Assembly (NCBI GenBank): GCA_007129255.1
Contig: SKVW01000118.1
Span: 1 to 51,515 of the forward strand
Direction of reading: 5' to 3'
DNA from: Bacteroidales bacterium
GTDB lineage: Bacteria; Bacteroidota; Bacteroidia; Bacteroidales; UBA7960
Length of the DNA: 51,515 bases
Shown in pieces: positions 1 through 51,515 of the stretch (within the stretch, counting starts at the first letter, position 1; each line of letters starts with the position of its first letter). The translations under genes were made by a program, and so were the position numbers. The notes beneath the pieces were generated by a model. It ran no database searches. It was not told the DNA's origin and worked only from the letters and a program-made list of their open reading frames with translations.

Positions 1-1655
1 ATGGCTTCGCGTCCCAGGGAGGGACCCACCACAGCTTCTTCCACGATCCTTGCAGGAGCTGGCAAGGAACCGGCCCTGAGAATGTTGGCAAGGTCCTGGG
101 CTTCAGGTACTGAAAACTGACCGGAGATTTGCGAGCGGCCACCGGCAATTTCGGTTTGCACCGTTGGGAAAGAATACACATAATCATCCAGCACGATGGC
201 GATAGACCGGCCGATGTTGTCGGCAGTCAGCCTTTGCCAGATGCGGGCACCTTCGCGGTTCATACTCATATTGATTTCCACCTGTCCAGTAGGGCTAAAG
301 TCCTGGCGGGCATCTACAATGGCTTCACCTGTTAAGGGAGCGGTTCTGTCTCTTGCGGTTTCCCGTATGGCGATCAGCTCATAAAAATTATCTGTTCCCC
401 TGGCCGGCTTTACATTCCATAAAAGGCGGAGGTTACGCGGAAAAATGGCGCGAACCTGGGGGTGATCCAGCATATTGTTAACCCTGGCAGTATCCTGCCC
501 GGCAGCAAAACCAACAACGGGTCCACGCATGGGTACCAGGTTTCCTGCCTGGTCTTGTGTAAATGAGGGAGTAAGGTATGCAAACAAAGGATTTTCCCGG
601 GCGAAATCACGGAATTCATCCATGTCATCCATTTCCACATCTTCGCCTAAGATATCGGCAAGGGTGGGTTCATCCAGGGTGTCGGCTTCTGCTTCGGTTT
701 CTTCCAGTTCGGAAAGCATCTCAGCAGCAGGTTTTACGGGATCCACCGCCGGAGGAGGGGTTACCTCTTCTTCATCAACAGGTTCGGCAAAATCTTCCGC
801 ATCCGCTTCCATTTCACGCAGGCGGTCGTTTGCATCCCAGAAATAGTTATAAATTTCCGAAAACTCATATGTTTCCCAGAACTCCAGCTTAGCGGTACCC
901 TGCAAGAGCCGCCTTACACGATCGGGTTCTTTGATACCGGGAAGTTCAACAAGGATCCGCCCTGTGGTTGCCAGGCGCTGAATATTGGGCTGGGCCACTC
1001 CAAAACGGTCAATCCTTGTACGAAGGATCTGGAAGGAACGATCAACGGCAGAATTTACCTCCCGGCGCAACATCCTCAGCACTTCTTCATTGGAAGAAGT
1101 AACGGTGATACGGTCGCGCATTTCGGGGGTGCTGAAGAAAAACGCTAAACTGGCTTCGGGATCCACTTCTTCAAAGGCCCTTCCGAAGAGGGTAATAAAA
1201 TCTTCGCGGCTAACCCGCTGCATCTCAATGGCCCGATCCATGGCCGCCTGAAAGGTTTGATCTTCGGTGTTGGTTGCCAATGCCCTGACTATAGCCGGCA
1301 CGGAGATTTCAAGGGTCACATTCATCCCCCCGCGAAGGTCAAGACCTAAATTCAGTTCTCGTTCTTTGGTTTCACGGTAGGTATATTGGCGAATACCCAG
1401 GTTATAAACCGGAATGTTCATCATGGAGTCAAGATAAAACCGCTCCTCAACCTGTGCAATGGAGTCAAGGATAACATTTGCCAGCAGTTCGTCACCTTTG
1501 GCAAGTTCCATGGCCTTTTGAACAAACCTTTCGCTGCGGGCATAGCTGGCAGCATCCCGCTCAACCTTGTTGGCAAAGTAGGTGAACGATAGCTGGTAAA
1601 GACATACCAAAGCAAATGCAATGGCAAAAAACTTTATCAAACCTTTATTTTGCAT
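1..1655 (-). CDS. secD: Protein translocase subunit SecD, N-terminal part (probably SecDF fusion), truncated by window edge
   Basis: This is the first 551 residues of SecD, the membrane subunit that uses the proton gradient to pull secreted proteins out of the SecYEG channel. The ATG at 1655 is followed by one transmembrane helix (about residues 7-25). The hallmark LGLDLRGG motif lies near residue 107, and a long acidic insertion (about residues 290-360) sits inside the periplasmic P1 region. The frame is still open at the left edge, where the GPSLG motif before the remaining helices has just been read. Bacteroidota usually carry SecD and SecF as one polypeptide of about 1,000 residues, so a SecDF fusion is likely but cannot be seen here. 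A good promoter lies 36 bases upstream of the start. Confidence 0.93.
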   Translation of the reverse strand, partial: MQNKGLIKFFAIAFALVCLYQLSFTYFANKVERDAASYARSERFVQKAMELAKGDELLANVILDSIAQVEERFYLDSMMNIPVYNLGIRQYTYRETKERELNLGLDLRGGMNVTLEISVPAIVRALATNTEDQTFQAAMDRAIEMQRVSREDFITLFGRAFEEVDPEASLAFFFSTPEMRDRITVTSSNEEVLRMLRREVNSAVDRSFQILRTRIDRFGVAQPNIQRLATTGRILVELPGIKEPDRVRRLLQGTAKLEFWETYEFSEIYNYFWDANDRLREMEADAEDFAEPVDEEEVTPPPAVDPVKPAAEMLSELEETEAEADTLDEPTLADILGEDVEMDDMDEFRDFARENPLFAYLTPSFTQDQAGNLVPMRGPVVGFAAGQDTARVNNMLDHPQVRAIFPRNLRLLWNVKPARGTDNFYELIAIRETARDRTAPLTGEAIVDARQDFSPTGQVEINMSMNREGARIWQRLTADNIGRSIAIVLDDYVYSFPTVQTEIAGGRSQISGQFSVPEAQDLANILRAGSLPAPARIVEEAVVGPSLGREA

Positions 1656-1690
1656 GTTATTTTGTTTTTTGATTTATTTTTTTGAGGGTG

Positions 1691-1721
1691 CAAATTTAGA
1701 ATTTCAAAAACGATTATACAA
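1691..1721 (-). promoter_or_regulatory. Bacteroidota-type promoter for secD
   Basis: On the minus strand a TTG (1721-1719) is followed after 20 bases by TAAATTTG (1698-1691). This fits the Bacteroidota primary-sigma consensus (TTG at -33, TAnnTTTG at -7). It would start transcription near 1684 and give a leader of about 30 bases. The rest of the 1656-1878 gap is AT-rich with nothing else recognised. Confidence 0.6.
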
Positions 1722-1878
1722 CATAAGTTTTCCCTGCAAACCCATTATTTGCATGAAAAAATCATTTTTCTTTCTAAACCGGTTCCCGGGTAATTCAATT
1801 TGGGTAATTTTTTTCGCCCGCAAAGTTAGTTTAATTTTTCTTGAAAGGGAAAAAAACACAGGGCTTTTTAACGGATTA

Positions 1879-2301
1879 TCAAAGGGGGTTTATTAAAAGT
1901 AAACGATTTTGGTAGTCGATCATTGCCCCCAGACGAAGCAAAATATCTCCTCCAAGGACCATATCGATCCTGGGCAGGTCAAAAACAGCGTAAGACTTAT
2001 TGATCATGGCCATGTCAATGATCACCATTTCGGTTTTTTCCAGGGTATAATTCCCAAAAGTTATGGAAGGTATAATGGTGGCAAAGGTTTCAATACGTGT
2101 GGCACCAATCCCGGTAAAAAACTTATCGAACTTTTTCAATGCAATATCCCCCAGGTAATATTCCACCCGGTTTTTATCAAAAACGCTGCGTGTAGCCCCG
2201 GTATCGATCAGCACATTGGCTTTGAGCCCGTTGATGCGGGCATGGACCATCAGGTGAAACCCATCCTTGTCAATGGTGATCAGTTGTAATGGAATTTTCA
2301 T
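1879..2301 (-). CDS. Retropepsin-like aspartyl protease domain protein
   Basis: A 140-residue protein with the clan AA aspartic protease signature: a hydrophobic strand leading into the catalytic DTGAT (Asp33), and a second conserved patch (VLGGDILLRLGA, about residues 114-125) resembling the ILG-D-L motif of single-domain retropepsins. It has no signal peptide or membrane segment, so it is predicted to be cytoplasmic. Enzymes with one such domain act as homodimers, each subunit giving one Asp. It lies 79 bases downstream of the oxidoreductase operon, but a terminator hairpin separates them, so it may have its own promoter. Its substrate is unknown. Confidence 0.8.
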   Translation of the reverse strand: MKIPLQLITIDKDGFHLMVHARINGLKANVLIDTGATRSVFDKNRVEYYLGDIALKKFDKFFTGIGATRIETFATIIPSITFGNYTLEKTEMVIIDMAMINKSYAVFDLPRIDMVLGGDILLRLGAMIDYQNRLLLINPL

Positions 2302-2312
2302 ACTATGGTAAT

Positions 2313-2354
2313 TAAAAAAGGGGCTGGCAGAAAAATCCCAAACCCCCTTTTTTT
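2313..2354 (-). terminator. Terminator after the 2-oxoacid oxidoreductase operon
   Basis: Read on the minus strand, an A-rich run and GGGG pair with CCCCTTTTTT across a loop of about 20 bases. It lies between the stop of the gamma subunit gene (2381) and the start of the protease gene (2301). The hairpin is nearly symmetrical and could also work on the other strand. Confidence 0.55.
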
Positions 2355-2380
2355 ATACTATTGAATCCCGGAAAAGGATG

Positions 2381-2935
2381 TTAATTCAGTTTATTTTCTT
2401 CCTTGATGAGATTCATCCCTTTTTTGATGGCTTCCTCATTGAGTGGGATCATATGATGATAGCGGTCGGGAAGGACTTTTTTCAGTCCCTTGATCACGTT
2501 CTCCAGCTCAATAATGGGTTTTACCTTAAGGAAACCGCCAATGACGATCATGTTGAACACCTTGGTGTTTTTCATTTTCACCGACTCGTCGTAGGCGGCA
2601 ATCGAACAGATGTTGATATCGGTTCTTTTGGGTTTGCGGGTCATCCCGTTTTCTTCGTAAATAAGTAATCCGCCGGGTTTTACGGCATCTTCAAATTTGT
2701 CCATGGAGGGCTGGTTGAGCACAATGGCCGTATCAAAGGTATTGAGTACCGGGGAACTGATGGGCTCATCGCTGATGATGGCCGTACAGTTGGCTGTTCC
2801 TCCGCGCATCTCAGGGCCATAGGAGGGCATCCAGCTCACCTCTTTGTCCTGCATCACTCCGCTGTAGCAAAGAATTTGCCCCATGGAAAGCACACCCTGC
2901 CCGCCAAATCCGGCTATAATGATTTCTTCGTTCAT
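2381..2935 (-). CDS. korC: 2-oxoacid:ferredoxin oxidoreductase gamma subunit
   Basis: A 184-residue protein of the pyruvate/ketoisovalerate oxidoreductase gamma family. It begins with the family's GFGGQGVLSMGQIL motif (about residues 9-22). The gamma subunit helps bind CoA in enzymes that decarboxylate 2-oxoacids to acyl-CoA and reduce ferredoxin, or run the reverse reaction. It is the last gene of the operon, 14 bases after the beta subunit. The symbol korC assumes 2-oxoglutarate as substrate; a branched-chain (vor) or broader role is equally compatible with the sequence. Confidence 0.88.
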   Translation of the reverse strand: MNEEIIIAGFGGQGVLSMGQILCYSGVMQDKEVSWMPSYGPEMRGGTANCTAIISDEPISSPVLNTFDTAIVLNQPSMDKFEDAVKPGGLLIYEENGMTRKPKRTDINICSIAAYDESVKMKNTKVFNMIVIGGFLKVKPIIELENVIKGLKKVLPDRYHHMIPLNEEAIKKGMNLIKEENKLN

Positions 2936-2949
2936 ATCTATCTGATTTT

Positions 2950-3714
2950 TTATTTTTCTGGTACTTTAATATCTCCTAAAGGATAGAATGGGAACATATT
3001 TTCTTCCATCCACTTGTTGGACTGCACCGGGGTCATTTTCCATCCCGAGGGGCAGTTGGCAACGATCTCCACAAAACAGGTCCCTTTGTTAAGTTTCTGG
3101 TATTCCAGGGCTTTTTTAAGGGCTCTTTTGGTTTTGCGTACATTGGCCGGGGTATGTACCGCCTGCCGGGTAACAAAGTAGGTTCCGGGCAGCTGGGCGA
3201 TCATTTCGGTAATTTTAAGGGGACTGCCCATGGTTTTCACATCCCTTCCGCGGGGTGAGGTTGAGCTTTTCATCCCTTCCAGGGTGGTGGGTGCCATTTG
3301 CCCCCCGGTCATTCCATAAATGCCGTTGTTGATGAATACCACCAGGATGTTTTCTCCCCGGTTGCAGGCATGGATGGTTTCGGCGGTGCCGATGGCGGCC
3401 AGGTCCCCATCGCCCTGATAGGTAAATACGTATTTTTCGGGAAACACCCTTTTTATGCCGGTGGCTACTGCCGGTGCCCTGCCGTGGGCGGCTTCCTGCA
3501 TGTCCACATCAAAATAATAATAAGCCAGTACGGAGCATCCCACCGGGGCTACCCCAATGGTTTCGCCCTGTATGCCGAGCTCGTCAATGGCTTCGGCAAG
3601 CATGCGATGGGCGGTACCGTGCCCGCAACCCGGACAGTAATGCAGGATGCGGTCGGTCATGGATTTGGTTTTTTTGTAAACCAGGTTTTCGGGAGTTATT
3701 AAGTTTTCTGACAT
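2950..3714 (-). CDS. korB: 2-oxoacid:ferredoxin oxidoreductase beta subunit (thiamine diphosphate-binding)
   Basis: A 254-residue beta subunit carrying the thiamine diphosphate site. Near the N-terminus it has the CPGCGHG motif (about residues 28-34). The TPP/Mg signature starts GDGDLAAIG (about residues 100-108) and continues to the NNGIYGMTGGQ stretch. These are the conserved elements of KorB/VorA-type subunits. It starts two bases after the alpha-subunit stop, so the two are translationally coupled. With the alpha, gamma and ferredoxin subunits it forms an oxygen-sensitive enzyme linking 2-oxoacid oxidation or reductive carboxylation to ferredoxin, as expected in an anaerobe. Confidence 0.92.
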   Translation of the reverse strand: MSENLITPENLVYKKTKSMTDRILHYCPGCGHGTAHRMLAEAIDELGIQGETIGVAPVGCSVLAYYYFDVDMQEAAHGRAPAVATGIKRVFPEKYVFTYQGDGDLAAIGTAETIHACNRGENILVVFINNGIYGMTGGQMAPTTLEGMKSSTSPRGRDVKTMGSPLKITEMIAQLPGTYFVTRQAVHTPANVRKTKRALKKALEYQKLNKGTCFVEIVANCPSGWKMTPVQSNKWMEENMFPFYPLGDIKVPEK

Positions 3715-3716
3715 GA

Positions 3717-4784
3717 TTATCCTCCAATAATTTTTTGTTCCAGTGCATTAAGAATTTCCTCGGGGCTTGGGATCATTCCCCCAAAGCGGCCAAAGTGTTC
3801 CACCTTGGTTTGCCCGTTAACCGCCAGCCTTACATCTTCTACCATTTGCCCGGCGTTCATCTCAACAGTCAAAATGCCTTTGAGTTGTCCGGCCAGGTTG
3901 CGATAGGCATCCACAGGGAAAGGATACAGGGTCTGGGGCCTGAGCAGGCCAACCTTTATGCCTTTTTCCCTGGCCATTTCCATGGCTTTGCGGGTAATGC
4001 GGGCACAGGAGCCAAAAGCGGTAAACAGGTATTCTGCATCCTCGCATTTGTAAGACTCGTAAAGGACCTCGTTCTTCTCTATTTCCCTGTACTTGGCCTG
4101 CAGGCGAAGGTTAACCTTTTCCTGCTCTTCGGACTGAAGCTGCAGGGAAGTAACAATAACGCTATCCTTGTTTGGTTTTTTTCCCACGGTGGCCCATTCA
4201 AATTCCTCGGTCAGGCGGGGCTGTTGCTCAAACAACTCTACTTTTTCCATCATTTGCCCGATGATGCCGTCGGAAAGGATCATTATGGGATTACGGTATT
4301 TGAAAGCCAGTTCAAAAGCCAGTTTCACATAATCCACACTTTCCTGCACGGTGGCAGGTGCCAGCACGATCATTTTATAATCGCCATGTCCTCCCCCTTT
4401 CACCGCCTGGAAATAATCCGATTGCGAAGGCTGTATGGTGCCAAGTCCGGGACCGGCCCTGACCACGTTCACTACCACGCAGGGCAACTCGGCTCCTGCA
4501 ATGTAAGACAGGCCTTCCTGCTTAAGACTGATGCCGGGGCTGGAAGAAGAGGTTATGGCACGCTTGCCGCATCCTGCGGCCCCATAAACCATATTGATGG
4601 CGGCAACTTCACTCTCGGCCTGCAACACTACCATGCCGGTACGCTCTTCCGGGTTTTCGGCCATCAGGTATTCGATGATCTCCGACTGGGGCGTAATGGG
4701 ATAACCAAAATAGGCATCGGCCCCTGCCCGGATGGCTGCCTCGGCCAATGCCTCATTGCCTTTCATTAATCTTAATTCTTTCAT
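3717..4784 (-). CDS. korA: 2-oxoacid:ferredoxin oxidoreductase alpha subunit (KorA/VorB)
   Basis: A 355-residue alpha subunit with the pyrimidine-binding domain of the pyruvate:ferredoxin oxidoreductase family. An FGYPITPQSEI motif lies at about residues 27-37, and a conserved TSSSSPGISL segment follows at about 78-87. Proteins of this length in Bacteroidota are commonly labelled as 3-methyl-2-oxobutanoate dehydrogenase subunit VorB or as KorA; sequence alone does not settle the substrate. It is the second gene of the operon, 44 bases after the small ferredoxin gene and almost touching the beta subunit gene. Confidence 0.9.
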   Translation of the reverse strand: MKELRLMKGNEALAEAAIRAGADAYFGYPITPQSEIIEYLMAENPEERTGMVVLQAESEVAAINMVYGAAGCGKRAITSSSSPGISLKQEGLSYIAGAELPCVVVNVVRAGPGLGTIQPSQSDYFQAVKGGGHGDYKMIVLAPATVQESVDYVKLAFELAFKYRNPIMILSDGIIGQMMEKVELFEQQPRLTEEFEWATVGKKPNKDSVIVTSLQLQSEEQEKVNLRLQAKYREIEKNEVLYESYKCEDAEYLFTAFGSCARITRKAMEMAREKGIKVGLLRPQTLYPFPVDAYRNLAGQLKGILTVEMNAGQMVEDVRLAVNGQTKVEHFGRFGGMIPSPEEILNALEQKIIGG

Positions 4785-4828
4785 CTTGTTTTACTATTTT
4801 TTCAGCCGACAGGACGGCCGTTAAGTAT

Positions 4829-5047
4829 TTATTTTTTTTCCCTGTATACGGTAATTACCGCATCAGGACAAACCACCGCGCAATTGGCACATCCGATGCA
4901 ATCGGAATTGACCTTCACTGCATAACGGTAACCTTTTCTGTTGACTTCGCTGCCGATGGCCAGCACATCATTGGGACAGGCTGCAAGGCAAACCTCACAA
5001 CCTTTGCATTTTTCTATGTCGATGACAATATCACCTTTTTTTGCCAT
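4829..5047 (-). CDS. korD: Ferredoxin-like delta subunit, two [4Fe-4S] clusters
   Basis: A 72-residue protein with two complete CxxCxxCxxxC motifs: Cys14, 17, 20 and 24, and Cys50, 53, 56 and 60. This is the bacterial 2[4Fe-4S] ferredoxin pattern. As the first gene of the korDABC-like operon it is the electron-transfer subunit, taking electrons from the thiamine diphosphate site to the soluble ferredoxin pool. No alternative start is needed: the ATG at 5047 gives the usual short N-terminus before the first cluster. Confidence 0.93.
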   Translation of the reverse strand: MAKKGDIVIDIEKCKGCEVCLAACPNDVLAIGSEVNRKGYRYAVKVNSDCIGCANCAVVCPDAVITVYREKK

Positions 5048-5337
5048 TGTATGAAATTTAAAGGTATTACAATATGTTAAAGAAAAATATCAGGAAATTT
5101 TTCTGTTTTCCGACAAAACTATAATTAATTATTCAAAGAAATGGTGAAAACCGTTAAAATTTTCGGGGCCTTTTTGCAATGATTTGTAGCTCAAAGAGTT
5201 GAAAAATAAATTAGAATGATTTTAAATGCATGGAGATGAGAAGCTTAGCCAAACTTTCGTTTAAATACAAAGGGTTTAACCCTGTTTGACAAACAAGTTG
5301 CGATCCTTTTTTTCAGCGGATTTAATCCAAACTTCCC

Positions 5338-6048
5338 ATGCAATTTTATTATTTTTATACCGAAATTATGAAAAAAGCGGGTACCCATATCATAAGGAAA
5401 TACTTAGGCTATGCAGCCATATTTTTGGCTTCAGCTGCTATTTTATTATTTGCCACCCTGTTGGTAAGTTACCAGGTTATACGCGTTTCTTCTAAAAATT
5501 ACCTTTACGACTCCCTGGATGAGATTCCCTTCAATAATGTGGCCGTAGTGCTGGGCACTTCCCACCTGCTGGCCCGTGGAGGACCCAATCCTTATTTCAG
5601 TTTCCGCATGGAAGCCGCCGCCCTGCTTTATCATAGCGGGAAGGTAAACTACCTGATCGTAAGCGGTGACAACCGCACCCGCTGGTACAACGAACCGGAG
5701 CAGATGCGCCACAGCCTGGTGGCTCTGGGTGTACCCGATAGCGTAATATACCTGGATTATGCAGGCCTGAGAACCCTGGATTCCGTGGTTCGGTCCCGGG
5801 AAATCTTCGGTCAGGAAAGCTTCACCATCGTTTCACAACGCTTTCATAACCAAAGGGCGGTGTATATTGCCCAACGCCACAACCTCAATGCCACCGCCTT
5901 CAATGCCCGGGATGTTTCCTACGGCAGAAACCTCAGAACCCACGTAAGGGAATGGTTTGCAAGGGTAAAGGTTTTCTGGGACCTGCTCATAAAAAAACAA
6001 CCCCGCTTCCTGGGGGAAGAGGTTATTATTGGAGAAAAAAATCCTTAA
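5338..6048 (+). CDS. SanA/YdcF-like DUF218 membrane protein
   Basis: A 236-residue protein with one N-terminal transmembrane helix (about residues 28-48) followed by a periplasmic DUF218 domain. The domain contains VVLGTSHLLARGGPN (about residues 71-85), YLIVSGDN (about 104-111) and a VSQRFHNQRA segment. The overall length and pattern match SanA, the enterobacterial protein linked to envelope barrier function and vancomycin exclusion. The biochemical activity of this family is not settled. A second ATG at 5368 (residue 11) would also be a good start and gives a more typical short cytoplasmic tail. The gene stands alone on the plus strand. Confidence 0.85.
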   Translation: MQFYYFYTEIMKKAGTHIIRKYLGYAAIFLASAAILLFATLLVSYQVIRVSSKNYLYDSLDEIPFNNVAVVLGTSHLLARGGPNPYFSFRMEAAALLYHSGKVNYLIVSGDNRTRWYNEPEQMRHSLVALGVPDSVIYLDYAGLRTLDSVVRSREIFGQESFTIVSQRFHNQRAVYIAQRHNLNATAFNARDVSYGRNLRTHVREWFARVKVFWDLLIKKQPRFLGEEVIIGEKNP

Positions 6049-6250
6049 TGTTTGCTCCCCCTCTGGGTTTAATTTGCTAAAAATTTTGTGGATGGTGTGA
6101 TGGGGCTAATATTGACCTTCTTCCAAAAGCCCTATGGTCTAATTTACTTTTACCATATCAGCCCTTAATCCAACCGGTTTTATTTAATGCCCGGCCCAAA
6201 GGGAGGTATGGCAGTGCGGATATGAGGGATTTGGATAGAAAGGGGCAATA

Positions 6251-7006
6251 TCAGTAGGCAAAATCCACCACCCGGCCGATGTATTCTCCGTCTTCAATGA
6301 TCCAGGTTACTTCATACAGGCTGGGGATGGTGCCATTGCGCATGTATATATAGATTCGCCGGCCGTCTTCGGACATGAAGGCTTCGCTGCGGCAAACCAA
6401 TCTGCCAAAAAGGGAGGTGCGCCGGCAAAGGTTGGGTTCAAAAAGGTCGCGGAACTCTCCGGCGGGCAGCTTCAGGTAACCATATTCAAAATATACGATT
6501 ACCCCGGCAATCTTTCTTTTGGGCACCCTGCCCTCGATACCCCAATAAGGTTTTTGGTCAATCCGGTAAAGGAATTTCCATTCCTTGTTGAACTCCAGCT
6601 TATGCATTTGTGGGAAAAAAGTTGTTGAGCCAATAAATACACTAATGGTATCATGGGATAAAATGATGCGGTCGCGGCTAAATTCCGATACTTCAAAACG
6701 CAGCAGATCAGCTTGGCCAGCCTTCCCCAAAAAAGATCCGATAAAGTTAAAACTCCCGATCTCATTGCGCAAAACCGAATCCTCAAGGTAAAAAAAACTT
6801 TCACGCATGCCTTTCAACTCCGCAACCACCATACAATTATCCTGGGCAAACGCAGGGGGGGTATGCAAACCTGATACAATAAAAAAAACAACCGGAAAAA
6901 AAAGGGATAACCTGAAGCAAACCATTGAAAACAAATAGAGGACACGGCCTTTTAAAGGTAGGCTCCGTTTTGAATGTTTTCCGGTGAAGTTAAATACAGT
7001 TTTCAT
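6251..7006 (-). CDS. Secreted protein of unknown function
   Basis: A 251-residue protein not recognised as any family. It has a basic N-terminus, a hydrophobic segment (about residues 26-47) and a likely signal peptidase I site after PAFA (about residue 54), so it is predicted to be periplasmic or exported. The mature part is rich in beta-prone stretches and aromatic residues and contains three cysteines in its second half. The long basic region before the hydrophobic segment suggests translation might start at the internal Met29 (6922), giving a more normal signal peptide. It is a single gene, with no clear partner on either side. Confidence 0.6.
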   Translation of the reverse strand: MKTVFNFTGKHSKRSLPLKGRVLYLFSMVCFRLSLFFPVVFFIVSGLHTPPAFAQDNCMVVAELKGMRESFFYLEDSVLRNEIGSFNFIGSFLGKAGQADLLRFEVSEFSRDRIILSHDTISVFIGSTTFFPQMHKLEFNKEWKFLYRIDQKPYWGIEGRVPKRKIAGVIVYFEYGYLKLPAGEFRDLFEPNLCRRTSLFGRLVCRSEAFMSEDGRRIYIYMRNGTIPSLYEVTWIIEDGEYIGRVVDFAY

Positions 7007-7202
7007 GGATCCAAAAAGTAAATTAACCGCTGCCTGCCGGCATATATAATCCTCTCGAAACCTAGGAATTTTCCTTTTAAAATTACAAAAAACCCGATAA
7101 TTTTCCGGTTTTTTTCCGGATAATTTCTGGAGGTTTTTTTGGTTTTTGATTATTTTGGCAGAAATTTCAAAACCCGTTTTACAAAATCAAAAAAATTAAC
7201 TT

Positions 7203-7382
7203 ATGGAAATTCAGGAAAAGATCGTAAAAGCCTTTGAGGAAACCAGAAAGCCCATGCGTCCGGGAGAGGTGGCCGAAAAGGCCGGTCTGGAAAAAAAGGA
7301 TGTGGAAAAAGCCATCAAAAAAATGAAGGAAGCCGGCACCCTGCATTCTCCAAAACGCTGCTTTTACGACATTCAGCGATAA
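7203..7382 (+). CDS. Small winged-helix DNA-binding protein, 59 residues
   Basis: The ATG at 7203 opens a 59-codon frame ending at TAA 7380-7382. The protein reads as a compact winged helix-turn-helix: a first helix (EKIVKAFEET), a turn of the form MRPGEVAEKAGLEKKDVEKAIKKM, then a wing ending in CFYDIQR. The pattern 'PxrpgEvAek.gl...dVekai..Lk..G.l.sPkrC.Y' suggests a minimal MarR/ArsR-type fold. It converges with tcdA, whose stop lies only nine bases away. The target is unknown. It is too short for most automatic gene calls but has strong protein-like codon structure. Confidence 0.75.
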   Translation: MEIQEKIVKAFEETRKPMRPGEVAEKAGLEKKDVEKAIKKMKEAGTLHSPKRCFYDIQR

Positions 7383-7390
7383 ACAAAAAA

Positions 7391-8176
7391 TCAGGAAGGC
7401 AGCGGATTGTTGCGGGTGTTTTTGCGCACCCGGGGCGGCGCTGCCAGTTTTATTTCCATGCCGGTGAGTTCGCGGATCACCACCGAAGCACATACACAGC
7501 CAAACACCGCCGGCATATAGGAAATAGTGCCCAGGGTGGTTTTTTTGTTGGGTTCGTCATCCACGCTGCAAAGGCTGTCCTCAACGGCAAACTCTGAGGA
7601 AAACACTGCCTTGAAGCCATTTTCAATCCCCAGTTTTTTCAGGCGCTTGCGCAGTATCCTGGCCAGCTTGCAATGATAGGTATTTGCAAAGTCGGAAACC
7701 TGTACCTGCAGGGGATCCGTCTTTCCTCCGGCTCCCATGGAGCTTACCAGCGGTATCTCGTTTTTTACCGTGCGGTGTATGAGAAAAATCTTGGGACTGA
7801 GGGTGTCGATGGCATCCACCAGATAATCAAAAGGGGTATCCAGTATTTCATCGGTGCGCTCATCCTTCAGAAAAAGGTCCAGGGCGGTAAGCTTTAGTTC
7901 AGGATTGATAGCCAGCAAACGGTCCTTCATCAGTTGGGTTTTGCGTTCTCCTTCGGTAGTGGATAAAGCCAGCAGCTGACGGTTGCGGTTGGATGGGTTT
8001 ACCCGGTCGCCATCGGCAATGGTCAGGCTGCCAACTCCTGCCCGGCAGAGCATTTCGGCCGCAAAGGCCCCTACCCCGCCCAGGCCGGCAACAAATACAT
8101 GGGCCCGGGAAAGCTTCTCCAGGTTTTCTTTTTTCAGCAGCAATTCGGTTCTTTCCTGCCAGTGAGGGTTTGTCAT
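7391..8176 (-). CDS. tcdA: tRNA threonylcarbamoyladenosine dehydratase (TcdA, ThiF/MoeB family)
   Basis: A 261-residue E1-like enzyme that uses ATP to convert t6A to its cyclic form at position 37 of ANN-decoding tRNAs. The nucleotide-binding GLGGVG motif is at residues 31-36, followed by the ADGDRVNPSNRNRQ segment (about 55-68) typical of TcdA rather than of ThiF or MoeB. The length matches the family. Its start overlaps the stop of the upstream TatD-family gene by four bases (ATGA), so the two are cotranslated. Confidence 0.9.
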   Translation of the reverse strand: MTNPHWQERTELLLKKENLEKLSRAHVFVAGLGGVGAFAAEMLCRAGVGSLTIADGDRVNPSNRNRQLLALSTTEGERKTQLMKDRLLAINPELKLTALDLFLKDERTDEILDTPFDYLVDAIDTLSPKIFLIHRTVKNEIPLVSSMGAGGKTDPLQVQVSDFANTYHCKLARILRKRLKKLGIENGFKAVFSSEFAVEDSLCSVDDEPNKKTTLGTISYMPAVFGCVCASVVIRELTGMEIKLAAPPRVRKNTRNNPLPS

Positions 8177-8889
8177 GCTTTTCCTCCGAATACAGTTTTG
8201 AAATTTTGGTTAAGGGTTTCTCTGAGCTCCTCCATGGAAAGGCCTTTTAACCGCATGGCCTGCTCATAGACCTGCTGAATGGAAAGTCCGCTGTCATCGG
8301 TCTCCAGGAAAATTCTTTCCTTGTTCAGGGCAGGGAAAAAGCGGGCGGCCTTGCTGTTTTCCCTGAACAAAAATTCCCCAAAAGACAAATAGCATCCTGC
8401 CCCGAGAAATTGATCCGCCAGCTCAGCGGAACCGTTAAACCCATGCATGATCCAGGGTTGTGCAGCCTTCTGATTCTTTCGGGTTTTCAGTACTTCCTGC
8501 CAGGCCTTCACACAATGGATGATCATGGGCTTTCCCAGTTTTTCGGAGAGTGAAATTTGCATGTTAAAAACTTTTTCCTGCCAGCTCCAGGGTGTTTTGG
8601 CAACCTTGTCCAGGCCCGCCTCCCCTATGGCAAGCACTTTGGAGTGTGCTGCCAGATCATTCAGGCAGTTCTCCAATCCCTTAAAATCAGGCGTTTCTTT
8701 AATATACCATGGATGGATGCCTACCGAAAAAAGGGCGCTTTCTCTTGCATGGTCAAGTGCTTCACCGACTTTTTCCGGAAAAAGGTTCTTTATCCGGACA
8801 ACCCCGGGTTCGGCATCGCCATGGGCATGTATATCAATCAAAGGTGTTTTCAGGATCAAAAAGTTTTTTGCAAAATTAGCAATTCTCAT
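8173..8889 (-). CDS. TatD-family metal-dependent hydrolase
   Basis: A 238-residue TIM-barrel hydrolase of the TatD DNase family. It shows the metal-binding DIHAHGD near the N-terminus (canonical DxHxH), the SVGIHPWY segment, GEAGLDK (Glu ligand), a PMIIHCVKAWQE strand with His, MHGFNGS, and LETDDS with the C-terminal Asp. The spacing is slightly shorter than E. coli TatD (about 260 residues), as is common in Bacteroidota. The ATG at 8889 is preferred; a TTG at 8922 would add 11 residues. The family acts as 3'-5' exonuclease or deoxyribonuclease; the true substrate here is unproven. It is coupled to tcdA by a four-base overlap. Confidence 0.85.
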   Translation of the reverse strand: MRIANFAKNFLILKTPLIDIHAHGDAEPGVVRIKNLFPEKVGEALDHARESALFSVGIHPWYIKETPDFKGLENCLNDLAAHSKVLAIGEAGLDKVAKTPWSWQEKVFNMQISLSEKLGKPMIIHCVKAWQEVLKTRKNQKAAQPWIMHGFNGSAELADQFLGAGCYLSFGEFLFRENSKAARFFPALNKERIFLETDDSGLSIQQVYEQAMRLKGLSMEELRETLNQNFKTVFGGKA

Positions 8890-8977
8890 GCAAAAGATAA
8901 CCTCCACAAATAACCGGACCAATCCCCTTTGGATTGCTTTTTAATTTTGCCTTAACCCCCGGAAAGTAAAAAATCCT

Positions 8978-8985
8978 TAAATTTG
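8978..8985 (+). promoter_or_regulatory. Possible -7 element upstream of pyruvate phosphate dikinase
   Basis: TAAATTTG matches the Bacteroidota -7 consensus TAnnTTTG, 106 bases before the ppdK start. No TTG lies at the right distance upstream, so only the -7 half is supported. Confidence 0.3.
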
Positions 8986-9091
8986 TAGTCTTTTAAAACG
9001 GTAATCTTTCTTAACAAGTAGATTATCAAGTAAATAAGCAAAAAAATCAATCATTTTAATTTCAACCATAATCGTTAAAAAAACAGAGAAT

Positions 9092-11857
9092 ATGGACAAT
9101 CAAAACAAGAAAGTATATTTTTTTGGCGGGCAGAGAGCCGATGGTGATACCAGCATGCGCAATCTGCTGGGCGGCAAGGGAGCCAACCTTGCAGAGATGG
9201 TGAATATCGGGATCCCGGTTCCTCCGGGCTTTACCATCACCACCGAGGTATGTACCATGTACACCCAGAAGGGCCCGGATTTCGCAGTGGGAGCCATCAA
9301 AGCAGAGGTGGAAGAGAACATGCGCAGGGTAGAAAAAGAGATGGGCATGGGATTTGGCGACAGAGAAAACCCCCTGCTGATGTCGGTACGCTCAGGTGCG
9401 AGGGCCTCCATGCCCGGTATGATGGACACGGTGCTGAACCTCGGGCTGAATGAAGAAACCATGAAAGGTCTTGCCAAAAAAACCGGGAACGAAAGGTTTG
9501 TATGGGACTCTTACCGCCGCTTCATACAAATGTATGGAGATGTGGTGATGGGCATGAAGCCGGCCAGTAAAGAAGAGGAAGATCCCTTTGATTTGATCAT
9601 GGATGAGCTGAAAGAAGAAAAAGGAGCCAAAACCGACCAGGACTTGTCCACCGACGACCTGAAAGAGCTGGTAAAGCGTTTTAAAAAAGCCGTTAAAGAC
9701 GAAACAGACAAAGACTTCCCGGAAGATCCATGGGAGCAACTGTGGGGTTCGGTTATGGCTGTGTTTGAATCCTGGAACAACCCCAGGGCCACCTATTACC
9801 GCAAAATGCACAATATCCCTGCAGAATGGGGTACCGCCGTTAACGTACAGGCCATGGTTTACGGAAACATGGGCGACACTTCCGCTACCGGTGTTGCCTT
9901 TACCCGCGATGCCGCCACCGGCGAAAACATCTTTAACGGAGAATACCTTGTGAACGCCCAGGGTGAAGACGTGGTGGCCGGTATCCGTACTCCCCGCGAG
10001 ATCACAAAGGAAGGATCCCTTCGGTGGGCCAAGCTGCAGGGTGTTTCAGAAGAAGAAAGAAAGAAAACCTACCCCTCCCTGGAAGAACTCTTTCCCGAAT
10101 TATACAAAGAGCTGGACGAATACCAGGAAAAACTTGAAAAGCACTATCGCGACATGCAGGATCTGGAGTTTACCATTCAGGAAGGCCGTCTGTGGATCCT
10201 GCAAACCCGTAACGGGAAGCGTACCGGATCGGCCATGGTAAAAATTGCCGTGGACATGCTTCAGGAAGGCATTATCACCGAAGAAGAATCCCTGCTCAGG
10301 GTTGAACCCAACAAACTGGACGAGTTGCTGCACCCTGTTTTTGACCCCGATGAACTGGAAAAAGCCAAAGTGCTGGCCAAAGGCCTCCCGGCTTCTCCCG
10401 GTGCCGCCACCGGACAGGTAGTATTTTTTGCCGATGATGCCGCCGAATGGGCCGAAAAAGGAAAAAAAGTAATTCTGGTGCGGGTAGAGACATCTCCTGA
10501 AGACCTCAGTGGTATGGATGCGGCCAGGGGTATTCTCACCGCCAGGGGCGGTATGACCTCTCACGCAGCCGTTGTGGCACGTGGAATGGGTAAATGCTGC
10601 GTTTCCGGTGCCGGCGGTGTAAGCATCAGCTATAAAAAACGCACCATGACCATTGAGGGAAAGGAATTCAAAGAAGGAGATTTCATTTCCCTTAACGGAA
10701 CCACCGGTGAAGTGTTTGAAGGCAAGATCAAAACCAAAGACCCGGAAATGAGCGGGGACTTTGCTTCCCTTATGGAACTCGCCGAAAAACATACCCGCAT
10801 GTATGTTCGTACCAATGCCGATACGCCCAAAGATTCCAAAAAAGCAAGAGAATTCGGCGCCAAAGGCATTGGCCTTTGCCGTACTGAGCACATGTTCTTT
10901 GAAGGCGACCGCATCAAGGCCATGCGTGAAATGATCCTGGCCGATGATGAACAAGGACGCCGCAAAGCCCTGGAAAAACTCCTCCCCATCCAGCGGGAAG
11001 ACTTTGAAGGGATCTTTGAAGCCATGCATGACCTGCCGGTAACCGTACGCCTGCTCGACCCCCCATTGCATGAGTTTCTGCCCCACGAAGAGAAAAACCA
11101 GGAAGAGATGGCCAAGGAAATGGGCATTTCTGCAGAAGAAGTTAAATCCAAGGTTGACTCCCTTCATGAAATCAACCCCATGCTGGGACACCGCGGCTGC
11201 CGCCTCGGAAATACTTATCCGGAAATTTCCGAAATGCAAACAAGAGCCATCATCGAAGCGGCCCTGAACCTGAAGAAAAAAGGTATCCGCGCCATTCCCG
11301 AGATCATGATCCCACTTACCGGCACCTTCGAAGAAATGAAGCTGCAGGAAAAGATCGTGAGAGAAACCGCCGAACAAGTGATTGAAGAGTTCGGTGAGCG
11401 CATCATGTACCTGGTGGGTACCATGATCGAGATACCCCGCGCCACCCTTATTGCCGACCAGATCGCAAAAAGCGCGGAATTCTTCTCCTTCGGTACCAAT
11501 GACCTTACCCAGATGACTTACGGATACTCCCGTGACGATGCCGGACGCTTCCTGCCCATTTACCTGGAAAAAGGCCTGTTGAAGCACGATCCTTTCCAGG
11601 TGCTTGACCAGGAAGGTGTGGGACAACTGGTGGAAATAGCCGTTGAAAGAGGCCGCAAAGGCCGTCCCGAACTGAAAATCGGTATCTGCGGAGAGCACGG
11701 AGGGGAGCCTAGTTCCGTTGAGTTCTGCCACCGGGCAGGAATGGATTACGTGAGTTGTTCACCCTTCCGCGTGCCCATTGCAAGACTTGCTGCCGCACAG
11801 GCCGTAGCAAAAGAAAAACTGGAAAAAGAAGGTGGCGGAACCTATACCACTGCCTAA
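9092..11857 (+). CDS. ppdK: Pyruvate, phosphate dikinase
   Basis: A 921-residue enzyme that interconverts pyruvate, ATP and phosphate with PEP, AMP and pyrophosphate. The N-terminal ATP-grasp region opens with LLGGKGANLAEM. The phosphohistidine domain carries GGMTSHAAVVARGMGKCCV with the catalytic His near residue 491. The C-terminal PEP/pyruvate barrel includes GLCRTEHMFF, FGTNDLTQ and the catalytic Cys in YVSCSPFRVP. The protein is slightly longer than the usual 870-890 residues because of an acidic insertion at about residues 165-215. It stands directly upstream of PEP carboxykinase but has its own terminator, so the two are probably separate transcripts serving the same PEP node. Confidence 0.96.
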   Translation: MDNQNKKVYFFGGQRADGDTSMRNLLGGKGANLAEMVNIGIPVPPGFTITTEVCTMYTQKGPDFAVGAIKAEVEENMRRVEKEMGMGFGDRENPLLMSVRSGARASMPGMMDTVLNLGLNEETMKGLAKKTGNERFVWDSYRRFIQMYGDVVMGMKPASKEEEDPFDLIMDELKEEKGAKTDQDLSTDDLKELVKRFKKAVKDETDKDFPEDPWEQLWGSVMAVFESWNNPRATYYRKMHNIPAEWGTAVNVQAMVYGNMGDTSATGVAFTRDAATGENIFNGEYLVNAQGEDVVAGIRTPREITKEGSLRWAKLQGVSEEERKKTYPSLEELFPELYKELDEYQEKLEKHYRDMQDLEFTIQEGRLWILQTRNGKRTGSAMVKIAVDMLQEGIITEEESLLRVEPNKLDELLHPVFDPDELEKAKVLAKGLPASPGAATGQVVFFADDAAEWAEKGKKVILVRVETSPEDLSGMDAARGILTARGGMTSHAAVVARGMGKCCVSGAGGVSISYKKRTMTIEGKEFKEGDFISLNGTTGEVFEGKIKTKDPEMSGDFASLMELAEKHTRMYVRTNADTPKDSKKAREFGAKGIGLCRTEHMFFEGDRIKAMREMILADDEQGRRKALEKLLPIQREDFEGIFEAMHDLPVTVRLLDPPLHEFLPHEEKNQEEMAKEMGISAEEVKSKVDSLHEINPMLGHRGCRLGNTYPEISEMQTRAIIEAALNLKKKGIRAIPEIMIPLTGTFEEMKLQEKIVRETAEQVIEEFGERIMYLVGTMIEIPRATLIADQIAKSAEFFSFGTNDLTQMTYGYSRDDAGRFLPIYLEKGLLKHDPFQVLDQEGVGQLVEIAVERGRKGRPELKIGICGEHGGEPSSVEFCHRAGMDYVSCSPFRVPIARLAAAQAVAKEKLEKEGGGTYTTA

Positions 11858-11885
11858 GTTTTTCGGTTTCAATCTGTTTTCAAAA

Positions 11886-11915
11886 AAAGAGGGCTTTTGG
11901 GCCCTCTTTTTTTTT
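11886..11915 (+). terminator. Intrinsic terminator after ppdK
   Basis: A GAGGGC-GCCCTC stem (11889-11894 with 11901-11906), flanked by paired A and T runs, closes a six-base loop and is followed by a run of T residues. Confidence 0.85.
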
Positions 11916-12039
11916 GCCCGAAAAAGAAATATTTTTCCGGTCTTATCACTGATCCTTTTTGATTTTTGTTATTTTTGGCGCAACCTCAAAGGTTTTTGGT
12001 CGATCATTTTTACTCATATCTATAAAAAAACCAACCATC

Positions 12040-14325
12040 ATGCTGGACTCAAACATTGTGGAAGGAGCCCGAATCAAAGCACCCGACCTTTCACAGTACG
12101 GAATTAAAGACGTTAAGGAGGTTTTTTACAACCCCTCATACGATGAACTGTTTCGTCATGAAACCGATCCTTCACTGGAAGGATATGAAAAAGGTTTTGT
12201 GACCAACTTAGGCGCTGTGGCCGTGGATACCGGTATTTTTACCGGTCGTTCACCAAAAGACAAGTACATTGTAAGGGAAGAATCTTCCCAGGACAGGATC
12301 TGGTGGGCCGATCCAGGCAAAAACCGCTCCGACAACAAACCCATTTCCGAAACGGTATGGAAATCACTTTTGGAAACCACCCAGAACCAGTTTCAAGGCA
12401 AAAAGCTCTATGTAATGGATGCTTATTGCGGTGCCAACGAAAACAGCCGCATCAGGATCAGGGTCATCACCGAAGTGGCATGGATGGCCCACTTTGTAAA
12501 GAATATGTTTATCCGGCCTTCAGCAGAAGAACTCATTGACTTTGAGCCCGACTTTGTAATGCTCAACGCCTGCAAAACCATCAACGACAAATGGGAAGCA
12601 CAAAACCTTAATTCGGATGTGTATGTGGCCTTTAACCTGAAAGAGAAACGTGCGGTTGTGGGCGGTACCTGGTACGGAGGAGAAATCAAAAAAGGATTCT
12701 TTTCGGTTATGAACTACTTCCTACCCCTCAATGGCATGGCCTCCATGCACTGCTCGGCCAACATGGGCAAAAACGGTGATACCGCCATATTTTTTGGTCT
12801 TTCCGGAACGGGAAAAACAACCCTTTCGGCCGACCCCGACCGCTACCTTATCGGGGACGATGAACATGGATGGGATGATGAAGGGGTGTTTAACTTCGAA
12901 GGAGGATGCTATGCCAAATGCATCAACCTGGATAAAGAGAAAGAACCCGATATCTATAACGCCATCCGGCGCAATGCCCTGCTGGAAAATGTCGTTTACG
13001 ACCCTAAATCCGGTGAAATTGATTTTTCCGATACCAGTAAAACTGAGAACACCCGGGTCTCCTACCCCATCTTTCACATCAAGAATATTGTTAAACCTGT
13101 TTCCAAAGGTACCCACCCCAAAAAGGTCATTTTCCTGACGGCAGATGCTTTCGGGGTATTTCCACCGGTGGCCCGCCTGAACCGTGATCAGGCCATGTAT
13201 TACTTCCTTAGCGGATATACCGCCAAACTGGCCGGTACCGAAAGAGGGGTAAAAGAACCTTTGCCAACTTTTTCGGCCGCTTTTGGTGCGGCTTTCCTTA
13301 TGGTGCATCCTACAATATACGCACAGGAGCTTGCAAAAAAAATGAAGGAACACGGAGCAACGGCCTACCTGGTCAATACCGGCTGGATCGGGGGACCCTA
13401 CGGTATCGGGCAGCGCATCGACATTGGCTCCACCCGTAATATCATCCGTGCCATTCTTGACGGCTCACTGGATAAAGCAGAAGTAGAAGAGCTGGCTCCT
13501 TTCGGATTAATGATCCCAAAACAGGTGGAAGGCGTAGACTCCAACATCCTGAACCCCAAAAACACATGGAAATATGAGGCTTCATACCTGAAGCAGGCGG
13601 ACTCTTTGGCTGAAAAATTTATTGAGAACTTCAACAAATACACCGATACCGATGAAGGACAGCGGCTGGTAGCGGCAGGTCCGCAAAACAAGTTCATGAA
13701 GCAGTACTACCGCTATTATGAGAAAAAAATCAACAAACTGGAGCAGCAGCACCAGGAAGAGATCCTCAGGCTCAACGACCAGATCTACATCCTCCAGAAT
13801 GCATTCAGTGAATACATTTCGTTTAACTCCATCAACTCGGATTACAAAAAAAGCAAACTCAACCGCCATGTGCCGGTGGTTTCCTATTTTGACTCGCAGA
13901 ACCAGGATGAGTTAAAACGCTGCCACAATGCGGTGATAATGATCATGAAAGCAGCAGGATTTGAGGATTGCGGCCACGACCGGACCCTTCAGGGTTTCAG
14001 CGAATACATGACCAAATCAAAAGAAGAGCTTTCGCTCCAGGAAGTGTATGAGCGCATCCATGATATTGAACGCTGTTTTAACGGGCAACCCTGCAAAACC
14101 GAAGCCCTGGAAAAAATGAGGACCGGGCTCAGGGTAGTATCCCAAAATCTTACCAACTTTGTAATAAAGGTAGGCTACCTACTTATTTTCAAAGCTCCTA
14201 CAGAAGCTGACGGAAGCAAGATACATACCCGTAAGCTTAGTATTTCGGGAATGATACACCTGGATAAAAACCCCGGATTGCTTAAAGACCCCAATCAACT
14301 GGTCAGGGAAATAAACCATTTCTGA
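12040..14325 (+). CDS. pckA: ATP-dependent phosphoenolpyruvate carboxykinase with C-terminal extension
   Basis: A 761-residue protein. Residues 1 to about 545 are a complete ATP-type PEPCK (oxaloacetate + ATP to PEP + CO2 + ADP): [10 protein letters not shown] near residue 72, the kinase-1a P-loop GLSGTGKT near 253, and a metal-binding GDDEHGWDD segment near 274. The remaining 215 or so residues are not part of normal PckA, which ends near 530-540. They begin with a probable coiled coil (about 555-590) and continue into a mixed alpha/beta region that I do not recognise. The reading frame is continuous through the junction. The ATG at 12040 is chosen because it gives the family's N-terminus; an in-frame start at 11959 would add 27 unrelated residues. 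Confidence 0.93.
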
Positions 14326-14346
14326 TATTCGTTATATTTATAAAAC

Positions 14347-14420
14347 ACCGGCAGCGCTGTCTTTTTAACCTTACCTCTCTGCTTGCACAGAACTAAACAA
14401 AGACAGCCTGCCGGTTTTTT
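14347..14420 (+). terminator. Long-stem terminator after pckA
   Basis: A 17-bp stem (14347-14364 with 14399-14415, one bulged C on the left arm) encloses a 34-base loop and is followed by TTTTTT. The stem is much longer than that of the neighbouring terminators. Confidence 0.75.
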
Positions 14421-14500
14421 ATAAGTTAGGTTAATCCCTATTTGATTCCCCTCAATCGATAAAAAAAATCGCTTTTCTTTCGGTTTTTTATAAAATTGGC

Positions 14501-14530
14501 TTGTGAATGAAACAAAAAGTTGTATTTTTG
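14501..14530 (+). promoter_or_regulatory. Bacteroidota-type promoter for the cold-shock gene
   Basis: TTG (14501-14503), a 19-base spacer, then TATTTTTG (14523-14530). Transcription would start near 14537 and leave a leader of about 30 bases before the ATG at 14568. Confidence 0.6.
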
Positions 14531-14567
14531 AGCGTTAAATATATTATTACCAAATCTTTTTACTGTT

Positions 14568-14762
14568 ATGGAAACCGGAACTGTTAAATTTTTTAATGAG
14601 AAAAAAGGTTATGGATTTATCGTGGAAGATAAATCCGAGAAAGATGTATTCGTTCACCACACCGGCCTGATCGACCCCATTGCCAACAATGACAGGGTGA
14701 TTTTTGAAGTGGCTGAGGACGAAAGAGGAAAAAAAGCGGTTAACGTGAAAAAGGAGGAGTAG
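14568..14762 (+). CDS. Cold-shock domain protein (CspA family)
   Basis: A 64-residue single cold-shock domain with both RNA-binding motifs: KGYGFI (residues 13-18, RNP1) and DVFVHH (26-31, RNP2). The opening GTVKFFNEKKGYGF is diagnostic. Such proteins are RNA/DNA chaperones that melt secondary structure in mRNA; whether this one is cold-induced cannot be told. It is a single-gene transcript with its own promoter and terminator, and the leader is short, unlike the long regulatory leader of E. coli cspA. Confidence 0.95.
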   Translation: METGTVKFFNEKKGYGFIVEDKSEKDVFVHHTGLIDPIANNDRVIFEVAEDERGKKAVNVKKEE

Positions 14763-14791
14763 AATTTTACCACCAATCAACCTTTTTTTAG

Positions 14792-14826
14792 AAAAGCCCC
14801 GCAAAAATTGACGGGGCTTTTTTTTT
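14792..14826 (+). terminator. Intrinsic terminator after the cold-shock gene
   Basis: AAAAGCCCCG pairs with CGGGGCTTTT across a ten-base loop and is followed by a T run. Confidence 0.85.
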
Positions 14827-14877
14827 GATTAATTTTGCCAACGCCATTTCCAGGAATTTCATTAATTTTTTTTGCAG

Positions 14878-16755
14878 GTGAGTTTGTTTCAGGCCGAAAA
14901 TATCAGCAAGTCTTATGGAGAAAAAGGTTTGTTTGAAGAGATATCCTTCAGCATATCGCAAGGGCAAAAAGTGGCCCTGATCGCCCGCAACGGCGCGGGA
15001 AAGACCACCCTGCTCAATATCATTGCCGGGGTTGACCAACCCGATTCCGGATCCTGTGCTTTCCAGAGTGATTTGCGGCTGGCTTACCTGAACCAGGAAC
15101 CTGAGTTTGACCCTGGGATTACCATCTCCGAGGCCTTGCTCAGCAGCGACAACGAATTGACCAACACCATACGGGCTTACGAAGAGTTTATTCATCAAAC
15201 CCCAAATCCGGAAGATCCTGCCCAGCAAAAAAGGCTGCAGAAGCTGATCGAGCGCATGGATGCCCTTCAGGCATGGGATTATGAAAGCCGGGTGAAGCAG
15301 GTACTAACCAAACTTAAAATCGGACGGCTGGATGCCAAAGCCGGCACCCTTTCCGGAGGACAAACAAAAAGACTGGCCCTGGCAAAAATACTTATTGAAG
15401 AAGCTGACTTCATTTTACTAGATGAACCCACCAACCACCTGGACCTGGACATGATTGAATGGCTCGAAGGTTATCTCTCCCGCAAAAAACTCACCCTGCT
15501 GGTAGTCACCCACGACCGCTATTTCCTGGATGCCGTTTGCAATGAAATCATAGAACTTGAAAACGGACAGCTCCACCATTACCGGGGCAACTATGCTTAC
15601 TTTCTTGAAAAAAAACAGGAAAGGCTGCAAGCCGATGCGGCCCAATCCGATAAGGCTACCAACCTGCTGAGAAAAGAAACCGAATGGATGCGTCGCACAC
15701 CCCAGGCACGTACCACCAAATCCAAAGCACGAATCGATGCCTTTTACGATCTGGAGGGAAAAGCCGGCCTGGCAAAAGAAGAAACCATGGGAAAAATCTA
15801 CATGGACATGGCCCGCATGGGCAAAAAAATCCTGGAAGTTTCCCATATAAAAAAGAGTTACGACGAGTTAACGGTGGTTGATGACTTCTCCTATGTTTTT
15901 AAAAAGAGAGAAAAAGCCGGTATTGTGGGTCCCAACGGCACAGGCAAGTCCACCCTGCTGAATATTATTACCGGGAAAGTAAAGCCCGATGAAGGATCGG
16001 TAATTAAGGGAGAAACCATAAAGTTTGGCTATTACCGGCAGGAGGGTCTGCGGGTGGATGAAAACAAAAAGGTGATTGAGGTAATCAAAGACATTGCCGA
16101 AAACATTACCATGGGTAACGGGAAAGTTTTTTCTGCAGCCCAGTTCCTGCATTATTTCAATTTTCCGTTTCAGGTGCAAAACGACCGGGTGGAAAAGCTC
16201 AGCGGGGGTGAAAAACGAAGGCTTTACCTGATGACGGTGCTGATGAAAAACCCCAACTTCCTGATTCTGGATGAGCCCACCAACGACCTGGACATCGACA
16301 CCCTGAATATCCTTGAAGAATTCCTGGAAGACTTTCCCGGCTGTCTGCTCATTGTATCACACGACCGGTTTTTCCTGGACCGCCTGGTGGATCATCTTTT
16401 CGTTTTTGAAGCCCCGGGAAAGATAAAAGGTTTCGTGGGCAATTACTCCGCATGGAGGGTGAAACGACAGAAAGAAGAAGCTTCCCGAAAAAAAACAGAA
16501 AAACCCAAAGAAACCTCCAAACCAACCAAACCCAGGGAAAAGAAAAAACTCACTTTTAAAGAGCAAAAAGAATTTGAAGCCCTGGAAAAAGAAATAGAAA
16601 ATCTGGAATCCGAAAAAGAAGCCCTGTTGAAGAAAATGAATGCCAGCGGCCTCCCTCCCGATGAACTGGTGCAGATCTCCCAGCGGTTTTCAGCAGTGGA
16701 AAAAACCCTTGAGGAAAAATCCGACCGTTGGCTGGAACTTTCCGAATGGGTTTAA
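14878..16755 (+). CDS. ABC-F family ATPase (Uup-like)
   Basis: A 625-residue soluble protein with two ABC domains and no membrane segments, the ABC-F plan of ribosome-associated translation factors. Walker A motifs are RNGAGKTT (near residue 40) and PNGTGKST (near 357). The signatures are LSGGQTKRL and LSGGEKRRL, each followed by a LDEPTN Walker B. A lysine-rich C-terminal tail (about 535-625) forms a coiled coil as in Uup. No ATG is available: GTG at 14878 and TTG at 14872 are the only plausible starts, and GTG is chosen. It could affect ribosome stalling or DNA branch processing; the exact subfamily is not certain. Confidence 0.9.
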   Translation: MSLFQAENISKSYGEKGLFEEISFSISQGQKVALIARNGAGKTTLLNIIAGVDQPDSGSCAFQSDLRLAYLNQEPEFDPGITISEALLSSDNELTNTIRAYEEFIHQTPNPEDPAQQKRLQKLIERMDALQAWDYESRVKQVLTKLKIGRLDAKAGTLSGGQTKRLALAKILIEEADFILLDEPTNHLDLDMIEWLEGYLSRKKLTLLVVTHDRYFLDAVCNEIIELENGQLHHYRGNYAYFLEKKQERLQADAAQSDKATNLLRKETEWMRRTPQARTTKSKARIDAFYDLEGKAGLAKEETMGKIYMDMARMGKKILEVSHIKKSYDELTVVDDFSYVFKKREKAGIVGPNGTGKSTLLNIITGKVKPDEGSVIKGETIKFGYYRQEGLRVDENKKVIEVIKDIAENITMGNGKVFSAAQFLHYFNFPFQVQNDRVEKLSGGEKRRLYLMTVLMKNPNFLILDEPTNDLDIDTLNILEEFLEDFPGCLLIVSHDRFFLDRLVDHLFVFEAPGKIKGFVGNYSAWRVKRQKEEASRKKTEKPKETSKPTKPREKKKLTFKEQKEFEALEKEIENLESEKEALLKKMNASGLPPDELVQISQRFSAVEKTLEEKSDRWLELSEWV

Positions 16756-16763
16756 AAAAACCA

Positions 16764-16799
16764 TGCTGACAAGCAAGTAAAAAAATTTTACGCTGTCAG
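16764..16799 (+). terminator. Hairpin just after the ABC-F stop
   Basis: CTGACA pairs with TGTCAG, and inside it GTAAAA pairs with TTTTAC, with small bulges. It lacks a T tail of its own and may strengthen the terminator that follows. Confidence 0.4.
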
Positions 16800-16806
16800 G
16801 TTTTGA

Positions 16807-16842
16807 AAAAGGCCTCTTCGCAAAGCGAAGAGGCCTTTTCTT
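16807..16842. terminator. Bidirectional terminator between the ABC-F and YceI genes
   Basis: A perfect stem of about 14-15 bp (AAAAGGCCTCTTCG with its complement) closes a short AAA loop, with A and T runs on both sides. It serves the two converging genes. Confidence 0.85.
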
Positions 16843-16864
16843 TAAAACCATTATGCACAAAAAA

Positions 16865-17470
16865 CTAATTTTCCGAATATGCTATCTGTTCAAGGATCAG
16901 TTCAAAACTCACACTGATCTTATCCCTGACACGGATCAGGCCCAAACCTTTGGTGGGAGGATCAATACCAAAATCTGAAAACAGGAACTTCTGTTCTCCA
17001 CGAAGGATGCTCTTTTGATCTTCAATCAGCTCAAGCTCCCCCTTCAGGTGATACCTGCGGGTTTCCCCAACAATGGTGATTTCTACCCATCCTTCGGCTT
17101 TACTGGAAGGCCGGTTGGTTTCAACCTCCCGGATATTGATAAACTCAATTTTAATTTCGGGATAGGTGTCATATTTTAATGTATTGCGAAAGTCGTTGTT
17201 CATAACACGGTTTTGGCAATCAAACTGATCCACGTCAATAAAAACGCTTCCATAAATTTCCCATTTTTCGTTATAGGGATCCCATCGTTCCATGATCAAA
17301 TCCATTCCGCGATCGTAATCCGACACACACTCAAAGCTGTTCACATTGGTGGTTCCCTTTATCTGCAGGGTGCTTTCTCCTGTTACATTCCAGAGTTTCA
17401 GCATTTCATTCCCTGCCCCATTGGAAGCCAGGGAAAAAATCAGCAGAAATATGAAAAGTTGGACACGCAT
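16865..17470 (-). CDS. YceI-family exported protein (divergent)
   Basis: A 201-residue protein with a short signal peptide (about residues 1-19) and a lipocalin-like YceI domain. The family pattern is visible: an opening strand ending in KGTTNVNSFEC, a central N-D-FRNTLKYDTYPEIKIEF segment, GWVEITIVGETRRYHLKGEL, and a closing FLFSDFGIDPPTKGLGLIRVRDKISVSF-type region. YceI proteins bind isoprenoid lipids in the periplasm; the ligand here is unknown. It lies 129 bases downstream of a second YceI gene on the same strand, and the pair shares the control region at 18188-18763. Confidence 0.8.
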   Translation of the reverse strand: MRVQLFIFLLIFSLASNGAGNEMLKLWNVTGESTLQIKGTTNVNSFECVSDYDRGMDLIMERWDPYNEKWEIYGSVFIDVDQFDCQNRVMNNDFRNTLKYDTYPEIKIEFINIREVETNRPSSKAEGWVEITIVGETRRYHLKGELELIEDQKSILRGEQKFLFSDFGIDPPTKGLGLIRVRDKISVSFELILEQIAYSEN

Positions 17471-17599
17471 AGCTCAAAGGTTTTGGTTTATGAATTATTG
17501 CTTCAGTAAGTTGTTTCTAAAAACTGATAATGGCTTCCAGCATGATTCCATTAGATTTTGGGTTTTTGATATCCTGCCTGAAAGCAAGGTAATCATCCG

Positions 17600-18187
17600 T
17601 TAATTGGCCCTTCCTGAAGGGACAAAATTTGCTTTAAAATAAATATCGAGTTCATCGCCGGTTCTGATGGTGCCGAGCATGGCCCTTGGAGGCCTTACAT
17701 CAAACTGGCTGAATTTGATCTGGTGCTCACCTTCAAATTGAACACTGTTACCGTTAACGCTGTAATTGGCCCGCAAGGTCACCTCACGGATTTCGCCAGC
17801 TATAGTCAGTTGGCCGGTTGCCGTTACCCTGTCGGGGGAGATGTTGCGTACCCCGCTCAATTTAAATTCCACATATTCGTGGTCATCGGCATCAATGGCA
17901 TCATATGCGGTACGATCCATCCTGTTGTTTCCGCTTTCAAGGGAACGCACAGGTAAAAGCACTTTCAGGGATGAAATTTCCTTTATTTGCTGGTCCTCTA
18001 TCAGGATGGTTGCCTGTCCCCGGGCATCCTGCGATTCCATATCCCAGTCGTGAAGGGTAGAGGTACCCGCTACTTTAAAATGCTGCTGTGAATTTAACTG
18101 ATAGCCTTCCTGCGCCTGCAGTATTCCAAAAACCGCAGTCATCAGGAGAGTCATCAGAAATGAAAAAGTTTGTTTATTGCGTGTCAT
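17600..18187 (-). CDS. YceI-family exported protein
   Basis: A 195-residue periplasmic YceI-like lipocalin. The ATG at 18187 gives a classic signal peptide ending near LQAQ; an upstream in-frame start at 18244 would place 19 charged residues before it and is rejected. Conserved landmarks are VAGTSTLHDWDM, the stretch with VRSLESGNNRMDRTAYDA, YVEFKLSGV, ATGQLTIAGEIREV and FDVRPPRAMLGTI. It probably forms one transcription unit with the second YceI gene, and its upstream region is shared with the divergent porin gene. Its role in binding a lipid or quinone-like molecule is a family inference. Confidence 0.88.
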   Translation of the reverse strand: MTRNKQTFSFLMTLLMTAVFGILQAQEGYQLNSQQHFKVAGTSTLHDWDMESQDARGQATILIEDQQIKEISSLKVLLPVRSLESGNNRMDRTAYDAIDADDHEYVEFKLSGVRNISPDRVTATGQLTIAGEIREVTLRANYSVNGNSVQFEGEHQIKFSQFDVRPPRAMLGTIRTGDELDIYFKANFVPSGRAN

Positions 18188-18270
18188 TTTAATTTTTGTT
18201 TTTTTGGACCGGGCTTTAGCCCAAAGTCCGGATTTGTTCAACATTACTTTTGTTTTCTGGTCAGTCTATG

Positions 18271-18285
18271 GCAATCGTTGTACCG
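18271..18285 (-). promoter_or_regulatory. Candidate sigma-54 promoter facing the YceI genes (weak -24)
   Basis: On the minus strand CGGTACAACGATTGC has the -24 GG and the -12 GC exactly 12 bases apart, and a perfect TTGC. The -24 block is CGGTAC instead of TGGCAC (two mismatches). The distance to the YceI start (18187) is about 85 bases. Confidence 0.35.
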
Positions 18286-18404
18286 GAACAGACCTTTTTT
18301 TTTGTTTTGAAGCATAAAGATTTTCAAACTCTTGTATATGAAGTTAATAAAAAAATTATTAAATTGCAAATAGGTGCCTCTTTACCTGAAATAATGAAAA
18401 AAAC

Positions 18405-18420
18405 TTGCGGTATTCCGCAA
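18405..18420. promoter_or_regulatory. Operator-like dyad 1 (TTGCGG-N4-CCGCAA)
   Basis: A perfect inverted repeat with six-base arms and a four-base spacer; its core fits TGCG-N6-CGCA (18406-18419). Its centre is 20 bp from dyad 2. It is a proposed binding site for the NtrC-type regulator encoded nearby. Confidence 0.5.
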
Positions 18421-18425
18421 AAACT

Positions 18426-18439
18426 GTTGGTTTTTCGCA
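18426..18439 (-). promoter_or_regulatory. Operator-like site 2 (degenerate)
   Basis: Read on the minus strand it is TGCGAAAAACCAAC, identical to dyad 3 except for the CG at positions 11-12 of the 14-base core, plus its last base. It is centred 20 bp from dyad 1, the same spacing as between sites 3 and 4. Confidence 0.4.
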
Positions 18440-18534
18440 GTTTATTTCTTTGCATTTGGTTCATAAATTATTTATGCAGGATATTTAAATAAATGAAAGG
18501 GTTTATAAAATAATTTCAGGGAATCATTAATAAT

Positions 18535-18548
18535 TGCGAAAAACCGCA
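18535..18548 (+). promoter_or_regulatory. Operator-like dyad 3 (TGCG-AAAAAC-CGCA)
   Basis: A 14-base core with four-base inverted arms around six bases. It is followed after 20 bp by an almost identical copy, and lies about 128 bp upstream of the -12 element of the porin promoter, a usual distance for sigma-54 enhancer sites. Confidence 0.5.
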
Positions 18549-18554
18549 GAAAAA

Positions 18555-18568
18555 AGCGAAAAACCGCA
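18555..18568 (+). promoter_or_regulatory. Operator-like dyad 4 (AGCG-AAAAAC-CGCA)
   Basis: Part of a 20-bp tandem duplication (18536-18555 and 18556-18575, 19 of 20 bases identical). The phasing of two helical turns would put two dimers on the same face of the DNA. Confidence 0.5.
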
Positions 18569-18655
18569 GAAAAAACTGCTGTAAAAAAAATTTTTTCAGG
18601 TAAGTAAACTCATATAATATTGATTAGATGCTTATTGGTGATTTTTAAAATTTGT

Positions 18656-18671
18656 TGGCATATGCCTTGCT
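18656..18671 (+). promoter_or_regulatory. Sigma-54 promoter for the porin-like gene
   Basis: TGGCATATGCCTTGCT matches the sigma-54 consensus TGGCACG-N4-TTGCW except for two bases at the end of the -24 block. GG and GC are 12 bases apart, as required. Transcription would start near 18681, about 83 bases before the ATG at 18764. The sigma-54 regulator gene lies just beyond the porin gene. Confidence 0.7.
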
Positions 18672-18763
18672 TAACAGGTTATTCAAAAAAAATAATTTAA
18701 TCAAAACATAAAAGTTTATTAACTTTTATGTTAATTCATTTTTTACCAACTAAATTTTTTAAT

Positions 18764-20083
18764 ATGAAACCGAACAGGACTATCATTGTAGCACTTTTAA
18801 CTTTAGTGTTTCTCAGGGTTCATGGCGAACAACCGGCATTGATCAATGAAGAATCCACTTTTGTAAGTGATTACATAGAAAACCTTAATCACAACGGTAT
18901 TGAGATTGCCAATGTTAATGACATCAGGTTTTACATGGGCTTGCATACAGTCGCAAGGTTCCAGGCCCTTACCCAGGAAAATGTTTTTATTCTTTCAGGA
19001 GACGAATTTGTAGAACCTACAGAGCTGGGAGCTGGTGCTCAAACATCATTTGCAAACCTCGAATTCCGGATTAATCTGGGAGATGACATTGTGGTTTTCT
19101 TCGATGGATTGCTGGCAACACAAAGACATCCCAGCAGATGGTGGGGTGGAAATGGGTACATTTATTTCCGAAGAATGCCTGAAAATTCTTTCCTTTCTGT
19201 TTTCAACGGAATATTTAATTACATCGATTTAAAGGTAGGTAACTTCTATGCCGATTTTGGCGATGAGTGGTACCGCCGCTCTATGAACGGTGACGTGCAA
19301 CGCAACCCACTTGTGGGAACACCTGTATTTTCAGCCCTGGGAACCGAACCCGGATTTGAAATTATTCATAAAAGACCACGCTATGGTTTAATGGTCGGTG
19401 CAGGTACCGGAGCCCCCGAACAAGACATGAGGGCTGACAGAGGCTATTCTTTTCGCTCCAAAGCCTGGGTATCTCCTGTTGAGAACCTTTACCTTTCCGG
19501 GTCTTTTTATACTGCCGACCATGAGGCAGGAGCTGCACGTGGCACCAATCTTTTCCGCAGAGAAAGACTTGGAGGCTCCTATTCAAGCGTATGGAATCTT
19601 CATAATGACGATTCAGGAGGCGGTGAAGGCCCCGGCCAGGTTCGTATTGGAGATGGAAAAGAACTGGATGCTTTCCAGTTCGATCTTACATGGAGGCCTA
19701 TCCCCACAACACATTTCAAGGCGCATTACGGGTTTGCCACTGCATCGGGTCCTGAACCCCTGTTTAATAATGAAGCCGGAACTGAAGAGTGGGCTTATTA
19801 TGGTGCAGACATTACACAATATATCCACCCCAGCATTTACCTCGCTGCCAGATACTCAGAAGCCAATGCATCCGAATTTGGAGATTTAACAGCTGGCTCT
19901 GTAAACAGAATTCAAATAGGTGCGGGAGCATGGATTTCCAACCGAATCCTCATGAAACTGGAATATGTGAGTCAGTCAGCATCAGGTTGGGACGAAGGAA
20001 CAGTAGGTGTAGCTAACTTTGTTGATGTGGGCAGAGATCCTAAATTCAGCGGAATCATTTTTGAAGCATCCTTCTCATTGTAA
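18764..20083 (+). CDS. Outer-membrane porin-like beta-barrel protein
   Basis: A 439-residue exported protein with a signal peptide ending near RVHGEQ. The remainder alternates polar and hydrophobic residues with many Gly and aromatic residues, and it ends in a hydrophobic-Phe strand (FEASFSL), as outer-membrane barrels do. It looks like a substrate-selective or general porin; I cannot name the family or the cargo. The ATG at 18764 (MKPNR) gives the proper signal peptide; a start at 18728 would add 12 residues. Its upstream region carries a strong sigma-54 promoter and paired operator-like sites, so the neighbouring PhnD-like/kinase/regulator operon probably controls it. Confidence 0.75.
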   Translation: MKPNRTIIVALLTLVFLRVHGEQPALINEESTFVSDYIENLNHNGIEIANVNDIRFYMGLHTVARFQALTQENVFILSGDEFVEPTELGAGAQTSFANLEFRINLGDDIVVFFDGLLATQRHPSRWWGGNGYIYFRRMPENSFLSVFNGIFNYIDLKVGNFYADFGDEWYRRSMNGDVQRNPLVGTPVFSALGTEPGFEIIHKRPRYGLMVGAGTGAPEQDMRADRGYSFRSKAWVSPVENLYLSGSFYTADHEAGAARGTNLFRRERLGGSYSSVWNLHNDDSGGGEGPGQVRIGDGKELDAFQFDLTWRPIPTTHFKAHYGFATASGPEPLFNNEAGTEEWAYYGADITQYIHPSIYLAARYSEANASEFGDLTAGSVNRIQIGAGAWISNRILMKLEYVSQSASGWDEGTVGVANFVDVGRDPKFSGIIFEASFSL

Positions 20084-20104
20084 TAATTTTAAAAACTGAA
20101 ACAT

Positions 20105-20148
20105 AAAAAACGAGGGTCGCAGTTAGTAATTACGACCCTCGTTTTTTT
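20105..20148. terminator. Bidirectional terminator between porin and response regulator genes
   Basis: CGAGGGTCG (20111-20119) pairs perfectly with CGACCCTCG (20133-20141), with an A run before and a T run after. It serves both converging genes. Confidence 0.85.
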
Positions 20149-20157
20149 ACAATCAGG

Positions 20158-21507
20158 TTAAAAATCCAGTCCGTGCTTTTCTGCTTTGGTGCGAAAGGTA
20201 GACAAGGGAATATTCAGCAGTTTTGCTGCTTTTGTTTTATTACCACCGCTTCTTAAAATCGCTGCTTTAAGAAGTTTTATTTCAGTGTTGTTTATGACCT
20301 GTTCAAGATTCCACTGATCCATTGTTTCAGGATCTGTATCAGAAACCTGGGGCATCAAAAATTCGGAAGGAAGGTCTGCAGCCGAGATCTGATCTCCCCG
20401 GGTAGTAAGCACCAGTCTCTCGATCAGGTTTCTAAGCTCCCTCACATTCCCGGGCCAGGGATAATTTTCAAGAACAGCCATTGCATCCGGGTCCATCCTT
20501 TTGGGTTTACCGGGAGAAAATTCTTTCAAAAACTTATCGATAAGCACAGGAATGTCCTCTTTGCGTTCTCTTAACGGAGGAATATGAATGGGAATGACAT
20601 TCAGTCGGTAATACAGGTCGTCCCGGAATTTTCCCTGTGCAATCAATTCTTTCAGGTCGTATTTTGTGGATGAAACCACCCTGACATCCACCTTTATCGA
20701 ACTGGAGGAACCCACAGGCTCCACCTCCTGCTCCTGCAGCACCCGTAAAAGTTTTACCTGCAATTCCAGCGGAACATCATCAATATCATCAAGGTATATT
20801 GTGCCTTTATCGGCAATTTCAAAGCGGCCTTTGCGTGATTTTTCAGCCCCGGTAAAGGCTCCTTTCTCATGCCCGAAAAGTTCACTTTCAAATACCTCAC
20901 GGGCAAGGATGGCGCAACTAACCTTAACAAAAGGCTTCTTACTCCGGTTGCTGTTGTAATGAATGATATTGGCCAGCATTTCTTTTCCGGTTCCTGTTTC
21001 GCCGGTAATAAGGATGGAAGCATTGGAATGGGACACCGACCGGACCAGCTCAAAAATATCTTTTACTGCCTTGCTTTCCCCTGCAAAGCTGGAGAAGTCA
21101 AACTTTTCCCTTACCTGAGTATGCAAACGCAGGTTTTCGTCTTTTACTTCCTTCAACTCAGCCACCCTTTGGGTAAGATGCAGGATCTCTTCATTGCTGA
21201 AAGGTTTGGAAAGGTAGTCGTAAGCCCCCAGTTTAAGGGCTTTTATGGCAGTATCTACGGAGGTGTAAGCGGTCATTACCACCACAATGGTTTCAGGAGA
21301 GACCTTTTTTACTTTTTCCAGAAGCTCCAGCCCATCCATGCCCGGCATACGGATATCGGTAATCAGTAAATCGGGTTTTTCCTGCTGAAGTGTTTGGATT
21401 ACACCTGAAGCTTCAGCAAACTCAAACACATGATAACCCGCATCCTTCAGTTCATCGGCCAGGGTTACCCTAAGAATTCTTTCATCATCTACTAAAAATA
21501 TCTTCAT
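20158..21507 (-). CDS. NtrC-family sigma-54 response regulator
   Basis: A 449-residue three-domain regulator. The receiver domain has the acidic pair DD near residues 7-8, the phospho-acceptor Asp51 (LITDIRMPGMDG) and Lys101. The AAA+ domain has Walker A GETGTGKE (169-176) and an intact GAFTGA loop (216-221), so it should contact and activate sigma-54 polymerase. A Fis-type helix-turn-helix (NKTKAAKLLNIPLSTF) closes the protein. Its start overlaps the kinase stop by four bases. It is the obvious activator for the sigma-54 promoter upstream of the porin gene; the link is inferred from position and promoter type. Confidence 0.94.
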   Translation of the reverse strand: MKIFLVDDERILRVTLADELKDAGYHVFEFAEASGVIQTLQQEKPDLLITDIRMPGMDGLELLEKVKKVSPETIVVVMTAYTSVDTAIKALKLGAYDYLSKPFSNEEILHLTQRVAELKEVKDENLRLHTQVREKFDFSSFAGESKAVKDIFELVRSVSHSNASILITGETGTGKEMLANIIHYNSNRSKKPFVKVSCAILAREVFESELFGHEKGAFTGAEKSRKGRFEIADKGTIYLDDIDDVPLELQVKLLRVLQEQEVEPVGSSSSIKVDVRVVSSTKYDLKELIAQGKFRDDLYYRLNVIPIHIPPLRERKEDIPVLIDKFLKEFSPGKPKRMDPDAMAVLENYPWPGNVRELRNLIERLVLTTRGDQISAADLPSEFLMPQVSDTDPETMDQWNLEQVINNTEIKLLKAAILRSGGNKTKAAKLLNIPLSTFRTKAEKHGLDF

Positions 21508-23051
21508 GATTGTCGGGATTCATTTTCTTGCGCTAAAGGTAAAATGATGTTAATAGTTGTTCCTTTTTTATGTTCACTGAAAATTTCCAGTTCACCCCCA
21601 TGATCGTTGATGATGTTCAGGCTCACAGATAGTCCCAGGCCGGTTCCTTTGCCTACAGACTTGGTAGTAAAAAAAGGATCTATTACCTTATCCAGGTTTT
21701 CACCAGGGATGCCAATTCCATTGTCCTTGAATTCCATTAGTATACTGGAAAGATCCGAAAGCCTGGAAACCGTTATGGATATTTTACCTTTTTCGCCCTG
21801 AGGTTGTTGCTGCTTTTCTGCAATGGCATCAATGCTGTTCAGGATAAGATTTAAAAAAACCTGCTCCAGATGATTTTGGCTACCGTATACAAAGGTTTCT
21901 TCAGCCGGAGTTTCCAGGTTTATTTTTATGCTTATTTTTTCAAGGCGATGGCTGGAAAGCGAAATGGATTTATTCAGCGCTTGTTTGATATCTATGGTAG
22001 ACTTTTCAGAGGCAGGCTGCCGGGCAAAGTTCAACAGGTTTTTGATCACCCACTCAACCTTGGCGGTTGCCTCTTCCATCATCTCCAGATACTTTTGGTT
22101 TTCTAAATGGTTCTCCGGGTTTTTCTTCATCCTAGAGATACAATTCATGATACCGGCCAGGGGATTGTTCACTTCATGGGCCACGCCGGCGGCAAGGGTG
22201 CCGATAGATGCCAGTTTTTCAGAATGGATCAGTTTTTTCTGGGCGCCTGCCAGTTCATCATAGGCTTGTTGCAGCCGGAAAACCATCTCGTTGAATTTGG
22301 AAACCAGGATATCGATCTCGTCACCGGGCAGGATTTGCATCACTTTACCTACTTTGGTGGGATAGCGGGAAGCAAACATCACATTCTTTTCACGAATAGA
22401 CTGCATATCAAGGCTTTCGGCAATGTTGCTGATGTCCTTTACCGGGCTGGTCACCAGGTAGGAAAAAATAAAAGTTCCCACCAGGCTGATACCGATCAAC
22501 ACGATGATCATTCCAAAAAGTGTTTCCGTAGCCTGATCAAGGGTATGGGCAATATTTTCTTCGGTTATGCCCACCCTCACAAAACCGATACTGCCATCCA
22601 GCAAAGGAATTGAAATATCGCGAATAAGCTGCTCCCTGTCTTTAAAGCGGACATGGGCAGATAAAACCTCACTGCTCATCTGCCGTTCATGCACATCATA
22701 CAAACCGGATGGAACCGGACCGTCAAAAGTGTGGGCCCGGATCAGGCAGTCCTGATCGCAAATCAGGATGTATTCTATGGTTTCATCGGCTGCTTTTACC
22801 TCATCCAGCAAAACGTTCATGGCTACCACATCATCAAAAAGCATATAGTTGATGGCTCGCTGGGAAATAACCTGTGAAATAAAAATACTTCGTTGCTGGA
22901 GCTCATCCTCGAGGGAAGAAAAAATAATGCGATGCACCAGGGCCACATTTATACTCCCGAACAATGCCACGACCACCACCATGCCAATGGTAAACTTCCA
23001 GAAAAGTGGAACCTTTGATTTTTCTTTTTTTACCGTAAAAGGAATGGTCAT
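21504..23051 (-). CDS. Membrane sensor histidine kinase
   Basis: A 515-residue kinase. A first transmembrane helix (about residues 18-40) and a second (about 178-200) bracket a periplasmic region of about 140 residues. A HAMP linker and coiled coil follow, then an NtrB/ZraS-type dimerisation domain with His292 in the motif GVAHEVNNPLAG. The C-terminal ATPase domain contains N-, G1- and G2-box patterns (NLILNSIDA, DNGIGIPGE, GTGLGLS). The periplasmic loop would be the contact for the PhnD-like lipoprotein encoded 12 bases upstream. The order sensor protein-kinase-regulator in one operon argues for a dedicated ligand-sensing circuit. Confidence 0.93.
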   Translation of the reverse strand: MTIPFTVKKEKSKVPLFWKFTIGMVVVVALFGSINVALVHRIIFSSLEDELQQRSIFISQVISQRAINYMLFDDVVAMNVLLDEVKAADETIEYILICDQDCLIRAHTFDGPVPSGLYDVHERQMSSEVLSAHVRFKDREQLIRDISIPLLDGSIGFVRVGITEENIAHTLDQATETLFGMIIVLIGISLVGTFIFSYLVTSPVKDISNIAESLDMQSIREKNVMFASRYPTKVGKVMQILPGDEIDILVSKFNEMVFRLQQAYDELAGAQKKLIHSEKLASIGTLAAGVAHEVNNPLAGIMNCISRMKKNPENHLENQKYLEMMEEATAKVEWVIKNLLNFARQPASEKSTIDIKQALNKSISLSSHRLEKISIKINLETPAEETFVYGSQNHLEQVFLNLILNSIDAIAEKQQQPQGEKGKISITVSRLSDLSSILMEFKDNGIGIPGENLDKVIDPFFTTKSVGKGTGLGLSVSLNIINDHGGELEIFSEHKKGTTINIILPLAQENESRQS

Positions 23052-23063
23052 AAGTTGGCAAAA

Positions 23064-23978
23064 TTATTTATTATCAACAGTTTCCTTCATTTGCCTGACA
23101 TGGTCGTAGTCAGCGTCTTTTGCTTCAATAAAACGGTCGATAAGAAGAACATCCAGCATATCCGATGCCCGGGCATTTTCGTGCATGGATAGGAATAAAC
23201 TTTTTAATTTTTGCTTTGTTTCGGGATCCAGCCTGCGAGACACCACTACTGGCGGGTTTCCAAAAGCAGGGGAAACTTCAACAATTTTAATTTCATTAAC
23301 CTGTTGAGGATCATGGGCTTTTACATAATCAAAAACCAGCTGGTTTACTGAAGCTGCTTCCACAATGCCCCTGGCAACCATTTGTATGGAATTGTCATGA
23401 CCGTATGTAAAAACAGAGGAATTAAAAAAATCATCCGGGGCCAGACCTTTCTCCCTCAGCCTGCTGATAACATATAGGTAACCCGTATTGGATAATGGGT
23501 CCGTGAAGGCAAAGGTGGTATTTTCCAGATCTTCCAGCCCCTTGGCCTGTGAGTCTGCACCGGCGATAATGTAAGCATGATAATAAGGTTTTTCATTGCT
23601 TACAGGAACCGCCAGGAGTTCAACCCCTTTTTGTAAATCCAGGCTTACATAAGCCCCTGTGCAAATAAATGCAAAATCCAATTGACCTTTTTCCAGCATC
23701 TGGTTGACCTCCCCATAAGTCTGACGTTGATGAAATTCAATGGGCCGGCCGATTTCATTGGAGAGGTAATCAAAGACTTTTTCATATGATCCAAAGGTTT
23801 CTCTTGGAGAAAGAATGGCTGATACGGCCACTTTTAAAGGTTCATAGCCATCCTGAACATATTTTTGCCTATTTCCGTTCAAGGTTTCATCAGGATCTAT
23901 TACCCTTACATCCGTTGGTTGACGATTGCAGGAGAAAAAAGAGATTAAAAATAACAGTGCAAAAAAATGTATCCTCAT
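23064..23978 (-). CDS. PhnD-like periplasmic binding lipoprotein (phosphate/phosphite/phosphonate-binding family)
   Basis: A 304-residue type-II periplasmic binding protein. The signal sequence ends FFSC (Cys17), a plausible lipobox, so the protein is probably anchored to a membrane. Family landmarks include the early VAVSAILSPRETFGSYEKVFDYL-type region, GQLDFAFICTGAYV (Cys106 in the binding cleft region), DPLSNTGYLY and FGNPPVVVSRRLD. No ABC permease or ATPase gene is present, so it is likely a sensor rather than a transporter part. The ligand is unknown; oxyanions such as phosphonate, phosphite or arsenite are known for the family. It is the first gene of the signalling operon. Confidence 0.85.
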   Translation of the reverse strand: MRIHFFALLFLISFFSCNRQPTDVRVIDPDETLNGNRQKYVQDGYEPLKVAVSAILSPRETFGSYEKVFDYLSNEIGRPIEFHQRQTYGEVNQMLEKGQLDFAFICTGAYVSLDLQKGVELLAVPVSNEKPYYHAYIIAGADSQAKGLEDLENTTFAFTDPLSNTGYLYVISRLREKGLAPDDFFNSSVFTYGHDNSIQMVARGIVEAASVNQLVFDYVKAHDPQQVNEIKIVEVSPAFGNPPVVVSRRLDPETKQKLKSLFLSMHENARASDMLDVLLIDRFIEAKDADYDHVRQMKETVDNK

Positions 23979-24193
23979 TTTTGTATGTTTTTGGGAGAAA
24001 GGAAAAGAAAATTTCTATTCTTAGAAGATCAATCCTTTTTGTTTCAATAATTAAAAGTTGCTTTTTGCCTGATGCCAAAAGTATACCAAAAAGTTAACCA
24101 GTATATCCGGCATTTTTTAATCAGGAAAAAAATTTTAATTTATCCTGCATAAATTGAACAGTAAAGTCCTGAACATGTTTTAATGAAGCCGCA

Positions 24194-24224
24194 TAAAAAA
24201 AGCGGGCTTCCCAAAGAAACCCGC
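24194..24224 (-). terminator. Terminator after dnaN
   Basis: On the minus strand GCGGGTTT and its complement form a stem with a short loop, followed by a run of seven T residues. Confidence 0.75.
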
Positions 24225-24254
24225 CCTTTATCCTGCTGGTTTTTCGAAACGATA

Positions 24255-25379
24255 TCAGGCATTGAGCATTACCGGCATCACCAACATCAGGATGTCCTCA
24301 TCCTTGTTTTCTGAGTCTACCGGAATGATCAGACCGGCGCGGTTGGGCTCGGACATTTCCAGCATCACCTGTTCGGTTTCCAGGTTTTGCAGCATCTCCA
24401 CCATAAACTTGCTGTTAAAGCCAATTTCCATATCATCTCCTTCATAATGGCAGTTGAGTCTTTCGCGCGCTTCGTTGCTGTAATCCAGGTCTTCGGCCAT
24501 CAGGTTCAGTTCGGTTCCGGCAATCTTGAATTTAACCTGGTAAGTGCTTTGGTTTGAGAAAATGGAAACCCTGCGAATGGCATTCATAAAAGGCTGACGA
24601 TCCACCGTCATTTTGTTGGGATTTTTGGCCGGGATCACTGCGGTATAATTCGGGTATTTGCCATCAATAAGGCGGCAGGTCATAATAATGTTCTTAAAGG
24701 TAAATTTGGCATTGGTCTCGCTGTATTCAATCTCCACAGGGGCATCATCCTGCGAAAGAATATTTTTAAGCTGGGTAAGCGGCTTTTTGGGAAGAATAAA
24801 ATTGGCAGATTCTTCACTTTTCACATCCATTCGGCGGTAGCGCACCAACTTATGGGCATCGGTGGCCACAAAGGTGGTATTTTCGGATGAAAGCTCACAA
24901 AACACTCCGGCCATTACCGGACGCAGATCATCGTTGCTTGCCGCAAAAATGGTTTTGGAAATGGCCTCAAACAGAATGTCGGACTCCATGGTAAAGCTTG
25001 CACTGTTTTCGATGGCCGGCACCTGTGGGTATTCCTCACCATTCTGCCCGGCAAGCTTGTACTTACCTTCTCCTGCAGTAAGGGTTACCCCAAAGTTGTC
25101 AGAATCAATATCCAGGGTCACGGGAACATCCGAAAAGGTTTTCAGGGTATCCAGCAGGATCTTTGCCGGGATGGCCACGCTGCCTTCGCCCTCGGCCATG
25201 TCCACATTGATGCGTGAGGTCATGGTGGTTTCCAGGTCGGAAGCCGAAATTTTGATCTCCGAATCCCCGAGTTCAAATAAAAAATTATCCAGGATGGGAA
25301 GGGTGTTGTTGGTACTCAATACCCCGCTAATGGCTTGCAATTGCTTTAACAACAATGAGCTGGAGACTATAAATTTCAT
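24255..25379 (-). CDS. dnaN: DNA polymerase III beta sliding clamp
   Basis: A 374-residue clamp, full length for the family, made of three repeated domains. The start MKFIVSSSLLLKQLQAISGV, the VDMAEGEGSVAIPAKILLDTLK segment, the YKLAGQNGEEYPQVP motif and the closing hydrophobic LMVMPVML tail are all characteristic. The dimer encircles DNA and tethers the polymerase and repair proteins. It is the last gene after gldF-gldG-DUF4340, an arrangement found in other Bacteroidota, and is not next to dnaA here. Confidence 0.97.
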   Translation of the reverse strand: MKFIVSSSLLLKQLQAISGVLSTNNTLPILDNFLFELGDSEIKISASDLETTMTSRINVDMAEGEGSVAIPAKILLDTLKTFSDVPVTLDIDSDNFGVTLTAGEGKYKLAGQNGEEYPQVPAIENSASFTMESDILFEAISKTIFAASNDDLRPVMAGVFCELSSENTTFVATDAHKLVRYRRMDVKSEESANFILPKKPLTQLKNILSQDDAPVEIEYSETNAKFTFKNIIMTCRLIDGKYPNYTAVIPAKNPNKMTVDRQPFMNAIRRVSIFSNQSTYQVKFKIAGTELNLMAEDLDYSNEARERLNCHYEGDDMEIGFNSKFMVEMLQNLETEQVMLEMSEPNRAGLIIPVDSENKDEDILMLVMPVMLNA

Positions 25380-25478
25380 ATGTCGATGGTTTTTAAATTG
25401 ATTAGCAAAGATAGTTTTTTATGAAATATGCTGTGGAAATTCCGGTATTTTTTATGAATTTTATCCTGCAAATTCCCC

Positions 25479-26534
25479 TTATTGATCGAAGTTTTCCAAA
25501 AAAAAGGACAAGGGCCGCATGATGCGGTTAAAAACATAATACTGTGCCAGGGCAAAATCTCCCTCATTCACCTGCAAATAAAACCGGTTGGGATCATATC
25601 CATGTGCTGCCGAAAGGCCCATGGGGTCGCCGGGCAGGGGTTCGCGCCGGAAAAAACCCAGGCTGATCTCCTGACCGGTAATGCCTGCAATTTTCACGAA
25701 AAGAAAGGGTTGGTCCATTTTAAGATCTTTCATCCGTTGTTCTTCCTCATCAATGGCCAGCCTTTCATAACGAAGGCCTGAAAAACTATTCAGAAACCTT
25801 TCTGCCCTTGCCTGATTTATCTGATACTTGCTCAAAGTCACTCCTTCCGGAGTTTTCAATACAAAACCTTCAGCGATGTGGTTTTGAAGGACAAAAGATT
25901 CCGCAGGATCCTCCATAAAAGTCATCTCTATTCTGTCGACTTCATCAGGCGCAAGATCAACCACTACCGGGTCGCGCCACACATGTTCCTTTACAAGGTA
26001 TACATCTTTCAATCCGCCTGTAACCCCGGGCAAATGGACGGCAAAGGGAATATCCGCCCCCTCCTTACGCATATAGGTGCTTTCTCCGTCCGGGGTGTTT
26101 TCTCCCACATAAAAGCTTTTGGTGTTTGTTAAGCGGTCCAGAAAATGTATATTACCCGGAAGGCGGATCCAATGGCTTCTTTCATAAATGTTTACCTTCA
26201 CGCCCTGCTCATCAAGCAGCCGGTTTACCATGGCCTGTTCTGCCATGGGGACCGGCAACCTCACTGCCTGGTTGCGTAAGGTGGACAAAAGATCTCTTAC
26301 AGCCGACCGATTGACATGGAAGTTTTCATTTAAAAGCCAATTCCCTTCCACCGTTTTTTCAAGAACAACAGACTCTTCTCCGGGTTTTTTCATTTCAATC
26401 CTGCCTATGTTTCCTGTATGCTCCATCCGGAAATCCCTTTCATGAACGGGACCATCACCAAAAAAAATCACTGCCAGGGCTATAAGCACCAGTAACAGGG
26501 CCCCGGCAAATAAGGCAAAAGCTTTTTTTTTCAT
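25479..26534 (-). CDS. DUF4340 domain-containing membrane-anchored protein
   Basis: A 351-residue protein with one N-terminal transmembrane helix (about residues 4-25) and a large extracytoplasmic part of repeated DUF4340 type. It shows the family pattern of short beta-rich segments with ENTPDGESTYMR-like and DVYLVKEHVWRDPVVVDL-like blocks. The gene directly follows gldG (17 bases) and precedes dnaN. DUF4340 proteins often accompany GldFG-type ABC transporters and probably form part of the same membrane complex; no biochemical function is established. Confidence 0.8.
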   Translation of the reverse strand: MKKKAFALFAGALLLVLIALAVIFFGDGPVHERDFRMEHTGNIGRIEMKKPGEESVVLEKTVEGNWLLNENFHVNRSAVRDLLSTLRNQAVRLPVPMAEQAMVNRLLDEQGVKVNIYERSHWIRLPGNIHFLDRLTNTKSFYVGENTPDGESTYMRKEGADIPFAVHLPGVTGGLKDVYLVKEHVWRDPVVVDLAPDEVDRIEMTFMEDPAESFVLQNHIAEGFVLKTPEGVTLSKYQINQARAERFLNSFSGLRYERLAIDEEEQRMKDLKMDQPFLFVKIAGITGQEISLGFFRREPLPGDPMGLSAAHGYDPNRFYLQVNEGDFALAQYYVFNRIMRPLSFFLENFDQ

Positions 26535-26551
26535 TTTTTCTGCGGCATAAA

Positions 26552-28288
26552 TTATCTGCTAAAACGTCTTTTTCGCCAAAATATCCTTAAAATCCCGAAA
26601 CCAAATACCAGCAATACGGGCAGGAGCATGTTGGCGATTTGCACCTGAAGGCGGTCCTGGCTAATACGGGTTCTGTCGAGCATTCGCAACCTGATTTCTT
26701 TGGCGCGGGCCTCAATCAGGCCCGAATCATCGGTAAGATAGTTTACAGCATTCAGGATAAAATCCTTGTTTCCAAAGGTTTCCCCGCTATAGCGGTCATA
26801 GCCCAATGGCAAGGGTTCATTTCCCCGTTCAAACTGGTTGCGGATGATGTCACCGTCGGCTACCACCACCATGGCAGTATGCTCGCTTTTGTCACGCAAC
26901 TGAAAGCCTGCAGGCAAATCAACTTCCGGCGGAATGCGGTTGCGGAAAACGGATTCAAAATTTCCTTCCAGCAAGGCAGCCACCGGTTTTGGGCCTTCCC
27001 GGAAAAGCTGCTCATCCGGTGGGTTTTGCAAAATATCCAACCCGATGCGGGTTGGGGTCTGAAGCACCCGGGTATACGGGGAGGTGTGAAGCAGGTATGT
27101 TTTTTCGATATCCCCGGCAGCGACAGTATCAATGCTGCTGACAAATTCAGTACGAACAAGGTTCATGTTTTTTACGATGGGATGTTCACTGGCGGGAGAT
27201 ACCAATGGAAAAAAGTGCCAGGGCAACAGGCTGATTTGCGGGCGGGATCCCACATAACCCGTGGTAACGGGTATGGGCGCAGCATTGAGGTCCTGCAAAA
27301 GGTCCGTATTCATGCGCACTCCATAATTGAACAGCATATCATCAAGGTTAATGGGCCAGCCCATGCCAATGGTTTCATAATCCGGGGGCCTGAGGCTGTC
27401 CATATCGGCAAATACAGGGTCAACCAGCCATAGCAGGGATCCCCCGTTCATCACAAACTGGTCCAGGATAAATTTATCCTCCTCAGTGAAAGGCTCCTGT
27501 GGATCAGCCACGATAAGAGTTTTGAAGGACTCCACATTCTGGTAGCGTTCATCAATGCGTACCCTTTCCACCTCATAAAAGCGCTCCAGGGAATGGGTAA
27601 TGTCGGCCACATAACGATGATCGTATTCTCCCTGTCCTTCCAGGAAACCGACTTTTTCTTTTTCGGAAATGGTAAGCTGGCGAATGGCCGATGCAATGTT
27701 GTACTCCAGGGCTTGTGCCGAATTGTTCAGCACTTGTTCCGGAGGCATGCCCATCTGGTCATGCAACAATTTCAGAGGAACTTCTTTACCGTCATAGCTG
27801 ACCAAAGCACCCGGGAAAATAACCTGCTGGGAGGTGGCATCATCCCCCCGAACCTGCAATTGTGTAGGCTCCAACCCTTTGCTCATAAGCATGTCATAAG
27901 TGCGGGAAACCTGCTCCCGGTCACCAGCACGGGCGGGATTAATAAACGCGTAATCAATATAGTCGGAATAGGCGCGGAACTCATCCAGCATCTCGCGGGT
28001 CTGGTTGCGTAGACGGGTAAAACCTGCAGGAAAACTCCCTTCAAGGTAAACCCGGAAATAAACCATGTCATCCAGTTCCCGGAGCATTTCTTTGGTGGCA
28101 TCCGTGAGAGAATAGCGCCGCTCAGTAGTCATGTCAAAACGGGCAAACCTCGCCGAACCAAACACATTCAAGGCAATAATGATCAGAATGCCGGCAAGCA
28201 ACTGCATATAATTGATCCGCTTTACATCTTTGCGCCCGGTGTATACCTGGCCCCCGGCTTCCTGCTTTGATTTTCCTTTATTGAACAT
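26552..28288 (-). CDS. gldG: Gliding motility-associated ABC transporter auxiliary protein GldG
   Basis: A 578-residue protein with a transmembrane helix near residues 27-47, a large periplasmic domain of the ABC-transporter auxiliary type, and a second helix at the C-terminus (about 550-570). Landmarks are the RRYSLTDATKEMLRELDD stretch, the AIRQLT...KVGFLEGQGEYDHRYV region and FVMNGGSLLWLVDPV. In Flavobacterium, GldA, GldF and GldG form an ABC transporter needed for gliding. The ATPase gene gldA is not in the window. Many non-gliding Bacteroidota keep gldFG, so the presence of the pair does not prove motility. Confidence 0.9.
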   Translation of the reverse strand: MFNKGKSKQEAGGQVYTGRKDVKRINYMQLLAGILIIIALNVFGSARFARFDMTTERRYSLTDATKEMLRELDDMVYFRVYLEGSFPAGFTRLRNQTREMLDEFRAYSDYIDYAFINPARAGDREQVSRTYDMLMSKGLEPTQLQVRGDDATSQQVIFPGALVSYDGKEVPLKLLHDQMGMPPEQVLNNSAQALEYNIASAIRQLTISEKEKVGFLEGQGEYDHRYVADITHSLERFYEVERVRIDERYQNVESFKTLIVADPQEPFTEEDKFILDQFVMNGGSLLWLVDPVFADMDSLRPPDYETIGMGWPINLDDMLFNYGVRMNTDLLQDLNAAPIPVTTGYVGSRPQISLLPWHFFPLVSPASEHPIVKNMNLVRTEFVSSIDTVAAGDIEKTYLLHTSPYTRVLQTPTRIGLDILQNPPDEQLFREGPKPVAALLEGNFESVFRNRIPPEVDLPAGFQLRDKSEHTAMVVVADGDIIRNQFERGNEPLPLGYDRYSGETFGNKDFILNAVNYLTDDSGLIEARAKEIRLRMLDRTRISQDRLQVQIANMLLPVLLVFGFGILRIFWRKRRFSR

Positions 28289-28344
28289 GAAAAATCTGAT
28301 GTTTTAATTAGGTAATTTAATTATTTAGTTAAATCTTCTGCTGA

Positions 28345-29073
28345 TCACCATTTACGGCTCTCCAGTTTTATCTTGGTAAATAAAAGAAATACAGCAATAA
28401 TGCTCAAAAAGTACAAAACATCCCGGGTGTCGATCACCCCTCTGCCCATTGACATATAATGGGAATACATTCCAAGGTCCCTGATGAACAGGTCGAATCT
28501 TCCGAAAAGGTCAAGGGAGTAAATCATTTCAAAGCCGATAAAAGCAAACCCACAAAGAAACAGGGCGATAATAAAGGAAATGATCTGGTTTTCGGTAAGT
28601 GAGGAAGCAAACAACCCGATGGCCACAAAAGTAGCCCCAAGAAAAAACAGCCCGAAATAAGAACCCCAGATCCCTCCGCTATCCACCCCGGGATAGGAAG
28701 CATAATGTGAAACGGTAAAGAAATAGATCAGGGTAGGCAGCAGGGAAAAAAGTACCAGTACCAGACCGGCAAAAAATTTGGAAAAAATGATCTGCAGATC
28801 GGTAATGGGTTTGGTTAGCAGCATTTCTATGGTACCGGATTTTTTCTCATCGGCAAAAAACCGCATGGTGATGGCCGGTATCAGGAAAAGAAAAACATAG
28901 GGTCCTAGGCTGAACAATCCTTCCAGATTGGCATAACCTGACTCAAGAATGTTGTACTGGCCCGGAAAAACCCATAAAAACAAGCTGATGATGGTCAGAA
29001 ATACGGCGATAACAATGTATCCGATCAGGCTGTTAAAAAAATTATTTATTTCTCTTTTTAAAAGTGTGAGCAT
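28345..29073 (-). CDS. gldF: Gliding motility-associated ABC transporter permease GldF
   Basis: A 242-residue integral membrane protein with six predicted helices, of the ABC-2 permease type. Recognisable parts are the start LKREINNFFNSLIGYI, PAITMRFFADEKKSGTIEMLLTKPITD (about residues 60-87) and a C-terminal helix ending LLFTKIKLESRKW. It is the membrane partner of GldG, 56 bases upstream of it, and follows the SAM hydrolase gene by two bases, so these genes are one operon. Confidence 0.92.
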   Translation of the reverse strand: MLTLLKREINNFFNSLIGYIVIAVFLTIISLFLWVFPGQYNILESGYANLEGLFSLGPYVFLFLIPAITMRFFADEKKSGTIEMLLTKPITDLQIIFSKFFAGLVLVLFSLLPTLIYFFTVSHYASYPGVDSGGIWGSYFGLFFLGATFVAIGLFASSLTENQIISFIIALFLCGFAFIGFEMIYSLDLFGRFDLFIRDLGMYSHYMSMGRGVIDTRDVLYFLSIIAVFLLFTKIKLESRKW

Positions 29074-29075
29074 AT

Positions 29076-29870
29076 TTATTGTTCCGGTTCTTTATTAAAA
29101 TCAATGGATACGGTATCGTTCATTTGCAGCCCCAAAAGGCTGGAAGCTTTTCCCTGGTTGATGGCTATTTCCAGGAAACCTGTGGAACTGAACATGGCCA
29201 GTTTTTCCCCGGGTACCACATCAGAATAGGAAGAAAGGATGCGTGCGATGCCATTGTCAGGGCCCCGGAAGTTAATATGGAATGGCCTTCCTTTTCCGGT
29301 TTTTCTGAATAAATCGTAATCAATATTTACAAATACATTTTCATAATCATCAACAAATATCACCTTGCCAATGATCCTGTCGGGATGCACCACGGGTTTA
29401 AAAGGTATCCGCTGATTCAGTGACTGGTATGGTTTTCCCACAGAATCCAGTGATTTCCCTTCTGCGATCATGGCGGCCGCTTTGGCAAAAACATCCCGTG
29501 TGGAAAAAGTGAAATAGTCGGTATCCTGCAAAATTTCCAGTTCAACTACTTCATCGGGTGCATTGTCAAAAAGCAGGGAAAAAACGCCATTGTCCGCACC
29601 CACAAAAAAGTGACCCTGGTGCCTGACAGCAACATGGGGGGTTTGCAGCCCCGCCTCGGTGTTCATTCCCAAAAGATGAACGGTTCCTTCCGGAAAATTT
29701 TGCCAGCTGTTTTTCAGCACAAAACTTGCCTGCATGATGTCAAAACTCGGCACCTGGTGAGTGATGTCAACAATGGTCGCACCCGGAATAAGCTTCAGCA
29801 ACGTTCCTTTTACTGCACCCGCGTAGTGGTTTCCACAGCCCCAGTCACTGGTGAGGGTGATTATTGTCAT
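29076..29870 (-). CDS. SAM hydroxide adenosyltransferase (DUF62 family)
   Basis: A 264-residue protein of the fluorinase/chlorinase-like fold that, in most bacteria, hydrolyses S-adenosylmethionine to adenosine and methionine. The N-terminal ITLTSDWG motif with catalytic Asp, the GATIVDITHQVPSFDI stretch, VGADNGVFS and the C-terminal IVFVDDYENVFVNI are typical. No halide-site features that would argue for halogenation stand out. It is the first gene of the gldF-gldG-DUF4340-dnaN cluster. Confidence 0.88.
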   Translation of the reverse strand: MTIITLTSDWGCGNHYAGAVKGTLLKLIPGATIVDITHQVPSFDIMQASFVLKNSWQNFPEGTVHLLGMNTEAGLQTPHVAVRHQGHFFVGADNGVFSLLFDNAPDEVVELEILQDTDYFTFSTRDVFAKAAAMIAEGKSLDSVGKPYQSLNQRIPFKPVVHPDRIIGKVIFVDDYENVFVNIDYDLFRKTGKGRPFHINFRGPDNGIARILSSYSDVVPGEKLAMFSSTGFLEIAINQGKASSLLGLQMNDTVSIDFNKEPEQ

Positions 29871-30054
29871 GGATCGGTTTCCTTAAATCTCTGTAATTAA
29901 AACAACCTTAAATGTTAATTATTACCCGCAAAATTGAGAAAAATATTGTTATTTTGCACATTCAAAAGTACGTATTTATTCTGAGCCGGAAAGTCTTTAT
30001 AGAAGGCTTTTCATAAACGCAATTATTCACTTCCTCAAAAACCGAACCCTTTTT

Positions 30055-31062
30055 ATGGGTGAAAAAAATTTTACACTGGAGCGGATTCATCCTCCCGACA
30101 TTTTTGGGTTAAGGGAAGAAAAGCTGCAGATTCTGCGCAACATCTTTCCAAAATTAAAACTGGTTTCCCGGGGAGAGGAACTCAAAGCCATTGGCGATGA
30201 TCTGGAACTGAAACAGTTTGAAGAAAAGTTTGAACTGATGCTGACGCATTACGACCAGTTTGGAAAACTTACCGAAGAGAACATTTTGGAGATCATGGCC
30301 CAGGATAACGGTAAAATCTCTCCTGCTAAAGAAGAGGAGGATGGCTTGTTGATCTTACATGGCAAGGGCGGCATGCAAATCAGAGCCCGGACGCCCAACC
30401 AGGTGCGCATGGTGGAAGGTATAAAAAAAAATGACATGCTCTTTGCCATTGGCCCGGCAGGAACGGGTAAAACATATACTGCCGTAGCACTTGCTGTTAA
30501 AGCATTAAAGAGCAAAGAAGTTCGGCGCATCATTCTGGCGCGTCCGGCTGTGGAGGCTGGTGAAAGCCTGGGATTTTTACCAGGTGATCTCAAGGATAAA
30601 CTTGATCCATACCTTCAGCCTCTTTATGATGCCCTTCGCGACATGATACCCCCGGCAAAACTTAATGGGTACCTTGAAGACGGAACCATAGAAATTGCTC
30701 CCCTGGCCTTTATGCGCGGGCGAACCCTGGACAATGCCTTTGCCATACTGGATGAAGCACAAAATGCTTCCGACAGCCAGTTAAAAATGTTTTTAACCCG
30801 TATGGGCAAGTCGGCTAAATTTATTGTAACCGGCGATGTTACACAGATCGACCTCCCCCGCAACCAGGTTTCGGGACTTATTACCGCTACAAAGATCCTG
30901 AACAGGATCAAGGGCGTCGAATTTGTTTTTCTTGGTGAAAAAGACGTGGTGCGGCATGCTTTGGTCACCCGCATTATTGACGCCTATGAGCGAATCAGGC
31001 CACCTTCCGGTTCCCAAAAAAAAGAAGAAAAAGAAAACCCAAATAAAGAAACCAATAAATAA
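30055..31062 (+). CDS. PhoH-like ATPase
   Basis: A 335-residue protein: an N-terminal region of about 100 residues, then a P-loop NTPase domain with Walker A GPAGTGKTYTA (about residues 132-142), Walker B FAILDEAQNAS, and the SAKFIVTGDVTQIDLPR segment diagnostic of the PhoH family. PhoH proteins are linked to RNA metabolism and phosphate starvation, but their substrate is not well defined. It is followed by purC after ten bases. The C-terminal tail is short and lysine-rich. Confidence 0.92.
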   Translation: MGEKNFTLERIHPPDIFGLREEKLQILRNIFPKLKLVSRGEELKAIGDDLELKQFEEKFELMLTHYDQFGKLTEENILEIMAQDNGKISPAKEEEDGLLILHGKGGMQIRARTPNQVRMVEGIKKNDMLFAIGPAGTGKTYTAVALAVKALKSKEVRRIILARPAVEAGESLGFLPGDLKDKLDPYLQPLYDALRDMIPPAKLNGYLEDGTIEIAPLAFMRGRTLDNAFAILDEAQNASDSQLKMFLTRMGKSAKFIVTGDVTQIDLPRNQVSGLITATKILNRIKGVEFVFLGEKDVVRHALVTRIIDAYERIRPPSGSQKKEEKENPNKETNK

Positions 31063-31071
31063 TTTTTATTC

Positions 31072-32016
31072 ATGAAAGCCTTAACCGCTACCAATTTTAA
31101 TTTCCCGGGACAAACATCCGTTTATAAAGGAAAAGTCAGGGACGTGTATACCATTGATAATGAATTAATGCTCATGGTGGTTACCGACCGCATTTCAGCA
31201 TTTGATGCGATCTTACCCGATGGGATCCCTTACAAAGGACAGGTACTCAATCAAATTGCGGCCAAATTTCTGGATGCCACTTCAGACATTGTCCCCAACT
31301 GGAAACTGGACACCCCCGACCCCATGGTGACGGCAGGGGTTTTTTGCGAACCTTACAAAGTTGAAATGGTGATAAGGGGTTACCTTGCAGGGCATGCATG
31401 GCGGGAATACAAAAAGGGGGAAAGAACGCTTTGCGGGGTTCCTCTGCCGGAAGGAATGAAAGAAAATGACGCCTTCCCCGAACCCATTATTACCCCTACC
31501 ACCAAGGAAGCCGTCGGCCATGATGAGGATATTTCCAAAGAAGCGATTTTAAAGCAGGGACTGGTGAAACCGGAAGAGTATGACCTACTGGAAGAATACA
31601 CCCGCAAACTTTTCAAAAGAGGAAGCGAAATGGCCAGGGAAAAAGGCCTGCTTCTGGTAGACACCAAATACGAATTTGGGAAAGCCAATGACCGCATTTA
31701 CCTGATTGACGAAATCCACACTCCGGATTCTTCACGATATTTTTATGAGGATGGCTATCAGCAGCGGCAGGATGCCGGGAAACCTCAAAGGCAGCTTTCC
31801 AAGGAATTTGTCAGGGAATGGCTGATGGAACAGGGATTTAACGGACAGACCAAACAGGAACCCCCAAGGATGGACGAAGCTTTTACACAAAAAGTTTCTG
31901 AAAGGTATATTGAATTATTTGAAAAGATCACTGGTGAGAAGTTCATCAAAACCCCGGATGACAACCCACACGAACGGATTGAACAGCATTGCAGGCAGTT
32001 TTTGGAAAACAGGTAA
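31072..32016 (+). CDS. purC: Phosphoribosylaminoimidazole-succinocarboxamide (SAICAR) synthase
   Basis: A 314-residue enzyme of purine synthesis joining CAIR and aspartate with ATP. The glycine-rich YKGKVRDVY opening, [43 protein letters not shown]-like core and [10 protein letters not shown] are those of the long (about 300-residue, eukaryote-like) PurC type common in Bacteroidota. It is cotranscribed with the PhoH-like gene and ends before a terminator. Confidence 0.96.
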
Positions 32017-32048
32017 TTTGCTGAAAAACATAATTGGTCATTTCACAA

Positions 32049-32077
32049 AAAGGAGAATTCATTTCTCCCTTTTTTTA
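32049..32077 (+). terminator. Terminator after purC
   Basis: GGAGAA pairs with TTCTCC over a five-base loop, followed by a CTTTTTTT tail. Confidence 0.7.
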
Positions 32078-32160
32078 TGGAAAAAGGATTCAGAGCCCCC
32101 AATTCTTTTTTATCCCTAAATATAACCCTTCCCCAAAATCCCACGTAGAAGAGGAAAAGC

Positions 32161-32225
32161 CGGGTTTACAGGTATGAAAAAATACCTGCTCATAACCCGT
32201 AGAAAACACCTGAAAAAAACAGGTG
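32161..32225. promoter_or_regulatory. Pair of nested dyads upstream of the adhesin locus
   Basis: First element: CAGGTAT-GAAAAA-ATACCTG (32169-32188), itself nested in outer arms CGGGTT and AACCCG (32161-32199). Second element: CACCTG-A7-CAGGTG (32207-32225). Both have A-rich centres and CAGGT/ACCTG arms. They lie 54-118 bases upstream of a possible -7 element, which suits an operator or a transcription-blocking structure. Confidence 0.4.
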
Positions 32226-32278
32226 AAAAAAAATTTTTCTTAACAAGATTAACTGATGACCGGCATAACCTAACCCTC

Positions 32279-32286
32279 TATTTTTG
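32279..32286 (+). promoter_or_regulatory. -7 element of the promoter for the adhesin locus
   Basis: TATTTTTG matches TAnnTTTG. It implies a start near 32292 and supports the ATG at 32334 as the translation start. No clear TTG is present at the -33 distance, so an activator may be required. Confidence 0.4.
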
Positions 32287-32333
32287 TGATACAAAGATTG
32301 ATTGTACCAAATAAACAATACCCTTTCAAGCCG

Positions 32334-32912
32334 ATGAGAAAAAAAATCCGGGCAATCTTTACCCTCGTATTTTTTACCTGCTTTGGTTTTCAGACCCATG
32401 CAGGGGACTTTTCCTGCCAGATTGAAACCACTGGTGGACAAACCACTGTTTGCCAGGGCAAAAGCCTGGTTTTAACAGCCGCTTCCATCAACGGAAGCCT
32501 GCCCTTTGAAAAACATCACTGGGAAGGACCCGAAGGGTTTTTTTCTGAAAAAGATCAATTCTATATACGGATCAATACCGAAACCCCGGGAAATTATGAG
32601 TTTTCTTATACCGGATGGGATGCGGACAATTTCCAGTCCACATGCCAACTCAATATAAGTATTATGCCGCTGCCCTCTGTGAATGTTGAGCAGAAAACCG
32701 GTTTCTTTCGTAGGATCTTTCATCGAAATCCCATGCCGGATCTTTTGGTAGAACTTCAGGAGGGAGAATCGGTGCAATGGTTCCGGGAAGGAAAATCCAT
32801 TCCCCAGGCTGTTTACGAAAAATACCGGCCACAGAAACCTGGGGCTTATAAGGCCAGGACTACCTGTGCAGCAGGTTGCACGGCATTCTCCCAGTCCATT
32901 TTAATTGAATAA
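32334..32912 (+). CDS. Small secreted protein related to the N-terminal module of the SprB-like protein
   Basis: A 192-residue exported protein with signal peptide (about residues 1-24, ending THAG). The mature N-terminus (IETTGGQTTVCQGKSLVLTAA) closely resembles that of the giant protein encoded 29 bases downstream (FETTGGVTEACQGSTFVIT), so the two share a PKD/Ig-like module. It ends without a type IX sorting domain and has five or more cysteines. The ATG at 32334 is chosen for the signal peptide and because it follows a promoter-like element. Its role is unknown; a periplasmic or surface accessory of the adhesin is plausible. Confidence 0.7.
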   Translation: MRKKIRAIFTLVFFTCFGFQTHAGDFSCQIETTGGQTTVCQGKSLVLTAASINGSLPFEKHHWEGPEGFFSEKDQFYIRINTETPGNYEFSYTGWDADNFQSTCQLNISIMPLPSVNVEQKTGFFRRIFHRNPMPDLLVELQEGESVQWFREGKSIPQAVYEKYRPQKPGAYKARTTCAAGCTAFSQSILIE

Positions 32913-32941
32913 AAAGTGTTGTGACCAATATACCAAATGCC

Positions 32942-35900
32942 ATGAAAAGCACTCCAAAAAGAAATCTCTCCTTTCGTAAATCCTATTTATGGTTTACCTG
33001 CGTTTTTTTGTTTTTAACCGGCATGCATTCTTCCCATGCCTTTGCCATTGATGTTACTTTTGAAACTACCGGAGGTGTGACTGAAGCCTGTCAGGGGTCA
33101 ACTTTTGTCATTACCGGAAATGCCGATGGAGGAAATGAGGATTATATAATCTGGGATTGGAGTAGTGATCCCGCCGGAATGGTTACCGTTCTTGATGAAG
33201 ACATTGTCCTTTTCAACACAAACTTCAGTGCTACTCCCGGTGATTACCTGGTAACACTGACAGTGGAGGACAGCGATGGTAACACAGGCATCGGAAATAT
33301 TACCATTACCCTGAAGGAAACCCCCCAGGCAACCATCACTGCGGATGGTCCAACCACTTTCTGTGAGGGCGAATCTGTTTTACTGGAAGCCGATCCTGCC
33401 GATATGGTATTGTATTCCTACAAATGGAGAAGAAACAGTGTAGACATTCCCGGAGAAACCGGCACCGAATACCTGGCAGAACTGGAAGGGACCTACCGCG
33501 TGCGCATTACCGCTGATAACAGTTGCTCAAGCAGTTCAAATCCCATTTCGGTAACGGTGAATGAGCTGCCCAATGTTACTGCATCCAACGACGGCCCGGT
33601 ATGTGAAGGCAATGATCTGCAGTTATTCAGTCAGCCTGATGGGGCTTCTTCTTACTCATGGACCTTTGAAAACGACCCGGGCTTTTCCTCTGATGAGCAA
33701 AATCCGGTACTATTTAATATAGGACCTTCCCAGGCCGGTACCTATACCGTAACGGTAACAGACAATAACAACTGCAGCAATTCCGCATCTACCCTGGTTG
33801 AACTGGTTGAAATACAAATTGATTTGGTAGAAGTAGTGCATAATACCTGCTTTGGAGAAGAAAACGGCAGCATTACCGTAGAAGCTTCCCAGGGAAATCC
33901 CCCTTATTCTTACAACTGGAGCAACGGGCAATCAGGCGCAACCATTGACAACCTTTCGGCAGGCACCTATACCGTAACGGTAACGGATGCCGGCGGATGC
34001 CAGGCTACCCTTGATGTGGAGGTTAATGAAAATTCTGAAGTGGTACCCATGATCACATTTAAACAGGATCTGTTTTGTCATGGAGATGAAAACGGTTGGG
34101 CAGTGGCCCAGGCCTCAGGCGGTACGCCGGGTTATTCCTACCTGTGGAGCAATGGAAGCACCTCTTCCACCGCTATGAACCTTTCGGCCGGAGTATATAC
34201 GGTTACCGTTACCGATGCCCTGGGTTGTACGGGGGAAACTTCGGTTGAAATATTCGAGCCGGATGAACTGATAACTTATGTTTCAGAAAAACAGGATGTG
34301 AGCTGCCTTGCAGACGATGACGGCTGGGCTACCGTGGAAAGTATTGGTGGAACACCGGATTATTCCTATGTTTGGAGCGACGGGCAGGAAGGCCCAACGG
34401 CAACCAACCTGGTTGCAGATGTTTATACGGTTACTACCACCGACTTTTACGGATGTACTACCGAAACCTCTGTTACTATTGATGAAGCAGAAGATATTCA
34501 AATTGATTTTACCGATATTCAGCACCCCTCCTGCTTCGGATATGATGACGGGGAAATTACGGCAGTCCCATCGGGTGGTACTCCCGATTACTCTTATTTA
34601 TGGAGCAATGGAGAAACCACTGCAACCATCAGCGGTCTGGAAGCCGGTATTTACCAGGTAACAGTAACCGATGTCAACGGTTGCCAGGGCGAAGGTGAAA
34701 TAGAACTCATTGACCCCGACCTTTTTGAAGTTAATGTTGTGGATATTGAAAACGTTTACTGTTATGGAGAGGACAATGGTTCTATACTGGTAGAAACCCT
34801 GGGTGGAACTCCTGACTTTACCTATGAATGGAGCCATGGTGCAGACGGTCCCCTGGCCGACGGACTTACGGCAGGGATTTACTCCGTTACCGTTACCGAC
34901 CAGGAAGGATGCCAGGCCACAGCCGAGGCAGAAGTTATCCAGCCGGAAGAGCCCCTTGACCTAAGTATTGATGCCACCCATAATGAATGCTATGGGGATG
35001 AAAACGGAACTGCAACCGCCATAGTCACCGGCGGAACCCCATTTGACAGCGGAGAACCTTATTCCTACCTCTGGAGCAATGGCGCCACTACTGCAGAAAT
35101 TTCCGGGCTGGAAGCCGGAACTTATTCCCTGACCGTTACCGATGCAAATGGTTGTATCATTGAGGACAGCATAGAAATATTGCAACCCGATGAAGAATTA
35201 ACAGCCTATGCTGGACCCGACGAAACCATTTGCAGTGAAGACAATGGAGGCTCATGGATTTTGGGAGGAACCGACCCCTCCAACCCCACCGCAGATGGCG
35301 GAGTACCTCCTTATTCCTATCAATGGGAAGCTGTTCCTGAAGACCCATCCCTTTCAGGACAGGAAAACCTGGAAAACCCGGTTGTAAGTCCCACCCAGGA
35401 AACCACATACACCCTAACGGTTACTGATGACAATGGCTGTACTGCTGTTTCAAGCGCCACCATCAATCTTTGGCCCACGGTAGTAGCCGATGCCGGTGGA
35501 GACGAAGACGGAAATGTATTTATTTGCGAAGGGGCCACCATCAATCTTGGCGGAACTCCATTAGGAATTGGAAACACAGGCTATTACCTGAATGATCCCG
35601 ATATTGATCCGGCCCAATTCACATATCATTGGGAGCAAATTTCCCCCGGAGGCATTACGTTTATTTCAAACGAACCTCATCCGGAAGTTTCCCCGGTTGA
35701 AACCTCTACATACAGGGTCAGGGTTACCGACCAGGGCGGAGACAACTGTGAGGCATACGATACCGTGGTTGTGGAAGTTTTTGATCCCATTACGGCTGAC
35801 ATTATCCCCGATACAGAGATCTGCCATCCCGGAAACAATGGAGATGGTTTCACCCTTAGTGCAAATATCAGCGGAGGATCAGGTGATTATAACTTTTACT

Positions 35901-38900
35901 GGAGTGCTGACCCTGAAGACCCAACCCTGGCCGGGCAGGAAAATGAATTGAACCCAGTGGTTAATCCATTGGTAACGACAACTTATACCTTCACGGTGGA
36001 AGACCTGGTGGGCATTGGTTGCGATGTGAGTGAACAAACTGTTATCACTGTTTGGCCGGAAGTTTTTGCCAATGCAGGAACCGACACTATCATCTGCCAA
36101 CTTTCAGGCCCCGATACCTTTACCCTTGGCGGAGAACCAACCGCATGGGGCGGAAGCGGAGACTTTGACTATTTATGGAGTTCGGTACCTGTAGATCCTT
36201 CACTTGCCGGGCAGGAAACGCTGCCCAATCCGGAAGTGACTCCCACAGAAACCACAACTTATACCGTTTGGGTAACCGATGAAAATGGGTGCCAGCAATA
36301 TGATGAGATCGTTGTGGACGTTGGCGATGCACTCCTGGTAGATGCGGGAGAAGATACAGAGGTTTGCCATCCCGATAATGATGGAGAGTTCCAGCTGAAT
36401 GCCACCGTATCGGGCGGCTCAGGGAACTACAGTTATTCATGGACGCCTGCAGAGGGCTTGAGCGACCCTGAAATACCCAACCCGGTGGCCAGTCCGGAAA
36501 CCACCACAACCTATACCCTCACGGTATCCGATGAGCAAGGCTGCTTTTCAAGCGACGATATAACCTTAACAGTCATTGATCTGGTAGTTGCCGATGCAGG
36601 CGAAGACCAGACCATTTGCCATCCCGATAATTTTGGGGAAGCCCATCTTTCTGCAAGCGGAACCGGTGGCAGCGGAGTATTTGAATTTTACTGGACAGCA
36701 GAACCGGAAGATCCCTCACTTTCCGGACAGGAAAGCCAGCAGAACATCATCGTTTCCCCCACAGAAACTACCGTTTACACCCTTATAGTAACAGATCAGG
36801 GAGACGCTGCCTGTGCCGAAGTTGCTCAGGTTACGGTATTTCTTAATGAAGAGCTGACTGTTTCCGCAGGGGAAGATCATGTGATCTGCAATCCGGAAAA
36901 CGGCGGCACCGGGGCCCAGCTGCAGGCTCTTCCCTCAGGGGGTTCGGGTGATTTAACCTTTGAATGGAGTCCTGCAGAGGGATTGAGTGATCCCAATATT
37001 GCAGACCCCATTGCCAACCCGGAAGAATCCACAACCTATGTGGTTACTGTTACCGACAGTGCAGGATGCCAGGCTGTTGACGAAGTATTTGTGGAAGTGC
37101 TTCCCGAACTCATTGCAGATGCCGGAGCAGACTTTGTGGCCTGCCATGGCGTACCTGCTGAAATTGGCGGCTATCCGGCTGCATCCGGAGGTTCCGGGTC
37201 AGGTTATACTTACCAGTGGACTCCTGCCGAAGGTCTGGATGATGCCACGGTTGCCAACCCCATCATCTTATCTCCTTCCGGTGAGCAAACCTATACCCTG
37301 ATCGTTACAGATCCGCTGGGCTGCACCGCAGAGAGCGAGATAACCGTTACTATCAGCCCGGAGATATTTGCAGATGCCGGGGAACCCCAGACCATTTGCC
37401 TCGGAGAACAAGTTACCCTCGGAGGCAACCCCACAGGATCCGGGGGAACCCCTCCCTATAATTACTATTGGTGGTCAACCCAGGACGGAGCCATTAGCTT
37501 TGGTTCAAACCCCACGGTTACCCCGGGGCAAACCACCACATTTAACCTCACCGTAACCGATGCATCCGGTTGCTTTGACGGCAGCAGTGTGCTGATTACG
37601 GTCGATGAACCCATTACCCTGGATGCCGGCGAAGACCAGACCATTTGCCAGGGAGATACCACTATCCTTACCGCTACCGGGGGAACCAGTTACCTATGGA
37701 GCACCGGTGAAACCGAAAGCCAGATTCAGGTTGCACCAATGGAAACCACAACCTACACCGTTACTTCTGAAAATGCCTGCGGTATTGAAACCGATGAGGT
37801 AACAGTATTTGTTGAAGAGGCTTATTTGGTTGACCTGGGTGAAGACATTGAAATATGTTCCGGTGAAATTGTTGAACTGAACGCAGGTACCTTTGACAAT
37901 GCAGATTACCTGTGGTCTACCGGAGAAACCGAACAAGTGATCAGTATATGGGAAAGCGGAAGCTATTGGGTGGAAGTGACCAACCTTAACAATGGATGCA
38001 TCAGCAGCGATGAGATCATAGTGGAATACCTGCCTCAGCCTGATGCAGAGACCGGTCCTGATCAAACCATCTGCTTTGGAGAAGAAGTTACCTTAGGCCC
38101 TGAAAATCCGGAACCCTCTCCCACCAGCACCTTTATGTGGACCAGCGACCCGGAAGATCCTTCTCTTATCGAACCCGAAATTTCCAACCCCACGGTCAGC
38201 CCTTCCGTAACAACGGTCTATACCCTTACGGAAACCTTTACCGATACAGGTTGCGAAAACCAAAACTCTGTAACCATTACTGTTTTTGGAGAAGAAATAG
38301 ATGCCGGACCCGATCAGGAAATTTGCCTGGGAGAGTCGGTTGTTATCGGCCCGGACGATCCCGATATGAATAATGATTTTTACTGGACATCAAGCAATCC
38401 TGACGAAACTTTTGACCATGATGTTCCCAACCCGGAAGTTTCTCCGATGGAAACCACCACCTATACCCTGATGGAATACTTCCCGGATTACGGTTGTTCG
38501 GCTATTGCCGAGGTGGTTATTACCGTTCATCCCCTGCCTGCAGCAGATGCCGGCACCGATAAGGAAATGTGCATAGGCGAAACAATAACCATTGGACCGG
38601 ATGAATTTGTCCCTTCGCCCACCAGCGAATTTTACTGGGTGAGCGAACCTCACGATCCAAGCATTTCTGATCCGGCAATAACCAATCCAACGGTTAGTCC
38701 CGGGGTAACCACTGTTTACACCCTCATTGAAACATTCACCACCACAGGGTGTAGCTTTGAAAACAGCATTACTGTTGAAGTATTGGATCTTCCTGAAGTG
38801 CATATTTCGCAGGATACCCTGATTTGCCAGGGCGAGGCCATTCATATTGGGGATGAGGATGCACCGGAGCATTACACTTACGAGTGGACTTCCTATCCAC

Positions 38901-40015
38901 CCGGATATAACAGCAACGAAGCCAACCCTTTGGTGAGCCCGGAAGAAACCACCATTTTCATCCTTTACGTGACCAATCAACAGGGATGCGGATATGCCGA
39001 TTCTGTTGAGGTGGAAGTGATGCAAGCCCCCAAACCCCAGGTGGTGGATGACATCTTGTTCTGCAACCAGGAGCAAGTGCAGACGGTTTATATAGGCGGA
39101 GACTCCATTGATGGTTATACTTACCAATGGACATCCATTCCTGAAGGATTTGATTCGCAGGAAGCAAACCCATTGGCCGGCCTGCCGGAGGGCATTGACC
39201 TGATGACTTTCATTGTAACTGCAACCAACGAGTTTGGCTGTTCGGGATCGGACTCCATGCAAATGGCCGTATCCGACTTTGAGCTGGCATTTGATGGGGA
39301 ACCCACATTCTGTGAAGATGAAAGCATCTTTACGCCGGGAGATTTTGTTACAGTAACCGGCGGAACCCCCCCCTATCATTTCGAATGGATGACACCGGAA
39401 GGAGAAGTGATCTCTGAATTGCCCGACCCCGAAATTCATGCCCCATTTGAAAGCTATTACATCCTGAATGTTTACGATGAGGATGGATGCATCCTGATGA
39501 AAACTTTTGAGGTAATCGTGGTTCCCATTCCTGATGTAGAACTGGTGGCCACCCCTGACGGCAACCTGGTGATGGGTCAAACCGTGACAATCGCAGCCTA
39601 CCCTGAGGATTACGATCATTATGAATTCTTTGTGGATAATGAGTCAAGGCAGGCCGGATCAGCCAACACCTATTCCACAAATCAGCTGGAAACCGGACAG
39701 GAAGTATATGTAGTTGCATCCCATATGGGATGTATGGGAATTTCCGAATCCTATTTTGTGATCATAACCGATCTGCCCAATGCCTTTACCCCTGATGGAG
39801 ACGGTATCAACGACATTTTCGGGGAAGGATATGATCTGACCATCTTTAACCGATGGGGACAGAAGGTATTTGAAGGAAAGCAGGGATGGGACGGCACCCA
39901 TAACGGAAGAAAGGTTTCTCCGGGCACCTATTATTACATTATGGAAATGATTGATTCAAATAATCGTAATCACACACATAAAGGTTCCGTAACAGTTATT
40001 TTAAACAGGAACTAA
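32942..40015 (+). CDS. Giant SprB-like surface protein with PKD-like repeats and gliding-type C-terminal domain
   Basis: A 2,357-residue secreted protein. A signal peptide (about 1-35, ending AFA) is followed by Ig/PKD-like modules. About six SprB repeats (residues about 300-750) come next, each near 75 residues with a C-x-G-x-x-x-G-x-I start and a YSYLWSNG-type middle. Then follow about 15 PKD-like domains opening with patterns such as DAGEDQTIC and closing with TTTYTLTVTD (about 750-2230). The last 80 residues (NAFTPDGDGIND to the end) are the type B, gliding-associated C-terminal domain that sends proteins through the type IX secretion system. SprB in Flavobacterium is the moving adhesin for gliding. 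The ATG at 32942 gives the best signal peptide. Confidence 0.9.
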   Translation: MKSTPKRNLSFRKSYLWFTCVFLFLTGMHSSHAFAIDVTFETTGGVTEACQGSTFVITGNADGGNEDYIIWDWSSDPAGMVTVLDEDIVLFNTNFSATPGDYLVTLTVEDSDGNTGIGNITITLKETPQATITADGPTTFCEGESVLLEADPADMVLYSYKWRRNSVDIPGETGTEYLAELEGTYRVRITADNSCSSSSNPISVTVNELPNVTASNDGPVCEGNDLQLFSQPDGASSYSWTFENDPGFSSDEQNPVLFNIGPSQAGTYTVTVTDNNNCSNSASTLVELVEIQIDLVEVVHNTCFGEENGSITVEASQGNPPYSYNWSNGQSGATIDNLSAGTYTVTVTDAGGCQATLDVEVNENSEVVPMITFKQDLFCHGDENGWAVAQASGGTPGYSYLWSNGSTSSTAMNLSAGVYTVTVTDALGCTGETSVEIFEPDELITYVSEKQDVSCLADDDGWATVESIGGTPDYSYVWSDGQEGPTATNLVADVYTVTTTDFYGCTTETSVTIDEAEDIQIDFTDIQHPSCFGYDDGEITAVPSGGTPDYSYLWSNGETTATISGLEAGIYQVTVTDVNGCQGEGEIELIDPDLFEVNVVDIENVYCYGEDNGSILVETLGGTPDFTYEWSHGADGPLADGLTAGIYSVTVTDQEGCQATAEAEVIQPEEPLDLSIDATHNECYGDENGTATAIVTGGTPFDSGEPYSYLWSNGATTAEISGLEAGTYSLTVTDANGCIIEDSIEILQPDEELTAYAGPDETICSEDNGGSWILGGTDPSNPTADGGVPPYSYQWEAVPEDPSLSGQENLENPVVSPTQETTYTLTVTDDNGCTAVSSATINLWPTVVADAGGDEDGNVFICEGATINLGGTPLGIGNTGYYLNDPDIDPAQFTYHWEQISPGGITFISNEPHPEVSPVETSTYRVRVTDQGGDNCEAYDTVVVEVFDPITADIIPDTEICHPGNNGDGFTLSANISGGSGDYNFYWSADPEDPTLAGQENELNPVVNPLVTTTYTFTVEDLVGIGCDVSEQTVITVWPEVFANAGTDTIICQLSGPDTFTLGGEPTAWGGSGDFDYLWSSVPVDPSLAGQETLPNPEVTPTETTTYTVWVTDENGCQQYDEIVVDVGDALLVDAGEDTEVCHPDNDGEFQLNATVSGGSGNYSYSWTPAEGLSDPEIPNPVASPETTTTYTLTVSDEQGCFSSDDITLTVIDLVVADAGEDQTICHPDNFGEAHLSASGTGGSGVFEFYWTAEPEDPSLSGQESQQNIIVSPTETTVYTLIVTDQGDAACAEVAQVTVFLNEELTVSAGEDHVICNPENGGTGAQLQALPSGGSGDLTFEWSPAEGLSDPNIADPIANPEESTTYVVTVTDSAGCQAVDEVFVEVLPELIADAGADFVACHGVPAEIGGYPAASGGSGSGYTYQWTPAEGLDDATVANPIILSPSGEQTYTLIVTDPLGCTAESEITVTISPEIFADAGEPQTICLGEQVTLGGNPTGSGGTPPYNYYWWSTQDGAISFGSNPTVTPGQTTTFNLTVTDASGCFDGSSVLITVDEPITLDAGEDQTICQGDTTILTATGGTSYLWSTGETESQIQVAPMETTTYTVTSENACGIETDEVTVFVEEAYLVDLGEDIEICSGEIVELNAGTFDNADYLWSTGETEQVISIWESGSYWVEVTNLNNGCISSDEIIVEYLPQPDAETGPDQTICFGEEVTLGPENPEPSPTSTFMWTSDPEDPSLIEPEISNPTVSPSVTTVYTLTETFTDTGCENQNSVTITVFGEEIDAGPDQEICLGESVVIGPDDPDMNNDFYWTSSNPDETFDHDVPNPEVSPMETTTYTLMEYFPDYGCSAIAEVVITVHPLPAADAGTDKEMCIGETITIGPDEFVPSPTSEFYWVSEPHDPSISDPAITNPTVSPGVTTVYTLIETFTTTGCSFENSITVEVLDLPEVHISQDTLICQGEAIHIGDEDAPEHYTYEWTSYPPGYNSNEANPLVSPEETTIFILYVTNQQGCGYADSVEVEVMQAPKPQVVDDILFCNQEQVQTVYIGGDSIDGYTYQWTSIPEGFDSQEANPLAGLPEGIDLMTFIVTATNEFGCSGSDSMQMAVSDFELAFDGEPTFCEDESIFTPGDFVTVTGGTPPYHFEWMTPEGEVISELPDPEIHAPFESYYILNVYDEDGCILMKTFEVIVVPIPDVELVATPDGNLVMGQTVTIAAYPEDYDHYEFFVDNESRQAGSANTYSTNQLETGQEVYVVASHMGCMGISESYFVIITDLPNAFTPDGDGINDIFGEGYDLTIFNRWGQKVFEGKQGWDGTHNGRKVSPGTYYYIMEMIDSNNRNHTHKGSVTVILNRN

Positions 40016-40072
40016 TAACAATAAAAGAACCGGCAGTAAATGGTTTCCGTTTGTTAACAAACACTTATGCTG

Positions 40073-42520
40073 ATGAAAAGATTAATTTTATATAGTTTAT
40101 GTATTCTTCTGGCAATGCCCGTATCAGGACAAAGGGTGATGAGAATGCTGGAAGCAGGAGATGAATTTTATGAAAAAGAGCAATATACCAAAGCCGTAGA
40201 TACTTATGAGCGGATATTGCGCAGGGACCGCCCGGCTTCATTAAAAAAGGAAGTGGCTTTTAAGCTTGGGGAGAGCTACCGCATGCTGCTCAATTACACC
40301 AAAGCCAGACAATGGTATACCGTAGCAAAGCATACCGGTTATGACAATCCGGAGATCTTTCTTCACCTGAGCGAGGTAAACCTGGGCCTGGAAAATTTCG
40401 ATGAAAGCATTGATCACGCCAAAAGGTACCTCGAAACAAATCCTGAAGACGATTATGCCCTTAAGCTATTGGAGTCGGGAAAGTTTAGCCGGGATAATTA
40501 TTACCGGGAAACGGTATTCGAGGTTTCCAATGAATATTCCATCAATTCCGATGGACAGGAATGGGGTGTTAGCTTTCTGGAAAATGTGCCCGTATTTTAT
40601 GATGATCCGTCCCGAAGGGAAAAACAATATGATGTGGAGATCAGTCTGCGTTACAACAACATTATTTACTGGGCGCTGCGCGCAGAAACCCTGAAAGAAC
40701 GAATCGTATTTGCTTCTACACGTGATGAATCCGGCCCTATGGATCATCGCACAGGCACAGGATATTCAAGCATTTACCAGGCCACCTACAGCCGGCGCAC
40801 CGGCGAATGGGATGCTCCCGAACTGTTGCGCGGAGCGATCAACTCAGAGTTTTATGAGGGCTTCCTTTCTTATGACGAACGCAACCAAAAGGCTTACTTT
40901 ATGAATTGCGGCGGTTACCGCGGCAACAGAGAAACCTGCGATATCTACACTGCTCCATACGATCCGGTTTCCGACCGCTGGGGAAACCCGGAGCTTTTTG
41001 AATTCAACAGCGATGAATTCAATATCGGGTATCCTTCTATAAGTGACGATGGCAATGTTCTTTACTTTGGCTCAGATATGCCGGGTGGATTGGGGGGATA
41101 TGATCTTTATAAGGTGAAAAGAGATCCCCGGGCCGGTAGCTGGTCCGACCCAATTAACCTGGGAGAAACCATCAATACCGAGTTCAATGATGCCTATCCT
41201 TTCATTGCCGGAAATATCCTTTATTTCTCGTCCTTCGGACATCCGGGATTTGGCGGCTTTGACATATACTATTCGGTAATTGATGATGAGGGCAATTACT
41301 CCAAGCCTATCAACATGGGAGCCCCTATCAACAGCAGTGCCGACGACTTTGGGTTTATCATCGACGATGAATACACCCGCGGTTTTTTCTCCTCAAATCG
41401 GCCGGGAGGTTCTGGTGAAGACGACATCTACTCCTTCAGGGTAATTCCCGAAACTTTTAATCTCAGTGGTTTGCTGATTGACCAAAGAACGCAGGAACCT
41501 ATCTCTGACCAGGAAATATTTGTTTATGGCAGTGACAACATCATTCATGAACAAACCACAGACAGTGAAGGAAGATTTATTGTACCGGAATTGAGCCCCG
41601 AACTTACCTATACGGTAGAAATAATGCGGGAAGGCTATGAACATTTTTTCGAAAACATCTCGGTGAAGGATAAGTTAATCGCCAGCCGTTTTGAGGTACT
41701 CACCGATTATGAAACCGAGCTGGAGCTTGTTTCTCTTGAAAAGGAAGAGCCTGATGAACTGCTTGCAGAAGATTTCCCTGAAGAACTGGATTTTCCAATT
41801 CGGCCAGAGATCACCGGTGACAGGGGAAGCCTGCCTATGATACATTTTGAATTTGCCCGACATCGGATTACGGCGGAAGCCAGTCAAAAACTGGATGAAG
41901 TGGTACGCTATATGAATGACAACCCCACAGCAGGCCTTGTTATACACGCCCATACCGATGAGATCAGCGGATACCTGGTCAACTTTTTTATTTCGCAAAA
42001 AAGGGCGCACAGCATCATGGAGTACCTCATAGATAATGGCATCAGACAGGAAAGACTTTATCCTTTCGGGCACGGAAAAATGGACCTCATGGTAAAAAAT
42101 GCCACTACTCCCGAAGAACACCGTCTGAACCGCAGAGGAGAGTTTGAAATTTTGTCTATGGATGACTTTCTGGTATTCCTCAGAGAAGCCCCGAAACACA
42201 GTTTCAGGTACCTGAATTCCTTGCAAAAAACCGCACACCATGCCATCGGACTGGAGTTTATGATTCAGTTTGTGGCAACCAATAACCCGGTTCACCCCCA
42301 TTATTATCAGCGCATTATGAATGCATTCCCTGAACTGGATATTATATATTATTACGACAAGGACCGGTTCCATAGGTATGCGGTGGGAAGCTTTAAAGAC
42401 CTTAGCCAGGTTGATTACATACAGCGAAGGTTGCGTGATCTGGGATTTGATTGTTTTACGGTTGCCTTTAACAATGGCGAAAGAATTACCACTGCCGAAG
42501 CAAGGCAGTTGCTACAATAA
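40073..42520 (+). CDS. OmpA-family protein with TPR, PD40 repeats and SPOR-like end
   Basis: An 815-residue exported protein: signal peptide (about 1-19), TPR-like helical repeats (about 20-140), PD40/beta-propeller blades (about 165-460, with YFGSDMPGGLGGYDLY and FFSSNRPGG), a carboxypeptidase-regulatory-like domain (about 462-540), an OmpA peptidoglycan-binding domain (about 585-700, with HTDEISG and NRRGEFEIL), and a SPOR-like tail. Proteins of this plan (PorE/SprE-like partners) couple type IX secretion or PorP-type outer-membrane proteins to peptidoglycan. It sits between the adhesin and the PorP/SprF gene, which fits that role. The ATG at 40073 is chosen over 40067. Confidence 0.85.
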   Translation: MKRLILYSLCILLAMPVSGQRVMRMLEAGDEFYEKEQYTKAVDTYERILRRDRPASLKKEVAFKLGESYRMLLNYTKARQWYTVAKHTGYDNPEIFLHLSEVNLGLENFDESIDHAKRYLETNPEDDYALKLLESGKFSRDNYYRETVFEVSNEYSINSDGQEWGVSFLENVPVFYDDPSRREKQYDVEISLRYNNIIYWALRAETLKERIVFASTRDESGPMDHRTGTGYSSIYQATYSRRTGEWDAPELLRGAINSEFYEGFLSYDERNQKAYFMNCGGYRGNRETCDIYTAPYDPVSDRWGNPELFEFNSDEFNIGYPSISDDGNVLYFGSDMPGGLGGYDLYKVKRDPRAGSWSDPINLGETINTEFNDAYPFIAGNILYFSSFGHPGFGGFDIYYSVIDDEGNYSKPINMGAPINSSADDFGFIIDDEYTRGFFSSNRPGGSGEDDIYSFRVIPETFNLSGLLIDQRTQEPISDQEIFVYGSDNIIHEQTTDSEGRFIVPELSPELTYTVEIMREGYEHFFENISVKDKLIASRFEVLTDYETELELVSLEKEEPDELLAEDFPEELDFPIRPEITGDRGSLPMIHFEFARHRITAEASQKLDEVVRYMNDNPTAGLVIHAHTDEISGYLVNFFISQKRAHSIMEYLIDNGIRQERLYPFGHGKMDLMVKNATTPEEHRLNRRGEFEILSMDDFLVFLREAPKHSFRYLNSLQKTAHHAIGLEFMIQFVATNNPVHPHYYQRIMNAFPELDIIYYYDKDRFHRYAVGSFKDLSQVDYIQRRLRDLGFDCFTVAFNNGERITTAEARQLLQ

Positions 42521-42593
42521 TAATTATCCCCCGTTTAGGGGCAAGAAATATTTACAGGCTTTTGCCTGAGTTTTTAACCAATTTGTTTTGGTC

Positions 42594-43511
42594 ATGAAAA
42601 AAGTAATTTTAGTCAGTCTGCTGTGTATGATCTTTAAAACGGGGGTATTCTCGCAAAACGATCCCGGTTTTTCCCAGTACATGTTTAACGAGGTTACGTT
42701 TAACCCGGCAGCCATAGAAATATCCAACACCCTTAATGCCAGCCTGCTTGCCAGGCAGCAATGGGTGGGCTTCGACAATGCCCCTTCAACCCAGGTACTC
42801 AATGTCAGTACTTACCTCCAGGATATTTACGGAGGGGTTGGATTAAATATCATCAATGACAAACTGGGCTACGAGAACTTCCTTACCATCAGGGGATTTT
42901 ACGCTTTTCCGGTTCAGGTTGGTGTTTTATCTCATCTGACCTTTGGTGTGGGAGCCGGTGTGGTTAGCAGGACTTTGGATGGCACGGATCTTACCTATGA
43001 AGATCCCAATGACCCCAATGCCTTTTATGGAAGGGAAACCTTTACCCGTCCCGATTTTAATTTCGGAATGGAATATGTTGATCCCAACATTAAAGCAGGT
43101 CTGGCAATAACCCACCTCTACCGCTCTGCAAAAAATGCAGGAATAGATTATGCCCCCAGGCATTACTACCTTTATGGGAAATACCGTTTCAGGGAAGTTT
43201 TTGACATGGTTGATATCGAACCCTACCTGCTACTGAAAAGCAATATGCGCAGCACCCAGTTTGACGTTAATGTTATCGGGCATTATGATGATATGGTATG
43301 GGCAGGATTCTCTTACCGGCTAGGGGATGCCGTAGCCGCTATGCTGGGCTACCATATTACGCCCAATATTCGTGCAGGATATGCTTATGACTATAGCGTC
43401 GGGGTTAACCGCCCCTATAGCGGAGGCTCTCATGAAATAATGATCATCACCAGGTTTGATGGTTTCAATTCCGAGAACGCAACCCCAAGAACCCCGAGGA
43501 TCTTTAACTGA
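42594..43511 (+). CDS. PorP/SprF-family type IX secretion outer-membrane protein
   Basis: A 305-residue outer-membrane beta-barrel with a signal peptide (about 1-20). The mature N-terminus QNDPGFSQYMFNEVTFNPAA is the PorP/SprF hallmark, and later repeats such as GVGLNIINDKLG and a C-terminal YDYSVGVN...GGSHEIMI are also typical. In Flavobacterium, SprF is needed specifically to deliver SprB to the surface. Position directly after the SprB-like and OmpA-like genes suggests the same service here. The real ATG is at 42594 (MKKVILVSLL). Confidence 0.92.
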   Translation: MKKVILVSLLCMIFKTGVFSQNDPGFSQYMFNEVTFNPAAIEISNTLNASLLARQQWVGFDNAPSTQVLNVSTYLQDIYGGVGLNIINDKLGYENFLTIRGFYAFPVQVGVLSHLTFGVGAGVVSRTLDGTDLTYEDPNDPNAFYGRETFTRPDFNFGMEYVDPNIKAGLAITHLYRSAKNAGIDYAPRHYYLYGKYRFREVFDMVDIEPYLLLKSNMRSTQFDVNVIGHYDDMVWAGFSYRLGDAVAAMLGYHITPNIRAGYAYDYSVGVNRPYSGGSHEIMIITRFDGFNSENATPRTPRIFN

Positions 43512-43534
43512 TACGACTACCAAAACAGCAGCAG

Positions 43535-43560
43535 AAAAGCCGGTTTATCCGGCTTTTTTT
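43535..43560 (+). terminator. Terminator after the PorP/SprF gene
   Basis: AAAAGCCGG and CCGGCTTTT pair around a five-base loop, followed by T residues. Confidence 0.85.
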
Positions 43561-43669
43561 ATTTCTGTCTTTCTTACCATACCAGAACCATAACAATATC
43601 AGAAAATCCTGCCTTGTTACACCCTCATCAAAACTCCCTAAAGGTCTAAAAAATAAAATAGTCCGGTAC

Positions 43670-43704
43670 TTGTCTGATCGAACTGTTTTTTTTTCTTATG
43701 TTTG
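43670..43704 (+). promoter_or_regulatory. Candidate promoter for the lysine catabolism pair
   Basis: TTG (43670-43672) and TATGTTTG (43697-43704) with a 24-base spacer, longer than usual. The -7 match is perfect; transcription would start about 40 bases before the ATG at 43750. Confidence 0.35.
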
Positions 43705-43749
43705 CCAAAAGCTAAAAAAACATATTAAATCTGTCAATATTTTTAGATT

Positions 43750-45063
43750 ATGTGTGCGAAGATAGGTATACGGCATGAGGACAAATACCTCATGGAGAGG
43801 AGAACGCCCATTGTTCCCGAACATGTTGAAAAGCTGGTAAACAAATACAAGCTGGAATTCCAGGTTCAGCAATCCTCCAAAAGGGTATTTCCTGATGAAG
43901 TTTTCCGGGAGGCAGGCGCTGAAATTGTTAAAGACCTCAAAGGCAGTGAGGTTATTTTTGGGGTAAAAGAAATCCCTGAAACATTTTTTGAGGAGAACAA
44001 AACGTATGTTTTTTTTAGTCATGTGATCAAAGGACAACCTTACAACATGCCCCTGCTGAAAAAAATGATGGAGATGGGCTGCAACCTGATCGATTACGAA
44101 TGCATCGTGGACGACCAGGGTAAAAGATTGATCTTTTTCGGAAAATATGCCGGTCTGGCCGGAATGATCAATTCCTTATGGAGTGTGGGGCAGCGGCTGA
44201 AAGAATACGGATACCCAGACAACCCTTTTTTAAAAATCAAACAGGCCTGTCAATATCCATCTCTTGAAGAGGCCAAAAAACAAATTGCCGAAGTGGGAAA
44301 GGAGATCGGCGAAAAAGGGCTTCCGGAAGAACTGCTTCCTTTCACCATCGGTTTTACGGGATACGGCAATGTATCCATCGGTGCCCAGGAAATTGCCAAC
44401 CTTTTGCCCTCCCGGGAGATTTCTCCTGAAGAATTGATGCAACTGAAAAAACACGGCAACATCCCTTCCAACATCATTTACAAGGTTGTTTTTAAGGAAA
44501 AGCATATTTCCAGGCTTAAAGACGGAAGTCCCGGATTTGACTTGCAGGATTACTACCAACATCCCGAAAAATACGTGAATGATTTCGAAAAGTATATTCC
44601 GCACCTGACCATACTGATGAACTGCATGTACTGGGATACACGCTATCCGCGCATAGTTACCAAAGAATACCTGAAAAAATTATTTAGCCAGGGCCGTCCC
44701 AAACTTACCGTAATTGGCGATGTGACCTGCGACCCGGACGGCTCTGTTGAATTTACCCACAAAGGAACCGAAATAGAAGACCCTGTGTTTGTTTACAACC
44801 CTCATACCGGTAAACCTACCATGGGGTTTAAGGGAGAAGGAATGCTGGTAATGGCTGTGGACATTCTGCCCAGCGAGCTCCCGAAAGATTCCTCCGAAGC
44901 TTTTTCCAATGCCCTCTTTGGCTTTGTGAAACCCATTGCCGATACCAACTATGACCAACCTTTTAAACAGTTAAATCTTCCACCGGCCATAAAAAAAGCA
45001 ATGATCCTTCATAAAGGCAAACTCACGCCTGACTATCAGTACATCGAAAAGTATCTTAAATAG
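43750..45063 (+). CDS. Lysine-2-oxoglutarate reductase-like protein (LKR half of LKR/SDH)
   Basis: A 437-residue protein resembling the N-terminal half of eukaryotic alpha-aminoadipic semialdehyde synthase. It opens with an alanine dehydrogenase/transhydrogenase N-terminal fold (IGIRHEDKYLMERRTPIVPEHV), continues through VIFGVKEIPE and YVFFSHVIKGQ, and has the LKR-characteristic YECIVDDQGKRLIFFGKYAGLAGM region near residue 116. The reaction would condense lysine and 2-oxoglutarate to saccharopine with NADPH. The C-terminal half contains a Rossmann-like GFTGYGNVSIGA motif. It lies 33 bases before the dehydrogenase half, clearly an operon. A direct assay would be needed to prove substrate. Confidence 0.82.
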   Translation: MCAKIGIRHEDKYLMERRTPIVPEHVEKLVNKYKLEFQVQQSSKRVFPDEVFREAGAEIVKDLKGSEVIFGVKEIPETFFEENKTYVFFSHVIKGQPYNMPLLKKMMEMGCNLIDYECIVDDQGKRLIFFGKYAGLAGMINSLWSVGQRLKEYGYPDNPFLKIKQACQYPSLEEAKKQIAEVGKEIGEKGLPEELLPFTIGFTGYGNVSIGAQEIANLLPSREISPEELMQLKKHGNIPSNIIYKVVFKEKHISRLKDGSPGFDLQDYYQHPEKYVNDFEKYIPHLTILMNCMYWDTRYPRIVTKEYLKKLFSQGRPKLTVIGDVTCDPDGSVEFTHKGTEIEDPVFVYNPHTGKPTMGFKGEGMLVMAVDILPSELPKDSSEAFSNALFGFVKPIADTNYDQPFKQLNLPPAIKKAMILHKGKLTPDYQYIEKYLK

Positions 45064-45096
45064 CAAAACCCGTATAATTTTTAAAAACAACATTTT

Positions 45097-46434
45097 ATGA
45101 AGAAAGTATTGATTCTTGGTGCAGGGATGGTGGTAAAACCCATCGTAACCTACCTGCTTGAAAGAGATTACCTTGTAACGGTTGCTACGCGTACCAAATC
45201 AAAAGCCGATGACATGATCCAGGGACATAAAAACGGCCGTTCCGTTCAATGGACCGTTGATGATACTGCAACCCTGGAAAAAATGATTAAAGAGCACGAC
45301 CTTACTGTTAGTTTATTGCCCTGGATACACCACATTATGGTGGCCAAACACTGCATACGGCACAAAAAAAACATGGTCACCACTTCCTACGTCAAGCCTG
45401 AAATGAAGGCACTGGATCAGGAAGCCAAAGATGCAGGCATTATTATTCTCAATGAGTTAGGCGTTGACCCGGGTATTGACCATATGTCGGCCATGCGGGT
45501 TATTGACCATGTACATAACAAAAAGGGGGAAATAAAAGAGTTTTACAGCATTACCGGTGCCCTGCCCGCTCCAGAAGCAGCTGACAATCCATTTAAATAC
45601 AAATTTTCCTGGAGCCCCAAAGGGGTGGTGATGGCTGGTAACAATGATGCACGTTATTTGCGCCATGAAAAAGTGATAAATGTGCCAACCCAGGATATCT
45701 TTAAAAATCCTTTGTCTGTTGACTTTCCCAATGTTGGAAAACTGGAGATCTATCCCAATCGCGACAGCATGCCCTACATTGACCTTTACGGCATTCCGGA
45801 AACCAATACCATGATGCGGGGAACTTTCCGTTATCCGGGCTGGTGTGAAAGCCTGGATGCCATGAAGGCTCTGGACCTGATCACCAACGACACCCATGAC
45901 TTTACCGGAAAAACCTATGCCGAAATGGTGGCCATGCTTATTGGTGAAAAGGACCCTTCCAACATCCGGGAAAAGGCTGCAAAACATATTGGTGTTGAGC
46001 CCGATGCCTATGCCATGGATGCCCTTGAATGGCTGGGGGTATTTGATGACAAACCCATGAATCGTCAGCAGGATACCCCTTTCGAGATTGTTTCCGACCT
46101 GATGATTGAAAAAATGATGATCGGAAAAGAGGAACGCGACATGGTCGCCATGCAGCATGTATTCCTGGCTTCTTATCCCGATGGCAAAAAAGAGGTGATC
46201 AAATCTTCCATGCTGGATTTCGGCACCCTGGCCACCGATACGGCCATTGCCCGCACCGTGGCCCTTCCCGCTGCCGTTGGAGTAGAAATGATCCTGAAAG
46301 ACCAGATTTCCGTTAAAGGGGTTTATATTCCCGTAATACCGGATATCTACAACCCCATTCTGGATGCCCTGGAAAAAATGGACATTAAAATGGTGGAGGA
46401 ATTTGGACTACCCGAAAGCGAGATCATTAAATAA
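45097..46434 (+). CDS. Saccharopine dehydrogenase-like protein (SDH half of LKR/SDH)
   Basis: A 445-residue NAD(P)-dependent enzyme. The Rossmann motif LGAGMVVKPIVTYLLERDY is at residues 5-23. The TTSYVKPEMKALDQEAKDAGI region, NELGVDPGIDHMSAM and FKYKFSWSPKGV are conserved in saccharopine reductase/dehydrogenase proteins. It would oxidise saccharopine to glutamate and aminoadipic semialdehyde. Coming directly after the LKR-like gene, it completes a two-gene version of the fused eukaryotic enzyme. The C-terminal domain is complete. Confidence 0.87.
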   Translation: MKKVLILGAGMVVKPIVTYLLERDYLVTVATRTKSKADDMIQGHKNGRSVQWTVDDTATLEKMIKEHDLTVSLLPWIHHIMVAKHCIRHKKNMVTTSYVKPEMKALDQEAKDAGIIILNELGVDPGIDHMSAMRVIDHVHNKKGEIKEFYSITGALPAPEAADNPFKYKFSWSPKGVVMAGNNDARYLRHEKVINVPTQDIFKNPLSVDFPNVGKLEIYPNRDSMPYIDLYGIPETNTMMRGTFRYPGWCESLDAMKALDLITNDTHDFTGKTYAEMVAMLIGEKDPSNIREKAAKHIGVEPDAYAMDALEWLGVFDDKPMNRQQDTPFEIVSDLMIEKMMIGKEERDMVAMQHVFLASYPDGKKEVIKSSMLDFGTLATDTAIARTVALPAAVGVEMILKDQISVKGVYIPVIPDIYNPILDALEKMDIKMVEEFGLPESEIIK

Positions 46435-46461
46435 GTTGAGTGTTGATATTTTTTGAATTTT

Positions 46462-46496
46462 AAAAGCCCTACTTAACCTCAAGGAGGGCTTTTTTA
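46462..46496. terminator. Terminator between the saccharopine dehydrogenase and M20 peptidase genes
   Basis: AAGCCCT (46464-46470) pairs with AGGGCTT (46485-46491), with A and T runs outside, between converging genes. Confidence 0.7.
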
Positions 46497-47936
46497 TTTT
46501 TTGGTTAAAAGACTTTGTAAAAGGTCGGCATATACTTTGATGCCTTTTTTCAAGCCGGCTATGGGAAACCGTTCATCAACGTTGTGTATGGATCCAAGGA
46601 TCTCTTCTTCCAGGATCACGGGCACCAAGCCGTAGGTTGGAACCCCTTTCAGGCGAAAGTAATGGTTGTCGTTATGGGCTACAAACATGATTGGGGAAAC
46701 AACGGCTTCATCAAACGAACGCAGAATGGCCTCTTCGAAGGCCCGGTAATACGTTCCGGTTTCAGACGCAGGTGAGGTGGGAAACTGCCGGATGATTTCT
46801 ATTTCCACCTTAAAATCCTTCACTTTTTTTTGGATTCTTTCCAGGAACTGCTCATTGGAGATTTCAGGTAACAACCGGCTGTCAAATCTGGCGAAAGCCT
46901 CCGGGGCCACCTGGTTGAATGCACCGGGTGTGCTGCTTAATCCGGTGAGGTTGGTGGTATTGGTAAGCAATGCTGCCACCAGGGGTTCCTGCCGCAACAT
47001 ATTGCCTACAAAATACCGGAAAAAACCGATGTTTCGCAGCACAAATCCACGCAAACCCCTCTCATGACTGCCGATCGTACGCAACATTTCTATTGTCTGA
47101 TCAGAAAAATGTAAAGCAGGGCGATGCGCTTTGATGGCCTTAGCAGCCCTGATCACTTCAAAAGTGGCATAGGAATCCATTGGCACGGAGCCATGTCCGG
47201 GATTGGGGACGTCGGCTTTTAACTGCCACCACAAAATGCGTTTCTGGGAAATGGAAATCCCAAAAAAAGGTAATTCGGAATAAGCCTGGCTGATACCGGT
47301 AACCCCTGCTCCTCCTCCGCCATAAACGACCAAAGGATTGAGTTTATCCAAAAAATTTTCCACAACCACTTCCGCTCCCTTTTCTCCTCCGGTCTCTTCT
47401 CCGGAAACACTCAACAAGGTAACATTGTATGGTAAGTCTTTTCGGGAGGCCTTTTCCACAAACTCAAGAATGGAAAAAAGCTGCATGGTTGCAACGCCTT
47501 TATTGTCAAAAGAACCCCTACCCCATACTTTTCCATCGGCTATGGTTCCCGAAAACGGCGGATAGGTCCACAAAGAAGGATCATCGGCAGGAACCACATC
47601 TATATGGCTGAGCAGGATGATGTTGGGCTTTCGGGCTGACAAAGGGTAAAGAGAAGCGGCAAAGTTGTAACTGTCTATTTCATCGGTAAAAACTTCCACA
47701 TGCAAACCTTTTGATTTACAAAAAGCCTTCAGGAATTTGCCGGCATTACGCTCATTGCCGCTCACGGATTCATGTTGCACATATTCGCTCAGGAAAAGTA
47801 CAGCCTGGGAGTGGTCTCCCTCTTTTGGTATTTCAGGATCTGCATGGATTGTATTTTGCCGGTTGTGGCCGGCAAGGAGCAAAAAAGGGAATGTCAGTAT
47901 GGTCAATGCAACAATCGGTAAGGTGCGGTTTATCAT
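46494..47936 (-). CDS. Exported M20-family metallopeptidase
   Basis: A 480-residue zinc peptidase of the M20 (carboxypeptidase PM20D1/CPS1-like) group. It has a signal peptide or anchor (about residues 1-24) and the catalytic pattern SHIDVVPAD with the first His/Asp, the GRGSFDNKG segment with the bridging Asp, SGEETGG with the catalytic Glu pair, and a late HNDNHYF with the last His ligand. The ATG at 47936 (MINRTLPIV) is preferred over 47996, since the shorter form has a normal signal peptide. It probably releases amino acids from peptides or N-acyl amino acids in the periplasm. It lies downstream of a sodium/solute symporter gene that might import the products. Confidence 0.88.
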   Translation of the reverse strand: MINRTLPIVALTILTFPFLLLAGHNRQNTIHADPEIPKEGDHSQAVLFLSEYVQHESVSGNERNAGKFLKAFCKSKGLHVEVFTDEIDSYNFAASLYPLSARKPNIILLSHIDVVPADDPSLWTYPPFSGTIADGKVWGRGSFDNKGVATMQLFSILEFVEKASRKDLPYNVTLLSVSGEETGGEKGAEVVVENFLDKLNPLVVYGGGGAGVTGISQAYSELPFFGISISQKRILWWQLKADVPNPGHGSVPMDSYATFEVIRAAKAIKAHRPALHFSDQTIEMLRTIGSHERGLRGFVLRNIGFFRYFVGNMLRQEPLVAALLTNTTNLTGLSSTPGAFNQVAPEAFARFDSRLLPEISNEQFLERIQKKVKDFKVEIEIIRQFPTSPASETGTYYRAFEEAILRSFDEAVVSPIMFVAHNDNHYFRLKGVPTYGLVPVILEEEILGSIHNVDERFPIAGLKKGIKVYADLLQSLLTKK

Positions 47937-48049
47937 ATTGGCAAAAAATTTCTGGTGTGTCGAAGCCAAAATTATAAAAAAGAAAACAAAATTCATGGCT
48001 CAGCCAAACCCTTATCAATGCCTGTTATACTGATCCAAAAAACATCCCT

Positions 48050-49858
48050 TTATTTGATCACTTTTTCCCAGCCTGTGCGGGACAGGTTGTAATAAATAAT
48101 GGCGGCAGCAATGGTAGCCACACCCAGATATATAAATGCCGAAAGGTATTCTGCAAAGATGAGCCGTCCAATGCCAAACAAAGTAAACAGCACCATAAGG
48201 CAACCGCTTACATAGCTGACAAACAATTGACGGTAGCCTGTATCTCCTTTTACATGGGGCATTTCCCGGGCAATGGCTTTCCAGCCGGGGCCACCGGGAT
48301 GTACTTTTTCGTAAAATTCTTTGAGCTTTTCTTCACGGGTAGGTTTGGTAAGGAATGTAACCGTAAGCCAGACCAGGGTTGACCATGCCACAATAATGAG
48401 AAGGATGCTCTCGTAAGCCATCTGGTAACGAAACACCAGGATGGGGTAAATGGCATAAGGGGCCAGCATGGCGGCAATTTCCGACCAGGCATTGATGCGC
48501 CACCAGAACCAACGCAACAGCAAAACCAAACCGATACCACCGCTACAGGCAAGAATAAAACGCCAGGCATCGCTGATCATTTCAAACTGGGTCGTCACCA
48601 CCAGGGAAAACAACATCAGCAGGAAAGTGGTGACCCTTGAAATCTTTACATAATATTTTTCTGTGGCCCCTGGCTTCACAAACGGGCGATACAGGTCGTT
48701 GATGATATAAGAGGTACCCCAAACAGTCTGTGAAGCCATGGTAGACATATAGGCCGCAAAAAAGGCTGCCAGCAGCAAACCAAGCAAGCCGGTGGGCAGC
48801 AGGTCGCGGATTACCATCACATAAGTGGCTCCTTTGTCGGTAGCATCGGGATACATGACCAGTGCAGCCAGGGCCACGATGATCCAGGGCCAGGGCCTGA
48901 TGGCAAAGTGAGCCACCTGGAACCAAAGGGTTGCCAGCAGGGAGTGTTTTTCATCTTTGGCAGACATCATGCGCTGGGCTACATAGCCTCCGCCCCCGGG
49001 CTCTGCACCGGGATACCAGCTGGCCCACCATTGCACACCGAGGTAAGCCACCAGGGCCACCACACTCATCTTCAACAAGCCGGTGCCGGTTTCAACCGCA
49101 GTGGCAGCCTCCCCTTCAACTACAGGGAAAAAATCAAAAACCCAACCCACTTCCGAAAGCTCAGCCTTCAGGCCTGTTACACCGCCCACATGGTCGAGGG
49201 CAATAACAGCAAGGATGATGCTTCCGCCCATGGCAATAACAAACTGGAAAGTATCGGTTATGGAAACGCCCCAAAGACCCGAAAGGGCTGAATAAATGGC
49301 CACAAAGCCCATCATCATGCCCACGATCATAAGGTGGCTGCTAAAGGTGATCCCTAAGAAAGTTACCTGGCTAATTCCAAACAAGGTCAATTCAGGAAAC
49401 ATTACCTGCAATATTTTAACCATGGCCAGATTGACCCATGCCATAACAATTGCATTCATAAATAAACCGATGTAAACCGCACGAAACCCCCTTAAAAACC
49501 TTGCAGGCTTTCCCGAATACCGGATGGAAACAAATTCGGTATCGGTCATGATGTTGGACCGACGCCACAGGCGGGCGAAAAAGAAAACCGTAAGCATCCC
49601 CCCAAAAAGCATATTCCACCAAAGCCAGTTGCCGCTGATCCCGCTTTGGGCCACCAGCTCGGTAACCGCCAGGGGGGTATCGGCTGCAAAAGTGGTTGCC
49701 ACCATGCTGGTACCGGCCACATACCAGGGCAGGTTGCGCCAGGTAAGAAAAAAATCACTGGTGCTCTTGCCAGCTCTTTTGGACATGTAAACCCCTATGC
49801 CGATGCTCACAAGCAAAAATAGAGCAATGATGGCCCAGTCAATAAAATGAATGTGCAT
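48050..49858 (-). CDS. Sodium/solute symporter (SSS family)
   Basis: A 602-residue integral membrane protein with about 13-14 predicted helices, of the SSS (SLC5-like) family. The first helices read WAIIALFLLVSIGIGVYMSKRAG, followed by SDFFLTWRNLPWYVAGTSMVATTFAADTPLAV, the region around the sodium site in this family. The substrate is not evident (sugars, amino acids, carboxylates and nucleosides are all known). The closest gene downstream on the same strand is the M20 peptidase, 113 bases away. Confidence 0.9.
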   Translation of the reverse strand: MHIHFIDWAIIALFLLVSIGIGVYMSKRAGKSTSDFFLTWRNLPWYVAGTSMVATTFAADTPLAVTELVAQSGISGNWLWWNMLFGGMLTVFFFARLWRRSNIMTDTEFVSIRYSGKPARFLRGFRAVYIGLFMNAIVMAWVNLAMVKILQVMFPELTLFGISQVTFLGITFSSHLMIVGMMMGFVAIYSALSGLWGVSITDTFQFVIAMGGSIILAVIALDHVGGVTGLKAELSEVGWVFDFFPVVEGEAATAVETGTGLLKMSVVALVAYLGVQWWASWYPGAEPGGGGYVAQRMMSAKDEKHSLLATLWFQVAHFAIRPWPWIIVALAALVMYPDATDKGATYVMVIRDLLPTGLLGLLLAAFFAAYMSTMASQTVWGTSYIINDLYRPFVKPGATEKYYVKISRVTTFLLMLFSLVVTTQFEMISDAWRFILACSGGIGLVLLLRWFWWRINAWSEIAAMLAPYAIYPILVFRYQMAYESILLIIVAWSTLVWLTVTFLTKPTREEKLKEFYEKVHPGGPGWKAIAREMPHVKGDTGYRQLFVSYVSGCLMVLFTLFGIGRLIFAEYLSAFIYLGVATIAAAIIYYNLSRTGWEKVIK

Positions 49859-49926
49859 GAGATGTGATTATATTTTCAGATAAAAAAATCTACAGCCGTA
49901 CTTTCTGATCTTTGCTGAAAAACATG

Positions 49927-49934
49927 CAAATATA
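49927..49934 (-). promoter_or_regulatory. Possible -7 element for the symporter gene
   Basis: TATATTTG on the minus strand fits TAnnTTTG and lies 69-76 bases upstream of the start. No matching TTG is seen at the -33 distance. Confidence 0.3.
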
Positions 49935-50029
49935 AAAAACTTATGAAGCCGGAATTGGCAGGAAATCTTTTTTAAACCGTTCTGTTTAATTTTTTGGTGG
50001 AAAGATACTTCAACTTCATAAGCATTTTA

Positions 50030-50059
50030 TTGCAAAAATGAAATTTGTTTATATTTTTG
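50030..50059 (+). promoter_or_regulatory. Bacteroidota-type promoter for the small lipoprotein pair
   Basis: TTG (50030-50032), a 19-base spacer, then TATTTTTG (50052-50059), the same spacing and -7 sequence as the cold-shock gene promoter. The leader would be about 70 bases. Confidence 0.6.
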
Positions 50060-50133
50060 CAGGGTAAGCAAACACCTATAAAAATTAACTCACCCACAAA
50101 ACTATTTTCACTCACTTAAAACCAATCATCACC

Positions 50134-50547
50134 ATGAAAAAATTCACTACTTTGCTGATCAGCGGATTTTTTATGTTCCTTCTTTACGGCTGCGGCGGAC
50201 AGGTTTCTGACGGAAACAGCCAAGACGAAACCAGGATGGACGTAGAAGAATTTCTTTCTTACCTGGATATCCCGCTTTTTGAAGGATCAGAGATCATTAC
50301 CAAAGAATCCGGGCAGCTCGTAACTTTTGTGCCTGCAGATATCGCTGGACCAACGGAAATTATGGAATACTATACTCCAAAAGTAGAGGAAGCTTTAACC
50401 GGCAGAGATCCATGGGTAAGGCAAATCAAAGCACCCGGGGCTATCCATTACCGTAGAGGATACACCGGATGGAATTTCGGAATCGATGTAAACCCCATGG
50501 AAATGGACGGAGGCTACGAGGTAAACATTATTTACCGCCGACTTTAA
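50134..50547 (+). CDS. Small lipoprotein of unknown function
   Basis: A 137-residue protein with a lipoprotein signal: hydrophobic stretch (about residues 7-18) and lipobox LYGCGG with Cys20. The mature part is acidic at first (DETRMDVEEFLSYLDIPLFEGSEI) and ends with a beta-rich region (GYTGWNFGIDVNP, EVNIIYRRL). I do not recognise the family. It may be cotranscribed with the next small lipoprotein gene, 60 bases downstream, as no terminator separates them. Confidence 0.7.
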   Translation: MKKFTTLLISGFFMFLLYGCGGQVSDGNSQDETRMDVEEFLSYLDIPLFEGSEIITKESGQLVTFVPADIAGPTEIMEYYTPKVEEALTGRDPWVRQIKAPGAIHYRRGYTGWNFGIDVNPMEMDGGYEVNIIYRRL

Positions 50548-50607
50548 TTACATGATCAAAAAATAATCAAAAACTAAAATTCAGTCACTCCCAAAAAAAA
50601 CTTTATC

Positions 50608-51123
50608 ATGAAAAAAACTTTGTATTTATTGATGGCAGGTTTTGTTGCAATAACCTTTAGCTCCTGTGCCGGAGGCGAGGGAAACGGCAGAGATGCCGAA
50701 ACTGCCGAAAAAGACCGTAAAGAAAGAATAGGCCAGGAGTTGGTCATAAACATTGGAGACGAAGTCGTGGAGTTTGAAAAGGTAAACATCCGGTTTGAAG
50801 ACGTTTTTGACGGGATTTTTACCATAACAGGCAGGGATGAGCCAACAGAAACAGAATCCGGCACTTTAACAGAAGTTTCTTTTCCGTTTCATCTTGAATT
50901 TATGGGTACTGAACCCGGTGAACTGCAAAGCCCGTCGCTGAGTATCAATGGATATGTTACCAATTGGGTAAGGGGCGAAACCGACCATATTCTTTTTGAG
51001 CAGGGCATGTTTGGTAAGAAACTTGAGTCAATTGAAGGTTCCTTTGAAGCCGAAATCGTTGGGCTTTTGGATGGCACGCCATCGGGCGAACCCATCAGGG
51101 TTAAAGGAGCTTTTCAAAAGTAA
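50608..51123 (+). CDS. Small lipoprotein of unknown function
   Basis: A 171-residue protein with a lipoprotein signal (ITFSSCAGG, Cys20), a charged linker (about 22-45) and a beta-rich mature domain, ending VKGAFQK. No family is recognised. It shares strand, size class and signal with the lipoprotein just upstream and is followed by a terminator, so the two form one transcript. Confidence 0.7.
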   Translation: MKKTLYLLMAGFVAITFSSCAGGEGNGRDAETAEKDRKERIGQELVINIGDEVVEFEKVNIRFEDVFDGIFTITGRDEPTETESGTLTEVSFPFHLEFMGTEPGELQSPSLSINGYVTNWVRGETDHILFEQGMFGKKLESIEGSFEAEIVGLLDGTPSGEPIRVKGAFQK

Positions 51124-51153
51124 GAGATTTGCAAGTTAAAAACAGCTTTATTA

Positions 51154-51194
51154 AAGCGGGAGAGGATAGCCTGAATATCTTCCCCGCTTTTTTG
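51154..51194 (+). terminator. Terminator after the lipoprotein pair
   Basis: AGCGGG-A-GA-GATA pairs with TATC-TCCCCGCT with a small mismatch, followed by TTTTTT. Confidence 0.75.
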
Positions 51195-51329
51195 CTTTCA
51201 GCAGGGTTTTAACCGTTTTTCGCGGCTCTGGCAATAAAGACATGCTTTAAGGTCATTTTACCGTGCCAAAGCCTGCTGAGGTGCTGAAGTTTTCAATTAT
51301 CACCAACATTTTTTAATACTTTTTTACAC

Positions 51330-51515
51330 TAGTGTCCGGTTAAAACTCCCACAAATTCAATTGGTTAGGATCCACCGGACTGTTAAACGTGTAGTTGTTT
51401 TTTGTAACTAACTCATTTATAGACACTTTTTCAAAAAGACTGAGGCTGAAAATTTGTAACAAAGTGTGGAGCGAATGCTCACTTTTCAGCTTCTTCTTAA
51501 TGATTGCCACCAGCA
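51330..51515. mobile_element. End of an IS4-family insertion sequence, cut by the window edge
   Basis: The sequence beginning near 51330 (TAGTGTCCGGTTAAAA) looks like a terminal inverted repeat just outside a transposase gene that reads inward on the minus strand. The other end and any target duplication are beyond the window. Confidence 0.6.
51340..51515 (-). CDS. IS4-family (DUF4372-type) transposase, C-terminal 57 residues
   Basis: Minus-strand frame from the right edge to the TAA at 51342-51340. The 57 residues include LVAIIKKKLKSEHSLHTLLQ, FSLSLFEKVSI and the ending NQLNLWEF. The helical 'ai.kk.l....sl...LQilsl.lFek' pattern and an NQLNLF-like terminus are those of IS4-type transposases carrying DUF4372 in Bacteroidota. 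The catalytic core lies outside the window. No stop or frameshift is seen in the visible part, so it may be intact. Confidence 0.75.
   Translation of the reverse strand, partial: LVAIIKKKLKSEHSLHTLLQIFSLSLFEKVSINELVTKNNYTFNSPVDPNQLNLWEF

Follow-up and report, generated by a model that had tools for sequence, protein, structure and literature searches.

The described systems closest to the locus analysed here are AioXSR, ArxXSR and ArrXSR, jointly XSR, in which a PhnD-like periplasmic protein is combined with a kinase and a regulator (PMC5908839). In the Aio and Arx systems the regulator is an AAA+ response regulator that acts on an RpoN promoter (PMC5908839), an example of which is TGGCACAACGATTGCA (PMC6011840). 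The role described for the AioX subfamily is that of sensors in arsenic metabolism (PMC5908839). The pocket residues of AioX were taken from Badilla et al. 2018 (PMC5908839), who also report that ArrX binds arsenate at 1 µM and phosphate at 150 µM.

The window, by which we mean the entire 51,515-nucleotide stretch of Bacteroidales DNA under analysis, carries adjacent X (AioX/ArrX-type), S and R genes, that is an XSR gene set, next to genes for an outer-membrane porin and two YceI-like proteins (Table 1). A sequence-only reading of this DNA had found no described Bacteroidota system to match a sigma-54-controlled porin linked to a PhnD-type sensor. This holds in part: the wiring is of the known XSR kind, but we find no match for an XSR set that adjoins a porin-YceI module, has a changed pocket residue and lacks an arsenic-respiring enzyme, and our literature search found no paper in which such a porin system is described with YceI or a sensor of the AioX type. 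Our reading, which we hold to be probable, is that the 16-mer at 18656-18671 is the target promoter of a re-purposed XSR switch, one that would sense another oxyanion and induce the porin-YceI module.

Results

Table 1. Features of the porin-YceI locus and its XSR genes, in order of position in the window.
Feature	Position	Strand	Basis
Second YceI-like protein (YceI1)	16865..17470	-	Homologues follow porin in relatives
YceI-family periplasmic protein (YceI2), divergent from porin	17600..18190	-	PF04264; collinear with porin in relatives
Probable divergent sigma-54 promoter of YceI genes, CGGTACAACGATTGCC	18270..18285	-	Aligned with L065 CGGTATAAGATTTGCA, L126 CGGTATAAGATTTGCC, L127 CGGTATAACACTTGCC
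Predicted second operator pair, YceI side (palindrome 18405-18420; partial copy 18425-18440)	18405..18440	.	Aligned with paired palindromes in L065, L126, L127
Predicted operator pair for porin promoter: two CG-N6-CG sites 20 bp apart (18534-18549, 18554-18569)	18534..18569	+	Conserved in L045, L046, L048
Sigma-54 promoter (-24/-12) of porin, identified by comparison, TGGCATATGCCTTGCT	18656..18671	+	Top-conserved 16-mer upstream of four orthologues; rpoN in genome
Outer-membrane porin, 439 aa, OprO/OprP-like barrel	18764..20083	+	AlphaFold model; OprO/OprP best, Z 28.0
Sigma-54-dependent response regulator (receiver, AAA+, Fis HTH; GAFTGA)	20158..21507	-	Pfam PF00072, PF00158, PF25601, PF02954
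Sensor histidine kinase, weak sCache_3_2 match in sensor region	21504..23051	-	Pfam PF00512, PF02518
Periplasmic PhnD-type sensor, AioX/ArrX subfamily, Asn at AioX position 210	23064..23978	-	ArrX E 1.7e-56, AioX E 3.8e-38

Elsewhere, the window contains a 2364-aa open reading frame (32921-40015).

The sensor and its pocket

The sensor had been called PhnD-type from its sequence, and rightly so: ArrX is its best match and AioX the next. It retains Cys106 and five further pocket residues, and two of the seven AioX pocket residues are changed, Asp210 to Asn and Ser163 to Thr. Thr163 occurs in nearly all Bacteroidota loci that we read, regardless of context, and thus has no discriminating value. 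Asn210 accompanies the porin-YceI context, nearly all porin-linked sensors having it; the exceptions to this pattern are Ser210 in the porin-linked L068 and Asn210 in L144, where the neighbour is a cytochrome c gene. In L121 and L122, His210 occurs together with EB_dh genes. Asp is retained in relatives that have ars or molybdoenzyme genes next to them: among the Asp210 loci (L123 and L140-L143), L141 and L143 have a molybdoenzyme together with ars genes (acr3 and arsM by profile in L143; read from sequence in L141), L142 has a molybdoenzyme alongside, L123 has ArrB-like and NrfD-like subunits, and L140 has an outer-membrane gene followed by the contig end. Since the molybdoenzymes of L141-L143 give their best scores with TtrA or PhsA models, and these fall below cut-off, we refrain from naming them ArrA. 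Because the sample is small and made up of related sequences, we treat the agreement between residue 210 and gene context as an association rather than proof of ligand; the sensor tree is unrooted and we claim no order of descent from it.

Some of these relatives have further features. In L141, L142, L143 and L145, all XSR loci of Bacteroidota, the sigma-54 regulator is GAFTGA-class-like, and the neighbours are an outer-membrane gene, an iron-sulphur or TAT protein and TtrA/PhsA-like molybdoenzymes that reach no NCBIfam cut-off; some of the loci also have ars genes. The sensor gene of L145 (5999-6872) is split across two reading frames. In the His210 relatives, possibly a third branch, an EB_dh haem-domain protein comes next (L121:1202-3820, L122:11425-12636), and L121 also has a DUF5777 barrel.

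The best-surviving alternative to our reading keeps the same switch and makes arsenate its ligand (or phosphate as an analogue), in which case the porin would be arsenic-responsive and the gene set an ArrXSR in both function and descent. The retained pocket residues and the closeness of ArrX, the nearest solved relative, speak for it, as do the presence of a phosphate porin among the OprP-type folds, an ars operon with acr3 in the genome, and the position of the L046 porin orthologue immediately next to an ars operon (acr3, arsM, arsC, arsR; L046:1690-6911). We do not accept the last as proof of an arsenic role, given that the L046 regulator lies off the porin contig and that the similar ars cluster of the window's genome has no porin. 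Against arsenate stands the Asn that replaces Asp210 in nearly all porin-linked sensors, where relatives beside ars or molybdoenzyme genes keep Asp. Furthermore, ArrA was not found in the 95%-complete genome, whose sole Molydop_binding match is a formate-dehydrogenase-like fragment, so that we see no arsenic molybdoenzyme there as an XSR target, and the genome holds no second exact operator pair (see below) that would place the ars operon in the regulon. We consider an arsenate switch unlikely. A changed pocket, in a genome with no arsenic-respiring enzyme to control, suggests instead that the sensor family probably has a second job.

The adjacent regulator and its predicted operators

The regulator adjoining the porin is of the NtrC/AtoC type and carries GAFTGA. 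It is, as had been noted, the only sigma-54 activator in the window; genome-wide there are seven strong activator matches, that is six besides the window's own, and adjacency therefore required independent support. Predicted operators of the form CG-N6-CG, paired 20 bp apart, lie ahead of the porin promoter in the window and, in most of the relatives examined, ahead of the target genes; of 18 regions, 10 contain a strict pair, where the null mean is 0.01. The pair upstream of the window porin is the sole exact match to the pair pattern in the genome, and the YceI-side pair, which matches with two mismatches on the - strand, is less perfect. Similar pairs also occur in several loci from other families. 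The letters of the operators vary with which of the two HTH types the regulator has, and this ties the operator to the adjacent regulator. The sequence-only reading had seen the promoter and the adjacent activator but had passed over the paired operators and the second, divergent site.

A different activator of the genome might drive the sigma-54 promoter, as the seven strong matches would allow, but with adjacency conserved across many genomes and operator type tracking the HTH type of the adjacent regulator, we regard this as very improbable and retain the adjacent regulator as the likely activator. A candidate for sigma-54 autoregulation of the sensor operon, TGGTATACTTTTGGCA (24088-24073, - strand), was rejected, as it overlaps a TAnnTTTG box and is not conserved in the same-genus L128.

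The porin promoter

A bare match to the sigma-54 pattern is weak evidence, because 0.22 matches are expected per window and because the strict consensus has five matches in the whole genome against three in a reversed control; three of the four genome matches other than the porin site lie within long reading frames. The proposed genome-wide search for further promoter matches was run but proved uninformative as pattern alone, and we dropped it as stand-alone evidence, whereas comparison among orthologues is supportive. In the ∼560 bp 5' of four orthologous porins, TGGCATATGCCTTGCT is the most conserved 16-mer, with 12 of its 16 columns invariant, whereas 60 shuffled sets gave 7 at most. Across the window and three other genomes the porins are 85-87% identical and the DNA upstream of them is largely diverged, with TGGCATATG..TTG kept 105-112 bp from the porin ATG (108 bp from the 16-mer in the window). 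Ten bases lie between GG and GC in the window 16-mer, the spacing required of a sigma-54 -24/-12 promoter; the -24 GG is present in all four orthologous promoters, with the caveat that the -12 element is GC in two of them and GT in the other two. As the best score on the + strand of the intergenic region, that of the 16-mer has p = 0.0005. A search for rpoN, named beforehand as a check, found the gene in the genome. Thus, judged by comparison of these sequences, the porin promoter is a genuine, conserved sigma-54 promoter, as had been claimed.

That the conserved block is rather a Bacteroidota housekeeping promoter (TAnnTTTG) or the site of another regulator, a reading prompted by the TATG(Y)nTTG that the four orthologues share and that resembles TAnnTTTG plus one base, is the least credible alternative and was set aside, given that exact TAnnTTTG is absent from the porin and YceI upstream regions tested and that TGGC...TTGC is kept in distant relatives without TA.

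The porin and its YceI partners

The earlier designation of the sigma-54 target as a porin stands: its barrel is clear in an AlphaFold model of moderate confidence (pLDDT 62, pTM 0.68), and fold comparison places OprO and OprP first, with Z 28.0 against ∼24 for other porins. The alignment to OprO/OprP covers 339-340 residues with an rmsd of 3.3, at a sequence identity of about 14-15%; the confidence of the model is too low for assigning pore residues such as the arginine ladder of OprO/OprP. We abandoned naming the porin by family, as it has no Pfam, NCBIfam or PDB sequence match. The mature porin is net acidic, which lends no support to anion selectivity. Between genomes (window 18764-20083, L064, L065) the porin is 85-87% identical where the sensors are only ∼60% identical, so the porin is either unusually conserved or transferred separately.

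Relative to the order in distant relatives given below, the window is rearranged, with the two YceI genes divergent from the porin and R-S-X convergent to it. The porin adjoins RR-HK(-X) in the window, L065, L067, L068 and L069. The order in distant relatives is X, S, R, gap, YceI, porin, (YceI), all on one strand, with X-S-R-YceI-porin collinear in L113-L116 and L118-L120. Most RR-YceI gaps of these distant relatives hold a sigma-54-like site, L118 being an exception, and the mean best score is 19.27 against a null of 15.36 (sd 0.42). The YceI side of the window has its own aligned site, CGGTAYAANNNTTGC, as well as an operator pair, and by score alone this site is at chance level (p = 0.15). 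Probably both YceI-family proteins are induced together with the porin, through the second operator pair and the divergent sigma-54 site. YceI1 has no Pfam match of its own.

The porin and X-S-R genes of genome G005 lie on different contigs, and flavobacteria and Mucilaginibacter have YceI-porin genes with no X-S-R matches in the DNA searched. Neighbouring genes were tried as a guide to the ligand and rejected, since those annotated beyond the module are mostly unrelated to each other. Genes for nitrite reductase, nrfH and nrfA (L045:3923-6031), lie ∼2 kb upstream of the porin orthologue in L045, beyond the YceI pair.

Discussion

Comparison with relatives supports the promoter, the operators, the gene linkage, the subfamily of the sensor and the change in its pocket. 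We infer a phosphorelay, induction and transport, with an oxyanion other than arsenate or arsenite as ligand. The PhnD-fold periplasmic protein of the AioX/ArrX subfamily would bind the oxyanion and engage the membrane kinase, which would phosphorylate the NtrC/AtoC-type regulator. Dimers of the regulator would then occupy the CG-N6-CG operator pair, the two sites being two helical turns apart, and via looping would activate RpoN-RNA polymerase at TGGCATATGCCTTGCT, inducing the porin. The second operator pair and the divergent sigma-54 site would probably serve to induce the two YceI-family proteins simultaneously, and the products would make up a module of the outer membrane and periplasm for uptake or handling of the sensed compound.

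On balance, we lean towards a wider proposal, that in Bacteroidota a distinct Asn210 branch of the AioX/ArrX subfamily has a non-arsenic oxyanion as its ligand and switches on a sigma-54 porin-YceI module. If true, a sensor subfamily so far described in arsenic metabolism would have a second physiological role. A clade-wide pocket change, an outer-membrane target and the lack of an arsenic-respiring enzyme together suggest that the XSR switch is modular, and a single pocket position, 210, may report ligand class. The analysis also makes available an explicit, conserved sigma-54 control region for Bacteroidota, consisting of a predicted promoter and paired operators, and gives the unnamed porin family, with the YceI proteins linked to it, a candidate role.

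Among known systems, OprO/OprP of Pseudomonas provide the nearest barrel fold to the predicted porin model, although their identity to it is low and the porin has no sequence match in the PDB. ArrXSR of Chrysiogenes arsenatis supplies the closest solved sensor, ArrX, which is 39% identical to the window sensor in alignment; however, its ArrR is CitB-like and without AAA+, no RpoN promoter was found upstream of its arrAB (PMC5908839), and the window differs further in its altered Asp210 and in a genome with no detected ArrA. The arsenite-sensing, RpoN-dependent AioXSR and ArxXSR share with the window a PhnD-like periplasmic sensor, a kinase and an AtoC-type AAA+ regulator (PMC5908839), as well as a regulator site upstream of the RpoN promoter (PMC6011840). 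They differ in that their target is a molybdoenzyme, where that of the window is a porin and probably the YceI genes, and the window sensor is only ∼31% identical to AioX, with pocket residues Asp210 and Ser163 changed. XSR control through RpoN is already known; what is new here is the porin target, the pocket and the context.
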